Source: Methanosarcina acetivorans C2A
GTDB taxonomy: Archaea; Halobacteriota; Methanosarcinia; Methanosarcinales; Methanosarcinaceae
Reading direction: 5' to 3'
NCBI RefSeq assembly: GCF_000007345.1
Contig: NC_003552.1
Span: 5,456,001-5,520,000 of the forward strand
Length of the DNA: 64,000 nucleotides
Both the position numbers and the translations under genes were made by a program. The notes beneath the pieces were generated by a model. That model searched no databases. It saw only the letters and a program-made list of their open reading frames with translations, and was not told the DNA's origin. Positions 1-64,000 of the stretch are shown in pieces (the stretch's first letter is position 1; every line of letters starts with the position of its first letter).

Positions 1-1
1 C

Positions 2-316
2 CTTGAAGGTTCGGCAATTATCCGCACAGCTCCTGTTAAGGGAGAAAAGGATTATGACCGGGTTCTGACATTCAAAGCTCCCTTCGGGTCGTTCCCTGCA
101 GAAATGGAAGAGGTATACCCCTTCAATGCCGAGGTCCCGAAGTTCCCGGACTATGAAACCCTCAGTACAGCTCTCTCAAATACCCTTAAATTGATGGAAC
201 TGAATCCCGGAGCAGAATTTACCTTTATCTGCGAAAAGGAGTTTGAACACCCGTTAATTGAAGAAATAGGGAAGAAAGCAAAGCTTGTATACAGGGCAGC
301 CTGGAAAAAAGAATAA
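2..316 (+). CDS. Probable archaeosine synthase / archaeal TGT-like protein, C-terminal end only (partial)
   Basis: The window opens inside this gene; frame 2 is open from the first bases to a TAA at 314-316 and gives about 104 residues. The visible part is soluble and contains the stretch VYPFNAEVPKFPDYE, then an Asn/Pro-Gly acidic segment (MELNPGAEFTF). I associate this with the DUF5591 region of the archaeal tRNA-guanine transglycosylase paralogue (ArcS/TgtA2), which converts preQ0 at tRNA position 15 to archaeosine. The identification is from memory of the motif and no catalytic residue is visible. It could be another protein sharing that C-terminal fold. About 265 bp without a gene separate it from the next gene, so it is probably not in the same operon. 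Confidence 0.55.
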   Translation, partial: LEGSAIIRTAPVKGEKDYDRVLTFKAPFGSFPAEMEEVYPFNAEVPKFPDYETLSTALSNTLKLMELNPGAEFTFICEKEFEHPLIEEIGKKAKLVYRAAWKKE

Positions 317-580
317 GCATCTCATAGCCCTTTAGGAAGCCTCCGAGCCTGGATTTTTTACAGATTCTAATGATTCCAGGGGTTCTCATGTTCCTCATAA
401 ATTTCTCAGTTACCTTCCCATGAGGAATTCTTCTGAAAAGAGAAAAAGGAAACTTTTTTGAGATGCTAACGTTTATAGGACTAACTGTAAAACCCCTGAT
501 AACACTAAAAACCTGACAATCCCCTAAATATAACCAACCCTCAATAAACCAACCCTCAATACAAACCAGAAAAATTACAG

Positions 581-1531
581 GTGAAACTATTGTCCCTTAC
601 AGCAAGAATCGGGGAGCTCAGCCCTTACCTCCGGCTGCTGAGACCCGAACTCTACTACATGGACCTGACCCTCCCTGCCGCAAGCGCTATCCTTGCTTCC
701 TACCTGGCAACCGGAGGGCTGCCCTTACTTGTCCCCTTCCTGATTGCCGTGATAGGAGGTTTTGCGGCAATAACCAGTTCATATGTTTTCAATGACTGCT
801 GTGATGTCGATATCGATACAATCAATATCCCGGACAGACCACTTCCCTCCTCGAGAGTCTCGAAGAATTCGGCGATGATGTACGCGTTCTTGCTTTTGCT
901 TATCGCAGGTGCCGCAGCCGCATACCTGAACCCGGAATCCCTTGTAGTCCTCTTTATCGCAGCTGCAACCATTACCATATACTCAATCTTTGCAAAGCGC
1001 AGCACCTTCCTGAGCTTTCTTCCCGTGGGGATATCCTACGGGCTTGTTCCTGTAGGCGTCTGGCTCGCCTTTGATCCTGCCGGGATTTTGAAGGGCGGCG
1101 ACGGAGTAATCCTTCCTCTTCCTGCAATCTGTTTCGGACTTATGATGTGCGTTACGGACTGGGCTTTTACCCTTGGAGGCGTTGCCAGAGATGTTGAAGG
1201 AGACCGGCTGAAAGGAGCACCGACAATGCCCGTAACTTTTGGAATTCCCTTTACCGCAAAGTTTGTGACCTTCTGGTGGATTGTTGGGGTTATTGCTTCA
1301 GTCATAATAGGCTGGTCAGCCAGACTCGGCCCGGTCTTTTTTGCAGGGGCTCTTGCCTCGGGGCTCTGGATGCTTGCCCAGTGCTTTGACTTTATAAAAC
1401 ACCCGACGCCTGAGAGAGGAGGCGCGCTTTTCCTTAACGGCTCAAACTACAGGGCAATAATGTTCGGGTCAATGATCCTGGACGTGGTGCTCTGCATATA
1501 TCTTGGATCTTATACCTCCATTCTCTGGTAA
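581..1531 (+). CDS. UbiA-family prenyltransferase
   Basis: This is a 316-residue integral membrane protein of the UbiA superfamily, which transfers a polyprenyl diphosphate to an aromatic or glycerol-phosphate acceptor. Both metal/diphosphate motifs are present: N71-D72-x2-D75-x3-D79 in the first cytoplasmic loop and D204-x3-D208 (ARDVEGD) in the second. About eight or nine hydrophobic segments fill the rest. The start is a GTG with little Shine-Dalgarno signal; an in-frame TTG lies three codons later. The stop is 17 bp before the ATG of the flavoprotein gene, so the two are likely cotranscribed, and a radical SAM gene follows. The acceptor cannot be read from sequence. Candidates are the archaeal lipid ether step (DGGGP synthase) or the prenyl ether of methanophenazine. 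The pairing with a prenyl reductase-like protein favours a prenylated product that is later partly saturated (inference). Confidence 0.85.
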   Translation: MKLLSLTARIGELSPYLRLLRPELYYMDLTLPAASAILASYLATGGLPLLVPFLIAVIGGFAAITSSYVFNDCCDVDIDTINIPDRPLPSSRVSKNSAMMYAFLLLLIAGAAAAYLNPESLVVLFIAAATITIYSIFAKRSTFLSFLPVGISYGLVPVGVWLAFDPAGILKGGDGVILPLPAICFGLMMCVTDWAFTLGGVARDVEGDRLKGAPTMPVTFGIPFTAKFVTFWWIVGVIASVIIGWSARLGPVFFAGALASGLWMLAQCFDFIKHPTPERGGALFLNGSNYRAIMFGSMILDVVLCIYLGSYTSILW

Positions 1532-1548
1532 AAAAGGATCGGAAAAAA

Positions 1549-2706
1549 ATGGATGCGGAAATTATTGTAATCGGGGCGTCCCCTGCGGGGCTCATGGCTG
1601 CCAGAAACGCCTGTGAAAAGGGTACAGATGTCCTTTTACTGGAAAAAAAGGATGAGATAGGATACCCTCCCCACCCTGCAAACTCTTTTTTTAAGGGGAT
1701 GCTTGACAGGTGCGGAGAAAAGGCAGACCCGTCTTATGTTGTACACTACCTCAAAGGAATGAAGATCATCTCTCCGGTAGGACGCGAGGTAATAGTAGAG
1801 ACTCCAGGCTATTCTATTGACAAAGCAAAGTTTGACCGGTTTTATGCTGAAAAAGTAATGAAAACCGGAGTTGACATCAGGACAGGGGTAGAGGCAAAGG
1901 ATATCTGGAGAGAAGGAGGGGAATTTGCTGTCAGCACTTCGGCGGGGAGATTCAGATCGAAACTTGTAATCATATCCGACGGCGTAAATTCGAAAATGGC
2001 TTCTCTTCTGGGTCTGAAGACGATGAAGCACCCCGAGGATATCGCCTGGGGAACCGAACTGGATATCAGGGCACCCGGCCTGGGCAAGCCTGAGTTTTTT
2101 GAGTATTATGTGGGAAACCATGCCCCCGGCTGGAAGACCACCTACGCACCCAGAGGAGGCGATAATGCCGCAATCGGAGCATATGTGCGCAGGTGCGGGA
2201 TGGACGCAACTCCATACCTGAATGCCTGGGTAGAGCGCTTCAAAAAGCTTAAAGGGCTCGAGGAACTTGAGGTTGTAAGAAAACTTTCAGGGGGAGACCC
2301 TATCGTAACCATCCCGGGAGAATACATAACGGACGGGATAATGGTAGTCGGAGGAGCGGCAGGCCAGTCCGGGATAGGCTATGCGATGAGGGCAGGCCAG
2401 ATCTGCGGGGATGTGGCGGCAGATGCTGTAAAAAAGGGAGACATCTCAAAAAGTGCCCTTTCGGAATATCAGAGAACCTGGGAAAAAGAGTTTAAGGTCG
2501 AACATTACATCGGACGTATGGGGCTTGAGACCCTGAGGAAGATGACGGACAGGGAAATCGATGAGATGACAAAGGTATTTGAAAAAGAAGACCTCTCCTT
2601 CATCCACGGCAGTGCATTTGAACAGGCTCTGCAGGTTTTTACATTCATGCTAAGGAAGAAGCCCACAGCCATGCTGAACTACAGAACGTTTCTGAGGAAT
2701 AAGTAA
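1549..2706 (+). CDS. FAD-dependent geranylgeranyl reductase-like oxidoreductase
   Basis: This 385-residue flavoprotein opens with a dinucleotide-binding fold (VIGASPAGLMAARNA, residues about 7-21, then LLLEKKDEIGYPP). It resembles the geranylgeranyl reductase/FixC family that reduces prenyl double bonds in archaeal lipids and quinone tails. A second FAD signature (IMVVGGAAGQSGIGYAMRAG) sits near residues 265-284. The motif after the ADP-binding strand differs from the CAEG-type motif I expect in lipid geranylgeranyl reductases and reads PPHPANSFF instead, so it may act on another substrate. The ATG is 17 bp after the UbiA stop. Methanophenazine carries a pentaprenyl tail with its first double bond reduced, so a prenyltransferase and reductase pair would fit that cofactor; this is inference only. 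Confidence 0.82.
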   Translation: MDAEIIVIGASPAGLMAARNACEKGTDVLLLEKKDEIGYPPHPANSFFKGMLDRCGEKADPSYVVHYLKGMKIISPVGREVIVETPGYSIDKAKFDRFYAEKVMKTGVDIRTGVEAKDIWREGGEFAVSTSAGRFRSKLVIISDGVNSKMASLLGLKTMKHPEDIAWGTELDIRAPGLGKPEFFEYYVGNHAPGWKTTYAPRGGDNAAIGAYVRRCGMDATPYLNAWVERFKKLKGLEELEVVRKLSGGDPIVTIPGEYITDGIMVVGGAAGQSGIGYAMRAGQICGDVAADAVKKGDISKSALSEYQRTWEKEFKVEHYIGRMGLETLRKMTDREIDEMTKVFEKEDLSFIHGSAFEQALQVFTFMLRKKPTAMLNYRTFLRNK

Positions 2707-2892
2707 ACCGGGAACCAAACCAGGGCAAGCTGGGAATGATAGAACTGGAATAAAATGGAAAAAAATAAAGCGGGAAACGAAGCGGAAATGACAAAAAGGG
2801 AAAATAGAACTGAAATAAGGCAAAATCCGAACTAATAGATCAGAAACTACAGAAAGGAAAAATACCGCCAGAAAACCAGATGCAGGGAAAGT

Positions 2893-4032
2893 ATGCAGTA
2901 CGAGTTTTATAAAAATCCCCTTTTCAGGGTTTATGCTGAAATCGAAGATGGATGCCTGAAGATGAAAACCGGAGGAGTAGCCTCACCTCTCATGAAAAAA
3001 TTCCTTACTACAAATATCTCGATTTTTGACGGCGAAAAGCCTGCAAATGTAGAAGCTGACCGCCTTATCTATTCTACCTGGATGCCTCCAATTCCGAGTC
3101 AGGGCTTTGACCGGCTTGTAAGGAGCCAGATGTCATCAATGTTCGGGAAAAATATGCCTGACCAGGTAACAATCTCGATTACCGAGGACTGCCCCAACAA
3201 CTGCATCCACTGTGCCCTCCCCGACACAAAGAATAGAGCGAAGCTTGCACCCGAAACAGTTAAAGCTGTAATCGATCAGGTTCTTGAGATGGGTACAACC
3301 TTTGTGATTTTTGATGGAGGGGAACCCCTGACCTATCCGGGTCTGGAAGCCCTGATAAGCTACGTTGATCCTGATAAAGCCATCACTGGGATGTTCACCT
3401 CAGGAGTCGGGATGACAGAAGAACGCGCAAGGAGCCTGAAAGCCGCGGGACTGTATTCCCTTACGGTCAGTTTTGACAGCGCGTATGAGGAAAAGCACGA
3501 TTATGTGAGGGGCAGGAAAGGGGTTTTCAAAAGCGCGGTTGAAGCAGTCAGAAACGGACTTACGGCTGGGCTGCTAGTAAACATATACGTAGTGCTTTCA
3601 AGGGATAATGTCAACGAGCTTGATGAACTCTACGCCCTTGCAACGAAGCTTGGAGTCCACGAACTCTCCTTCTATGAGATAGTGCCGACAGGCAGGTGGA
3701 TAGACCATGCTTCCGAGATCATGACCCCAAAAGATCTCAGGAAATTTGACAATTTTGTGTCCGGCGCAAGGGAAAAAGAAGGACCCAGAATTTTTCCGAT
3801 TCCCCAGATTATGAGGACTACAGGCTGTATGGCAGGCAGAAAGTGGCTGCACATCACGCCCGAAGGAAATATTCTCCCCTGCGCCTGCGTCCCTATTCCC
3901 TACGGAAATGTCCACAGGGACAGGATAAGGGAAGTCTGGAAAAAGATAAGGGAAGACCCCGCATACAATGCAAAATGCTGCCTTATGAGAAACCCTGAGT
4001 TCAGAGAAAAATACCTGAAGCTTCTGGAGTAA
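2893..4032 (+). CDS. Radical SAM/SPASM-domain protein
   Basis: This 379-residue enzyme has the radical SAM [4Fe-4S] motif C100-x3-C104-x2-C107 (CPNNCIHC), a GGEP motif (DGGEPLTYPGL) and a C-terminal SPASM-like set of cysteines (TTGC, CACVP and a CC pair near the end). It would cleave S-adenosylmethionine to make a 5'-deoxyadenosyl radical; the substrate is unknown. About 100 residues precede the TIM barrel and match nothing I recognise. It lies 186 bp after the flavoprotein gene on the same strand, so it may belong to the same prenyl-lipid module or start from its own promoter. Its last ~95 bp recur in degenerate form at 9181-9280, which marks one edge of a tandem duplication. Confidence 0.88.
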   Translation: MQYEFYKNPLFRVYAEIEDGCLKMKTGGVASPLMKKFLTTNISIFDGEKPANVEADRLIYSTWMPPIPSQGFDRLVRSQMSSMFGKNMPDQVTISITEDCPNNCIHCALPDTKNRAKLAPETVKAVIDQVLEMGTTFVIFDGGEPLTYPGLEALISYVDPDKAITGMFTSGVGMTEERARSLKAAGLYSLTVSFDSAYEEKHDYVRGRKGVFKSAVEAVRNGLTAGLLVNIYVVLSRDNVNELDELYALATKLGVHELSFYEIVPTGRWIDHASEIMTPKDLRKFDNFVSGAREKEGPRIFPIPQIMRTTGCMAGRKWLHITPEGNILPCACVPIPYGNVHRDRIREVWKKIREDPAYNAKCCLMRNPEFREKYLKLLE

Positions 4033-4161
4033 AAAAGAAGAAGAAGAGAAGAGGGAAAAAGAAGATGAGAAAAAACCTTCTCCCGCTTCCAACTTTTTTA
4101 AGCCGTTCTCCTTCCTTCACAATCAAAAGTTTTCAGTTCTTATTTTCAAGTGCTCTGATAT

Positions 4162-7100
4162 TCAATTCTTCTTTCTTCTATATCCCACAAAAACCGCTCC
4201 CATAAAGAGTAATAAAAAAAGCATTCCGACCAGGTCTGAAGCTGAAAAAGGCATGCTATCCGACTCAACATCGTCTTTGATTTTTTCTTTTGTCAGCTCA
4301 TAGCCTTCAATATATTCGTTCTTTACATCCGCTTCACCCGTTGGGGATCGAGCAGGGTCTGTCCCCACTCCGGAATCGATTTCAAGGGTACTGTTTGCAT
4401 TTTCCGAATAGTACTCCTCTTTGGAGACTACTTCGGCTTTTGCCCCGGTGCTGGAGCTGTGTTTACTGCCTTCGGGACTGTCAGTGTCCAAAGTCTCACC
4501 CCGGGCTTCGGCCATCAGCCGTTCATAGTCCTCCATAACATCGGTATCCACTACATTGGCATTCGGAGCAGAAACAACTCCCGTTATGTAGTCGTCAAGC
4601 AGGGGGTTTCCGCAGGTATGGTGGCAACAGGTAACCCCACTTTCCACCACGGATTCCACATATTCCCGCGTCAGGGCGTCGATGGTCTCCTAGTCTGCAT
4701 CCCAGTAACCCTTGCGAATGGCTTCAAGCATACGGGCTTCCATGGACTGCCTTGCCCAGGGATTGTTCGCGTCGAAGAACTCTTCCATCCCCAGGTCATA
4801 TTTATCCTGGATGTAGACATCATACATTTCAGTCCACGTTTCATCTGTGATCAGGTCCGGAGTCGTAACTTCCCACCCCCACAGGTTCTCAAGTCCAGAA
4901 CTCAGGATGGAAGCCCCGTAATACTCGTGTTCCATCATGCCTTTTATCCATTCTGGATTCAGGTTTCTGGTACGTATCTCCCTGACCAGGAACTGGCTAA
5001 GGGTTTCCACGACTGCGTTATTCGGGTCCCGAAGGTTACTCAGGTATATCTCGGGCGTTTGCCCGGATACGGTCCTGACAGCCAGCGCCAGCCCGCCGAG
5101 ATCTGAGAAGTAGCCATCCCCATACAGGACACCATAGTTGTTCGAGCTGATACTGTGTGTGACTACCTCAACCCCGTTGAGGTTCTGCCTGAAGATATCC
5201 TGCAGCTGTTCTCCCCACAGATTTTCTCCATAGGCATACCCCCACCCGTCGATGAAATAGTTCCCGATCACACTGTCATCTTCCCAGCTGCCGCTTGCAC
5301 CGATAGGTACTGATATCGATGGACCATACGAACCCTCAGATGCGGAGAATATCCTTATCAGTGAGTACTCCGATGCAGCCGATTCATTATACCCGTTCTT
5401 GACCAGCCATTCATAGGTTGCCATAGAACTCTGGTTGACATAATTCGGATAGAGGCCTGTATCATTCGCTTTAGCTGCCAGCTTGACGGCTTTGTCAAGG
5501 AGAGTTAGTTACTCCGGGAAAGTGTCCCTGTATACTCCGGACGGCACGATAACAACGTCTATCCTGGGCCTGCCGAGTTCTGCTTCAGGTATCAGTTCAA
5601 CATTTGTAGGCCTGCCCCATGCATCCCACACAGGTTTTACTCCCATGAGATACATTATCTCTGACTCCATAACTCCCTGATGTTTCATGGTCTCAGTAGC
5701 CCAGAGAAACACTGCTACCTTCTGAGGGTAAGTTCCGTTCTCCGCAAGGCACTGCTCAAGCAGCTGGTCCGCCATCTCGACCCCGACACTCCATGCCGCT
5801 CTGGTAGGTATCTCCCTGGAATCAAATGAGTAGAGGTTCCTTCCTGTAGGAATGACATCAGGTGTCCTTACAGGGTCCCCGCCCAACCCTGGTGGAATGA
5901 ACTCGCCTTCAAGTCCCGCAAGCAATCTTGGGACCTCGACAGTGGACGCCTTCAGATCATCCGAATATGCCAGGGAAATATTCAGGAACTCTGTCATGTT
6001 GTCCGAAATAACACCCAGGGTCATGCTTTGTGCATCTTCCGGTGAAGTCCCATTGATGATCACTTCGGATATCAAAAGCCTCGTATCGTTTTCTGAGATG
6101 CCGCTGTCTTCAGCATATTGCCTGAAATCAGTTCCAAGCATTGAGATTACCATGGACACCAGACCATCCCCCTCCGGCGGCTCGCCCAGAGTATGCAGGC
6201 CATAGGGCATGTATTCATTCTTCAGTGTGTAAAGGTAGTTACTCAATTCGTCTTTAAATAGCTCGAATTCCGTGGTATTGGCAGCTACACCAGTCAGATT
6301 CGCGTTCAGGTCGTAATCGAGGTTAAGTTCTTCACATTGTCTGATGATACTCTCCCTATATTGCTGCTTCACCAGTTCCTCGCCGACAAGGTCGTACATC
6401 AGCAGTTCATTGTCCAGAACAGAGAGGTTCCCGTAAAGGCCGGCAGCAACCAGAGGAGGAGTCAGATAGTCAATGATTACGGCATTGCTTCTTCTCTTTG
6501 CCTGTGTGGCACCGGCAGTCCCATCAACAGTGTAAAGGTACAGGTGAGGCATGTCCTGGATAAGGATAGCCGGCCAGCAACTCGTTACATCCAGCCCGGT
6601 CTGTTTTCCCGGGAGATATTCAAAGCTTCCATAGGTTCCAAAGTGTACGATGACATCTGCTTCATACTGTTTGTTAAGCCAGAGATAGAAGGCTATGTAT
6701 TGATGGTGAGGCACCACCGCCTCGTCATAGAACATCACGGAGTCGTTCTGTCCCTTGCCTCTCATTGGCTGCGGGGCAAGTAATATGTTTCCAAACCTTA
6801 TGTTAGGAATCACGATGTACTTTCCAGTCACGTTCTCATAGACCATGATCTCTCCGGGAGGATTTCCCCACCTTTCAATGACTTCATTCCTTTTATCTTC
6901 GGGAAGTTCATTGAACCATTCCAGGTAGACAGTTTCAGGAATAAGAGTCACGTTCCCGTTCTCTACCATCGCATTAAGTTCGCCTGGAGCCCATGTTCCG
7001 ATGTTTTTGCCCTGGGACTGCATCAGGTTTACTAATTCCTCAACATCAGGCAGGTGATCTCCGGTGTCATATCCTTCTTCCTTCAGGGCTTCCAGGACAT

Positions 7101-8352
7101 TAATCAGACTCACATGTGTGTCAAGCCCGCCTTCGTCCATCACACCAACTTCATCCTTTCCTGAAGCATGGTGGTAGTAGATCAATGCGACCTTCTTGCT
7201 GGTATTGCCCCCGTGCCTCAGATTTATCCATGAGAGCGTCCTGTCTACCAGCCATTCCACCTGCTCATCGATGGGGGCCTTGTGATAGACTTCCGTGAGA
7301 GGGTCCTTTACTTCACCTGACACGACAATCGGTTCTATTGCCCCGTCAAGTTCCGTCAGTGCAAGTCTGGTTCCAAGGAGGGAAATGGGAATACCTTCAT
7401 TGCTTTCCTTCCATTGTTCCGGAGTGGTCTGATATAAACCTGTGACAGCTGTTATGAGAGGCACATCCAGGGCTTCCAGATATTCAACCCCTTTTTCAAC
7501 TGGTTCGGTGGAGTAGGACTTTATCCTGTAACTCTTAGTGTTGATTATGGCATCTATGGATAGATTTGGAGTATTGTCGGAAGTATTTATGACCAGGGCA
7601 AGCGAATCGCCCAGCTGGCCGTATTCCGCAACACAATTGATATCGCTGGCTTCAAATTCCCTTATAAGGCTATCCGTTATCTCAGGTGTATTCTTCACAT
7701 AAAAGTCGGTATGGAACAGAATTGCCACAGTGGGCCTATCGGGGTCGTACACATAATGATCACCGTCTGTGTCCCCGTACCACTTCAGATATTCCGTGAC
7801 GTTTTCGAATGGTTTGCTTGAGTCAGGGTGATATATACCTACCTTTGGGATCACTATTGGCTCGCTGACCGTTCCATTCATACCAAAGAAATTCACCATC
7901 AGGTAAGTCAGGAGACGCTTGTGATTTTCAAGTCCGCTGTTGTCGAAATACTGTATTATGTACGGATGTTCGGTATGGTTGACATTGCCAAGAACCAGCC
8001 CCTCTTCTGTCAGTGGTGACAATACCACTACAGTTGCATTGTTACTGTTCTTTGCATCGTTAACCGCCTGTTCTACAGAAGGGATCAGGCTGTCCTGATA
8101 CAGATCCAGCAATATCAGATCCTGTGTACTGAGGTCAAGGCTGTCTGGGATTTTAGTCGTCAGGTATGTAGTATATTTGATGTGGGGATAATCCTTGATA
8201 GCCTCCATTGACAGCTGCTGCTGGGTACTTCCGGAAAAAATAGCTGTGACGTTCAGGGTGACGTTCTCATTCGCATCTGCCAATCCTGTAGGTGTGCAAA
8301 GCATGATGACCAGCGCACTTAATATCAAGAAACTGATTTTTTTATGCTCCAT
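4162..8352 (-). pseudogene. CobN/HmuS-like exported chelatase, second copy interrupted by an in-frame TAA and an in-frame TAG
   Basis: Three reading blocks (8352-5509, 5508-4690 and 4689-4162) lie in one continuous frame and together match the intact paralogue at 9382-13998. They are separated by a TAA at 5509-5511 and a TAG at 4690-4692. The TAA falls where the paralogue has Gln (FSYQIEMIDRAV against FPE-stop-LTLLDKAV), so one CAA to TAA change would explain it. The N-terminus has a signal peptide (KKISFLILSALVIMLC) and the C-terminus one membrane helix followed by RRKKN. Several residues conserved in the paralogue differ: GTHSTQEWLPGK is GTYGSFEYLPGK, and HLTPP is YLTPP. The copy also has only one N-terminal sensor-like domain where the paralogue has two. 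TAG can be decoded as pyrrolysine in Methanosarcina, but the TAA cannot, so full-length product is unlikely. The last ~165 codons are nearly identical to the paralogue while the rest is diverged. Confidence 0.85.
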
Positions 8353-8517
8353 GTTATCTCTCCTTGTCTCTCCGGTAATATGCAGTATCCCTTCTCACAG
8401 CCTGGTAGCGGGTGGCATGATCCTTGACCTCACATTTACATAAATTTTAAAAACTGTGATTCTGGTTTCACGGATACTTTCAGAGTCCGTTCCGTCGGTC
8501 ACACCTACTTTTTCTCA

Positions 8518-8675
8518 GTTTTATCCTCCTCTACGGTTCGGAACAGGGCCTGTTCTTTTTTGTTTCTCTTCCCTGCAACCGATGGGGGGCAGAAAAAACC
8601 TCTCCAGCATGAAAATGTAGTCAATGTCCGACATCTCTTCTCAGTACTACCTGCTGCGAACCTGCACTACTCAAT
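8518..8675 (-). pseudogene. Remnant of a MotA/TolQ/ExbB-like gene
   Basis: On the + strand, short blocks here (GAACAGGGCCTGTTC; then ATGTAGTCAATGTCCGACA) match the 3' part of the intact exbB-like gene near 14635 and 14725 (GAACAGAACCTGTTC; ATGTAGTCGATATCGGACA). They occur in the same order and spacing relative to the CobN gene. No open frame remains. It is the decayed counterpart of the gene at 14498-15319. Confidence 0.7.
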
Positions 8676-8689
8676 TGTTTATGCCTTAC

Positions 8690-8960
8690 CTATCCCCGGC
8701 AAGAACCTGCCCATAAGCATGCAGCAAAAGTAGGGCTGCCAGGAGACCTGGCAGGGCAGAGAAACGAAAAGGAACAACTGAATAACTGCCCTGTTATTGC
8801 AAGAATTTCCCGTTTCCCAGCACTGAAAAGGCCGTATATGACTCCGGTTTTAAAACCAAAGATGAGAACTGTGATTAAGATAACGATAACAGTTAGTATG
8901 GAAATGATCGCAAGTAATCGTAAATAAATAACAATTATTATGATATTTATAGATAAGTAT
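8690..8960 (-). pseudogene. Remnant of a DUF2162 transporter gene with its upstream region
   Basis: The segment around 8794-8905 (TATTGCAAGAATTTCCCGTT followed by a stretch ending AACAGTTAGT) matches the 5' end of the intact DUF2162 gene at about 15873-15985. Similarity continues into the promoter DNA (AATAACAATTATTA against AAGTAACAATTGTTA). A piece near 8745-8775 matches 15650-15690. Most of the middle of the gene is gone. Downstream to 9180 the DNA is AT-rich with no gene that I can see. Confidence 0.7.
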
Positions 8961-9180
8961 CTTAATTCATAAGAAAACAGTGATTAATACAATTAAAATC
9001 GGAGTTTGAAAAAAATAAATATATTCTTAGAATGAAAATGAGAAAAAAGTAGGGGAAAAGCGGACAGCAATAAAAGAAAGGAAAAACTACAGGAATATCG
9101 GAAATAAGCCAATTGCAGAAAACGGAGTTAGAAGCTAAAACTGAAGAGAGAAGCAGAAGGGAGAAGTAGAAACCGAAGTA

Positions 9181-9280
9181 TGGAAAAAAATAGAGTTTGA
9201 TCCTACATATAACGCAAAATGTTGCCTTATGAGAAAAACCCTAGTTCAGAGAAAAATACTTGAAACTTTAGGATTGAAAT
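9181..9280 (+). pseudogene. Duplicated 3' tail of the radical SAM gene
   Basis: This stretch repeats the last ~95 bp of the radical SAM gene (3940-4032). Shared blocks include GCAAAATGTTGCCTTATGAG and TTCAGAGAAAAATAC. It is frameshifted and has no start of its own. A short direct repeat of AAACTTTAGGATTGAAA (9263-9300) follows. Its place just outside the intact CobN operon identifies it as the edge of the duplicated segment. Confidence 0.8.
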
Positions 9281-9381
9281 AAGAAACTTTAGGATTGAAA
9301 AAATTAAGAAAACGGAAAGAAACCAAAGTCCAAAATGAAAAAATGAAGACAGGGAAGAATTCTCCCTTCTCCTGAACTATG

Positions 9382-12300
9382 TTAATTCTTCTTTCTTCCA
9401 TATCCAACAAAGACTGCTCCCATTAAGAGCAGTAAGAGAAGCATTCCAACCAGGTCTGAAGCTGAAAAAGGCATGCTATCCGACTCAACATCGTCTTTGA
9501 TTTTTTCTTTTGTCATCTCATAGCCTTCAATGTACTCGTTCTTTGCATCCGTTTTATCCTTTGGGGACCGGGTAAGGTCTGTCCCTACCCCGGAACCGGT
9601 TTCAAGGGTACTGTTTGCATTTTCCGAATAGTACTCCTCTTTGGAGACTACTTCGGCTTTTGCCCCGGTGCTGGAGCTGTGTTTACTGCCTTCGGGACTG
9701 TCGGTGTCCAAAGTCTCGCCCCGGGCTTCGGCCATCAGCCGTTCATAATCCTCCATAACATCGGTATCCACTACATTGGCATTCGGAGCAGAAATAACTC
9801 CCCGAATGTAGTCGTCAAGTAGAGGGTTTCCGCAGGTATGATGACAACAGGTGACTCCATTTTCTACAACGGATTCCACATATTCTTTTACAAGCTGTTG
9901 AGTAATTTCATCCGAAGCTTCCCAGTATCCCTTTCTCACGTTTTCAAGCATCCTGGCAGTTATGGACTGGTATGTATAGGCATTTTCGTTTTTAAGGAAA
10001 TCCGACACACCGATTCCGTATTTGTCATTAATGTATATATCGTACAGATTTTCCCAGTCCCTATCCGTAACAAGATCCGGGGTCACCACATCCCAGGCCC
10101 ACATATACTCAGTAAGTTTTCCAAATTCTCGAGCTCCTCCGTATTCATGATCCATCATGCCTTCTATCCACATGGGATTCAGATACCTTGAACGCAGCTC
10201 GGTTCTGAAAACCTCTTTCAGGCTTGCAATTTCGGGATTTTCGGTATCCTGAAGGTTTGCCACGTAAAGTTCAGGATTTTCTCCCTTCACTGAGCGGACC
10301 GCAAGAGTAAGCCCACCAAAGTACTGGTAAAAGTCATCATTGTCCATGAGCCCGTAAAGGTTGGAACTATCGCTGTGCAGGGCAGCATCAACATCCATCA
10401 GGTTCAGTCTGAACGTATCCTCACTGTTTTCACCCCAGACGTCGCTGCCGTATATACTTGAGAGCCTTGAGATATAGAGTTCTGCAAGTTTCGACTCATT
10501 ATCCCAGGTTCCGCTAGCAGGTATGGCCAGAGTCAGACCTGTCCCGTAATCCCCGGGGGCTTCACTGAATATCCTGGACCTTGAAAGTTCAAATGCGCTG
10601 CTGTTATCATATCCGGTATCTATCAGGGCGTCATACATCACAAGGGAGTTATGTCGGACATAATTTGTCTGGTTTGTCTCGTTAAGCTCCGAAACCATCA
10701 GGACTGCCCTGTCGATCATTTCGATCTGGTATGAAAAGGTGTCCCTGTAAAGGCCGGACGCGGTGATAAGCACGTCAATCCTCGGATGGGTCAGGTTTTC
10801 TGCAGGAATGACCTGAATATCAGTGATTCTGCCACTGCTATCTCTTACCGGTTTGACCCCCAGCAAAGCATATATCTGAGCTTCCATAAGCCCTTCATGC
10901 CTCATGGTTTCCGTGCTCCAGAGTACGAAACCTACCTTTTTGGGGTATAAGTTGTTATGAGATGCCTGATAATTTTTAAGTAACTGATCCGCAAGCATCC
11001 CCCCGAGAATCTCTGTTTCTTCGCTGGGGATCATTCTCTGGTCAAAACTGTAAAAGTTCCTTCCCGTAGGCAAAGCTTCGGGATTTCTGATAGGGTCATT
11101 GCCAGGTCCGGCTTCTATATATCCCGCATCAAGAGCCCTTAAGGTCTGGTCTATCTCTCTGGTTGAAAGAGCCAGCAGGGCAGAGTAATTTTCTGCAGTT
11201 TCGAGGTCCTCTGTAAGCTTCGGGTCTGTAGTATTCAGGACCAGAAGCTGGGCCCCCGAATAGTCCATGCCTTCCAGAAGAACTGCATTTAAAAGGTCTG
11301 TTGCATAAGCATCTGCTACTTCTTCCCGGGCTTCAGAGTCCGGGACTTCATATGAAATTACATCTGCAATGTGGTCTATGAATTCGCTTCCGAGAAGGGA
11401 CTTGATCATGGAAACAAGTTCTTCGTTTTCAGGTGCTTCTCCAAAGACATGCAGACCGTAGGGGATCAGGGTTGACTTGAGTTCATGAAGGTAATTGTGA
11501 ACATCCGTATCAACAAAATTTTCGAACTCGGTTTCCGTCATGTTTTCCATCTGACTGCAGGTGATATTCAGGTCATCCTCAAGCCCCAGGGACCCGTAAA
11601 GTTCTATTGTCGTGTTGCGGTACATGACTTTTAAGGACTGGTTATCGGCTTCCATGTAAGAATGGATCTTCTCATGAAGGGTGCTAAGCTCGTCATAAAG
11701 CCCGGAAGTGACGATTGGGGGCGTGAGGTGATCTATGATTACAGCATTTCCCCTGCGTTTTGCCTGGGTGCCTTCCCCAACGTCATCCATTATATAGGGA
11801 TAGATTACAGGCGTGTCGTCGACCATGATGCAGGGATAGTCATATCTTGAAAGCCCTACTTGCTTTCCCGGCAGCCACTCCTGGGTGCTGTGCGTTCCGA
11901 AATGGATGAAGGCATCTGCATCAAAGACCTTATTAACCCAGAAGTATGCTGCAAGGTACTGATGGGTTGGAGGCATTGTCTTATTGTGATAGATTTTGGA
12001 TTCATCAGAAAGTCCGCCTCTTGTTGGTTGGGGCATGAATACAATGTTTCCGAAATTAACTGCGGGAATAACGAAACAATCCTCGTACACCATAATATCT
12101 CCGGGAGGCTCTCCCCATGTGTTTTCAACGTCTTTTCTCACCTCTTCCGGCAGGGTGTTATACCATACGAGGTAGTCTTCAACAGGGACAAGAGTAACAT
12201 TTACGGAATTAACCATCTTTTCAAGTTCTCCGGGAGTCCAGCTGCCAATGTTTCTGCTATCTATGAAGAGTTTTATGAACTCACTACCATTCGGAATTGA

Positions 12301-13998
12301 ACCGTTTCCAAGATCATACCCCTCACTTTTCATCTGTTCAAGGAGGAGGGTGAAACTGGGCGCGATATCAAGGTAGCTTGCGCCGATATTATTTTTCCCG
12401 CCTTCGTGATTGTAGTAGATTACAACGACCTTCTTGTCCTGGTTACGGGTTCTGCCAAGTTCTGCCCACTCTATTGCCCTGTTCCCGAGCCAGTCTACCT
12501 GGAGGAGGTGGGGCGCGTAGTAATACCTCTCGGTTTCAGGTTCCTGAACTCTTCCTCCAATCCAGATCCCCTCAATGCAGCCGTCAAGTTCCGGCATGTT
12601 AACCTGGGAAGGTACACTGTTGGGGTTCATTCCAAAAGAACTGTTGTTATATTCGGAAGGAGAACTGTAATAATCGGCTATTGCCTTGATAACAGGCACA
12701 TTATATTTTTCAAGATATTCGACCCCGATCTCAGGCTGATAATAATTGAGGCGGAACATTTTTAAGTTGATAATAACGTCGACCAGCACTGTACCGTTTT
12801 TAGTGAAATAGTCCACGTCCTGGCTGCAGACTTCAGAGGTTGTATCAATAACATTGCAGCCTTTGGATTCCAGGTCCCTTATTATTGCATCATCACACAG
12901 ATAATCGATTTCATCAGTTCTCAGCGCGCCTGTAGAAACGATGCCTATTGTTGGGGCTGACGGGTCATATCCATGCCCTGTATACCATTCAAGGTACTCG
13001 TCGCTGTTTTCAAATATATATGGAAAAGCGTCAGGGTGGTAGATTCCCTGTTTCGGGATAGAGGGAGGATTTGGGTCCTGATAATCAATATAGGTGTCGA
13101 AAAGGGTTTTCCCTGTATACCTCACCAGGTTTTCCATGTTTTCCATGCCGCCGTTTTTGAGGTACTCCTCCATAAAATCGATATTTTTGATGTCATTTGT
13201 AATTCCACCCTGCGAGCTCATGCCTATGAATCCTATGAGGGTGCCCGTATTCTGTGCGGAGAGCAGTTCCGGTCCAAACTCTGAGAGCTGGTAATTACTC
13301 ACAATATAGAGGATTACGGCTTCCTGATCCGAAAAATCAGGGTCCTGAAGATTTACGGCATCTTTCCCTGTCATCGCAGTTATATTGAAACAGTCTGCAA
13401 TAACAGGTCTTTCAGATTTGATTTTGTTGAGGCAATACACATTAGGGTCATTGTTGAATATTAAAGTAATGTCGACTTTTGGCTTTATTACCTGTACATC
13501 CCCAATTTCGGATTCGCGGAATTTCCCGCAGAACTTCTGCCCCATAAATATCAGGAGGTTTTCCATATTATCACTGCCTCCCTGAATCCAGTATCTTTCG
13601 ATATCTCTGAACTCTTCATCCCTCAGGTCAAGTTTTGCAAGGGAAAAGGAAGGGGAGAGATTATACCCGATTACCGTACTTCCGTTTGACGCAGAGGCAT
13701 TGATTTCATCTTCTAAATTTTTAAGCTGGATTTCACTCCAGGAATCAATAAAAATGACTTCGTAGTCTGAAAAATTGGTTTCCGGAGGTATACTGTCACC
13801 GGAACCAAGGATTTGCAGGTTAAGTTCGGATGCTATAGAGACATCCAGGCTCACGTTTTGCAAAGCATCTTCGTTCATGTCTTCTCCAAGCAAAAACAGC
13901 ATATTACTTTTGTTTTCCGAAGCTGAAACCGGCACCACAAAAAATGCAAGAACTATTAATAGAGTTAAAAATGCAAAACTTTTCTTTTGGAACAACAT
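9382..13998 (-). CDS. Exported, membrane-anchored CobN/HmuS-like chelatase
   Basis: This 1538-residue protein is of the CobN/ChlH type. It has an N-terminal signal peptide (KKSFAFLTLLIVLAFFVVPVSA), a very long ectodomain rich in N-x-S/T sites, and a C-terminal helix (DLVGMLLLLLLMGAVFVGY) followed by GRKKN, so the bulk should face outside the cell. Two similar domains sit at about residues 30-165 and 175-310, each ending in a GG-x-(D/E)NMENL segment. CobN-type signatures follow: GTHSTQEWLPGK near residue 702, then EGTQAKRRGNAVIIDHLTPP, and GRNFYSFDQR. A cytoplasmic CobN works with ATPase subunits CobS/CobT; none is encoded nearby and ATP would be absent outside. Genes for ExbB-like, DUF2149 and DUF2162 proteins lie just upstream on the same strand, giving a set like the Bacteroidetes hmu operon, where CobN-like HmuS acts on haem. 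Likely role: binding, or inserting or removing metal from, an external tetrapyrrole or corrinoid (inference). Confidence 0.88.
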   Translation of the reverse strand: MLFQKKSFAFLTLLIVLAFFVVPVSASENKSNMLFLLGEDMNEDALQNVSLDVSIASELNLQILGSGDSIPPETNFSDYEVIFIDSWSEIQLKNLEDEINASASNGSTVIGYNLSPSFSLAKLDLRDEEFRDIERYWIQGGSDNMENLLIFMGQKFCGKFRESEIGDVQVIKPKVDITLIFNNDPNVYCLNKIKSERPVIADCFNITAMTGKDAVNLQDPDFSDQEAVILYIVSNYQLSEFGPELLSAQNTGTLIGFIGMSSQGGITNDIKNIDFMEEYLKNGGMENMENLVRYTGKTLFDTYIDYQDPNPPSIPKQGIYHPDAFPYIFENSDEYLEWYTGHGYDPSAPTIGIVSTGALRTDEIDYLCDDAIIRDLESKGCNVIDTTSEVCSQDVDYFTKNGTVLVDVIINLKMFRLNYYQPEIGVEYLEKYNVPVIKAIADYYSSPSEYNNSSFGMNPNSVPSQVNMPELDGCIEGIWIGGRVQEPETERYYYAPHLLQVDWLGNRAIEWAELGRTRNQDKKVVVIYYNHEGGKNNIGASYLDIAPSFTLLLEQMKSEGYDLGNGSIPNGSEFIKLFIDSRNIGSWTPGELEKMVNSVNVTLVPVEDYLVWYNTLPEEVRKDVENTWGEPPGDIMVYEDCFVIPAVNFGNIVFMPQPTRGGLSDESKIYHNKTMPPTHQYLAAYFWVNKVFDADAFIHFGTHSTQEWLPGKQVGLSRYDYPCIMVDDTPVIYPYIMDDVGEGTQAKRRGNAVIIDHLTPPIVTSGLYDELSTLHEKIHSYMEADNQSLKVMYRNTTIELYGSLGLEDDLNITCSQMENMTETEFENFVDTDVHNYLHELKSTLIPYGLHVFGEAPENEELVSMIKSLLGSEFIDHIADVISYEVPDSEAREEVADAYATDLLNAVLLEGMDYSGAQLLVLNTTDPKLTEDLETAENYSALLALSTREIDQTLRALDAGYIEAGPGNDPIRNPEALPTGRNFYSFDQRMIPSEETEILGGMLADQLLKNYQASHNNLYPKKVGFVLWSTETMRHEGLMEAQIYALLGVKPVRDSSGRITDIQVIPAENLTHPRIDVLITASGLYRDTFSYQIEMIDRAVLMVSELNETNQTNYVRHNSLVMYDALIDTGYDNSSAFELSRSRIFSEAPGDYGTGLTLAIPASGTWDNESKLAELYISRLSSIYGSDVWGENSEDTFRLNLMDVDAALHSDSSNLYGLMDNDDFYQYFGGLTLAVRSVKGENPELYVANLQDTENPEIASLKEVFRTELRSRYLNPMWIEGMMDHEYGGAREFGKLTEYMWAWDVVTPDLVTDRDWENLYDIYINDKYGIGVSDFLKNENAYTYQSITARMLENVRKGYWEASDEITQQLVKEYVESVVENGVTCCHHTCGNPLLDDYIRGVISAPNANVVDTDVMEDYERLMAEARGETLDTDSPEGSKHSSSTGAKAEVVSKEEYYSENANSTLETGSGVGTDLTRSPKDKTDAKNEYIEGYEMTKEKIKDDVESDSMPFSASDLVGMLLLLLLMGAVFVGYGRKKN

Positions 13999-14205
13999 AT
14001 TCGAAATCTCCTCTTTTCAAACACGAATTTTTTAAACTGAAGATTCAACAACCTGAATTCTTAAACTTGAAATTTAGAAATTACAGGTAAATTGAAGAAA
14101 AAAGGAATCACCAATCCCGGAAATAAAATTCAATATCAATCGCAATGATCATAAAATATAGACATCTAGAGCTGAAATTTGTCATATCAGTTGAAATATA
14201 ATCCA

Positions 14206-14577
14206 TTAAGTATCCGTTTCATTCCCTTCGGAGTCTTCCGGGACATAAATCACCCTGCCATCAGCCAACCTGTAGGCCGTTCCGAGGGCTTCCCCGGTGC
14301 CTCCTCCAATATTGTCGGTCATATTCAGGACTTCTATGGGCTGCCCTTCTTCCTTGATGATTATCTTCATGTCCTCAGCTCCGGGATTTTTTACAATTGT
14401 AATGTCCTCATTCGAGCTCAGGAGTTCGGGGAGATGGTAGGACATTACGAGCGCCACGAGCAGGGCCACGGAAAAGACCATTGCCACATCGAAAAGGTTA
14501 GCAACTCCCGTCAACGGGTTCAGATCTTCCGGGTCCTCCCGGAGCCCGGTCCGCCGGTAACGTCTGCTTTTTCTCAT
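14206..14577 (-). CDS. DUF2149 membrane protein, ExbD-like position and topology
   Basis: This 123-residue protein has a basic N-terminus, one transmembrane helix (about residues 27-48) and a small external domain. Its sequence fits DUF2149. The helix begins with LFDVAMVFSVALLVAL, placing an acidic residue, D30, at its start as in ExbD/TolR/MotB, where that Asp carries the ion flux. It overlaps the 3' end of the exbB-like gene by 80 bp and is followed after 207 bp by the CobN-like gene. This suggests it is the stator partner of the ExbB-like channel (inference from position and topology). The decayed duplicate cassette has lost this gene. Confidence 0.78.
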   Translation of the reverse strand: MRKSRRYRRTGLREDPEDLNPLTGVANLFDVAMVFSVALLVALVMSYHLPELLSSNEDITIVKNPGAEDMKIIIKEEGQPIEVLNMTDNIGGGTGEALGTAYRLADGRVIYVPEDSEGNETDT

Positions 14578-15319
14578 TTGTTTCCTCCATCATTTCCGCC
14601 TTCATTTCATCCTTCATTTTCTCATCTGCAACCCTGAACAGAACCTGTTCATTTATCTGCCAATTTCCGTTTCCTGTCGAGTTTCCAGAAACCACCTTAA
14701 AATTCTCCTCCAGAACATTCAGAATGTAGTCGATATCGGACAGATCCTCCCAGTACCAGCGCCTCCGGACCTGAGTCAGGACATAGCCTACACTTCCTGC
14801 GAAAAGCCCGACAACGGTAGTGGCAAAAGCGATCATCAGGTTGTTTGCAAGGGTGGCAATATCTCCCTGGGAAAGCCCGATCAGAGCAGGACCCAGCGGG
14901 ATCAGAGTGCCCATAAGTCCGAGCATGGGAGAAATAGTCGCCAGGATTTTTGTTTTCTCAAGCTGCTTTGACATTCCGATCTCATATTCAGCTGCAAGCT
15001 TTTCGATCGCAGAAAAATACCTCTGTTCAATGAAGGGGGCTGCATCCCTTGAAAAGGAAGTGACCATAAAGTTCTGCCGGATTTCCCGGAGAGCTTTTGC
15101 AGCTTCAGGAAACTCCAGGTTCTTCACGGTTTTTCCAAGTTCTTTGCAGTCATCTTCCAGCTTCCGTATGTCCCTGTGCCTTTTTGCATACTCGGACAAA
15201 AACTCCCCTATAAGGATAAGGGAAGCCAGGACCGACAGCATGAGGACTATTACCACGGGATAAAGCAGGGCAGCCGAAAAGGTATACATTATCCCGAAAA
15301 GCGGACCTTCCAGGCTCAT
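14498..15319 (-). CDS. MotA/TolQ/ExbB-family proton channel protein
   Basis: This 273-residue protein has an N-terminal helix, a long charged cytoplasmic region with a coiled-coil look (residues about 38-125), and two closely spaced helices. These carry the family signature ISPMLGLMGTLIPLGPAL and NNLMIAFATTVVGLFAGSV, including the Pro and Thr residues lining the ion path in ExbB/TolQ. It would use the ion gradient to drive work outside the membrane together with a DUF2149 partner. Its start overlaps the DUF2162 stop by four bases (translational coupling), and its end overlaps DUF2149. Archaea lack the outer membrane and TonB that ExbB normally serves, so the target is probably the exported CobN-like protein (inference). 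Confidence 0.88.
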   Translation of the reverse strand: MSLEGPLFGIMYTFSAALLYPVVIVLMLSVLASLILIGEFLSEYAKRHRDIRKLEDDCKELGKTVKNLEFPEAAKALREIRQNFMVTSFSRDAAPFIEQRYFSAIEKLAAEYEIGMSKQLEKTKILATISPMLGLMGTLIPLGPALIGLSQGDIATLANNLMIAFATTVVGLFAGSVGYVLTQVRRRWYWEDLSDIDYILNVLEENFKVVSGNSTGNGNWQINEQVLFRVADEKMKDEMKAEMMEETNEKKQTLPADRAPGGPGRSEPVDGSC

Positions 15320-15993
15320 TGCTTATGCCTCACCTGTTCCAGCAGGAACCCACCCATGATAACTATAGCGCAGAGCGTAAGGGGAATGAAACCCGTGTTT
15401 CCTCCCGAAAGGGGCACAAGGTTCAGCTGTTTAGTTTTAATGTATGCCGGGATGAGCATCGCTGCAAGCAGATAGTAGATCCCGAGGAGAAGCATTGCGC
15501 TCCCCAGGGTATCAGGAGATTTCCCGAGCTTCTTGAACCCGAAGGAAGACAGCAGAACCGAGGCAAAAAAGGCAGTCCCTACAAGCAGTCCGACCTTTAC
15601 TCCGCTGATGTCAAGGCTTGCTGCAAGGAGCATGCAACAGAATGCAAGGGCTGCAAGGCAGACAGGGCAGGGTAAAGAAATGAAAAGGAAGGTCCGCTTT
15701 GACACATCCTTTCCACTAGACCACTTTTTTTGGGTATATATCCCGGCTCCCACAAGGAACAGGGAAAGCAACACATGGATCCCAAGCCCCAGGTTTGAGA
15801 TTTTTGCATAATTTTCCATGCTTACGTTTCCCACAACTCCCCCCACAAATAAGGAGAGCACGAGATAACTACCTGCTATTGCAAGAATTTCCCGTTTCCC
15901 GACATTGGAGAAGCCGCATCCAACTCCTGTTTTCAATCCAAAGATGAAAATTGCGATTAAGATACCTGTAACAGTTAGTGTGACCTGAGTCAT
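15316..15993 (-). CDS. DUF2162 predicted transporter
   Basis: This 225-residue, very hydrophobic protein has about seven membrane helices. It has Cys-containing segments in the membrane (TGVGCGFSNVGKREI; CPVCLAALAFCCMLL) and matches the archaeal family DUF2162, annotated as a predicted transporter. It is the first gene of the minus-strand set DUF2162-exbB-DUF2149-cobN and is coupled to exbB by a 4-bp overlap. The conserved cysteines suggest a metal or metallocofactor substrate, which I cannot name. A decayed copy of its 5' end lies at 8794-8905. Confidence 0.8.
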   Translation of the reverse strand: MTQVTLTVTGILIAIFIFGLKTGVGCGFSNVGKREILAIAGSYLVLSLFVGGVVGNVSMENYAKISNLGLGIHVLLSLFLVGAGIYTQKKWSSGKDVSKRTFLFISLPCPVCLAALAFCCMLLAASLDISGVKVGLLVGTAFFASVLLSSFGFKKLGKSPDTLGSAMLLLGIYYLLAAMLIPAYIKTKQLNLVPLSGGNTGFIPLTLCAIVIMGGFLLEQVRHKQ

Positions 15994-16160
15994 AAATAAT
16001 CAAAAATAAGTAACAATTGTTAGGGTATTAGTAATTAGCTATTTTAATTCATCACAAGAAAAATAAAGTTAATCTAATTATATATGAATTTTAAGTTTAT
16101 AGATAGAATTAATGACATGAAAACAAGATAAATAATATAATAATAGGACCAATAGTACGA

Positions 16161-16402
16161 CCCACTTTCCGCAGTAAATTTTCGCATATTCACATTTTTT
16201 TCTGCTATCGATTTTCAATAAAAAGTGATTTATTGGACTTTTATGCAGGAGGTAAAGCAGCTATATGGTGTATCATAGAGACAAAAAAACGATATCATTC
16301 AATTTTCACCAAGTTCCATTAAAAGTCCAAATTAATTTGATTTGTTTCAAAAATGCTATCAGGGAAAATATTGATTTTTGAAAAAATACTGCGGAATGTG
16401 GG
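16161..16402. mobile_element. MITE-like element, copy 1 (242 bp, 6-bp target duplication)
   Basis: The ends form a terminal inverted repeat: CCCACTTTCCGCAGTA at the left, and TACTGCGGAATGTGGG at the right (15 of 16 paired). The element is flanked by the direct repeat GTACGA at 16155-16160 and 16403-16408. It has no coding capacity. It is nearly identical to the element at 32777-33019, differing at about four positions, which indicates recent movement by a transposase encoded elsewhere. Confidence 0.92.
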
Positions 16403-16438
16403 GTACGAGAAAAAAGCCAGTAATAGAAAAAGAGATTA

Positions 16439-16527
16439 GAAAATGAAATGAGAAAATGAAATGAGAAAATGAAATGAGAAAATAAAATGAGAAAATGAAA
16501 TGAGAAAATGAAATGAGAAAATGAAAT
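16439..16527. repeat. 13-bp tandem repeat, about 6.8 copies
   Basis: The unit GAAAATGAAATGA is repeated nearly perfectly, with one unit reading GAAAATAAAATGA. It lies downstream of MITE copy 1 and downstream of the coiled-coil gene that ends at 16663. One strand is almost pure purine apart from T. The number of units probably varies between strains through replication slippage. I see no protein-coding role. Confidence 0.9.
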
Positions 16528-16662
16528 CGAAAGCAAAAACAGGAACTGAAGTTAGAAAAACTCCCGGCTAAATCTATTAATTGGAAGGTAAAAAAGAGAT
16601 GCAGGCTGGATAACCTGCTTCGGAAATTAAAAATCCAGCGAACAAATCTATTCTATGACTGA

Positions 16663-17520
16663 TTAGACTAAACCGGAACGCTGAAGAGTCATCAGGTCTT
16701 CGGTAGTGAGCTTTGCTCCGCCCTTGAACTTCTCGAAAATGGACTTGGCATCCTTCTGGAGTTCGGACTTGACGACACGAGACTTTCCGTCCTTGTCTTT
16801 CTTCTTAAGCTTGAAAATTTCTTTATCGAGATCCCTGATTTCCTTCTGGGAGTTAATGAAAATCTTGTGCTGTTCGTCAGCTGCTTCCTGGGCTTTTACA
16901 AATTCGCGGTGTGCGATGTCCGACTCTGCCCTGGTTCTGTCAGCTTCCTTGAAGGCGGTAATCATCTTCTCGTGGTATTCCTGGGCCTGCCTGGCATACT
17001 CGGCAAGTTCGTTGTGGAACTCCGAAGCTTCGTCCCTGATCTTCTGGGCTTCGTCCAAGATGTTTTTCAGTTCGAGGTTACTCTCAAGCTGGACTTTTTT
17101 AACATGGTACTGTTTCTGAAGCTGGGTGATCTTACCAACGAGTTCTCTTTCCTTGCTGGTGCTCAGGACTTCGGTCTGCTGGGTGAATTCAAGACGGTCG
17201 ATGTCTTTCCTCAGGGCTTTGATTGAGGGGCCACCAAGGTTATTCTGCTTTCTGATGGAATCTGCCTTTGCAAAGAGTTCATTTGCTCTGGCATTGGTCT
17301 CATCGCGCTTGTTCTTGTATTCACTAACCTTCTCGTTGATCTCGTCCCTGAGAACTTTCAGTTCCTGGGCTTCGTTGATAAGGTCTTTCGTCTTCTTGTT
17401 AAGGTCGTTGCGCTTAGCGGCAAGAGCACTGGCCTCAGCGTTCAAAGTGTTCCTTTTTTCCTTGGCTTCTTCAGAAATGTCCTTCAGATCTGATCTTTTT
17501 TTCTGCAATTCCTTTAGCAT
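16663..17520 (-). CDS. Archaeal coiled-coil protein (COG1340-like) next to serB
   Basis: This 285-residue protein is almost entirely charged heptad-like sequence (Lys/Glu/Arg/Asp/Ala), consistent with a long coiled coil and no membrane segment or enzyme motif. It resembles the uncharacterised archaeal coiled-coil family often found beside phosphoserine phosphatase genes. It starts 40 bp after the serB stop on the same strand, so they are very likely one operon. The C-terminus (about residues 245-285) is shorter and less regular (FEKFKGGAKLTTEDLMTLQRSGLV) and could be a docking tail. Function unknown; a structural or scaffold role is inference. Confidence 0.85.
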   Translation of the reverse strand: MLKELQKKRSDLKDISEEAKEKRNTLNAEASALAAKRNDLNKKTKDLINEAQELKVLRDEINEKVSEYKNKRDETNARANELFAKADSIRKQNNLGGPSIKALRKDIDRLEFTQQTEVLSTSKERELVGKITQLQKQYHVKKVQLESNLELKNILDEAQKIRDEASEFHNELAEYARQAQEYHEKMITAFKEADRTRAESDIAHREFVKAQEAADEQHKIFINSQKEIRDLDKEIFKLKKKDKDGKSRVVKSELQKDAKSIFEKFKGGAKLTTEDLMTLQRSGLV

Positions 17521-17560
17521 CTCTTATTGTGCCTCCCGGTCCAGCAAAAAAGCTGGCATT

Positions 17561-18331
17561 TTAGTAGTGTTCGATGTCGACATGCTGTGCCTGATTACAA
17601 CATTGATAAGAAAGAGATTCAAGAACAGGGATCACTGCTCTAAGGTCTTTTATTGTTATGACTACATCCGCATATTCCCTAAGGATGGGTTTTGGATTGA
17701 AAGCTATGGCAAACCCTGCTATCTCAAAGATACAGGCGTCATTTGCGCCGTCCCCGACAACCACACACTGATCGGGCCTGATATTGTAGAGCCAGGCCAA
17801 TTCCTCGAACACCTTTGCTTTGGAGTCACTCTGTGTGACAGGACCGACAACTTCGCCCGTGAGGCAGCCGTCTTCCATAAGCAGTTCGTTAGAAACAACG
17901 AAATCAATACCAAGCGTTTTACCTATCCTCTCGGCAGCAATGGTAAATCCACCGGAAATCATCGCAGTCTTATACCCTAGTTGTTTAACGTACAGAACAA
18001 GTTCAGCTGCTCCCGGCATAAGATTGATCTGATCTACGGCATCCAGGGCAGTTTCAAGGGAAAGCCCCTTAAGAAGTCGGGCCCTTTCTGCAAGCGCTTG
18101 CTCGAAATCGAGATCTCCATACATCGCTCTCTTCGTAATCTCCTCTACCTTGCTAATAACACCTGCGGCCCTGGCGAGCTCATCGATGGTCTCAGCGTCT
18201 ATAAGGGTACTATCCATATCAAAAACAATAAGTTTGTTTTCAGTAGAATTATGCATAGGACAGTTCACGCAATCAAAACCTGGACCTGAATATCTATAGA
18301 CATAGCGGGACAATTTCCCGAAAAAGGGCAT
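17561..18331 (-). CDS. serB: Phosphoserine phosphatase SerB (HAD family)
   Basis: This enzyme hydrolyses phosphoserine to serine, the last step of serine synthesis. Motif I is D38-x-D40-S-T (VFDMDSTLID), with D38 the nucleophile. Motif II is MISGGFT, and motif III/IV includes VVGDGANDA. The annotated 256-residue form begins with an extra 25 residues containing CVNC; an internal ATG at 18254-18256 would give MHNSTENKLIVFDMD, closer to the usual length. A TATA-like sequence at about 18372-18380 (minus strand) supports transcription starting near 18350. This leaves both starts possible, and I keep the upstream one. The coiled-coil gene follows 40 bp downstream. Confidence 0.92.
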   Translation of the reverse strand: MPFFGKLSRYVYRYSGPGFDCVNCPMHNSTENKLIVFDMDSTLIDAETIDELARAAGVISKVEEITKRAMYGDLDFEQALAERARLLKGLSLETALDAVDQINLMPGAAELVLYVKQLGYKTAMISGGFTIAAERIGKTLGIDFVVSNELLMEDGCLTGEVVGPVTQSDSKAKVFEELAWLYNIRPDQCVVVGDGANDACIFEIAGFAIAFNPKPILREYADVVITIKDLRAVIPVLESLSYQCCNQAQHVDIEHY

Positions 18332-18544
18332 GCCACCCGAAGCACCGTTTTCAGCGGTACCTCCGCAGCCTGATATATATGCGCCCTAACATTAAAAGCC
18401 CACCAACGGATAAGTTCTTCAAATTATAATGCGGGTTTCGCGAAACAAAACCACAAAACAACAGCATTGATGTCAACGTTTTTGAGTGAAATAAATCACA
18501 TCCCTTTTAAGCTTTTCGGAGGACCAGCAAAAGATACCGAATAA

Positions 18545-18577
18545 TGATTATAAATAGGGCAGAAATATATAAAATAA
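18545..18577 (+). promoter_or_regulatory. TATA boxes upstream of mtd
   Basis: Two archaeal TATA-like elements, TTATAAAT (18548-18555) and ATATATAAAAT (18565-18575), lie about 95-120 bp before the mtd ATG. They would place the transcript start near 18580-18600 and leave a leader of about 70-90 nt. This is a pattern match only. Confidence 0.5.
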
Positions 18578-18640
18578 GGGTGATATGAAAGAGAGATTGC
18601 CAAAAGGATTATAAACCCTTTAGGAATTCCAGTATTGAAG

Positions 18641-27250: not shown

Positions 27251-28156
27251 TTAAACGCATGATACTCCCGGATAATCCCTCAAGCATATTTTCTCAACTT
27301 CGCTCATCTTACCCAAGACATGCCGGATTCTCTCTTCAACAAGCCTCCCTTTTATGCACCAGTAAAATGGCCTTCTATTTCCAAGAGAGGGAAATCTTGC
27401 ACAGGAGATATCCAGAGGATGGAAATAGAAAATTGTGTGCCCTCTTTTAAGACTCTGCGTAAGCCCGTCAAGTATGAATGAAGACCCCAGGAATCGAAGC
27501 ATAGGCCCGCCTGATGAGGGAAACTTTAACCCGTGCTGGCAATAAGCCCAGGGGAACTCGATAAAGTTCCGGTCACTGCTTGCTTCAAGTTCGTTTTCCT
27601 CAGGATAATAAGGAAAAGAAGAAACGTTTCTGAGAGATGAATCCGTTTTGTTGTAAAAGGAATTCACGGAAACGGACGAATCATACTTAAATCCCATTTT
27701 TTCAAGGGAATCGATCATCCACCCGCCTACCAGAGCGTTTGGTGCTCTGTAGCCAACCAGCTTTTCTCCGCTGATTTTTTCGAGCATTTTCTTTGCAACC
27801 AGAGTTCTCTGCTCAAACTCTTCCACACTCATTAAAGGTCTTTTCGTTTTAGGATCTATTTTACAGGCGTGGTTCAACCCGTGACAGGCAAGTTCATGTC
27901 CCCGATCTACAATTAACTCTACCAAGCCAGGGTAGTGTTCGATTGTATCCGCAACTACAAAGAAAGTAGCATTTATGTTAAACTCATCAAGAAGATTCAG
28001 CACCCTTTTCGTGGGCTCACTTAAGAAATCATACCTTCCGTTCCAGTTCTTGAAGAATTCGTCTACATTCCTGTAAACCGAAAACGGAGAACTGCAGACA
28101 GAAGGAATATGATACCAATCTTCAAGATCTACAGTAACTGAAAGACTACCGGACAT
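27251..28156 (-). CDS. Polysaccharide deacetylase (NodB/CE4 family)
   Basis: This 301-residue protein has the NodB fold. It starts SVTVDLEDWYHIP, with the catalytic-type Asp pair, and has HELACHGLNHACK (metal-binding His pair), GYRAPNALVGG and FYFHPLDIS near the end. Family members remove N-acetyl groups from GlcNAc or GalNAc polymers with a metal ion. No signal peptide is visible, so it may act on cytoplasmic lipid-linked sugars. It lies alone at the left edge of the polysaccharide island; a second, different deacetylase is at 47019-48074. The length fits the DUF3473-containing subfamily. Confidence 0.88.
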   Translation of the reverse strand: MSGSLSVTVDLEDWYHIPSVCSSPFSVYRNVDEFFKNWNGRYDFLSEPTKRVLNLLDEFNINATFFVVADTIEHYPGLVELIVDRGHELACHGLNHACKIDPKTKRPLMSVEEFEQRTLVAKKMLEKISGEKLVGYRAPNALVGGWMIDSLEKMGFKYDSSVSVNSFYNKTDSSLRNVSSFPYYPEENELEASSDRNFIEFPWAYCQHGLKFPSSGGPMLRFLGSSFILDGLTQSLKRGHTIFYFHPLDISCARFPSLGNRRPFYWCIKGRLVEERIRHVLGKMSEVEKICLRDYPGVSCV

Positions 28157-30402
28157 TAAAACCCCTCACCCCGAACATTTGCTTCATTGTGAAACCAGAT
28201 TGAGAGTTCCACTAAAAGTGGTAATTTAGCAACTATGCATTCCCCACTGGCTTAGAAAGCTTCCCCAGCTAAAATAACATCTCTAGAGTATAAAAGATTT
28301 TTTGAGACATCAGAAGAAAGAAAAGAACTAAGAAACACTGAATTAATGAAAAATTACTGTAACGGCGAAAACAAAATAAAGAAAATTTTACCAGGGAGAT
28401 AAGTATAAATAATAGATGTCCCCCACAAATCGTCTGACCAGACATTTAGTAAAATATGAAGGCTTCATTCAAAGCAAGCTAATTCATGAATACAATTGTT
28501 TTCCCGGAAAAAAGAGGTGTGGATTTTCCTGAAACAAAACAGATAGAAATCTTTTTTGGGGAATATATTACGAATGTATTGTTATAGAGACTTATAAGAA
28601 GGAGATTATTATAAGAGATTCCAAGGTGAGAGCTCTGATAAAACCGTTTTAACTGGTTTTTTAAGCCGATACTTGAAGATTCGTAACCCAGAACGTTTAT
28701 TGGAACTGCTAATATCTGAAACAGCTTTTGAGTTACAAACCAATTGAAAAAAAGAGATCTTTTCCCAAATTTCCAGCATATCGAACAGAATTCCACGTCT
28801 TTGAGAAAAAAGGCAGGCTCGAAAAATAATCTCTGCCAGACTCCTGAATATTAATTGTGCTGCCGGAGAGAGAAAAAGTATTATTGTATTAGTCCACAGG
28901 ATAAGGAGTGGATTCTACAGTTTACGGAAACTCCAGAAAAAGCATTTCTGGATGTAGTGGACGAACTCAAAACTTTGATAAGTGAGGTTCGGCTACTGAA
29001 GCTGTTTATCCTGTATCAATGTCATATTGATTTGAGTTTTAAGAAATGTAGTTGAATTTAAGAAATGTAGTTGAATAGAACAGCGGGAAAGTCAGTTTGG
29101 AAAGAAAAAATGTACTTTACTAGAAATAGATAATAGACAAAGGGAAAAAGTGAAACTACGTTGTGTGTTAATTAAGCCAATTTCCCCCGTTCCATTAAAG
29201 GACCATTCATGCGTCTTCGGTTAAGTGAGGAATCATGATAAATTGCCTCCATTTTCGTAACAGTTCTCAAAAACTGTATCCCATCGGGAGTTGGAACTGG
29301 GTATCGAGTTCATGTAAAGAGGACAAAATTTAAGGCGACTTTTGGTGCAAAATCGATATCCTTCAGGCAAGAAAATTCCTCAACCGATGACCAATGAAGG
29401 ACCATTGCAAAATTCCTTTCAGGAGGTTCTTGCACACACCCGTGAACCGACCTAACATTAGGAATAAGATTTAGAACAGGAAAAGCGAAGTTTTAGAATA
29501 GGAATAAAGAGAAGTTACAAAAGATAAGTTACAATGTTGAAATTTCAGGTTTTGAGCCTGGAAGAAAGCAGGAATGGCATAAATCCAATTAGGATGAAAA
29601 CAATAGCATTAGAATCGTTTCATTTTAGCCGAAAGAGAAGTGAAGAAAACAAAATAATTTAACTCGAATCTTCTTGTTGAGCAATTATGAGGAGAAAAGA
29701 CAGCCACAATTATTTAAGTGTAACTCCTGTAGGTTGGAAAGAAAGATCACTACGCACCCAAAATGGTCTTAATTAAAAAAAACAGATAAAGGAGACCTCT
29801 GCACTCCTTAATTCAACCAGCTCGTTCCCGAAAATTCACGCAACCTTTTCTCTAAAAACTGCTTTTTTTCGTTTTAAGGAACGTACAAGAGTATAAAATT
29901 TTCAAAATCTTTATAAAAATGTTTTAAAAAATACCAAAAATATTTTATAATAGAATCACATAAATTCCGAAGTCAACTCATTATAACACAAATAAACAAA
30001 AGTTTCGCAGATGAGTTGACCGGGCTGAAAGCTACGGTTGACAAAAACAGGAAATTTGATCTGAAAATATCCTGTAATTGTGGCAAATTTTGAATAAAAG
30101 TCCAGAGCCAGAGCTTCTTATGTCCGTCCACCTCAAAAAACCATCCACTTGTAAAGTGAGAATAAAGAGTGAAAAATCCTCTGCACCGTGTCCGCCCCAC
30201 AAAACGCAGAGAACCGAATTGGATAGATTCAAAAATATTACGCAGACGTAATTAGGATTTTTGAATTACCGTATAGATCCGACACAATTAGATATTTGAT
30301 ATAGACTCGGTCTAATTAGATAGTTCGGAAAAACATTACGAGTACGTAATATGGAATTTTGAGAAATATCTGGGAAAGAGTATATGATTATCCTAGAGTT
30401 TT
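28157..30402. other. 2.2-kb intergenic region with decayed fragments
   Basis: No convincing gene is present. At 28855-29055 a short frame (ISPQDKEWILQFTETPEKAF, then LDVVDELKTL) looks like the C-terminal end of a Rossmann-fold LOG-type protein, lacking the rest. A 19-bp near-tandem repeat (AAGAAATGTAGTTGAATTT) follows at 29041-29075. At about 30000-30105 the + strand has a short frame, SFADELTGLKATVDKNRKFD, then a stop. The remainder is AT-rich. The region looks like a graveyard of lost genes. Confidence 0.5.
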
Positions 30403-30443
30403 TGAGTTTACTCAAATTCTAAATCCAATCCAGAGGCGATACG

Positions 30444-30524
30444 ATGCTAAAAAAGAATCTAGGAACCCTATTCCTGACAACATGTCTTATTTTAACAACC
30501 GTATCAACTGTTGGAGAAATATAG
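30444..30524 (+). pseudogene. Orphan signal-peptide start, copy A (26 codons)
   Basis: ATG at 30444 opens a 26-residue peptide, MLKKNLGTLFLTTCLILTTV and so on, ending at TAG 30522-30524. It aligns with the start of the downstream surface protein (MLKRQIGALLLAACLILTAV). It has the same leader and GGCGAT-ACG-ATG spacing. It is either a duplicated relic or a translated small peptide. Confidence 0.75.
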
Positions 30525-30584
30525 AACTATTCGATAGTTTTTTTGAGTTTACCAAAATTCTAAATCCAACCCAAAGGTGATGTG

Positions 30585-30698
30585 GTGATAAAAATGAAGC
30601 AGGAAACCCTATTCCTGACGACGTGCCTTAGTTTGACTGCCGTATGTACCTTGGGAAATATACTAAAACCCAACAAAAAACTCTATAAAGTTTTTTGA
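30585..30698 (+). pseudogene. Orphan signal-peptide start, copy B
   Basis: The position equivalent to the ATG is GTG (30585); an in-frame ATG follows at 30594. The product MKQETLFLTTCLSLTAVCTL and onward runs 34 residues to TGA 30696-30698. It again mirrors the signal peptide of the gene at 30734. Its end overlaps the leader of copy C. Confidence 0.7.
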
Positions 30699-30733
30699 AA
30701 CTCAAATCCCAAATCCAACCCAAAGGTGATACG

Positions 30734-32488
30734 ATGCTAAAAAGACAGATAGGAGCCCTACTCCTAGCAGCATGCCTAATTTTAACAGCCGTACCCGCTG
30801 CGTTAGGCGCACAGAATACAATAACTGTAAGTCCGACGTCTGGAACAAATGCCCAGACTGCAATTAATAACGCAATAAATTCTGTAGCAGCCGGAGCAAC
30901 ATCAAGTAACCCGGGATATGTCCTCCTTAGTGCTGGTACTTATCAGATAAGTGCACCTATAATTTTGAAATCTAATGTAATACTGAAAGGTGCGGGCGAC
31001 AGCACAATAATATATGCTACGGGTTCAGTTTGTAACTCCGAGGGATCACCTGCATATGTATTCGGGTCAGGTGTTTCTAACGTTGAAGTATCTAATCTTC
31101 AATTCAAAAGTACAGCAACTGGACCAAGTGACGGAGGCCATGGAGACTATCGAAACTGCATAAAACTCACGTCTTCGACTAACAGTAAAGTACACGACAT
31201 TTTATTCACTCGCTATCTATATGGTGATGGTGTCAGAATCAGTAAAAGTTCTGGAATAAATGTATATAACTGTAGAATAACATCCTCAGGACACGATGGC
31301 GTGTCATTTTTGTCCGGCACCAAGGATTCCAGAATGTATAACTGCTATGTTGAGGTTCAGACCAACACAGGTGTCAGGGTAGACAACTGTGCAAATATTG
31401 AAGTGGACCATAATACCTTCACAGGTAGCGCCGGGTCTGGCTGGTGTTGTGTTGAACTGGAAAATACACTGACAAATGTGAATGTCCATCACAACATTAT
31501 GCATGATTACAAAGGATCAAGCAGCAGTGCAGGCATTGGAAATTGGAATGCAAAAGGATCGATTAGCGTCCATGATAATGTTATGTGGAACGTGTCCCCT
31601 TACGTAGAGGTAGGTTCAGGCACAAACATACTGGGACCGTCTGATCACAGTGTTGAGAATTGGGTAGCAAAAGGGTATGGATATGGCTCTCTTGGCAGTG
31701 TGTCAAGCTCACAGGATACAACTGTAGATTCGACATCTGAAACGGATACCCAGACTGCAATTAATGCAACTGCTGCAACGGAAACAAAAGAAACTGAAGT
31801 TGCAACAACCAATGATCAGACAACAGTTAATGAAAACACTGTAACAGCGACTACTCCTGAACAGGTAGCTGGAACTGAGAACACATCTTCAACAGAAGAA
31901 AATGCAACAGGCATTGTCATAGACAACCGCCTCAGGGAAGCATCTCCTGATGTCGTTTACCAGGACAAGGTATATATTGACATCGGAGGCAGGCCCGGAG
32001 TAGGTAGGTATAGAGACCTGATCCTTTTTGACCTGAGCAAATACGATGAAGCAGAGAATATTACCAATGCAACCCTGTCCCTTTACTGGTACTATCCTGA
32101 TGGAATAGAAAGACCGGAAGATACGATCGTGGAGATATACAGACCTGCTGCAGCCTGGAGTCCCGAAAATGTGACCTGGAACAGCCGGGATACGGGAGTG
32201 CTCTGGACACAGCCCGGAGGAGACTGGTTCGACATGAACAATACCTCTCAGGGAGATGCACCGTATGCTACGATAACCCTGAAAGGAAGCGATATTCCGG
32301 ACAACAGGTACTATGAGCTGAATGTAACCGAGCTCGTAAAAGAATACGTCAGCGGCGAGTACGAAAATACAGGGTTCCTGATCAAGACCCAAAACGAAAA
32401 TGCGGATTATGTAGCATTCTACAGCAGCGATATCGAAGACAAAGACAAGCGTCCAACGCTGAATATAGAAGAGAAAGCTGTAGCATAA
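30734..32488 (+). CDS. Secreted right-handed beta-helix protein with C-terminal DNRLRE (disaggregatase-type) domain
   Basis: The 584-residue product has a signal peptide (KRQIGALLLAACLILTAVPA, cut near ALGA-Q). A parallel beta-helix follows (residues about 30-320, with repeated N-V-x-V-x-N-C turns such as GINVYNCRI and CANIEVDHNTF). Next is a Thr/Glu-rich linker (about 330-390) and a C-terminal DNRLRE domain (DNRLREASPDVVYQDKVYID to the end, about 195 residues). This architecture is that of Methanosarcina disaggregatase, which cuts the methanochondroitin matrix and frees single cells. I chose ATG 30734 because AAAGGTGAT precedes it and the signal peptide follows directly. It has a homologue at 33742-35823. 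Activity as a lyase/hydrolase is inferred; a purely structural surface role is possible. Confidence 0.87.
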   Translation: MLKRQIGALLLAACLILTAVPAALGAQNTITVSPTSGTNAQTAINNAINSVAAGATSSNPGYVLLSAGTYQISAPIILKSNVILKGAGDSTIIYATGSVCNSEGSPAYVFGSGVSNVEVSNLQFKSTATGPSDGGHGDYRNCIKLTSSTNSKVHDILFTRYLYGDGVRISKSSGINVYNCRITSSGHDGVSFLSGTKDSRMYNCYVEVQTNTGVRVDNCANIEVDHNTFTGSAGSGWCCVELENTLTNVNVHHNIMHDYKGSSSSAGIGNWNAKGSISVHDNVMWNVSPYVEVGSGTNILGPSDHSVENWVAKGYGYGSLGSVSSSQDTTVDSTSETDTQTAINATAATETKETEVATTNDQTTVNENTVTATTPEQVAGTENTSSTEENATGIVIDNRLREASPDVVYQDKVYIDIGGRPGVGRYRDLILFDLSKYDEAENITNATLSLYWYYPDGIERPEDTIVEIYRPAAAWSPENVTWNSRDTGVLWTQPGGDWFDMNNTSQGDAPYATITLKGSDIPDNRYYELNVTELVKEYVSGEYENTGFLIKTQNENADYVAFYSSDIEDKDKRPTLNIEEKAVA

Positions 32489-32776
32489 AAACCCTGACTT
32501 CAGGAAAAGAACTCAGAGAAGCTGGAAATGCGGAGAGAATAAAATCTCCGTAACCAGCCTTTGAGTTTTTCCAGCTCATTTTTATATAAGAAAAAATTCA
32601 GGCTAAAACACTATCTGGTTTAGCCAGATTCTTCTACCAACCTTAAAGGTTATGACTTCCAGACCTGTGGTGCAATAATTTTAAAAGAGATTTGAGAATT
32701 CTTTACTTAAGGATCAGTCTTTACAGGTTTGTGGATACGAATATAACCTGACTTCCGCCTTTTTAGGTACATACAT
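32489..32776. other. Intergenic DNA between the surface gene and MITE copy 2
   Basis: A pair of related segments, AAACTCAGAG/CTGGAAATGCGG and the convergent CTTTGAGTTTTTCCAGC at 32560-32577, could form a hairpin downstream of the stop. This would suit termination. No gene is visible. Confidence 0.4.
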
Positions 32777-33019
32777 CCCACTTTCCGCAGTAAATTTTCG
32801 CATATTCACATTTTTTCCTGCTATCGATTTTCAATAAAAAGTGGATTTATTGGACTTTTATGCAGGAGGTAAAGCAGCTATATGGTGTATCATAGAGACA
32901 AAAAAACGATATCATTCAATTTTCACCAAGTTCCATTAAAAGTCCAAATTAATTTGATTTGTTTCAAAAACGCTATCAGGGAAAATATTGATTTTTGAAA
33001 AAATACTGCGGAATGTGGG
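32777..33019. mobile_element. MITE-like element, copy 2 (243 bp, 6-bp target duplication)
   Basis: The same terminal inverted repeats as copy 1 are present (CCCACTTTCCGCAGTA, and TACTGCGGAATGTGGG). The flanking direct repeat is ATACAT at 32771-32776 and 33020-33025, different from the flanks of copy 1. That confirms two independent insertions of the same element. The short minus-strand frame across it is not a gene. Confidence 0.93.
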
Positions 33020-33122
33020 ATACATGCTTTTCTGCAAATTTATGAAGTCAATTGATTGCGGTTTTATGGATGATACCTTATATCTGATGCGCTTAAGTTT
33101 GAACACATAAGTCAGCATCGAA

Positions 33123-33642
33123 CCTACTTTCGGCAGGTAACTTGATTTTTTCCAAGTAGTTTTACTGATAGCGTTTTTGTGGGAAAACACATTTTCTTCC
33201 ACATTAAACATTACTGCAAAAATGGTTCGTTACTTATATAAGGCGTAAGATTTGAGTCATATGTTAACCAGCTTCAAGTATATTACAAATTTGCAGAATG
33301 TTTAAAAAACAATATCAGCAAAAATATTTAATTCATAATGTCGACCTGCCTAATATAAGATCGAACGACATTTATGCACTTAAAAATGAGGAACTAAGAA
33401 TATAACCTATATTCGACAGGTCGACATTAGATTTTGAGGATTTTTATTGATTGTGTTTTTCATACGTTTCATAAATATATAATTGGTTTGAAACTGGTTA
33501 ACATACAACTCAGATCTCACGGCATATATAAACAATGAACCATTTTTGCAATAATGTTTAGTATCAGGGATAATGTGTCTTTCAGTAAAAACGCCATCAG
33601 TAAAAATATTCTGAAAAAAACAAGTTACCTGCTGAAAGCAGG
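33123..33642. repeat. 520-bp inverted-repeat element with ~155-bp arms
   Basis: The left arm (33123-33277) and right arm (33487-33642) are inverted copies with roughly 75-80% identity by eye. Both contain TGCAAAAATGGTTC, TTTTACTGATAGCG or TTTTACTGATGGCG, and the ends CCTACTTTCGGCAGGTAACTT and CCTGCTTTCAGCAGGTAACTT. The ends and internal text resemble the MITE at 32777-33019 (CCCACTTTCCGCAGTAA; AAAACGCTATCAGGGAAAAT), so this may be an older, larger member of that family. No target duplication is evident. It lies just upstream of the second surface-protein gene. Confidence 0.8.
33336..33429. repeat. Inner 22-bp inverted repeat within the larger inverted-repeat element
   Basis: TAATGTCGACCTGCCTAATA at 33336 pairs with the reverse complement of TATTCGACAGGTCGACATTA ending at 33429, with two or three mismatches. 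About 50 bp separate the arms. It sits in the loop of the 520-bp inverted repeat and could be a nested small element. Confidence 0.75.
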
Positions 33643-33741
33643 ATATAACCGGGACTTTACCGTTAAAGTTTTTTTGCGCCTCCCAACAGATAACCTTTTT
33701 TAAGCTTAGAGATTTATAGTTAAGTGTATCGGGGGTATAAA

Positions 33742-35823
33742 ATGAACGAAAATCAGCAGATATACAGACTGGGGGAAAAAAAGAGAAAAGGGATCCTGAT
33801 CTTAACTCTTATAACTCTTGTTACAATTGTAACTATTGCTCTCTCAAATGCCCCGCCCGAACAGACTGTTTATGTAAATACCGACGGGAGTGGAGATTTC
33901 AATTGTGATGGAACCGATGACCATGTCGAGATTAACAAAGCCCTCGCATACGTTACAGAAAACCCGGAGTACACAACCGTTCATTTGAAAGGCCCCAACA
34001 CATACGTCATCTCGGACAGCATCTTCATTGGTAGCGATACAATCCTGGAAGGGGACTCCACAGCTGTGATAAAACTTGAAGATAAGGCAGACTGGCCATT
34101 AGAGAAACCCCTGATTACCCAGATCGATAGTTCGGAAAACCATAATATTACAATAAGAGGCTTTGAGATTGACGGGAACCACGATGGGAATAAAGAAAAA
34201 AGCAGAGGGAAAGGGTACCACAACCTGATCCATTTCCTAAATTGTAAAAATATTCAGGTTTACGATATGTATATGCACGACAACCACGGCGATGGGCTGA
34301 AAGTGGTGAAAGGATCCAATATTCAGTTTTACAATAACACCGTCTATAAACTCGGGCATGACGCTCTTTACATAATCTATTCTTCGAACATAGAAGCCTG
34401 GAACAACAGGATAACGTGCAGAACAAACAGCGGACTCAGAGTATATAATGGAAACCACGTTAAATTCTATAACAACGTCATCAATTCCGAAGGGGAAGGA
34501 GGAGCAGGAATTGAAATCCAGAAAGCAGGCGCTTCAACAGCAATGAATGATATCGAAATCTACAACAACCTGATTTATGAAACAAATACTGCAGGCATCT
34601 GGATTACAGGCTACGGGTCCGAATATTCAAAAGACTCTGCAAAAGACGTGTACATTCACAATAATAAATTTTATAAAACCGGTATTAATGCCGGAGCTGA
34701 CTGGTCAGGAGGAATTGTCCTCAACGGTTTTTACGACACCCTGATAGAAAACAACATATTCGATAGCTGCTACGGGGCAGCAATTGCCCATAAAGAAGTA
34801 GATGAAGAGTTTTCAGCTCCGGGCTCAAACTACACAACCATCGCACGAAATAATATAATAATAAATACCCAATCAAGCCCTACAGCCGGGGAAGGTTATG
34901 CATTTTATAACAAATTGCAAAACACCCACTCATTCATCCTTGAAAACAACTGCCTCTCAAACAATTTGGGCGGAGACTACATGTATGCCAGCTCTACTTC
35001 GGATGTACAGGCCGATCCCGCACTTATCGAACAGATAGGTAAAAACGGGTCTTCAGTGCAAAATCTGCCCTGCGCAGACGCCATAAATGCCGGACCGCAG
35101 GAAACGCCACCTGAGATCGAGCACGGCATGGGACAGGAAGAAGGATCATATATTGAAAGGGCGATCTCAAAAATGGTAGGGTTTGTGAAAAATACGTTTT
35201 TGGGTTTTGCTTCGGGAGAATCGGAGGAAGAAAACCTAAAAATCATCTCACTTTCGGTTGCCTCGGACAACCGGCTGAAAGAAGAAGCTCCTAACACGAC
35301 GTACAGGGAAACCGAATATATAGATGTGGGAGAAAGGCCGGGTGGAGGAATATACAGGGACGTTATGCTGTTTGAACTGAAGCAGCTGGATGAAACAGAC
35401 AGTATTGAAAAGGCAACCCTTTCTCTGTTCTGGTATTACCCTGAAGAAGCCAGGCCGGAAGATATTGTTCTGGAAGTTTACAGGCCGGAAAAATGGTGTG
35501 AGGAACACGTTACCTGGGAAGAAAGAGAAATAGAAACCCCCTGGCAGAACCCGGGAGGAGACTGGTACGACAGGAACGATGTTCTGCAGGGCAGCATGCC
35601 ATATGCTACGATTACCATTAAAGGCAGTACCCTTCCTGACAACAGGTATTATGAACTGGATGTAACCGAGCTCGTAAAAGAATATGTCAGTGGAGAATAC
35701 GAAAATACCGGTTTCCTGATCAAAGCCCGCAGTGAAAGCAGCAATTATATTGCATTTTACAGTTCGGAATGGCAAAACAAAGCCCAGAGGCCAAAACTTA
35801 CTATAGAGTATGTAAATGAATAA
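33742..35823 (+). CDS. Secreted/anchored beta-helix protein with DNRLRE domain (disaggregatase-like)
   Basis: This 693-residue product has an N-terminal membrane segment (ILILTLITLVTIVTIAL) preceded by a basic stretch, so it is either a signal peptide or an N-terminal anchor. A long right-handed beta-helix follows (about residues 45-430, repeated motifs such as NIQVYDMYMHDNHGDGLKV and HVKFYNNVINSE). After a linker comes a DNRLKE domain (about 495-693) closely related to that of the gene at 30734-32488; both share YYELNVTELVKEYVSGEYEN or a one-residue variant. I chose ATG 33742 because GGGGGT lies seven bases before it; an upstream GTG at 33724 lacks a ribosome site. It likely cuts or binds the methanochondroitin-like matrix (inference from architecture). 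Confidence 0.86.
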   Translation: MNENQQIYRLGEKKRKGILILTLITLVTIVTIALSNAPPEQTVYVNTDGSGDFNCDGTDDHVEINKALAYVTENPEYTTVHLKGPNTYVISDSIFIGSDTILEGDSTAVIKLEDKADWPLEKPLITQIDSSENHNITIRGFEIDGNHDGNKEKSRGKGYHNLIHFLNCKNIQVYDMYMHDNHGDGLKVVKGSNIQFYNNTVYKLGHDALYIIYSSNIEAWNNRITCRTNSGLRVYNGNHVKFYNNVINSEGEGGAGIEIQKAGASTAMNDIEIYNNLIYETNTAGIWITGYGSEYSKDSAKDVYIHNNKFYKTGINAGADWSGGIVLNGFYDTLIENNIFDSCYGAAIAHKEVDEEFSAPGSNYTTIARNNIIINTQSSPTAGEGYAFYNKLQNTHSFILENNCLSNNLGGDYMYASSTSDVQADPALIEQIGKNGSSVQNLPCADAINAGPQETPPEIEHGMGQEEGSYIERAISKMVGFVKNTFLGFASGESEEENLKIISLSVASDNRLKEEAPNTTYRETEYIDVGERPGGGIYRDVMLFELKQLDETDSIEKATLSLFWYYPEEARPEDIVLEVYRPEKWCEEHVTWEEREIETPWQNPGGDWYDRNDVLQGSMPYATITIKGSTLPDNRYYELDVTELVKEYVSGEYENTGFLIKARSESSNYIAFYSSEWQNKAQRPKLTIEYVNE

Positions 35824-35833
35824 GTGAACGAAT

Positions 35834-35904
35834 AATACAAACCAGAATGAGATAAGCAATACAAACCAGAATGAGATAAGCAATACAAGCCAAAATAATA
35901 AAGC
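35834..35904 (+). repeat. 24-bp tandem repeat after the surface-protein gene
   Basis: AATACAAACCAGAATGAGAT plus AAGC occurs twice exactly (35834-35857 and 35858-35881), followed by a degenerate third copy (AATACAAGCCAAAATAATAA). It begins ten bases after the stop codon and lies outside any gene. Confidence 0.85.
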
Positions 35905-36008
35905 AATATAATTCAGACAAAACAATATAATTCGGACCCAGTAAAGAGTACGGGCATATAAGGTACAGGCAACATATAGATATAAATGAAGACTCTTCAT
36001 GTCCTTCG

Positions 36009-36538
36009 ATGCTTCTTTTCGGACATCATGGAATAACGCGGGGGATATTCGTCGGACTCGGGGTAATTATCCCTAGCCTGAAATCCGCAATAGATTTAAG
36101 GTATCTCGCTCTTGGAGCCCTTTTACCTGACCTTATAGACAAGCCGATAGGGAAAGTAATATTTGCATCGACCTTTTCGAATGGGCTTATGATAGGGTAT
36201 ACCCTGTTGTTCAGCTGTCATCTTGTTCTTGCAGGAATTTACCTGTATCAAAAAAGAAGAGATCCCAGAGTATTTGCCCCTGTTTTTAGTTCTTTTTTCC
36301 ATATCCAGGAAGATCATGTTTGGACGCCCTCAAGCTTTTTTCTGGACTCTGCTTGGATGGAGTTTTCCTAAGGATCCATTATTATACAGGCCTTGAATAC
36401 CTGGTAAAAATGCTTGAAAGCTCATTCAAACAGGAATTATCTCCTACGTTCATTTCGGAAATTCTGGGGATAGGAATAAATTGTTATTTTTACGGGGAGC
36501 CGAATAAAAAAATGTTGACTAAATACAGCTCCGAGTAG
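36009..36538 (+). pseudogene. YdjM/DUF457-like membrane hydrolase, frameshifted
   Basis: The first 110 residues (LLFGHHGITRGIFVGLG, LGALLPDLIDKPIG, then FSSFFHIQEDHVW) follow the intact gene at 23856-24425. After 36330 the homologous text moves to another frame (QAFFWTLLGWSFPKDP), then shifts again (YTGLEYLVKMLESSFK and on to TAG 36536-36538). At least two indels are needed. The N-terminal metal motifs remain, so a short product might still be made, but the gene is most likely dead. Confidence 0.82.
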
Positions 36539-36646
36539 GAAATCCGGGATAAAAAAGAGAGGATTAAAAGATCCCGGATTAAACAGATGGGTTGTTTATT
36601 AAACAAAATACTTAAGGGAAGGACCTGGAAGTTTTACTTCCGGACC

Positions 36647-38242
36647 TCAACGAGCAAGTCCTACCTTTTCATTCTTTTTCTTTTCAACCTGCATATCAAA
36701 GAGCATTCCGAACAGGAGCATCTGAAGTCCGGTACCCAGTACAAGGAAACCGAGCAGTGGGTAATAGGATGGAAGCGGATTTTGAAGCAATAGCTGCAAA
36801 AGTCCCCAGATCCCAAGGAGGACGCTCAAAGGCAAGGCGAACATCCCGAGGAAGTAGAACAACACCAGAGGATGGAAGTCAAGCACCGTGTATTTGATCC
36901 TGAGCCTCCAGAGAAAACCCCTGAAAAGCATTGGTGAAACCTTACGGATATACTTACTGTACCTTATGGAAGATTTTTCTCTGCCGTAACGGGCAGGAAT
37001 TACCACGTCCATGACCCTCATTCCAAAGGCGTTGAGCTTGATCAGCAGGTCGTTACAGTAGCCGTAGTAAGGATAAACGGAGTCCAGATCGATAACCTCA
37101 AGAGCCTGCCTGGAAATGGCTGTATACCCGTTCTGCGGGTCCATGATATGCCAGTATCCACTTCCTATTTTAGTCAGGAAACTTAGCAGGAGGTTTCCAA
37201 AAGACCTCCACCTGCTCATCCCGGCCATGAAATTGTCTGAGAGAAGCCGGTTGCCCTTTGTATAGTCGGCCAGTCCCTCAATAATCGGGAAGATCAATCT
37301 CGGAAGCTGGGTAGGGTCCATCTGGTTATCCCCAGCCATAACTGCTACAATATCCATTTCGTCTTTTAGAGCAAGCTTGTACCCGTCAATGATCCCTGCT
37401 CCGACACCTTTGTTTACTTCGTGGCGCAGATAAACGATTCTCGAGTCTCCGAACTTTTTTACAATTTCTCCGGTCCGGTCAGTACTCCCATCATCGATAA
37501 CATAGATCCGGTCAACATATTCCGGAATCCCGTTCAAGGTCTCTCCGATAAGCAGTTCTTCGTTATAGGCAGGCACTACTACCCCTATACGGGTGCTTTC
37601 AAGCTTTCTGAATGCCGGGTCAACGTCAAAGCTCAGGTAGTTAACCTTAAGTTTTTCGGATTTCGCAGCAGAAAGCAGGGAGTTCAAAGACAGATGCTCT
37701 TTGCCTGAGTTAATATCCTGAAGTGCTTTCGAAGTCACGGCAAGAAAACCTATCTTTTCTTTGAAGGTACTTTTCCTGTTCAGAAGCATGACTGTTTCCT
37801 GTTCACAGGAAACCCTACAGGGCCAGGAACCTACCGACAGGTCAAATCCCAGCCTCAACGGCTCAAGGACATGAGAAATCAGGTCTATGTCCTGCATGCA
37901 CTCAGGATAGATAAGAACAACAAGCTCGGAATCAAGGGATACCCTGTAAAGGACTTTGAGCAGGGCTTCCTCTCCTCCTACCAAGGGAACAACTCTTGCC
38001 CCACCAAGAGATGCCACTTCCATAGTTCGGTCAGTAGACCCTTTGTCAAGCACAAGTACGCGGTCTGAGTAACTTGCCGCAAGCAGGACTTTGCTTCCTA
38101 TGGAAGCTTCTTCGTTTTGAGCCGGAATCAAAACCGTAAACTCGTGCCTTAGATGCCTATCGGAAAGTTGAGACGGCGATGAAACTATACTGGTAGGATT
38201 GGAAATTAGAGAACTAAGACAAAGCGTAAGGGCCGAATACAA
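36647..38242 (-). CDS. Glycosyltransferase with two tandem GT2-like domains and C-terminal membrane helices
   Basis: In this 531-residue protein the second half is a normal GT2 (dolichol-phosphate-sugar synthase-like) domain: VVPAYNEELLIGETLN, VIDDGSTDRTGEIVKKFGDS, and the MAGDNQMDP metal site. Two helices near residues 455-520 follow. The first half (about residues 34-210) looks like the same fold in degenerate form (LIPAQNEEASIGSKV, VLDKGSTDRTMEVASLGGAR), with the first metal-site Asp replaced by Lys and no clear DxD. It is therefore probably a non-catalytic or regulatory domain. Likely product: a polyprenyl-phosphate sugar used by GT-C enzymes such as the ones at 24808 and 40806 (inference). 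Confidence 0.86.
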   Translation of the reverse strand: MYSALTLCLSSLISNPTSIVSSPSQLSDRHLRHEFTVLIPAQNEEASIGSKVLLAASYSDRVLVLDKGSTDRTMEVASLGGARVVPLVGGEEALLKVLYRVSLDSELVVLIYPECMQDIDLISHVLEPLRLGFDLSVGSWPCRVSCEQETVMLLNRKSTFKEKIGFLAVTSKALQDINSGKEHLSLNSLLSAAKSEKLKVNYLSFDVDPAFRKLESTRIGVVVPAYNEELLIGETLNGIPEYVDRIYVIDDGSTDRTGEIVKKFGDSRIVYLRHEVNKGVGAGIIDGYKLALKDEMDIVAVMAGDNQMDPTQLPRLIFPIIEGLADYTKGNRLLSDNFMAGMSRWRSFGNLLLSFLTKIGSGYWHIMDPQNGYTAISRQALEVIDLDSVYPYYGYCNDLLIKLNAFGMRVMDVVIPARYGREKSSIRYSKYIRKVSPMLFRGFLWRLRIKYTVLDFHPLVLFYFLGMFALPLSVLLGIWGLLQLLLQNPLPSYYPLLGFLVLGTGLQMLLFGMLFDMQVEKKKNEKVGLAR

Positions 38243-39668
38243 ACCCTTTCCACCCCCTTATGAATATGCATTATACTATAACCCCCTGTATGTGTATAAA
38301 TGCAAAAATATTAAAGGCTATCATTTAAAAGATTTTTAAACGAAAATATATATAAAGTTAAAATTTTATTGAAAATTATCTGTTAAAATATTAATAACTT
38401 AGGGGGATACTTCTTTTATTAAATAAAGAGTTGAGCGTATATAAGAAAGAACCAGAACTCCCGGATTTCGGTTTTTGAACCTTCGGAATCCCGGAAAGAT
38501 AAGGCATATATTCTGGATACTTAAAAGAGAGCATACTCAACAGGTGGATTTACGGCAAAAGCAAGTTTATCCATTACAAGTTTACGCTCCCTCCGTAACT
38601 GGAAAAATGGAAAACTCCCTGTCATTTGATTAAAATGATATACTTTTGTCATCGGTTAACGAATTTTATGCACAACTTCGAATACGACGTGTAGTGTTTT
38701 TCCAATAGAATCCGCTTATATGTTGCATAAAAAATAGCACTTTTTGATGTTTTGTTCCTTAACCGAATCCAAACGAAATGATATATGATGTTTCAACGTT
38801 ATTTTTTCGGATATCATGGGAACATGGAAAAACTATAAAAAAATTATAAGTGGTGCAGTAATATATTAATTGTATGCTCCGACCGCGTCACATATCATAG
38901 CATTACTCTCAGGAACCAGTACATGAAAGAATTTAACTACCCTGCACAAGTTGATACGAGAAAAAATAGCATAACAATCAATATCCCATTGAGAAAAATG
39001 ACGTGGTTATCGCAGGAAGAAAATAACAGAGAAAATAAATGGCTGAAAAGTCTTTGGAATTCAGGAAGCAGCCTTTCCGGAAAAAATAACATATATACAG
39101 AGAACTTATTTACCCTGCCGTCATAAAGAAAGAAGGAGCTGCAGAATAGAAAGTAAAGGGACAAAAAAGCACACCTATATAGTCATCCCTGAGAGCACTG
39201 GAAGCGGCAAGTGGGTTTTTTTAGTTCAGAAGAATTCAAGCAAAATATGAAAAGTTTTAATAGGCTTCAAAAAATTAGGCAGAAGAGTTCAATATATGCG
39301 CATAGTCAGCGATTACTGACAAAAAATATTGATGTAAGGCTGAAACGTATATTCTAAAAATATTTATGAATTTAGGGGGAGAAGGCATAATAAGGAAGGC
39401 ATATGCCGTTAATTTGGGGAAAAAGAGTTTGAGATTCGACTTACCTGCATTCTGAAGGCTTCCATAGGATGAAAGGAACAATATGAAAAAAAAAACTGGA
39501 TTGAAGCCATCTGAAAAATCAGTAAGAACTCAAAATCTTTCTTGTAAAAATTGATCTTTGTTTACTGATAGCACACTACCTGTGTGAAAATTATCCCGTC
39601 TGATTAGCAGAACATCAGACGAATAGAGACAGAAAACCTGATATAAATCATTCCGGGGGGTAGAATAA
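38243..39668. other. 1.4-kb intergenic region with an inverted repeat and one possible small gene
   Basis: CGGTTAACGAA at 38653-38663 and TTCCTTAACCG at 38755-38765, with TTTTATGCACAAC and GTTGCATAAAAAA inside, form a ~113-bp imperfect inverted repeat. A 67-codon frame from ATG 38923 to 39126 (MKEFNYPAQVDTRKNSITIN onward) has TATA-like DNA about 60-90 bp upstream but no strong ribosome site or known family. I give it a low chance of being real. Nothing else is supported. Confidence 0.45.
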
Positions 39669-40604
39669 TTGATACGTGTAGGAGTGGTCGGAACCGGTTA
39701 CATGGGGGAGAACCACGTCAGGATCTATAGTGAAATGGAAGGCGTAAAACTGATAGGGATTTCCGATCCCAATACTTCAAGGGTAAAAGGGCTTGCGGTA
39801 AGATATGGTACACTGCCTTTTGCAGACCATAAAAAAATGTTCGAGAAAACGAAACTTGACGCGATAAGTATCGCAGCTCCAACTACCCTTCATTGCCCTA
39901 TAGTGCTTGACGCCCTTAGAGCCGGGGTGGACGTGCTTGTAGAAAAACCTATTGCAGACAGTGTGGAAAATGCAACTGCAATGATCGAATCCGCGGAAGA
40001 AATGGACAGGCACCTTATGGTCGGGCATATCGAGAGATTTAACCCTGCGGTTCTGAAATTAAAAGAAATCATTGATTCGGGAACTCTAGGGAAAGTCGTC
40101 TCCGTTTCAACCAGAAGAGTCGGTCCTTACAATCCCAGGATAAGAGATGTGGGAGTAATCCTGGATATTGGGGTTCACGACATAGATATAATCTCTTGCA
40201 TCTATGGAATGAAGATTAACCAGGTATACGCCGTAGCAGGCTCGGATATTCACTCTTTTGAAGACCATGCGACAATTCACCTTCGCCTTAACCATGAATA
40301 CTCGGGGCTTGTGGAAACAAACTGGCTTACTCCTCACAAAATTCGGAAGCTTACAGCTGTTGGCCTGAAGGGGGTTGCATATCTGGATTACCTTGATCAA
40401 AGTGTGGAGCTCCACAACGATGGATGGGTCCAGAAAGCCAGGGTAGAAAAAGCCGAACCTCTGCAAAAAGAACTCTCCCATTTTATCTGCTGCGCAAGGG
40501 ATGGAACCTGCCCGATGCCCTCAGGGGAAGAGGGGAAGCATGCCCTGGAAGTGGCACTGGCTGCAATCCAGTCATACCAGGAAGAAAAAATGATTGAAAT
40601 CTGA
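39669..40604 (+). CDS. Gfo/Idh/MocA-family dehydrogenase (UDP-sugar 3-dehydrogenase-like)
   Basis: This 311-residue oxidoreductase has an N-terminal NAD-binding fold (VGVVGTGYMGENHVRIY), the family EKP motif (DVLVEKPIADS) and the conserved GVHDIDI with the catalytic-type His/Asp. The closest functional type I recall is UDP-GlcNAc 3-dehydrogenase, used in archaea to make 3-amino sugars for glycans. No aminotransferase partner is nearby, so this is uncertain. The TTG start at 39669 is supported by GGGGGGT about eight bases upstream. It opens the + strand gene set leading to a GT39-like protein and a flippase. Confidence 0.87.
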   Translation: MIRVGVVGTGYMGENHVRIYSEMEGVKLIGISDPNTSRVKGLAVRYGTLPFADHKKMFEKTKLDAISIAAPTTLHCPIVLDALRAGVDVLVEKPIADSVENATAMIESAEEMDRHLMVGHIERFNPAVLKLKEIIDSGTLGKVVSVSTRRVGPYNPRIRDVGVILDIGVHDIDIISCIYGMKINQVYAVAGSDIHSFEDHATIHLRLNHEYSGLVETNWLTPHKIRKLTAVGLKGVAYLDYLDQSVELHNDGWVQKARVEKAEPLQKELSHFICCARDGTCPMPSGEEGKHALEVALAAIQSYQEEKMIEI

Positions 40605-40805
40605 AGCTGCAGCCAGGTAAAATTCATAAGGATCCAATCAATGAATTCGCCTCTTTTGCAGGGAAGATGCATGTAAATATGCAGGTGAACAGGAAGTAAA
40701 GATTTTACCTTCAGCGCTGAGGAACCCGAAGGAGAACTTAACCGCATTTAGGATGGAATATGTTTCATCGGGAAACTATATAATCCTAAAGAAAGTTATT
40801 ATGTT

Positions 40806-42752
40806 GTGGGTCGTATGGAAACCATAAAAGTTTTTAAAGATAGGCTTACCGGAAACCTGGACACGATTCTCAGTGCAATGGGATTCAGCTTAGGCGTGTT
40901 CATTGTTTCATTATATTACCTGATTAATTTAAACCAGAAGGACATCGGAACTGCCGTGCTTTCTGCCTGCTTAATCTATTTTTTATTCAGAAAAAAATTC
41001 AAGAGTGAGGCTCCCGTTTCCTCAGAAAAAGACAGGTTAAAAAATAGACTCAACCTTTCCTTTTATCTCGTGTTTCTGATAAGTGTGCTCGTATACAGCA
41101 TGAACCTGTATTACAGACCGATATCGTATTTTATACTGATATGCACACTTGCAGCAATCATAGCTTCGGAAATCCTTTATGTAAGAAAAGGAGACAAGGT
41201 AGCTCCGATACTGCTGCAGATATTCCTTCTTTCAATCCTTATAAGAGCCGGAATTTATTATAATTTCCCGAGCCTCATGGGTTATGACGCTTATTTCCAT
41301 GCAGGCATGGCAAAACTGATTACTGAGACAGGAGCTGTTCCTCCGATTGAGGTCAGCAGCAAATATTTCTATTACCCACTTGCCCACATTTTTGTCTCTA
41401 TAACCCAGTTGATGGGTGGGCTAGACATCAAGGACAGCTTCTTTTATTCTATAGGATTTGCCGATATTTTCAGCACGGCGGGGATTTACCTTATAGGAAA
41501 GAAACTCGAAGGCCCTCAGATGGGCTTGCTTGCAGCCTTATTAATAAATTTAAATAATCACAATATCGTTAGCGGGATTACAAATATAACCCCGGGTTCC
41601 CTGGTTCTCTGCTATTTCATAATTATCCTCTATGCAATCTTTAGTGAAAAGCCGGGCTTGACGCAGACAGGAATTCTACTCATGGCTACGGTTCTGATAG
41701 TACTGACCCACCAGTTAACGACTTTTGTGGTTCTTCTGGCAATAATTTCGATTATAGTGGGAAAATTCCTGCACAACCACCTTTATGAGAGTTTACCCAC
41801 TTCAACGTTCAGTTTTAATTACATCCTCTTTTTTGTTATTTGTCTGCAAACCTACTGGATGTTTACATATGTCACTCCAGGGACCTCTTTTTTTGAGATG
41901 ATCTTCAGACCTCTTATAGATGTACTTCAGGCCGGATCCAGTTACTCAAGCGATGAGCTTATAATGGGGACTGCAACCAATCAAAACTCAATGGAAACAC
42001 TAATACTTCACATAAGTTACCTTGCCCTTCCTTTCTTTGCAATAGGAGGAGTCTTGACTTGGTTTTCCCGCAGGGACGCCGAAAAAATCGATAAGTTTTC
42101 AATTGCTCTGGTTGTTGTAATTCTGTATAGCTTTGCTTACGGGATTCCTTTACTGGGTATGAGAAATTTCCTTACAAGCAGGTGGTTCCCGCTAATAGCA
42201 GTGTTTCTGGTACTTGTAGCTGCCTCATATATGTTAAAGCTGGTAAGCCTGTTTAACTCCAAAAAGGCAAAAATTTCTGCAATTTTCATAATAATGTTGT
42301 TCTTCTCATTCGTAATGGTCACTACGCCGGGAATTAATAAAGACAACCCTCTTGTAGGAAAAGAAACAACTGTAAGGAACCAGTTTAAGAACATTGAAAT
42401 CCAGCCTGTGAAAACACTATCTGCAGTGTATTCAGGAAACATTCTGATGGATGCCCCCTATGACAGCTGTCTTTTTTATCGAGACCCGGGATACAATGTG
42501 GATAACGCAACATACTTCAATACGAACCAGGTAGAGTCGGGAGAGATCAGCGGCGAGCATCTGGTACTGCTAAGAAGAGCAACCCTTCGGGAACCAATAT
42601 CCATAAATGTTCCGGATAGATACGGGGTAAACATTATCAAGCCGTTGCCAGCAGAGTTCTTCAACAGCTTCGATGCTCCGGAGTATGCACTGGTGTATGA
42701 CAATTCAGAGGTGCTGGCTTACCTTAAAGAAAGTAAAGAAGTCAAAAAATAA
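40806..42752 (+). CDS. Multi-pass membrane protein, GT39/oligosaccharyl-type glycosyltransferase
   Basis: This 648-residue protein has about 13 membrane helices and an external C-terminal region. The first external loop contains FPSLMGYDAYFHAGMAKLI, with an Asp-x-x-x-His arrangement like the catalytic loop of GT-C enzymes that use polyprenyl-phosphate sugars. A second polar motif (KYFYYPLAHIFVSITQ) follows. It probably moves sugars onto surface glycan or protein outside the membrane. GTG at 40806 is the longest start; ATG at 40815 fits a TATA box at about 40778 and would be nearly leaderless. It is followed 69 bp later by a flippase gene. Confidence 0.8.
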   Translation: MGRMETIKVFKDRLTGNLDTILSAMGFSLGVFIVSLYYLINLNQKDIGTAVLSACLIYFLFRKKFKSEAPVSSEKDRLKNRLNLSFYLVFLISVLVYSMNLYYRPISYFILICTLAAIIASEILYVRKGDKVAPILLQIFLLSILIRAGIYYNFPSLMGYDAYFHAGMAKLITETGAVPPIEVSSKYFYYPLAHIFVSITQLMGGLDIKDSFFYSIGFADIFSTAGIYLIGKKLEGPQMGLLAALLINLNNHNIVSGITNITPGSLVLCYFIIILYAIFSEKPGLTQTGILLMATVLIVLTHQLTTFVVLLAIISIIVGKFLHNHLYESLPTSTFSFNYILFFVICLQTYWMFTYVTPGTSFFEMIFRPLIDVLQAGSSYSSDELIMGTATNQNSMETLILHISYLALPFFAIGGVLTWFSRRDAEKIDKFSIALVVVILYSFAYGIPLLGMRNFLTSRWFPLIAVFLVLVAASYMLKLVSLFNSKKAKISAIFIIMLFFSFVMVTTPGINKDNPLVGKETTVRNQFKNIEIQPVKTLSAVYSGNILMDAPYDSCLFYRDPGYNVDNATYFNTNQVESGEISGEHLVLLRRATLREPISINVPDRYGVNIIKPLPAEFFNSFDAPEYALVYDNSEVLAYLKESKEVKK

Positions 42753-42821
42753 AGATTCATTGGAAACTATTATATAAGTCGCCGGTGTGGAAAACCCCAT
42801 CTACGACAAAAAACAGGATTA

Positions 42822-44306
42822 ATGTATTTCAAAGTTGGAAACCCCATGTCGAACTTCATCACGAACGTACTAAAACTTGTTTCCGGAAGTGTTACTGCAC
42901 AGCTCCTAGGTATAATTCTAATACCTGTAATCACAAGAATTTATAATCCAGATGATTTTGGAATTTTTCAGCTTTTTATAGCAATCTCAGGCGTACTTGT
43001 GATTGTTTCTACTTTTTCGTACCAGCTTGCAATTATGCTGCCAAAGACAGAAGAGGATGCTGCAAATGTCACTGCCCTGTGTACCTTACTGGTAACTCTT
43101 ATGACTTTAATCACAGGCATAGTGACTTTGCTCATTCCAGATAATATTGACAATATTTTCAAGACCCCTGGGATTTCAAAATACCTTCCTCTTCTTCCGT
43201 TAATAATATTCCTTAATGGGATGTTTTTTGTGCAAAATTACTGGCTTTCAAGAAAAACCCGTTTCGGAGTCATTGCAGGATCCAGAGTTTCGAACACCTT
43301 AACGTCAAAGTTATTTCAAATAGGATTTGCGAAATTGATTATTACCCCATTGGGTCTGATTGGCGGATTCATTGCAGGGTATGCATTTGCAGACCTTATC
43401 ATGCTTAAGGGCATAAAAAAAGATATTAAGGTTTTCAAACAGGTTTCAATTAAAAGAATGAAAGAGATGGCCATCCAGTACAAAAAATTTCCGTTATTCA
43501 GCTCCTGGTCATCGATCGCAAACACTATTTCTCCGCAGGTCCCTTCTTTTTTACTTGCATACTTTTACACTACATCAGTTGTGGGACATTTTTCACTTGC
43601 AAATCAGGTTGTAAACCTGCCAATGGGAATTGTCGGCACCGCTATAGGCCAGGTCTTTTTCCAGAAAGTAAGTGAGGTTAAGAACGGGAATGTGGAAGGA
43701 GACATGAAGACTATAGTTGAGGAGGTTTACAAAAAGCTGATTTCAATAGGACTCTTCCCTATGATACTCCTGATGATCCTCGGAGAGCAGATTTTCGTTT
43801 TTGCTTTTGGAGAAAACTGGGGTATTTCAGGAACATATGTAAGAATCCTTGTGCCCTGGATCTTTCTGGTTTTTCTTTCTTCTCCGATCTCAACTCTCTA
43901 TAACATATATGAAAAACAGAAAGTATGGCTCACCTTCAGTATAGTTCTCCTTGCTTCAAGGATAATATCCCTGGTTATCGGGGGAACTTACGGAGACCCC
44001 GAGTTTGCCCTTGCCCTTTACAGTTTTACAGGAATTGTGTTCTGGCTCTGGAACAATGCATACCTGCTAGGGCTTGCAGGAATTAGCAAGAAAGAAAGCG
44101 CAGGAATTCTTATAAAATATTCTACAATAGGCGTCATCGTTTCGATCCCGCTAATTCTGATAGAATTGATTTCTACAAACTTTTACCTGATAATATTTGC
44201 AGCCGTGATCATGACGGTCATCTATTATGCAATAACCCTCCACGAGGATCCCATGTTCAGAAAAATGTTCTCAACTTTACTTGTAAACGTAAGAAATCGG
44301 AACTGA
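42822..44306 (+). CDS. Polysaccharide flippase (Wzx/MATE-like, lipid-linked oligosaccharide export)
   Basis: This 494-residue protein of 12-14 helices has the polysaccharide-biosynthesis flippase signature at the N-terminus (LVSGSVTAQLLGIILIPVIT, then RIYNPDDFGIFQLF). It would move lipid-linked sugar repeats across the cytoplasmic membrane. It lies 69 bp after a GT39-like gene on the same strand, an expected pairing. The first eight residues precede a second ATG at 42846 (MSNFITNVLKL), which may be the true start. A second flippase, 54012-55484, is of the same superfamily but clearly diverged. Confidence 0.88.
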   Translation: MYFKVGNPMSNFITNVLKLVSGSVTAQLLGIILIPVITRIYNPDDFGIFQLFIAISGVLVIVSTFSYQLAIMLPKTEEDAANVTALCTLLVTLMTLITGIVTLLIPDNIDNIFKTPGISKYLPLLPLIIFLNGMFFVQNYWLSRKTRFGVIAGSRVSNTLTSKLFQIGFAKLIITPLGLIGGFIAGYAFADLIMLKGIKKDIKVFKQVSIKRMKEMAIQYKKFPLFSSWSSIANTISPQVPSFLLAYFYTTSVVGHFSLANQVVNLPMGIVGTAIGQVFFQKVSEVKNGNVEGDMKTIVEEVYKKLISIGLFPMILLMILGEQIFVFAFGENWGISGTYVRILVPWIFLVFLSSPISTLYNIYEKQKVWLTFSIVLLASRIISLVIGGTYGDPEFALALYSFTGIVFWLWNNAYLLGLAGISKKESAGILIKYSTIGVIVSIPLILIELISTNFYLIIFAAVIMTVIYYAITLHEDPMFRKMFSTLLVNVRNRN

Positions 44307-44345
44307 GAAGGAAAATTAAATCTTCTTCTCAGGAAACAGAATTTT

Positions 44346-44781
44346 TTAGAATTTAACCGCCTTAAAGACCCTTTTCATACCTTTGAGAAAAAACTGAGGA
44401 AAACGAAATAGAAAAGAAAAGAAAAAACTGAAATAACAAGATCCACGAAGGTCCCAAGAATTTTATGTGTATCCTGCATGCGTGCTAGCTTTAGAGCTGG
44501 AGCCTTCTTTTATAAAGGGGCCCGCAATAGCCAGTCATTTTACAGGTTGAAGACCCTATTTTCAGCATACCTTTAAAGTTCTTAATGAAAAAGGGGCATC
44601 CGCCCACAAGTTCACCGTTTATGGAACAACCATAAATCTTAAAGTCTCTGGAAAGGGTGTCCCTGCAGATTCCCAGCCAGTCACTTGCGTGAAAGATCAT
44701 ACCGGGTTGAGCTTTTTCCACAAGCAGATCCCAGTCTTTGGATTCAGAAGGTAATAATTCTCTGACTTCAATTTCGGACAT
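44346..44781 (-). pseudogene. FemAB/GNAT-like transferase with a large internal deletion
   Basis: The first 90 or so residues (LLVEKAQPGMIFHASDWLGI through NGELVGGCPFFIKNF) look like the N-terminal half of a FemAB/GNAT-type protein, normally about 330-370 residues. The frame ends at 44491 after KMTGYCGPLYKRRL. About 130 bp further on, a short stretch FLKGMKRVFKAVKF ends at TAA 44346-44348 and looks like a leftover C-terminus. Together they suggest loss of the middle of the gene. The N-terminal call is moderate and the tail is tentative. Confidence 0.55.
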
Positions 44782-44849
44782 TTTAAACCCCTGTAATAGA
44801 CAATAATGTGTTTATAATCAATTAAAATAAGAAGTAGATTTTTGGGTAT

Positions 44850-46064
44850 TCAGTCCCTGAGTCCTGATTTGCAGACTCCGTCTACCTGTTTTGCAACACT
44901 GTACCAGCTGTGATTTTCAGTAACATAACTTAAACCTTTTAAGCCTATATTTTCCCTTGATTCTCGATTTTCAAGTAGCTTTGAGATGGCTTCCGCAAGA
45001 GCTTCCGGGTTTTCCGGAGGGACGGGAATCCCGCCTCTCGAAGCCTCAAGTACATCGGCAACCCCGCTGATCGCACTTGCAACAACTGGCTTTCCGCAAG
45101 CCATATACTCATATAATTTCAGAGGGGAAAGCCCTATTTTTGCATTCCTTGCCAGGATAAAGGGCGCAGCACAAATATCACTTGCATTGATATACACAGG
45201 TACCCGGTCATAGGCAACCACACCTGTGAAAACTAACCTGTCTGCAAACCCGAGGTCTCTTGAGAGGGAGAGCAGTTCATCCTTCATAACCCCATCGCCG
45301 ACAATAAGAAAACGGCATTCCGGGTATCTGGCAAGTATTGAAGGAACCGCCTTTACCAGATATTCGACTCCCTGCCAGGGAGCAAGATTTCCCACGAAAC
45401 AGACATAAGGAGTTTCCGGGTCAAGCCCAAGCTCTTTTCTGCATGCAGCCTGTCCAAGAGGTTTGAAGAGAGAGGTATTTGCTCCGTTAGGAACCACAGT
45501 TATTTTTTCTCCGGGAATGTTGTAAGCACTCTCAAGATTCGCTTTTATTCCCGGAGTCACGGCGATTATCCTATCCGAAAGTCCGAGAGCTTTGTTCAGA
45601 ACCGAGATCTTTAACCTGGATTTTGCGGAAGAAAAAAACCTGGATAAATTTACCGTTTTTCCCTCCTGCAAGGCTTTCTCTTCATCACATCTGGATTTGA
45701 TAAGGCTGCTCTCATCTTCCGGGATCCCGTTTAATTCATAAACCAGAGTTTTACACCTGCCTTTGCAAAAGAGCCCGGCAAGAAAACCGAAATTCGGATT
45801 TCTTGTATACAGGACATCAAAAGTTTCTGAACCGACCAGCCAGGTAGAACTCCGGAAATAATTGATTGTAAGGGTAAGCAGGCTTCCGGGACGTATATAA
45901 TGGCAGTGGACGTTGTCCAGGTGAGAAAGAGTGGAACTATCCGTAGTGAAGATATGGATTTCATTATCCAGCTTTGCAAGGTTACTTACAAGCTCATGCC
46001 TGTGGATAAGGGATCCGTCAGCCAGGTAAAGTGGCCACACTATATCCAGAAAGAGCAACTTCAT
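44850..46064 (-). CDS. GT4-family glycosyltransferase
   Basis: This 404-residue cytoplasmic GT-B enzyme has a first Rossmann domain (residues 1-180) that opens LLFLDIVWPLYLADGSLIHR. The second domain has ITVVPNGANTSLFKP, VCFVGNLAPWQGVEYLVKA and the E-x7-E nucleotide-sugar motif KLYEYMACGKPVVAS near residue 330. It transfers a sugar from a nucleotide donor with retention, probably during assembly of the surface polysaccharide; donor unknown. It is the last of four close minus-strand genes (49140-44850), 44 bp after the GT2 gene. Confidence 0.9.
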   Translation of the reverse strand: MKLLFLDIVWPLYLADGSLIHRHELVSNLAKLDNEIHIFTTDSSTLSHLDNVHCHYIRPGSLLTLTINYFRSSTWLVGSETFDVLYTRNPNFGFLAGLFCKGRCKTLVYELNGIPEDESSLIKSRCDEEKALQEGKTVNLSRFFSSAKSRLKISVLNKALGLSDRIIAVTPGIKANLESAYNIPGEKITVVPNGANTSLFKPLGQAACRKELGLDPETPYVCFVGNLAPWQGVEYLVKAVPSILARYPECRFLIVGDGVMKDELLSLSRDLGFADRLVFTGVVAYDRVPVYINASDICAAPFILARNAKIGLSPLKLYEYMACGKPVVASAISGVADVLEASRGGIPVPPENPEALAEAISKLLENRESRENIGLKGLSYVTENHSWYSVAKQVDGVCKSGLRD

Positions 46065-46108
46065 ACTACCACCTTAATCCAATATTCCATTGAAATATCT
46101 TAGGGTGT

Positions 46109-47035
46109 TCATTGCTCTCCCTGCTTGGCATCTGTAGAGTTGCGGCTTAAAAACCCTGAAATCCTGGAAAATAGCAGACCCAGATTTTGTTTTCTATAAT
46201 AAGCCCTTATTTCCATATCCCCGATCTTTTTCTCCCTCTTAACGGCTGAATTGAGATATCCGTATAAGTATGCAATTCCTGTGTAATATGGGGACTTGAA
46301 GGAATAATAAAACGTATTAAACAGAACCATAGGCAGATTTTTATCCATGTAATAAGCCATCCAGCCATTTTTGACATATCCCTTCCAGAGACCTTCTCCT
46401 GCGCTAGTCTTTCGTTTCTGGATTTCAACCACATCTGCATACTGTCGGAGCTGCCAGCCCCGAAGAAGAGCTTTAGTATTGGAAATGGAATCCGGGGAAG
46501 GTTCTACCTGATAACCTTCGGTTTCAAGGAAACAGGACTTTCTCCAGAGCCTTCCTGTGCCGCGAGGAAGATTTTTATCGGAGACTTCTCGGGAAAGCTT
46601 GCCGCCGACATCATAGTAAACCCCTCCGCTTGCAATCCCGAGAGAAGAATCTTTTTCAAATTCGCCTATTAATTTCCCGAAGTAGTTTTCTTCGAGTACG
46701 GTATCGGCATCAAGGAGCCCTATGTAATCATACTCAATACCATTTACCCTGCAGTATTCCAGTGCATAATCAAATCCCTGTTTGCAGACGTAGCTATAGT
46801 GAAAGGTTATGTCCCTTGGCCTTGGAGGGAGCCTTATGCTTCGAATCCAGGGGTGTCTTGCCTTCAACCCTTCAAGAATATGGGGAGTCTCGTCCGTACT
46901 CCCATCGTCCACTATGATCCAGAGTGTAGGTGTTACTTTCTGCCCTGTTACGGACCCGGAAACGTCAGGCAGGTTGTCCTCTTCATTTCTTGCAGGCGTA
47001 ATCAACAGGTATTTCCTTTTAGACTCGGGATTCAT
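46109..47035 (-). CDS. GT2-family glycosyltransferase
   Basis: This 308-residue GT-A enzyme has the expected motifs: LLITPARNEEDNL at the start, WIIVDDGSTDETPHILEGL and the DxD-type metal site YIGLLDADTVLEENYF near residue 108. A Gln/Arg-rich segment (LLRGWQLRQYADVV), similar to the QxxRW acceptor-site motif, follows. No confident membrane helix, so it is likely associated with the membrane only loosely. Its start overlaps the end of the deacetylase gene by 17 bp, indicating cotranscription and coupled translation. Confidence 0.9.
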   Translation of the reverse strand: MNPESKRKYLLITPARNEEDNLPDVSGSVTGQKVTPTLWIIVDDGSTDETPHILEGLKARHPWIRSIRLPPRPRDITFHYSYVCKQGFDYALEYCRVNGIEYDYIGLLDADTVLEENYFGKLIGEFEKDSSLGIASGGVYYDVGGKLSREVSDKNLPRGTGRLWRKSCFLETEGYQVEPSPDSISNTKALLRGWQLRQYADVVEIQKRKTSAGEGLWKGYVKNGWMAYYMDKNLPMVLFNTFYYSFKSPYYTGIAYLYGYLNSAVKREKKIGDMEIRAYYRKQNLGLLFSRISGFLSRNSTDAKQGEQ

Positions 47036-48074
47036 TGTCCCACCACCTGTAAATCTCCTCTCCGCTTGTCATCCATGCCCCTTTTTCAGAGCAGTACTGC
47101 AGCGCATTTTCGTAGAGTTTGATCCAGTCTTTTCGGAAACTGCACCCGAAAACAAAGTTGTGCCACAGCAGGGTAATTACTCCATTGAACCTTGCTGTCG
47201 TATCTATAAGATCCTTTGTGCATCTCCAGGCTTCCTCAAAAGATCCGGAAGCCTTGAAAAGAGCAACATCCATTACAGTAAGCGGAATTTCCAGTATGTC
47301 TATCTCCCTGTCTTCGTTTAGATTATATGGTCTGAAAGGATGGCACATGCCATTCCTGAAGCCGACCGAATCACTGAATCCGAAAGTTGAATCATAGCCG
47401 AACCCTGCATCTGCAAGCAGTTCCCAGGTTTCGGGAGTTTTGAACCGGAGATAATGGTTGCGAAAACCCAGGACTTTTTTACCCAGTACGGCTTCCAGCC
47501 TTTCTTTTTCACGTTTCAGCGCTTCGGGGTCGTTGTATGAATAATAGCCCCCATGCAGGCCAGCTTCCCATCCTCTGTCGGAAATCTCTCCCAGAGAGCC
47601 TTCCAAGTCTTCAATATCATATCTGAACCTTTTTGGATCTTTTCTGCTTGCAATGAAGTAAAAAGAGGACTTTGCCCCTAAATCTTCTTCAAGATCCATG
47701 ATTTCGGAAAAGTTAAGGTAAGGGGAATACTCAGCGCCCCGGAATTTCCAGAGAAACTGGGATTCCAGACCCCGGAGATCCAGATCTTTCAAGCAGCAGG
47801 CGGAGGACAGCAGGCAGTGGGAAAGAGGAGGATAAATATCATCCATATCATGAGTCAAACACACAGCAAAGGTCCTGTTTTCCGGAAATTCAACTTCCAT
47901 CCCGTGATCTACCAGGAATCTGGAAACCTCAGGCTCGGAAGCGTTTTTCAGGTATTTTTCAGCGAAAAGAAAACGTCCGTGCTCATCGAGCTTTTCAGGG
48001 CAGTACTCTTCTCTTCGGGAAAAAAGATCCCAAATATTTGAGTTTTGCTTCAGTAAGTCATGCATAGCTCTCAT
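47019..48074 (-). CDS. Polysaccharide deacetylase-like protein
   Basis: This 351-residue protein has CE4/NodB motifs after a 65-residue N-terminal extension: CLTHDMDDIYPP (metal-binding Asp pair), then GWEAGLHGGYYSYN (His motif), GFRNHYLRFKTPET, and LLWHNFVFG near the end. It is a different subfamily from the deacetylase at 27251 and probably acts on a sugar in the same glycan. It overlaps both neighbours by 17 bp (DUF354 upstream, GT2 downstream), so the four minus-strand genes form one tight operon. No signal peptide. Confidence 0.85.
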   Translation of the reverse strand: MRAMHDLLKQNSNIWDLFSRREEYCPEKLDEHGRFLFAEKYLKNASEPEVSRFLVDHGMEVEFPENRTFAVCLTHDMDDIYPPLSHCLLSSACCLKDLDLRGLESQFLWKFRGAEYSPYLNFSEIMDLEEDLGAKSSFYFIASRKDPKRFRYDIEDLEGSLGEISDRGWEAGLHGGYYSYNDPEALKREKERLEAVLGKKVLGFRNHYLRFKTPETWELLADAGFGYDSTFGFSDSVGFRNGMCHPFRPYNLNEDREIDILEIPLTVMDVALFKASGSFEEAWRCTKDLIDTTARFNGVITLLWHNFVFGCSFRKDWIKLYENALQYCSEKGAWMTSGEEIYRWWDNESRV

Positions 48075-49140
48075 CCGAAACCACTGGCATGGAAACCCCT
48101 GGCTTTTTGCCAGGAAGACTTTCTATGAGCTCTACCATAAATTCGGTCACGTTAATTTTGTCCCTGAGCAGGGCAGCTCTTTTGAGGCCCCAGGTCTTCT
48201 TAAGTTCGGGATCCTTGAGAAGTTCCACAGCCTTTGCAAGGGCAGCTTCTGACTCACTGTAATTGAAGAGCAAACCGTACTTTTCTTCGAGCTCCGAAAA
48301 GTTCCCCATAGTCCCTGCAAGGGAGGAAACATAGATAGACGGAGTACCAAGAATTGCGCTTTCTACAGCCATAGTTGCTCCTTCCCCCACGTATAATGTG
48401 GCATAATAAAGAAGATCATGGATTTTTTCAGAGGGGACCCTGATCCTGTACCGCTCAAATTCTTCTGCCAGTTTCCCTTCCGAAGAAATAAAAACCTTCC
48501 CGAACTTTTCGAATTCTTTAAGAAGTGACAACTTATTATCAATTCCGTGCTGGCCTACATCATGATGTGCACCCCATGAAATAAAGCGCAAGATTACAAA
48601 CGGTTCACCTACCTCTACCCCGAGTTCCCGTAAAACATCAGGATTCGGGGAGAAGTAAGCGGGATGAAGATATGCCAGTTCATGATAGCCGCTATACTTG
48701 AGCTGCTTTTTTCCTGCATCTTTTTTAAAGGAGGTGGGAGTGCAGATAATATTGCAGAAAGGATAGGTCATTTTCTGGGCTATTTCTGCATGTTCGGTAT
48801 CATTAAAAATTATGGATTTTTTTCCCAGTGCCCAGGCTACATGAGCAACCGGAGGAGAGAGAATGCCTATAATGAGGTCCGGGTTAAACTGGCGAGCAAT
48901 TTTATAAAGTTTAGACTCTCTTACGAACCACTCTTCAAACAGGTGGACCTTACCCGACCTGACCTTGCTTAAAACTGTATGTGGGATTTTGTAGGCATCT
49001 AATAACTCTATTACAACGTCTTTATCCCTTGAGACAATCATTACCTGATGTCCTTTTTTTTCAAGATTCCAGATAGTATTTTTAAAAAAATGAACGTGAG
49101 CCGGATGCCCTATATCAACAATGACCCTCAAGATTTTCAC
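48058..49140 (-). CDS. DUF354 protein (GT-B / UDP-sugar epimerase-like fold)
   Basis: This 360-residue protein matches the archaeal DUF354 family, which resembles the GT-B fold of UDP-GlcNAc 2-epimerases and MurG-type transferases. Visible features: VIVDIGHPAHVHFFKN at the N-terminus, SIIFNDTEHAEIAQK in the middle, and LLYYATLYVGEGATMAVESAILGTPSIY with the Gly/Glu/Ser sugar-nucleotide-binding segment near residue 255. Exact reaction unknown. It is first in the operon DUF354-deacetylase-GT2-GT4. The 590-bp region upstream contains a possible small gene. Confidence 0.87.
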   Translation of the reverse strand: MKILRVIVDIGHPAHVHFFKNTIWNLEKKGHQVMIVSRDKDVVIELLDAYKIPHTVLSKVRSGKVHLFEEWFVRESKLYKIARQFNPDLIIGILSPPVAHVAWALGKKSIIFNDTEHAEIAQKMTYPFCNIICTPTSFKKDAGKKQLKYSGYHELAYLHPAYFSPNPDVLRELGVEVGEPFVILRFISWGAHHDVGQHGIDNKLSLLKEFEKFGKVFISSEGKLAEEFERYRIRVPSEKIHDLLYYATLYVGEGATMAVESAILGTPSIYVSSLAGTMGNFSELEEKYGLLFNYSESEAALAKAVELLKDPELKKTWGLKRAALLRDKINVTEFMVELIESLPGKKPGVSMPVVSDESYA

Positions 49141-49369
49141 TCCCTAAATGGTCTCACACTTTGATTCCACGAACTGAGGAAAATGGACAGTTTTCTTACT
49201 GGAGGGCAGCGGTAAAAAGGAAAGTAAGAAACTATTTAAATGCCAAACCCGGAAACCGATAAGGCGAGATATTTTCGAGAAATCAGGGAGTCTTCTACTT
49301 CACATTTACTTGATTAATCAGAGAAGCAGTCAATATACCCCGGTTTTTCTTAAATCCTTTTTCCGAACC

Positions 49370-49459
49370 CTATTTGCGGATTCGATGTCCCTTAAATTTC
49401 CCCTGAGCTGACAACAGGATGACGGCAACACCGACCCCCTCGGCTATGCCCAACCCCAT
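49370..49459 (-). CDS. Possible 29-residue membrane peptide
   Basis: ATG at 49459 is preceded by AAGGAGG seven bases upstream, the best ribosome site in this part of the window. The peptide MGLGIAEGVGVAVILLSAQG followed by KFKGHRIRK has one short hydrophobic helix and a basic tail, and ends at TAG. A TATA-like TATTTATC lies about 60-90 bp upstream. I do not recognise it, and chance is possible at this length. Confidence 0.45.
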   Translation of the reverse strand: MGLGIAEGVGVAVILLSAQGKFKGHRIRK

Positions 49460-49728
49460 TACAGCGCCTCCTTAAATTTAAATTTTTGAATCTGATAGGA
49501 TAGCTAACAAACACTATTATGGTTAGAAGATAAATAGTTCAAAAATAAATAGTTTTGGAAACTAAGGTTCTGAACTAAAGTCTGTAAGGAACTAAAAACA
49601 TAGATAATCCCGATTATTTTAGTTTCACAAACGAAAAAAATGGCATATTAACACCTCCTGAGATTTTAGAAGGGAGATCTCTTCAGGCGAATAGAAGGAA
49701 ATATCTAAAAATAAAGAAATTCAAGGAT

Positions 49729-50019
49729 TTAAGTAGATAGCCCTGTAAAAATAATTTCCAGACCTGCAAAGAGGAAAGTGGCAACAAAACATATCAACAG
49801 AGGATATATCCCCATATCAATGGAATCCATCGAAAAATGGTCTTCTTTTCTGCAAACCAGAAGCATTTCTTTCAGCCCCAGTAGAGCGATTAGTCCCAGA
49901 ACCGTTATCTTGTAATATTCAGGGATTCCAAAGTCCGTATAAACAAAACAGATGCCTGAACCGGGAAAACTATTTCCCAGAGCAAACTCTTCCATACCCA
50001 GAATTAACATTGAAAGCAC
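49729..50019 (-). CDS. Small hypothetical membrane protein (96 aa)
   Basis: Two hydrophobic helices (YYKITVLGLIALLGLKEMLLV, about residues 35-55, and GIYPLLICFVATFLFAGLEII, about 70-90) flank a charged loop. No family recognised. GTG at 50019 is supported by GGGAG about six bases upstream; an internal ATG at 50010 is the alternative. It lies between the DUF354 operon and the UDP-glucose dehydrogenase gene and could be a membrane partner in the same envelope system, but nothing shows this directly. Confidence 0.55.
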   Translation of the reverse strand: MLSMLILGMEEFALGNSFPGSGICFVYTDFGIPEYYKITVLGLIALLGLKEMLLVCRKEDHFSMDSIDMGIYPLLICFVATFLFAGLEIIFTGLST

Positions 50020-50258
50020 TACATATCTCCCAGCTTATCGATAAAGGTATTGTAAGAACATGTACTAAATTCTATCTATAGAAACTTATAAACTGTCAAA
50101 CTATATAAATATTCAAACCGTCACAAAAAGGATAAGTATACGAAAGCCTGAAAGCGAGAAGCATTAAAGATCAGGAATTGTAAAGAAACACACTACCAAA
50201 AAATAAATAAGGTTTTGAAGCTATTACCTCTTCAATTCCCGAGAAAGAGGTCTAGATT

Positions 50259-51542
50259 ATGAAAGTTTCGGTTATAGGTTCAGGATATGTGGGTTCGGTC
50301 ACAGCAGCCTGTTTTGCAGAGGTAGGACACGAAGTCATCTGTGTAGATATCGACAGTAAAAAAACAGAGCAGATAAACTCAGGCATTCCTCCAATCTACG
50401 AGGAGGGGCTTGAAGAACTTTTGCAAAAGTATGCAGGAAAAAAACTCATAGCAACTACTGATTATGAATTTGCAGTCAATGAAACGGATATTTCCTTTAT
50501 TTGTGTTGGAACCCCTTCGGCAGAAGACGGGAGTATAGACCTTTCAATTGTCCGGGCAGCAGCTGCAAGTATCGGTGCAGTTCTAGCAAAGAAAGAAGGC
50601 TACCATGTGGTAGTAGTAAAAAGTACAGTCGTGCCCGAAACAACAGAAAAATTTGTCCTGCCGATCCTTGAGGAAACCTCGGGGAAGAAAGCCGGAAAAG
50701 ATTTCGGAGTCGCAATGAACCCGGAATTCCTTAGGGAAGGAAAAGCTGTCCATGACTTCATGCACCCTGACAAAATAGTTGTCGGGGCGATTGACCGAAG
50801 ATCAGGAGACATGGTTTCCGAACTCTACAGGATCTTCGAATGCGAGATCACACATACAGGGCCGGCAACCGCAGAAATGATCAAATACGCAAATAACTCC
50901 CTGCTTGCAACCAAGATCTCCTTTGCAAATGAAATTGGGAATATCTGCAAAAATCTGGGGATCGATACCTATGAAGTAATGGAAGCTGTTGGGAAGGACT
51001 TCAGGATTTCCCCAAAGTTTTTAAATTCCGGAGCAGGTTTTGGAGGGTCATGTTTCCCGAAAGACGTAAAAGCACTCATAGGAAAAGCAAAAGCAATCGG
51101 ATACTCTCCCGTGCTCCTTGAGTCCGTAATAGCTGTAAATGAAAGGCAACCCCTTCTTATGACTGAAATTCTCCAGAGGAAAATAGGAGATCTTGCAGGC
51201 AAAAAGATTGCAGTCCTTGGCCTTGCCTTCAAGAACGAAACGGATGACATAAGAGAATCCAGATCAATTCCTGTGATCGCTGAACTCCTCAGGCTTGAAG
51301 CCCGGGTTTCGGCCTATGACCCGATGGCAACCGAGAACATGAAACGTATCTTTCCTGCAGTCGAATACTTTGGTAGCGCCTCGGATGCGCTTATAGATGC
51401 AGACGCCTGCCTTGTTATGACAGAATGGGACGAGTTCAGGAATCTTGACTCCGAGTTCCAGGGCATGAAAAGAAAAATAGTTATTGATGGAAGGCGGATA
51501 GTTAAAGCGAAAAATGTGGATTATGAGGGACTCTGCTGGTGA
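50259..51542 (+). CDS. UDP-glucose 6-dehydrogenase family protein
   Basis: This 427-residue enzyme oxidises a UDP-hexose twice with NAD+ to give a UDP-uronic acid. The N-terminal NAD fold is VSVIGSGYVGSVTAACFAEVG. The catalytic cysteine is C265 in GFGGSCFPKD, and the lysine/asparagine pair lies in IKYANNSLLATKISFANE. The UDP-binding C-terminal domain follows (AVLGLAFKNETDDIRESRSI). UDP-glucose is the likely substrate because galU is next to it in the opposite orientation, giving UDP-glucuronate, a methanochondroitin precursor. UDP-GlcNAc or UDP-ManNAc cannot be excluded. A 15-bp tandem repeat array starts 39 bp after its stop. Confidence 0.9.
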   Translation: MKVSVIGSGYVGSVTAACFAEVGHEVICVDIDSKKTEQINSGIPPIYEEGLEELLQKYAGKKLIATTDYEFAVNETDISFICVGTPSAEDGSIDLSIVRAAAASIGAVLAKKEGYHVVVVKSTVVPETTEKFVLPILEETSGKKAGKDFGVAMNPEFLREGKAVHDFMHPDKIVVGAIDRRSGDMVSELYRIFECEITHTGPATAEMIKYANNSLLATKISFANEIGNICKNLGIDTYEVMEAVGKDFRISPKFLNSGAGFGGSCFPKDVKALIGKAKAIGYSPVLLESVIAVNERQPLLMTEILQRKIGDLAGKKIAVLGLAFKNETDDIRESRSIPVIAELLRLEARVSAYDPMATENMKRIFPAVEYFGSASDALIDADACLVMTEWDEFRNLDSEFQGMKRKIVIDGRRIVKAKNVDYEGLCW

Positions 51543-51581
51543 AAATCAGCAGAAATTCCTGCCCCTCACATTTTATACATT

Positions 51582-51701
51582 ATATTTTGCAGTAACATAT
51601 TTTGCAGTAACATATTTTGCAGTAACATATTTTGCAGTAACATATTTTGCAGTAATGTATTTTGCAGTAATGTATTTTGCAGTAATGTATTTTGCAGTAA
51701 T
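51582..51701. repeat. Exact-length 15-bp tandem repeat, eight copies
   Basis: The unit ATATTTTGCAGTAAC is repeated from 51582 in register. The first four copies end AAC, and later copies read GTATTTTGCAGTAAT. The total is exactly 8 x 15 bp. A + strand frame through it encodes repeated YFAVT/YFAVM, but it has no convincing start of its own. It lies between the convergent UDP-glucose dehydrogenase and galU genes. There are no spacers, so it is not a CRISPR. Confidence 0.95.
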
Positions 51702-51806
51702 ATGGTCATTAGGCCATTTTTTCTTGAATCTAAGTTAATTGAGGCTTCATTTAGTATCCGGTTCTTTTGCTTCTTTTATAACCGGATTCTGTTCCGATCT
51801 CCACTC

Positions 51807-52694
51807 TTACTTTTCTGCCGTGACCTTTTCAACTGCCAGGATTTCCCGCAGGTACTCAAGTACATTGTCTCTGAGGCTTTCGTTCTGAAGGGCAAAGTCG
51901 ATTATAGATTTTATATATCCAAGTCGGTCTCCCGTATCGAACCTTTTTCCTTTGAACCTGCAAGCGTAGATCATCTGAGACCTGCTCAGGAGCCTGATGC
52001 CGTCCGTAAGCTGGATCTCGCTCCCCACTCCGGTTCCGGCTTTTTTAATGCAATCAAAAATTTCAGGAGTGAAAACGTAGCGCCCAATTGCCCCGATATT
52101 AGAAGGAGCCTCTTCGGGAGAGGGTTTTTCCACGATATCCTCAAGCACGTACAGGGAATCGTCAAGAGGCCTGCCCTTTATAATTCCGTAACTGTTCAGT
52201 TTTTCGTAAGGCACCTCTTCAACTGCGATGGTTGACCTTCCGTATTTTTCAAAGTTCTCGATAAGCTGGGCAGTGCAGGGTTTATCATTAACGATAATGT
52301 CGTCTCCGAGAAGCACCGCAAAAGGTTCATTTCCGATATGGTTCTCTGCCCTGAGAACTGCATCCCCAAGCCCGTTAGGCTCTTTCTGGCGGATATAGTG
52401 GATATCAACAAGAGAGGAGATGTCCCTGACCAGTTTCAACATGTCTGTCTGGTTCTTTTTCGCAAGGTGCATTTCAAGTTCAGGGGAGTCGTCGAAGTAA
52501 TCTTCGATGGCTCTCTTGCCTCTTCCAGTGATAATGATTATGTCCTCGATCCCTGAGGCTATAGCCTCCTCCACGACATACTGGATGACGGGAGTGTCAA
52601 TGATCGGGAGCATTTCTTTTGGCATGGACTTAGTGGCAGGCAGGAAACGGGTTCCTAAACCGGCTGCCGGAATGAGTGCTTTTTTAATAGTCAC
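51807..52694 (-). CDS. galU: UTP-glucose-1-phosphate uridylyltransferase (GalU)
   Basis: GalU makes UDP-glucose from glucose-1-phosphate and UTP. The 295-residue product starts VTIKKALIPAAGLGTRFLPA, the nucleotidyltransferase signature, then KSMPKEMLPIIDTPVIQYVV, the sugar-binding EEVPYEKLNSYGIIKG, and IVEKPSPEEAPSNIGAIGRY with the catalytic lysine. I chose GTG at 52692-52694 because GGAGAG lies six bases upstream and the fold begins there; an open frame continues 23 codons further without a ribosome site. It supplies the UDP-glucose for the dehydrogenase at 50259, which converges with it. Confidence 0.94.
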   Translation of the reverse strand: MTIKKALIPAAGLGTRFLPATKSMPKEMLPIIDTPVIQYVVEEAIASGIEDIIIITGRGKRAIEDYFDDSPELEMHLAKKNQTDMLKLVRDISSLVDIHYIRQKEPNGLGDAVLRAENHIGNEPFAVLLGDDIIVNDKPCTAQLIENFEKYGRSTIAVEEVPYEKLNSYGIIKGRPLDDSLYVLEDIVEKPSPEEAPSNIGAIGRYVFTPEIFDCIKKAGTGVGSEIQLTDGIRLLSRSQMIYACRFKGKRFDTGDRLGYIKSIIDFALQNESLRDNVLEYLREILAVEKVTAEK

Positions 52695-52885
52695 GGTTAA
52701 CTCTCCGTAAAAGGAAAAATTACGTAAAAATTTATTCTTACACTGAGTTGAAATACTTTTCACCTTATCTCTTTAACTTTTCCCTTATTCCGTACAGAAA
52801 TCGGGTTAAGGAAGAAAAAAGTTTCAGAACTTTCTAAATGAGTGAAAAATATTAATATTGAGAGTCAGATTATTTGAAGATCTTC

Positions 52886-53836
52886 ATGCTTTCAGAGAAC
52901 AGAATACTTGTAACAGGAGGAGCCGGGTTCATAGGGAGCAATCTGGTAGACCGCCTATTAGAAAAAGGAAACTTGGTTGTTGTTTTCGATAACCTTAGTT
53001 CCGGCAAGCTGGAATTTATAGAGCAGCACTTTGAAAATCCGGATTTTTCCCTTGTAAGAGGAGACCTTCTTGATCCTGAGGCTATCGAAAGAGCCTGTAC
53101 GGATGTTGACATGGTATACCATGTAGCTGCAAATCCAGATGTCAAACTCGGAGCTTCAGATACAAAAGTCCATCTGGATCAGAATATCCTGGCAACCTAC
53201 AACCTCCTCGAAGCTATGAGAAAAGGCAATGCAAAAAAAATTGCATTTACCTCGACATCCACAGTCTACGGGGAAGCAAGCGTGATGCCCACCCCGGAGG
53301 ATTATGGCCCTCTTATCCCAATATCCCTCTACGGGGCTTCAAAACTTGCCTGTGAAGCTCTCATCACTTCGTACTCTCACACCTTCGATATGCAGGCTTG
53401 GATTTTCCGGTTTGCAAATATTGTCGGACCGCGCAGCACACACGGAATCACTGTTGATTTTATAAAGAAGCTGAAGGAGAATCCCGGCAGGCTCGAGATT
53501 CTTGGAGACGGAAAACAGGAAAAATCCTACCTTCATGTGTCGGAGTGTGTTGATGCTATCCTTTTTGCAATAGAGAAAAGCAAAGAAGAGGTAAATATCT
53601 TCAATATCGGTTCCGAAGACACAATCAGTGCTACAGAAATAGGGCAAGTCGTTACTGAAGAGATGGGCCTTTCCGATGTAGAGTTCGTATATACCGGAGG
53701 AAGCAGGGGCTGGAAAGGCGATGTGCCAAGAATGAGGCTCGGGATTGAGAAACTAAAAGCAATAGGTTGGAAACCTGTCTATACGTCGGAGAACAGTGTA
53801 AGGGAAACAGCAAGGGCATTACTTTCCGGAAACTGA
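52886..53836 (+). CDS. NAD-dependent sugar epimerase/dehydratase (UDP-glucose 4-epimerase type)
   Basis: This extended short-chain dehydrogenase of about 316 residues opens ILVTGGAGFIGSNLVDRLLE, with the catalytic TSTSTVYGEA and YGASK (Y-x3-K) motifs and GDGKQEKSYLHVSECVDA in the C-terminal half. It probably interconverts UDP-Glc/UDP-Gal or UDP-GlcNAc/UDP-GalNAc. The C-terminal GWKGDVPRMRLGIEKLKAIG is typical of the archaeal GalE-like group. I prefer ATG 52886; an in-frame TTG at 52874 adds four residues. It is divergent from galU and shares the intergenic promoter region. Confidence 0.9.
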   Translation: MLSENRILVTGGAGFIGSNLVDRLLEKGNLVVVFDNLSSGKLEFIEQHFENPDFSLVRGDLLDPEAIERACTDVDMVYHVAANPDVKLGASDTKVHLDQNILATYNLLEAMRKGNAKKIAFTSTSTVYGEASVMPTPEDYGPLIPISLYGASKLACEALITSYSHTFDMQAWIFRFANIVGPRSTHGITVDFIKKLKENPGRLEILGDGKQEKSYLHVSECVDAILFAIEKSKEEVNIFNIGSEDTISATEIGQVVTEEMGLSDVEFVYTGGSRGWKGDVPRMRLGIEKLKAIGWKPVYTSENSVRETARALLSGN

Positions 53837-54011
53837 GATTTTATGATGCACAGAGAAATCCAGAGGCAATAGCACACTCAATAATTCGCGAATATAATTA
53901 GACGGGCGATCAGGTAACTCCTGAAAGCATTGAAAATAACAGGCTGAAGGATTTATAAAGTCTGGGAATAAACTAATCTACGCTTGCTCGATATCGAGGA
54001 TAGGAAACTGG

Positions 54012-55484
54012 TTATTTGCTGTTAGAGCTAACTTCTGACCTGAACAGATACCTTTTTATTAAAGACATTTCATGGTCAGTAAAACCACCTACCAGAAACA
54101 TTACAACCACATAAGTAAACGTGCCCGCTCCCACCGCTTCGAAAAGCTCGAATATATCTGAGATAGCGAAGCCTGAAACAAACAAGTACATGGCTATTGA
54201 TGACAGAATACTTTTTGCAATGTCCAGGTAATAAAAATCAAGTTTAAAATATTTCAGTGTCACGCGCATGCAAAGTGCAGCCATTAAAAAGTAGGAAACA
54301 AGGGTTGAAAGGGCAGCGCCTGCAATGCCGACTGAAGGTATGAGAATAAGATTAATTAATACGTTCGAGACAGCGGCAAGAATGTTAATATAGGTAGCAG
54401 GTCTCGTTTTTTTAATAAGGAATATTGTATTGACAAAAATCTGGAATATTCCTACCAGAAGCCCGGCAAAAGCAATGATCGGGATTACAAACCAACCGGA
54501 AACAAAATCCTGAGTGGTAAGGACTCCAAGCAAAGGTTTTGAGAGAGCTGAAAGTCCAAAAACTGCGGGAATGGCAATAATAAGGAAATACCTCAGGGAA
54601 TGCGACATATAGATTCTTACCTCATCTGTCTTATTCTCGTCAAACAGCTTTGAAAGCTCAGGAAAGAGTATAAGCTGAAGAGGGCTTACAAAAAGCTGAA
54701 TAAGGTTCCCGATTGAACAGGCTGCAGAATAAACGCCTACACTGCCAAGCCCAAGGAAATAAGTAACCATATATCTATCACTTGAGTCCGTAACCCACCT
54801 GATAAGTACGTTTGGAGTTAATGGCAGAGAAAACTGCAGGTGTTCTCTTATGCAAGTAAACTGCGGGATAACAAATCCTATTTGTGAAACTATGGTGACA
54901 AAGGCTATTAAGAAAATTAGCCCCTGGACCATTAAAGTGGCAGTTATTACTCCTAAAAGTCCGTATCCCATTTTAAGAAAGATAAGTGTGAATAGTAGTT
55001 TTCCAAAGGTTTCAAAAAGGGTAAAGTAGGAGAATTTCTTAATTTGCCTGAAAACCCTGAAGTAAAAAAGGGATATGGATTCAATTACATTCAGAAAAAT
55101 TAAAAGAGAGCCCGCCTGGACAAAATAAGTTGCACTAGGATCCTGAAAGCCGAAAGTTGCAAGCGGTTCTGCAAAAACATATAAAAGGGACGAAGCCAGA
55201 AAACCTGATACTGTAACAAAAAAAAGGATTGAGTATACCACTTCCCTTATTTTTTTCTTTTCAGTTTCGGAAGATAAAAATCTGATGAAACTCATCGAAA
55301 GCCCCATAAGTGCGAGAGGAGAGACTAACGATACTGTGATGTTGATCTGTGCCCAGATTCCATAGTCATATGCTCCAAGGGTTTTTGTAATAACGGGGAG
55401 TAAAAAGAATGTACCCAAGCTTGTAAGTATCTGAACAATTCCGATAAATCCAACATCCTTTGCAAACTTTTGATATGACATCAT
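54012..55484 (-). CDS. Polysaccharide flippase (Wzx-like), second copy
   Basis: This 490-residue membrane protein of 12-14 helices has the flippase N-terminus (FIGIVQILTSLGTFFLLPVI, then TKTLGAYDYGIWAQI). It also has the C-terminal pattern of the MOP superfamily (NILAAVSNVLINLILIPSVG). It should flip lipid-linked glycan units. It resembles the protein at 42822-44306 in topology only. The ATG is preceded by AAGGTGAT. It converges with the epimerase gene at 52886. Confidence 0.88.
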   Translation of the reverse strand: MMSYQKFAKDVGFIGIVQILTSLGTFFLLPVITKTLGAYDYGIWAQINITVSLVSPLALMGLSMSFIRFLSSETEKKKIREVVYSILFFVTVSGFLASSLLYVFAEPLATFGFQDPSATYFVQAGSLLIFLNVIESISLFYFRVFRQIKKFSYFTLFETFGKLLFTLIFLKMGYGLLGVITATLMVQGLIFLIAFVTIVSQIGFVIPQFTCIREHLQFSLPLTPNVLIRWVTDSSDRYMVTYFLGLGSVGVYSAACSIGNLIQLFVSPLQLILFPELSKLFDENKTDEVRIYMSHSLRYFLIIAIPAVFGLSALSKPLLGVLTTQDFVSGWFVIPIIAFAGLLVGIFQIFVNTIFLIKKTRPATYINILAAVSNVLINLILIPSVGIAGAALSTLVSYFLMAALCMRVTLKYFKLDFYYLDIAKSILSSIAMYLFVSGFAISDIFELFEAVGAGTFTYVVVMFLVGGFTDHEMSLIKRYLFRSEVSSNSK

Positions 55485-56655
55485 ATCACCTTAAAAAACA
55501 CCTTTTTTCTGCTTTTAATTAAAGGAGATTATGAGATATCACTCGAAAACCTATCACTCGAAAACCTCTTTTGGAGCACAGTTAGATCACCAATAAATGT
55601 TCGATATATGAATCCTTTAGAATACCTTTGATCATCCGGCTCAGGTTTTAGCCTGTATATCAATCGCTTTTCCGTAACCTGTTCGGAATGTTTATTGTCA
55701 TCTGAAGTACCTTCAATTCTAAGGGAAAGGGTCTGAAAATTTTAAGTTTCTTCTCATCGTTAACTTTATTCTTATATTAAGGGCATAATAATCTGGAGTA
55801 ATAAAAGCACATTAATTCGGAGAACAATTCAGAATTCGATAACGGAGGGTCTAAAATTTTTCTCACCGTTAACTTTTAGTTTATTTGGACAGCGTCTTCA
55901 TTTGAAGAAATCAGTCTCATTCTAACCCAATAAGAGATCTCGACAAAGAATAAAAGCCTTTGTGTTCGAGTAAATTTTTCTAACAGTTATTATGCAGCTA
56001 AACAAAACTTTCAAAAAAGAAATATTTAGCAGGAATAAAAATATAGACTGAAAAAATTAAGAAAAGTAGACAGGAAGTCAGGACAAAACTTATAAATATA
56101 AATAAAAAAGATGGAACCATGAAACAAAGCATTAAAGAAACTAAAGAATTTTATTACTTGCCACTAGTACATCGATTCCAAATTATGGGAAGAATTGGAC
56201 TTTGAAATCAGCACTGGTCAATGTTTTTTCTATGAGAAAACCACAAGCGGACAAGAATAAACACGAATTGAAAATATTTGTGTTCACTTGTTTTTATTCA
56301 TGGTTTATTGAGGATATATGGAATCGATGTACTAGTATACTATTCTACGAGACCTGTTACATCCGACTCACAGAAAAATACGACCTTCACTATCCGCTTT
56401 ATTTCTACGCAGTTCCCAAAAAGTACTTTTAGCCCATAACCGGTATTTCATACTCCCACTTCTTTTTCATATGTGCCATAAAAAAGATAAAATCGTAACC
56501 ATACCCCCATTAATGAATCTTTTTCATATCCTGATGGATAAGGAATCATGGGGCTTGAAAGGCGATGAAAAGTCCCTCTGGTGTAATAGGGCCAGGGCCC
56601 TTGGCACGTAGAAAGAAAAGTTGCATATTAAGGGTTCCTTACTTTAAGACAGATT
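55485..56655. other. AT-rich intergenic region, one doubtful frame
   Basis: TATCACTCGAAAACC is repeated in tandem at about 55536-55566. The segments GGGTCTGAAAATTTT and GGGTCTAAAATTTTT, each followed by CTCA-C/T-CGTTAACTTT, form a diverged direct repeat at about 55730-55880. The 76-codon frame at 56202-56432 has no family or ribosome site. Nothing else is supported. Confidence 0.5.
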
Positions 56656-57283
56656 ATGGAAGCTATGAATTTTGACGATAAGGTTCTTTCCGTTAATGAA
56701 GGCCTCAATCCCGATGTAGTCAATTTAAGAGTATACGAAAGCAAAGTATATGAGAGAAAGGTAAATGTGGCTCCTGATGGCGTTGATACGAAGGATATTC
56801 AAGTCTGAAGGAAAAAAATACTCAAGAAGCGTCTTGCTTGTCTCAGAAAAGAATATTTTGCTATATATGAGAACCCTGGGAAAAATAAAGACCTAGACTA
56901 CCTTATTGAAACTGCAAAAAGTTTTGTTGGTACGAACACGGACCTGCATATGATAAACAAGGACGATGGGCTTATAAAAAACATGGAGAAAAGTGCAGAA
57001 GAGCTTGGAATTGCAAGCTGCATCAAGTTCGCTAGACCTGTAAACCAGAGGACAATTCCCTCTGGATTTCAGCGGCAGACCTGCTGGTGCTGCCTCTTCT
57101 CTCAGAAGGAAGAAAAATTTTAGTGCTTGAAACCTTCCCTTATGAAGTCCCTGAAGTGGCAACTGATGTTGGCTAGTTCCCTAGCTTATGACTGAAAGAT
57201 AAACAGGGTATCTGTTTCCTGCAACAAACCCTGAGGAACTGTCTGGAAAAATCAAATTGCGTGCGGCCACCCCACCCTAAAGA
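56656..57283 (+). pseudogene. GT4 glycosyltransferase, heavily frameshifted
   Basis: Pieces of a GT4 enzyme occur in order across frames. Near 56670 is a KVNVAPDGVDTKD stretch, which corresponds to a PNGVD motif, followed by a TGA. Near 56890 are DLDYLIETAKSFVG and DLHMINKDDGLIKNMEKSAE with ELGIASCIKF. After a frame change come DLLVLPLLSEGR, VLETFPYEVPEVATDVG and then a TAG, and LKDKQGI with shifted text to about 57283. The N-terminal domain is gone. Its right end abuts the left end of an IS-like sequence, so insertion or deletion probably finished the gene. Confidence 0.8.
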
Positions 57284-57709
57284 GGCTGTCCGACAATAAC
57301 CTTCAGTAATAAGAGTATTCTGTTGAAGATATAATTCTAATTTTATAATTATTCCTCCTATATCTCTGATTATGGTTTTCATCAAGCCAAAAAATCAAGT
57401 TTGGACTTTACCCCCAGATATTCGAGATCTTATTCCTTCTGATCATATCTGCTACTTGGTTGATTCTTTTGTGGACGAGATGGATTTTAGTGAATTTGAA
57501 ACTCGGTATGATGGTTCTGGGCACCCTGCTTATCATCCTTGCATAATGTGTAAGATTTTGATTCAATCTATGCTTGATAGAGTTCGATCATCGCGAGCGA
57601 TAGCTCGCAATGTTCGAGAAAATATAGTTTACATGTATTTAGCTGAAAACCTACAACCTGATTTTAGAACAATCAGTGACTTTCGGAAAGAAAATGAGAA
57701 ACTGATTAC
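57284..57709 (+). mobile_element. Truncated insertion sequence (IS1182/IS5-group-like)
   Basis: The left part of an element starts near GAGGCTGTCCGACAATAACC. It contains the first ~112 codons of a transposase (57372-57707: IKPKNQVWTLPPDIRDLIPS through DFRTISDFRKENEKLIT), with the DUF772-type N-terminal helix bundle. It stops where the next element begins; the catalytic DDE domain is missing. The transposase start is ATG 57372 after TCCTCC-rich DNA. It cannot move by itself. Confidence 0.8.
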
Positions 57710-58738
57710 TGTTTTGTCCTGAAATAATTTCGCTTTGAAACTTTTTTCCTCTTGTCCATGTTTTCACCACCCAAACAATCTCACTCCTATTCTGAACTTT
57801 GCCTCAACTGGTAATCTATTCCAGAATGCTTCCTGTGGCGATTCTAACTGTTCAAGTTTCAAAGCTCCATGTGGCCTCTTGTTATACCACTGTACGAATT
57901 CTTCAAATGATTCAAACTCTCCTCTAAACCTTTGATATGTATCGAACCATTTCTCTATTTTTCCGTTTGTCTGAGGATGTCTTACCCTTGCAAGTATTGG
58001 TTTGATTCCAAGTTCTTCAATGCATCTTTTAAAGTCACTATCCCATGAACCATCCTTATTAATCCTGTGAGCCCCGAATTCACTTCCATGATCCATAATG
58101 AGCTCTCTTAAAGGGTATATGTCCCAGTACTCTTTGACAAGTTCATCAATCACTTTAATGGTGTTCTCCGTGTTGCAATGAACGTACTCTCCACCTGCAA
58201 TTATCATTCTTGATGAATCATCAAGAATGGCACAGACTTGCAGTCCTAACAGGGGATTCTCATGCCAATCGATGTGTGCAGCAGACATGCTGTGTTCGCG
58301 TTCGTATCTACACCATTTTCTTCTCTGTTTCTTTTTTCGGTTTTCCTTGGCAAGGTCCATGCTAAGTAGATAGTTATGGATTCTGTTATGAGATATCTTA
58401 CGATTATATTTGCCTTCGATGAGAATCTCAAGGTAACAGGCTCCAAACTTATAATCAGAGTAAGTTTGGTCAATCAATTCCTTATCAGAGGAGGATAAGG
58501 GGTTCTTTGGTCTTCCAAGATTAATGCCAACTTGAGGAAGCTGACCAGTTTCAACGTATTCTTTGTAGATCTGCTGAACTCGACGGGCTGAGATCCCCTG
58601 GATCTCAGCTATCGTCGAGGTAGATTCACCTTTCGATTTTTGAGCAATGATCCAACGTATCTTTTTTCCATTAAGTTTCACAAAAGATAAGGGATTACAA
58701 CCGACATATTTAGCGCGAAATAATTTCGGGATAAAACA
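57710..58738. mobile_element. IS481-like insertion sequence, complete
   Basis: The ends form 24-bp imperfect inverted repeats: TGTTTTGTCCTGAAATAATT at the left, and the reverse complement of the right end reads TGTTTTATCCCGAAATTATT (21 of 24 pair overall). It encodes one transposase on the minus strand. There is no target duplication: ATTAC precedes the left end and TTTTT follows the right end. The interrupted transposase on the left does not resume on the right. Confidence 0.88.
57764..58681 (-). CDS. IS481-like DDE transposase
   Basis: The 305-residue protein has an N-terminal helix-turn-helix region (STSTIAEIQGISARRVQQIY, residues about 20-40) and a basic linker (KENRKKKQRRKW). An integrase-type catalytic core follows with D138 (AAHIDWHEN), D197 (IMDHGSEFG) and E243 (HPQTNGKIEKW), spaced as in DDE enzymes. 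All three acidic residues are intact, so it may be active. It lies wholly inside the element bounded by inverted repeats at 57710 and 58738. Confidence 0.92.
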   Translation of the reverse strand: MKLNGKKIRWIIAQKSKGESTSTIAEIQGISARRVQQIYKEYVETGQLPQVGINLGRPKNPLSSSDKELIDQTYSDYKFGACYLEILIEGKYNRKISHNRIHNYLLSMDLAKENRKKKQRRKWCRYEREHSMSAAHIDWHENPLLGLQVCAILDDSSRMIIAGGEYVHCNTENTIKVIDELVKEYWDIYPLRELIMDHGSEFGAHRINKDGSWDSDFKRCIEELGIKPILARVRHPQTNGKIEKWFDTYQRFRGEFESFEEFVQWYNKRPHGALKLEQLESPQEAFWNRLPVEAKFRIGVRLFGW

Positions 58739-58763
58739 TTTTTTAAGAAATCATCTTTTTTAC

Positions 58764-59660
58764 TTAAATCAAACTCTTTAATCCCTGTCCCAGTTCGATC
58801 TCGCCTTTCCACCACCCGGAAATTTTTGAGACATCCGCCCTGGAATCCCGGACATCTCCTGCCCTTGATTCGGCATGGATTATCTGGCTTGAGGAGCCGG
58901 TCAGTTCAATAATATTCTCAGCAAGCTCGAGGACTGTTACACTTTTTCCCATAGCCACATTGAAGACCTGGCCATCCCCATGCTCGAGGGCTGCTACGTT
59001 TGCCATTACAACATCTTTTACATGAACGAAGTCCCTGCTCTGAAGCCCGTCACCGTAAATGACAAGGTCTTTTCCAGCCTTTGCTCTTTCCAAAAAAATA
59101 GGGATCACAGCGGCGTACGGGGATTTGGGATCCTGACGCGGACCATAGACATTGAAGTAGCGCAGGCAAGTAGTCCGAAGCCCGTGTTCTTCATAAAACA
59201 TTCTTGCCAGATATTCTCCGTCAAGCTTGGAGATTGCATAGGGTGAAGCAGGTTCAGGATACATATTCTCCCTTTTAGGAAGTTCAGGGTTGTTTCCATA
59301 AACTGCAGCTGAGGATGCGGTCACGAATTTTTCGACTCCTGCCCTGACGCATGCCTGCAATACATTAAGTGTTCCAAGAGTATTTATCCGGAAAGCCTCA
59401 ACTGGCTTTTCACAACTAAGAGGCACCGATACGAGAGCTGCTTCATGAAAAACACAGTCCATTCCCGAGACAGCCTTTTCGACCGAAGAGGGATCACAGA
59501 TATCTCCCTGAATGAATTCGACATTTCTATGCTGAGGGATATTTCGTGAAAAACCCGTAGTTAGATTATCAAGTATTCTCACACTATGTCCTGCTTCTGC
59601 GAAATACTCAGCTATATGGGAGCCTATGAAACCTGCTCCTCCTGTAATCAGCACTTTCAT
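58764..59660 (-). CDS. NAD-dependent UDP-sugar 4-epimerase (GalE/WbpP-like)
   Basis: This enzyme of about 298 residues starts MKVLITGGAGFIGSHIAEYF, the Rossmann motif. It has TASSAAVYGNN, Y-AIS-K as the catalytic Tyr/Lys pair (SPYAISKLDGEYLA), RYFNVYGPRQDP and YGDGLQSRDFVHVKDVV. The group includes UDP-GlcNAc/UDP-GalNAc 4-epimerases, which would provide UDP-GalNAc for a GalNAc-containing matrix. I placed the start at ATG 59660 because the fold begins there; the 46 codons upstream have no family resemblance. The IS481-like element ends 25 bp beyond its stop codon and seems to have spared the gene. Confidence 0.9.
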   Translation of the reverse strand: MKVLITGGAGFIGSHIAEYFAEAGHSVRILDNLTTGFSRNIPQHRNVEFIQGDICDPSSVEKAVSGMDCVFHEAALVSVPLSCEKPVEAFRINTLGTLNVLQACVRAGVEKFVTASSAAVYGNNPELPKRENMYPEPASPYAISKLDGEYLARMFYEEHGLRTTCLRYFNVYGPRQDPKSPYAAVIPIFLERAKAGKDLVIYGDGLQSRDFVHVKDVVMANVAALEHGDGQVFNVAMGKSVTVLELAENIIELTGSSSQIIHAESRAGDVRDSRADVSKISGWWKGEIELGQGLKSLI

Positions 59661-60194
59661 GTTCCGAGAAAAGGAAAAGATACAAAATAAAATTTTCCAT
59701 GCAGGTCTGAAACTTCCATATTTTCGGAAAACGTAGCAAAATATAGAAGAAATAGTTTTCATCAGGTGGAAGTCCTTTAGAAGGGAAAAATTTTTCATCG
59801 AAAGAAGCCTATGAGTACAGGGGAATTAAAAAAAATTGGGGAATTCAGGTCTTCACAATATAAACCAGCTGACCGGCAAAGTACAGTTAGTCATACAGCT
59901 TGGGGTAAATGGGTAATTTCCAGAAAACAGGTTCAAATAAGTTATTTACTTTCCGGTTTACCTGGACAATTTACTCAGTCTATTATTCCTTTTAGATTTT
60001 CTATTATCCTGCGGCAGCAATATCCGAGAGAATGCCGGTTAGAAAAAGGGTGAAATGTGCAATATGCATAAAACAACCGGAGAAATATGCACAATATGAC
60101 ATGAAATGAATGGATCATAGAAAACTTGACGGGAAGCTCACATAAGTATAAATTGTATGAAGATCGTATACTAAATATTTTCGCAGTGATAAAA
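59661..60194. other. Intergenic promoter region between divergent genes
   Basis: The region lies between the epimerase (minus) and DUF1616 (plus) genes. A + strand 80-codon frame at 59811-60053 has no family. TATA-like stretches (TATAAATTGTAT at 60147 and TAAATATTTT at 60173) could serve the DUF1616 gene. CATGAAATGAATGG and similar short repeats occur but form no clear element. Confidence 0.45.
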
Positions 60195-61082
60195 ATGGCT
60201 GGGAACAGACAATTACCTCTGGATCTGCTACTTGTGGCAGGTCTTGTAATCCTTACTGATATTTTCGTGCTTACTCCCGCACTGAGCGGAAGCTTTCTGC
60301 GCACATTCCTTGGAATTCTCCTGGTCCTCTTCTTACCCGGATATGCCCTGACAGGAGCTCTTCTTCCTGCAAAAAAAGACCTTGAAGGAATTGAGAGGGC
60401 TCTGCTTTCCGTGGGGTTAAGCATTGCCGTAGTCCCGCTCATGGGATTTGGAATGAATTACACCGACTGGGGAATCAGGGAAGTGCCCGTGCTCATAGGG
60501 CTTTCGACTTTTACTCTTCTCATGTGCGGGGTAGCATACTACAGAAGGCTACAGTTACCTGAAGCTGAAGCCTTTGAAGTCCCATTCAAAGCTTCTATCC
60601 TTGCCCTGAAGGCAGAGATTCTAGAAAAGCAAGGATCAAGAGCCGACAGAGCCCTTTCAATCTTACTGGTAATTTTGGTTCTGACCTCTCTCGGCAGCCT
60701 CGCTTATGTAATAGGGAATCCTAGGGAAGGAGAATCATTCACCGAATTCTATATCCTGGGACCCGAAGGGATGGCTGAGAACTACCCCACAAACTACACA
60801 CTGGGAGACAGTGGTATAGTTGTTGTAGGAATTACAAACCATGAGCACAGAACAGTAAACTATACAATGGAACTGAGGCTTGAAAATCGTTCCCTATCTC
60901 TTCCAGAAAACCAGGAATATATCAGCCTTGAAGATAATGTATCCTGGAAAGAGCCAGTCACTTTTACTCCAACTCTTGAGGGAAAGAACATGAAACTGGA
61001 ATTTCTGCTTTTTAATGATACTGAGAAAGACATACCTTACAGGAATGTGCATCTCTGGATTAATGTTACGAAGGAGGCCTGA
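60195..61082 (+). CDS. DUF1616 membrane protein
   Basis: The 295-residue product has four N-terminal membrane helices (LPLDLLLVAGLVILTDIFVL, then FLRTFLGILLVLFLPGYALT, and two more by residue ~110), a cytoplasmic segment, a further helix near residue 155, and an external C-terminal domain with N-x-T sites. It fits DUF1616, a family of archaeal membrane proteins of unknown role. I chose ATG 60195; upstream in-frame starts (GTG 60186, TTG 60126) are possible but less likely. It is translationally close to the CPBP protease gene, which begins one base after its stop, so the two likely act together on the membrane or envelope. Confidence 0.85.
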   Translation: MAGNRQLPLDLLLVAGLVILTDIFVLTPALSGSFLRTFLGILLVLFLPGYALTGALLPAKKDLEGIERALLSVGLSIAVVPLMGFGMNYTDWGIREVPVLIGLSTFTLLMCGVAYYRRLQLPEAEAFEVPFKASILALKAEILEKQGSRADRALSILLVILVLTSLGSLAYVIGNPREGESFTEFYILGPEGMAENYPTNYTLGDSGIVVVGITNHEHRTVNYTMELRLENRSLSLPENQEYISLEDNVSWKEPVTFTPTLEGKNMKLEFLLFNDTEKDIPYRNVHLWINVTKEA

Positions 61083-61083
61083 A

Positions 61084-61959
61084 GTGGCACCTCCGGAATA
61101 TCCACCCTCAGAGCTGGAAGCAGGAAAGATCTCTTTGCCGGAGCTTGGGAAAATGTTTAAAATGCAAACAGAGGAAAAGAATGTCTTCTTAAAAAAGATA
61201 TTTTCCGTAGGAGCTCCTGTTATTGCTATTGCTTTTGCCGAACTGTTAATCTTTAGCGGAAGAATAAAAGAAGCCGCAATAACCTATACTCTGCTCCTCA
61301 TAATCCTTTCGCTTTCAATAATAGTCTCAAAAAAACTGGAGACACGTAAAATTTATCAGGCATTTATACTCCTGCCTATACTTCGTATGGTAAACCTTTC
61401 AATGCCAATTTTCTTTGAATCCAGCCTTTACACTTTCGTATTCATATATGTACCCATGACAATTCCAGCAACTATAATATCCGTTCATCAGAAAATCCCA
61501 AGGGAGAGTAAAGGAGATTTACTCAAGAAAATGAAAATTTACCTGCCCTTTTCTATCCTTGCGGGCCTGATTTTTGCAGAGTTAGAAAATTTATTCATTC
61601 AAACCAGCCCTCTTATTCCTGATCTTTCACTCTTCAACCTGCTGAAACTCACAATTATAATGATTTTTGTAATCGGCCTTACAGAAGAATTCATCTTCAG
61701 AGGAATTATCCAGACAAGACTGGAAGAGTTCCTGGGCCCTGCAGGAGGTATCCTGCTTGCAAGCCTCTTATTCGGGCTAATGCATTCAAGCTATGGCACG
61801 CCTTACGAGATGGCTTATACATTCCTTGCAGGAGGCGTATTGGGATATTTTTTTTACAGGACAAAGAGCCTCGCTCTCGTAGTAATGATCCATGGTTTTA
61901 TAAACATATTTTTATTCGGCCTAATCCCCTACCTGGGGCCAGGACTGGGCTTGATATAA
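61084..61959 (+). CDS. CPBP-family intramembrane metalloprotease (CAAX protease-like)
   Basis: This ~291-residue membrane protein has the three conserved motifs of the CPBP/Abi family: EE-x3-R (LTEEFIFRGIIQTRLEEFLG), F-x3-H (LFGLMHSSYG) and H-x3-N (IHGFINIFL). These form the metal-dependent active site inside the membrane. Such enzymes process prenylated or membrane proteins. GTG at 61084 is the start: AAGGAGG lies six bases upstream and overlaps the end of the DUF1616 gene. It is in one operon with DUF1616; the pseudogene for a secreted protein follows 90 bp later and may once have been its partner. Confidence 0.92.
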   Translation: MAPPEYPPSELEAGKISLPELGKMFKMQTEEKNVFLKKIFSVGAPVIAIAFAELLIFSGRIKEAAITYTLLLIILSLSIIVSKKLETRKIYQAFILLPILRMVNLSMPIFFESSLYTFVFIYVPMTIPATIISVHQKIPRESKGDLLKKMKIYLPFSILAGLIFAELENLFIQTSPLIPDLSLFNLLKLTIIMIFVIGLTEEFIFRGIIQTRLEEFLGPAGGILLASLLFGLMHSSYGTPYEMAYTFLAGGVLGYFFYRTKSLALVVMIHGFINIFLFGLIPYLGPGLGLI

Positions 61960-62048
61960 AACTGTTGGAAAAAATATAAAAGAAACTACATATGACAGAG
62001 CACATAACTTGACCAGGTTAGTTGAGGTAAAAATACGGAAGAAAATCT

Positions 62049-63031
62049 ATGAAGTCTATGATGCTCAAACCAAACAGAGCAGGGCCAGGACCCCCTGTTT
62101 TGTCTACTTATTATACTAACTCTGCTTTTAGGGGCTACAACATCTCCTGCCACCGCAAAGGTAACGGGCTGAGAAGTAAGGCCCGAGAACCCTAAAATAG
62201 GGGATACCCTTGTAATCGCGGGATTAGCTCCCCTGAAGAAGAAGTGGAGATTTCGATTTCTTTTGAAAAGACCGTGCCTGTATACCTGAGAGAGTACAAT
62301 TACGAGTTCGAAAACGTTGAAATTCTTAATTTTAATAATCTTTTTACTGTAAGAGCCGAAGGGGTAGAAAGCCTTAAAGTGAAAATGAAAATGGTTCTCT
62401 CAAAGACTGAGAGTTCCTGGGCTGATGACGGGATAGCTATCGTGTCTTATTCCAGAGTTTCTCCGGGAACATATAAGGTAAGAGTGGAAAGGTAAGAGTG
62501 GACGGCATAGCAGAAGAAGGGGCTTCAAGTGTTAACCTGAAAGTCACAACAGTTCAAAGGCTTAAAGCCGGAACGGATGGAAAGTTTAGCTACAGATATG
62601 GTACAGGGTCAGTTCCTTCAGGAAAACTTGAAATCAAGATGGAAGATTCGAAAAGGGAAATTATCTTTAACACAAAAGGAAACTCCCCTGCTCTTCAGGC
62701 CTCTCCGATTTCTTCCCAGGTCCAGGTATCCGAAGTGTCTGAGGACAGAAAAACTTCCGAACTGGCAGCACTTGAAGGTGAAGAATCCACAGATATGGAA
62801 TTAACAGACAACGAAAATGAAGAAAAACGCAGTATTCAGCTGACTGCAAGTTCGTGGGATGAAGATACCACTAAGGCTGCAACTGGCGGAGAAGTACCTT
62901 CAAAAGATTCAGCAAAAGAATCGGTAATTCAAGAATATGAAAATAAGGTCTTCAGTTTCTCCTATTTGCTTGCCGGAATCGCAGCAGGAGTTGGTATTCT
63001 ACTGATATTCAGGAGTAAAAGTAAGGATTGA
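62049..63031 (+). pseudogene. Secreted/anchored protein with several frame breaks
   Basis: Pieces in changing frames give a signal peptide (LLIILTLLLGATTSPATAKV, near 62105), a TGA at about 62170 (VTG-stop-EVRPENPKIGD), and a frame change near 62220. The body runs to 62495 (ISISFEKTVPVYLREYNYEF onward). After an exact 14-bp tandem duplication the frame resumes as VDGIAEEGASSVNLKVTTVQ, through an acidic Ser/Glu-rich linker to a C-terminal helix (FSYLLAGIAAGVGILLIF) and RSKSKD. The design is a cell-surface protein with cleavable signal and C-terminal anchor. Function unknown. Confidence 0.8.
62475..62502 (+). repeat. Exact 14-bp tandem duplication causing a frameshift
   Basis: AAGGTAAGAGTGGA occurs at 62475-62488 and again at 62489-62502. 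One copy reads TYKVRVDGIAEEG in frame; with two copies a TAA stops the frame after VRVER. The event looks like recent replication slippage. Confidence 0.92.
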
Positions 63032-63139
63032 TGCCCTCTTTATCCCCGTGTCCCGCAGAATATATAAGTGTGGCTCTCTTTACAGGAAGTCAAAAGTATT
63101 AAACTAACGGGATTTCAGGGTATTTCGGAGAAAAAGTAT

Positions 63140-63904
63140 ATGAGAAGGCACTCAAACCGTTACTGGGAAATTGATTGCCTGCGGGGTTTTGCCGTTATTT
63201 TAATGCTTGGATACCATTTTCTCTATGACCTCGATTTTTTTGGGCTTTCTGATGTTGATTTAAAGTCCGGCACTTTACTCTACATTGGGAGGGGGGCAGC
63301 TTTCCTTTTCATCCTGATATCCGGAACCGCACTTTCCATAAGCCGTTCAAGAGCTCTTGCCAGTGAAGCCTTAGGAAAGTCTGAGGAAAATTTTTCAAAA
63401 TACCTGAAAAGAGGACTGAGACTTTTGTCAATGGGAATGATAATTACAGGGATAACCTGGATTTTTTTCCCGGGACAGTATATTCTCTTCGGAATCCTGC
63501 ACTTTTTCGGAGTCTCGGCCATGCTTGCATACCCTTTCCTGAAATACGGAAAAGAAAACCTGCTCTTCAGCCTGTTTTTTGTATTTATAGGGTTCTACCT
63601 TAAAGAGAGAACCTTCAAATTTTCTACCCTGCTCTGGATTGGCTTCAGGCCCGAAGGCTTCACGACCCTTGATTATTTTCCCCTGTTTCCCTGGTTTGGA
63701 GTGCTCCTCGCAGGAATTTTCCTTGGGAATTCCCTTTATAAAGGTGGGAATAGGCAATTTGAAGTCCCCGAAGCCGACAAATTTTTGCTTCCGAAACCCC
63801 TTTCCCGAATAGGGGAACATTCCCTGTTCATATATTTTATCCACCAGCCTCTTTTCCTTGGGTTTTTGCTTCTGACAGGGCTCCTTGACCCGGGGATGCT
63901 GTGA
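63140..63904 (+). CDS. DUF1624 (heparan-alpha-glucosaminide N-acetyltransferase-like) membrane protein
   Basis: This 254-residue protein has about seven membrane helices. Its N-terminal signature YWEIDCLRGFAVILMLGYHFLYD has the conserved Asp/Arg and His of the acyltransferase-3-like group to which DUF1624 belongs, and the C-terminal FIYFIHQPLF is the matching end motif. It may acetylate sugars at the membrane, which would suit the polysaccharide context, but the substrate is unknown. I chose ATG 63140 (GGAG about nine bases upstream); an upstream frame start at 63068 has no resemblance to the family. It reads in the same direction as the CPBP gene. Confidence 0.87.
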   Translation: MRRHSNRYWEIDCLRGFAVILMLGYHFLYDLDFFGLSDVDLKSGTLLYIGRGAAFLFILISGTALSISRSRALASEALGKSEENFSKYLKRGLRLLSMGMIITGITWIFFPGQYILFGILHFFGVSAMLAYPFLKYGKENLLFSLFFVFIGFYLKERTFKFSTLLWIGFRPEGFTTLDYFPLFPWFGVLLAGIFLGNSLYKGGNRQFEVPEADKFLLPKPLSRIGEHSLFIYFIHQPLFLGFLLLTGLLDPGML

Positions 63905-64000
63905 ATAATAGAAAGAACCAAACCTGCTGTTTTTATATATAATACAGGCACCTGATTTTGATTATTATCCGACGTTAAGGCTGCCGGGCTGTAACTACTA

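Follow-up and report, generated by a model that had tools for sequence, protein, structure and literature searches.

What does an exported chelatase subunit do beside a membrane motor in an archaeon, a cell without an outer membrane? Four minus-strand genes of Methanosarcina acetivorans, at 15993–9382 of the 64-kb window (the whole stretch of DNA analysed), raise this question, and our analysis confirms the coordinates, strand and overlaps that the original prediction had given for them. They encode a DUF2162 membrane protein of 225 aa with about seven TM segments (15316–15993; Pfam PF09930, 231 bits), an HmuU-like channel subunit of the ExbB/TolQ/MotA type (14498–15319; 273 aa; PF01618 MotA_ExbB, 41 bits, E 2.2e-10), a DUF2149 protein of the HmuV family (14206–14577; 123 aa; PF09919, 120 bits) and an extracytoplasmic CobN-like protein (9382–13998; 1538 aa; PF02514 CobN-Mg_chel, 1181 bits). 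The DUF2162 and ExbB-like genes overlap by 4 bp and the ExbB-like and DUF2149 genes by 80 bp, while a 207-bp gap separates DUF2149 from the CobN-like gene. The ExbB-like protein also matches solved ExbB/TolQ structures (E 4e-4). The genome holds 12 CobN loci (nine intact surface, two cytoplasmic and one decayed), together with three DUF2149 and three DUF2162 genes; three copies of the cassette are intact.

A signal peptide, a membrane anchor and an enrichment in N-glycosylation sequons back the surface location proposed earlier for the CobN-like protein. The Sec-type signal MLFQKKSFAFLTLLIVLAFFVVPVSA (residues 1–26, judged by eye; 13921–13998, minus strand) has a hydrophobic core and a VSA/SE site, and the C-terminal TM anchor (9400–9453, minus strand) is a hydrophobic stretch followed by GRKKN; a C-terminal TM segment is predicted in the intact surface paralogues too. 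The protein carries 26 sequons against 12.6 in shuffled sequences (z 3.6), an excess found in all nine surface CobN paralogues (z 3.6–6.2) and in neither of the two cytoplasmic CobNs of the same genome (z −2.1 and −0.8), which supports a CobN-like protein that faces outward. One surface paralogue (L022, 726–6494; 1922 aa) has N-terminal CarboxypepD_reg-like repeats, and others have long N-terminal extensions with no domain assigned.

The genes also recur together elsewhere; the original prediction had named a failure to do so as grounds for its refutation. Of the 393 Halobacteriota genomes sampled, 118 contain DUF2149, and ExbB adjoins it at all 141 testable loci (archaeal, plasmid-borne and other bacterial), so that the pairing is more than chance. 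CobN lies within the fetched stretch at 48 of 66 testable archaeal loci and at 21 of 21 testable loci of plasmids and other bacteria. Beside many cassettes, mostly in Methanosarcina, stands a gene for an ArsR-family protein, a candidate regulator (L019, 9436–9951, where it is divergent, and about 15 loci belonging to the same cluster); it is absent at the 9382–15993 copy.

The Bacteroidota hmu operon, with the order HmuY-HmuR-CobN(HmuS)-HmuT-ExbB(HmuU)-DUF2149(HmuV) (PMC10434189), offers the closest framework, and three of the four genes are equivalent to its members by family: CobN to HmuS, ExbB to HmuU and DUF2149 to HmuV. HmuT itself has no Pfam family. With B. finegoldii HmuT as its seed, an iterative search picked up genes in the same slot from Bacteroidota and Planctomycetota before it reached DUF2162 (E about 1e-6), and it converged on 134 proteins, all but four of which were scored by script as DUF2162 or same-slot; by coordinates these four lie directly before ExbB and missed the script rule, probably through over-long ORF calls. 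When the profile of the HmuT set was aligned to that of DUF2162 with hhalign, the result (probability 95.8%, E 6.9e-9) likewise pointed to a distant homology. Given these family assignments and the relationship between DUF2162 and HmuT, the archaeal cassette corresponds to hmuSTUV, so that the Hmu-likeness noted earlier extends further than was claimed, to all four genes; HmuY and HmuR are absent from the M. acetivorans locus. The 2025 HmuS paper described the archaeal homologues as of unknown function and outside complete hmu operons (PMC12583661). What is new is that the inner-membrane half of hmu is present and conserved in many archaea, that HmuT gains a family, DUF2162, and that a cargo class can be proposed from independent regulatory evidence. 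Moreover, powering an outer-membrane receptor cannot simply be the role of HmuU and HmuV where they occur without an outer membrane or where the organism has its own distinct TonB set, which points to the chelatase or the permease as their client.

The two small membrane proteins carry features of their own. In DUF2162, P108, C109, P110, C112 and H73 are invariant across an alignment of 30 proteins, the first four within a PCPVC motif (residues 108–112; 15658–15672, minus strand). This PCPxC motif is kept in the Desulfobacterota members inspected and absent from HmuT of haem systems; it goes with the cobalt-linked branch only. A structure model of DUF2162 gave no significant fold match in the PDB; the protein is likely the permease of the cassette. 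In DUF2149, Asp30 (14488–14490, minus strand) stands where the single TM helix begins, just as the original prediction had it, and is invariant in 38 sequences; it is a candidate ion-carrying residue. The AF2 model, with a helix at 21–46 and strands thereafter, suggests a single TM helix followed by a beta-rich outer domain, at a mean pLDDT of only 61 that is too poor for a structure search. The proposed likeness to ExbD holds for this arrangement of Asp and TM helix, whereas homology drew no support from hhalign in a comparison with only four ExbD sequences.

The active site of the CobN-like protein departs from that of its best PDB match, HmuS (9d26, E 1e-149). His703 (11890–11892, minus strand) aligns with the essential His538 of HmuS, whose H538A mutant is inactive (PMC12583661). 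Elsewhere, the Met79 position of HmuS is occupied by Val, in a divergent region where the alignment is uncertain, His254-Gly-Arg becomes Met-Phe-Arg, and the Met-rich insertion of HmuS domain IV shrinks from about 220 to 64 residues. The HmuS sequence LSLDHxxEFMGG, which contains His1209, reads DNDDFYQYFGG here, with Asp in place of His1209; this second active-site position is Asp in true CobN (DSDDYYQFEGG) and His in HmuS and BchH. A tree built with a quick method under LG+G4 places the archaeal surface CobNs in a single clade (support 100) outside HmuS and cytoplasmic CobN/BchH, and their grouping with a Desulfobacterota branch is weakly supported (81). Judged by these residues, the M. acetivorans protein is unlikely to be an HmuS haem de-chelatase proper. 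One subclade of surface CobNs, comprising MA_449k, Methanoculleus and others (eleven loci in our set), has Phe at the catalytic His position, and these are probably non-catalytic binders. With the catalytic His lost in one archaeal subclade, the chemistry cannot be universal in surface CobNs.

Relatives of the cassette in bacteria point to its cargo. In Trichlorobacter lovleyi pGLOV01, a TonB-dependent receptor gene followed by DUF2162, ExbB, DUF2149 and CobN is preceded by a tandem pair of cobalamin riboswitches and stands amid cobamide genes; the 2012 genome paper gave the role of its CobN as unknown (PMC3403914). DUF2162 scores over the cut-off in 35 of 395 Desulfobacterota genomes, and a cobalamin riboswitch stands just upstream of the cassette at 16 of the 19 Desulfobacterota loci with enough upstream sequence, against 0.14 expected from the riboswitch counts of the same genomes, the loci being related by descent and not independent. 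Six Desulfobacterota operons encode BtuF-CbiZ fusions, with a cobalamin riboswitch upstream at nearly all of them, and four encode CbiK. The presence of BtuF-CbiZ beside DUF2162 cassettes suggests corrinoid processing outside the cytoplasm; no FecCD/BtuC-type permease was found within the Desulfobacterota cassettes.

Among archaea, seven of roughly 90 loci, none of them in Methanosarcina, adjoin cbiMNQO, cbiT or cbiA; at one of the seven (L140), CbiO and DUF2162 overlap by 4 bp. This neighbour frequency is modest and by itself too weak to carry a claim about cargo. No cobamide genes lie beside the 9382–15993 cassette, and an Rfam scan of the 64-kb window and the paralogous M. acetivorans loci returned no riboswitch and no other match. 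Thus, while cobalt or B12-type molecules are well supported as the cargo class, we infer by analogy that the same cargo applies in Methanosarcina itself, since the cbi-adjoining loci are a minority from which that genus is missing. Of the cargoes named in the original prediction (corrinoid, haem-like or nickel tetrapyrrole), the first is now favoured and the second disfavoured by residues, tree and regulation.

Our preferred reading, in which we place somewhat better than even confidence, is that the locus encodes an archaeal version of the inner-membrane module HmuS-T-U-V whose CobN is motor-driven and whose specialised cargo is a cobalt tetrapyrrole, either a corrinoid or a cobalt complex of a related kind. 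The surface-anchored CobN-like protein would capture a metallated tetrapyrrole and either free the metal or hand the molecule on. ExbB and DUF2149 would form an ion-driven stator, the outer part of DUF2149 driving the conformational cycle of CobN and so doing the job that AAA+ ChlI/D or CobS/T perform for cytoplasmic family members, and the DUF2162 permease would bring released cobalt inward. Against this reading, cobalt is very hard to pull from an intact corrin ring; the client step would be either metal removal or release of the bound corrinoid. De-metallation rather than binding, coupling to the motor and metal transport by DUF2162 are the steps of this scheme that we infer.

A surface CobN that binds corrinoids without chemistry, the motor releasing them to BtuFCD or to DUF2162 itself, would explain why the Phe-for-His subclade still keeps the cassette, why bacterial operons carry BtuF-CbiZ fusions and why, of two cassette-bearing genomes, G449 has no detected FecCD permease and G407 none over the cut-off. 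These two assemblies may, however, be incomplete, the catalytic His is kept in most members including the M. acetivorans protein, and a 225-aa DUF2162 seems small for carrying a corrinoid, so that we consider such a receptor rather unlikely. Uptake of nickel, whether bound in tetrapyrroles or in other chelates, would suit the high nickel need of methanogens and has parallels in an Azospirillum copy near nikR and in a Runella plasmid (L041), where a receptor, a DsbD_2/NicO-like permease, ExbB, DUF2149 and CobN sit inside a hyp cluster for nickel hydrogenase maturation, possibly a nickel version of the cassette; but neither copy has DUF2162, the form of the cassette that does have it is linked to cobalamin, and archaeal copies have CbiN, of the cobalt type, as a neighbour, which makes nickel an improbable cargo. 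Haem salvage as in Bacteroidota, with the surface CobN a de-chelatase supplying iron, has in its favour the hmuSTUV equivalence, HmuS as best PDB match and the response of M. barkeri BtuS-type proteins to iron or sulfur source (PMC10846266), which also counts against a cobalt cargo, but it is highly doubtful and we reject it as the best reading of the cargo, given that the Met79/His254 haem site, the Met-rich insert and the second active-site His are all missing, that the archaeal clade is separate from HmuS and that the closest bacterial cassettes of the same order are cobalamin-regulated.

Cytoplasmic CobN and ChlH require AAA+ partners, and M. acetivorans encodes a ChlI/D-type protein near one of its cytoplasmic CobNs; near CobN–DUF2149, no ChlI-like gene was found at any of 112 loci with a single-seed profile of limited reach. 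This result, the lack of an archaeal outer membrane and the separate exbB-exbD-tonB set within the T. lovleyi cluster help the idea that ExbB–DUF2149 may energise the surface CobN. At seven archaeal loci that have neither CobN nor DUF2162 (in Argoarchaeum, Methanoperedenaceae GB37 and others), the gene directly before ExbB encodes a C-terminally anchored surface protein of 1966–3138 aa; those that were scanned contain CARDB and further surface domains. These giant proteins, together with the missing outer membrane and the separate tonB set, speak for, without proving, a motor that acts on anchored surface proteins, and ExbB–DUF2149 may thus be a general archaeal surface motor with other surface clients. 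We advance only tentatively the broader proposal of an ABC-independent uptake route common to archaea and Desulfobacterota. In it, an extracellular CobN powered by an ion-driven motor would extract cobalt from scavenged corrinoids for import by DUF2162, and the ExbB–DUF2149 motor would also drive the giant surface proteins of archaea.

A second, decayed cassette, absent from the original prediction, lies just downstream (8896–4162). It comprises remnants of DUF2162 and ExbB genes (8593–8896, minus strand; tblastn E 8e-9, 1e-5 and 3e-4) and a surface CobN gene (4162–8352, minus strand) with an in-frame TAA at 5509–5511, a TAG at 4690–4692 and Tyr at the equivalent of His703. The last 502 bp of this gene are 91.6% identical to the intact one, against about 45% for the whole protein, a pattern that would fit gene conversion. 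Among the pyrrolysine candidates of a 2005 study was a CobN homologue from M. acetivorans (PMC1242214); the decayed gene is very probably that candidate, being the only M. acetivorans CobN with an inner TAG. We reject read-through in view of the additional in-frame TAA, which argues for a pseudogene, and of the lost catalytic His.

Compared with known systems, the archaeal cassette shares with hmuYRSTUV a CobN-like protein that bears a signal peptide and is anchored in the membrane, an HmuT-related permease, an ExbB-like HmuU, a DUF2149 HmuV and tight clustering, but it dispenses with HmuY and HmuR, in keeping with a cell that has no outer membrane, places the permease and motor genes before CobN, lacks the haem ligands peculiar to HmuS along with its Met-rich insert and His1209, and has a PCPxC motif in its permease that HmuT lacks. 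The cobalamin-riboswitch cassettes of Desulfobacterota have the same four families, the order DUF2162-ExbB-DUF2149-CobN and the CobN-type active-site Asp, and differ in their TonB-dependent receptor, their riboswitch and, often, BtuF-CbiZ or CbiK. With aerobic cobaltochelatase CobN or ChlH, which work with CobS/T or ChlI/D, the archaeal protein has the large-subunit family and the catalytic His in common; those enzymes, in contrast, are cytoplasmic, driven by ATP through AAA+ partners, devoted to biosynthetic metal insertion and in a separate clade, whereas the archaeal protein is exported. Like the ExbBD, TolQR and MotAB stators, finally, the cassette pairs an ExbB-family channel with a small one-TM protein bearing Asp at the helix start, although a profile comparison with four ExbD sequences gave no significant match to DUF2149, and where the known stators engage TonB, TolA or peptidoglycan, the partner in the archaeal cassette would be the surface CobN.
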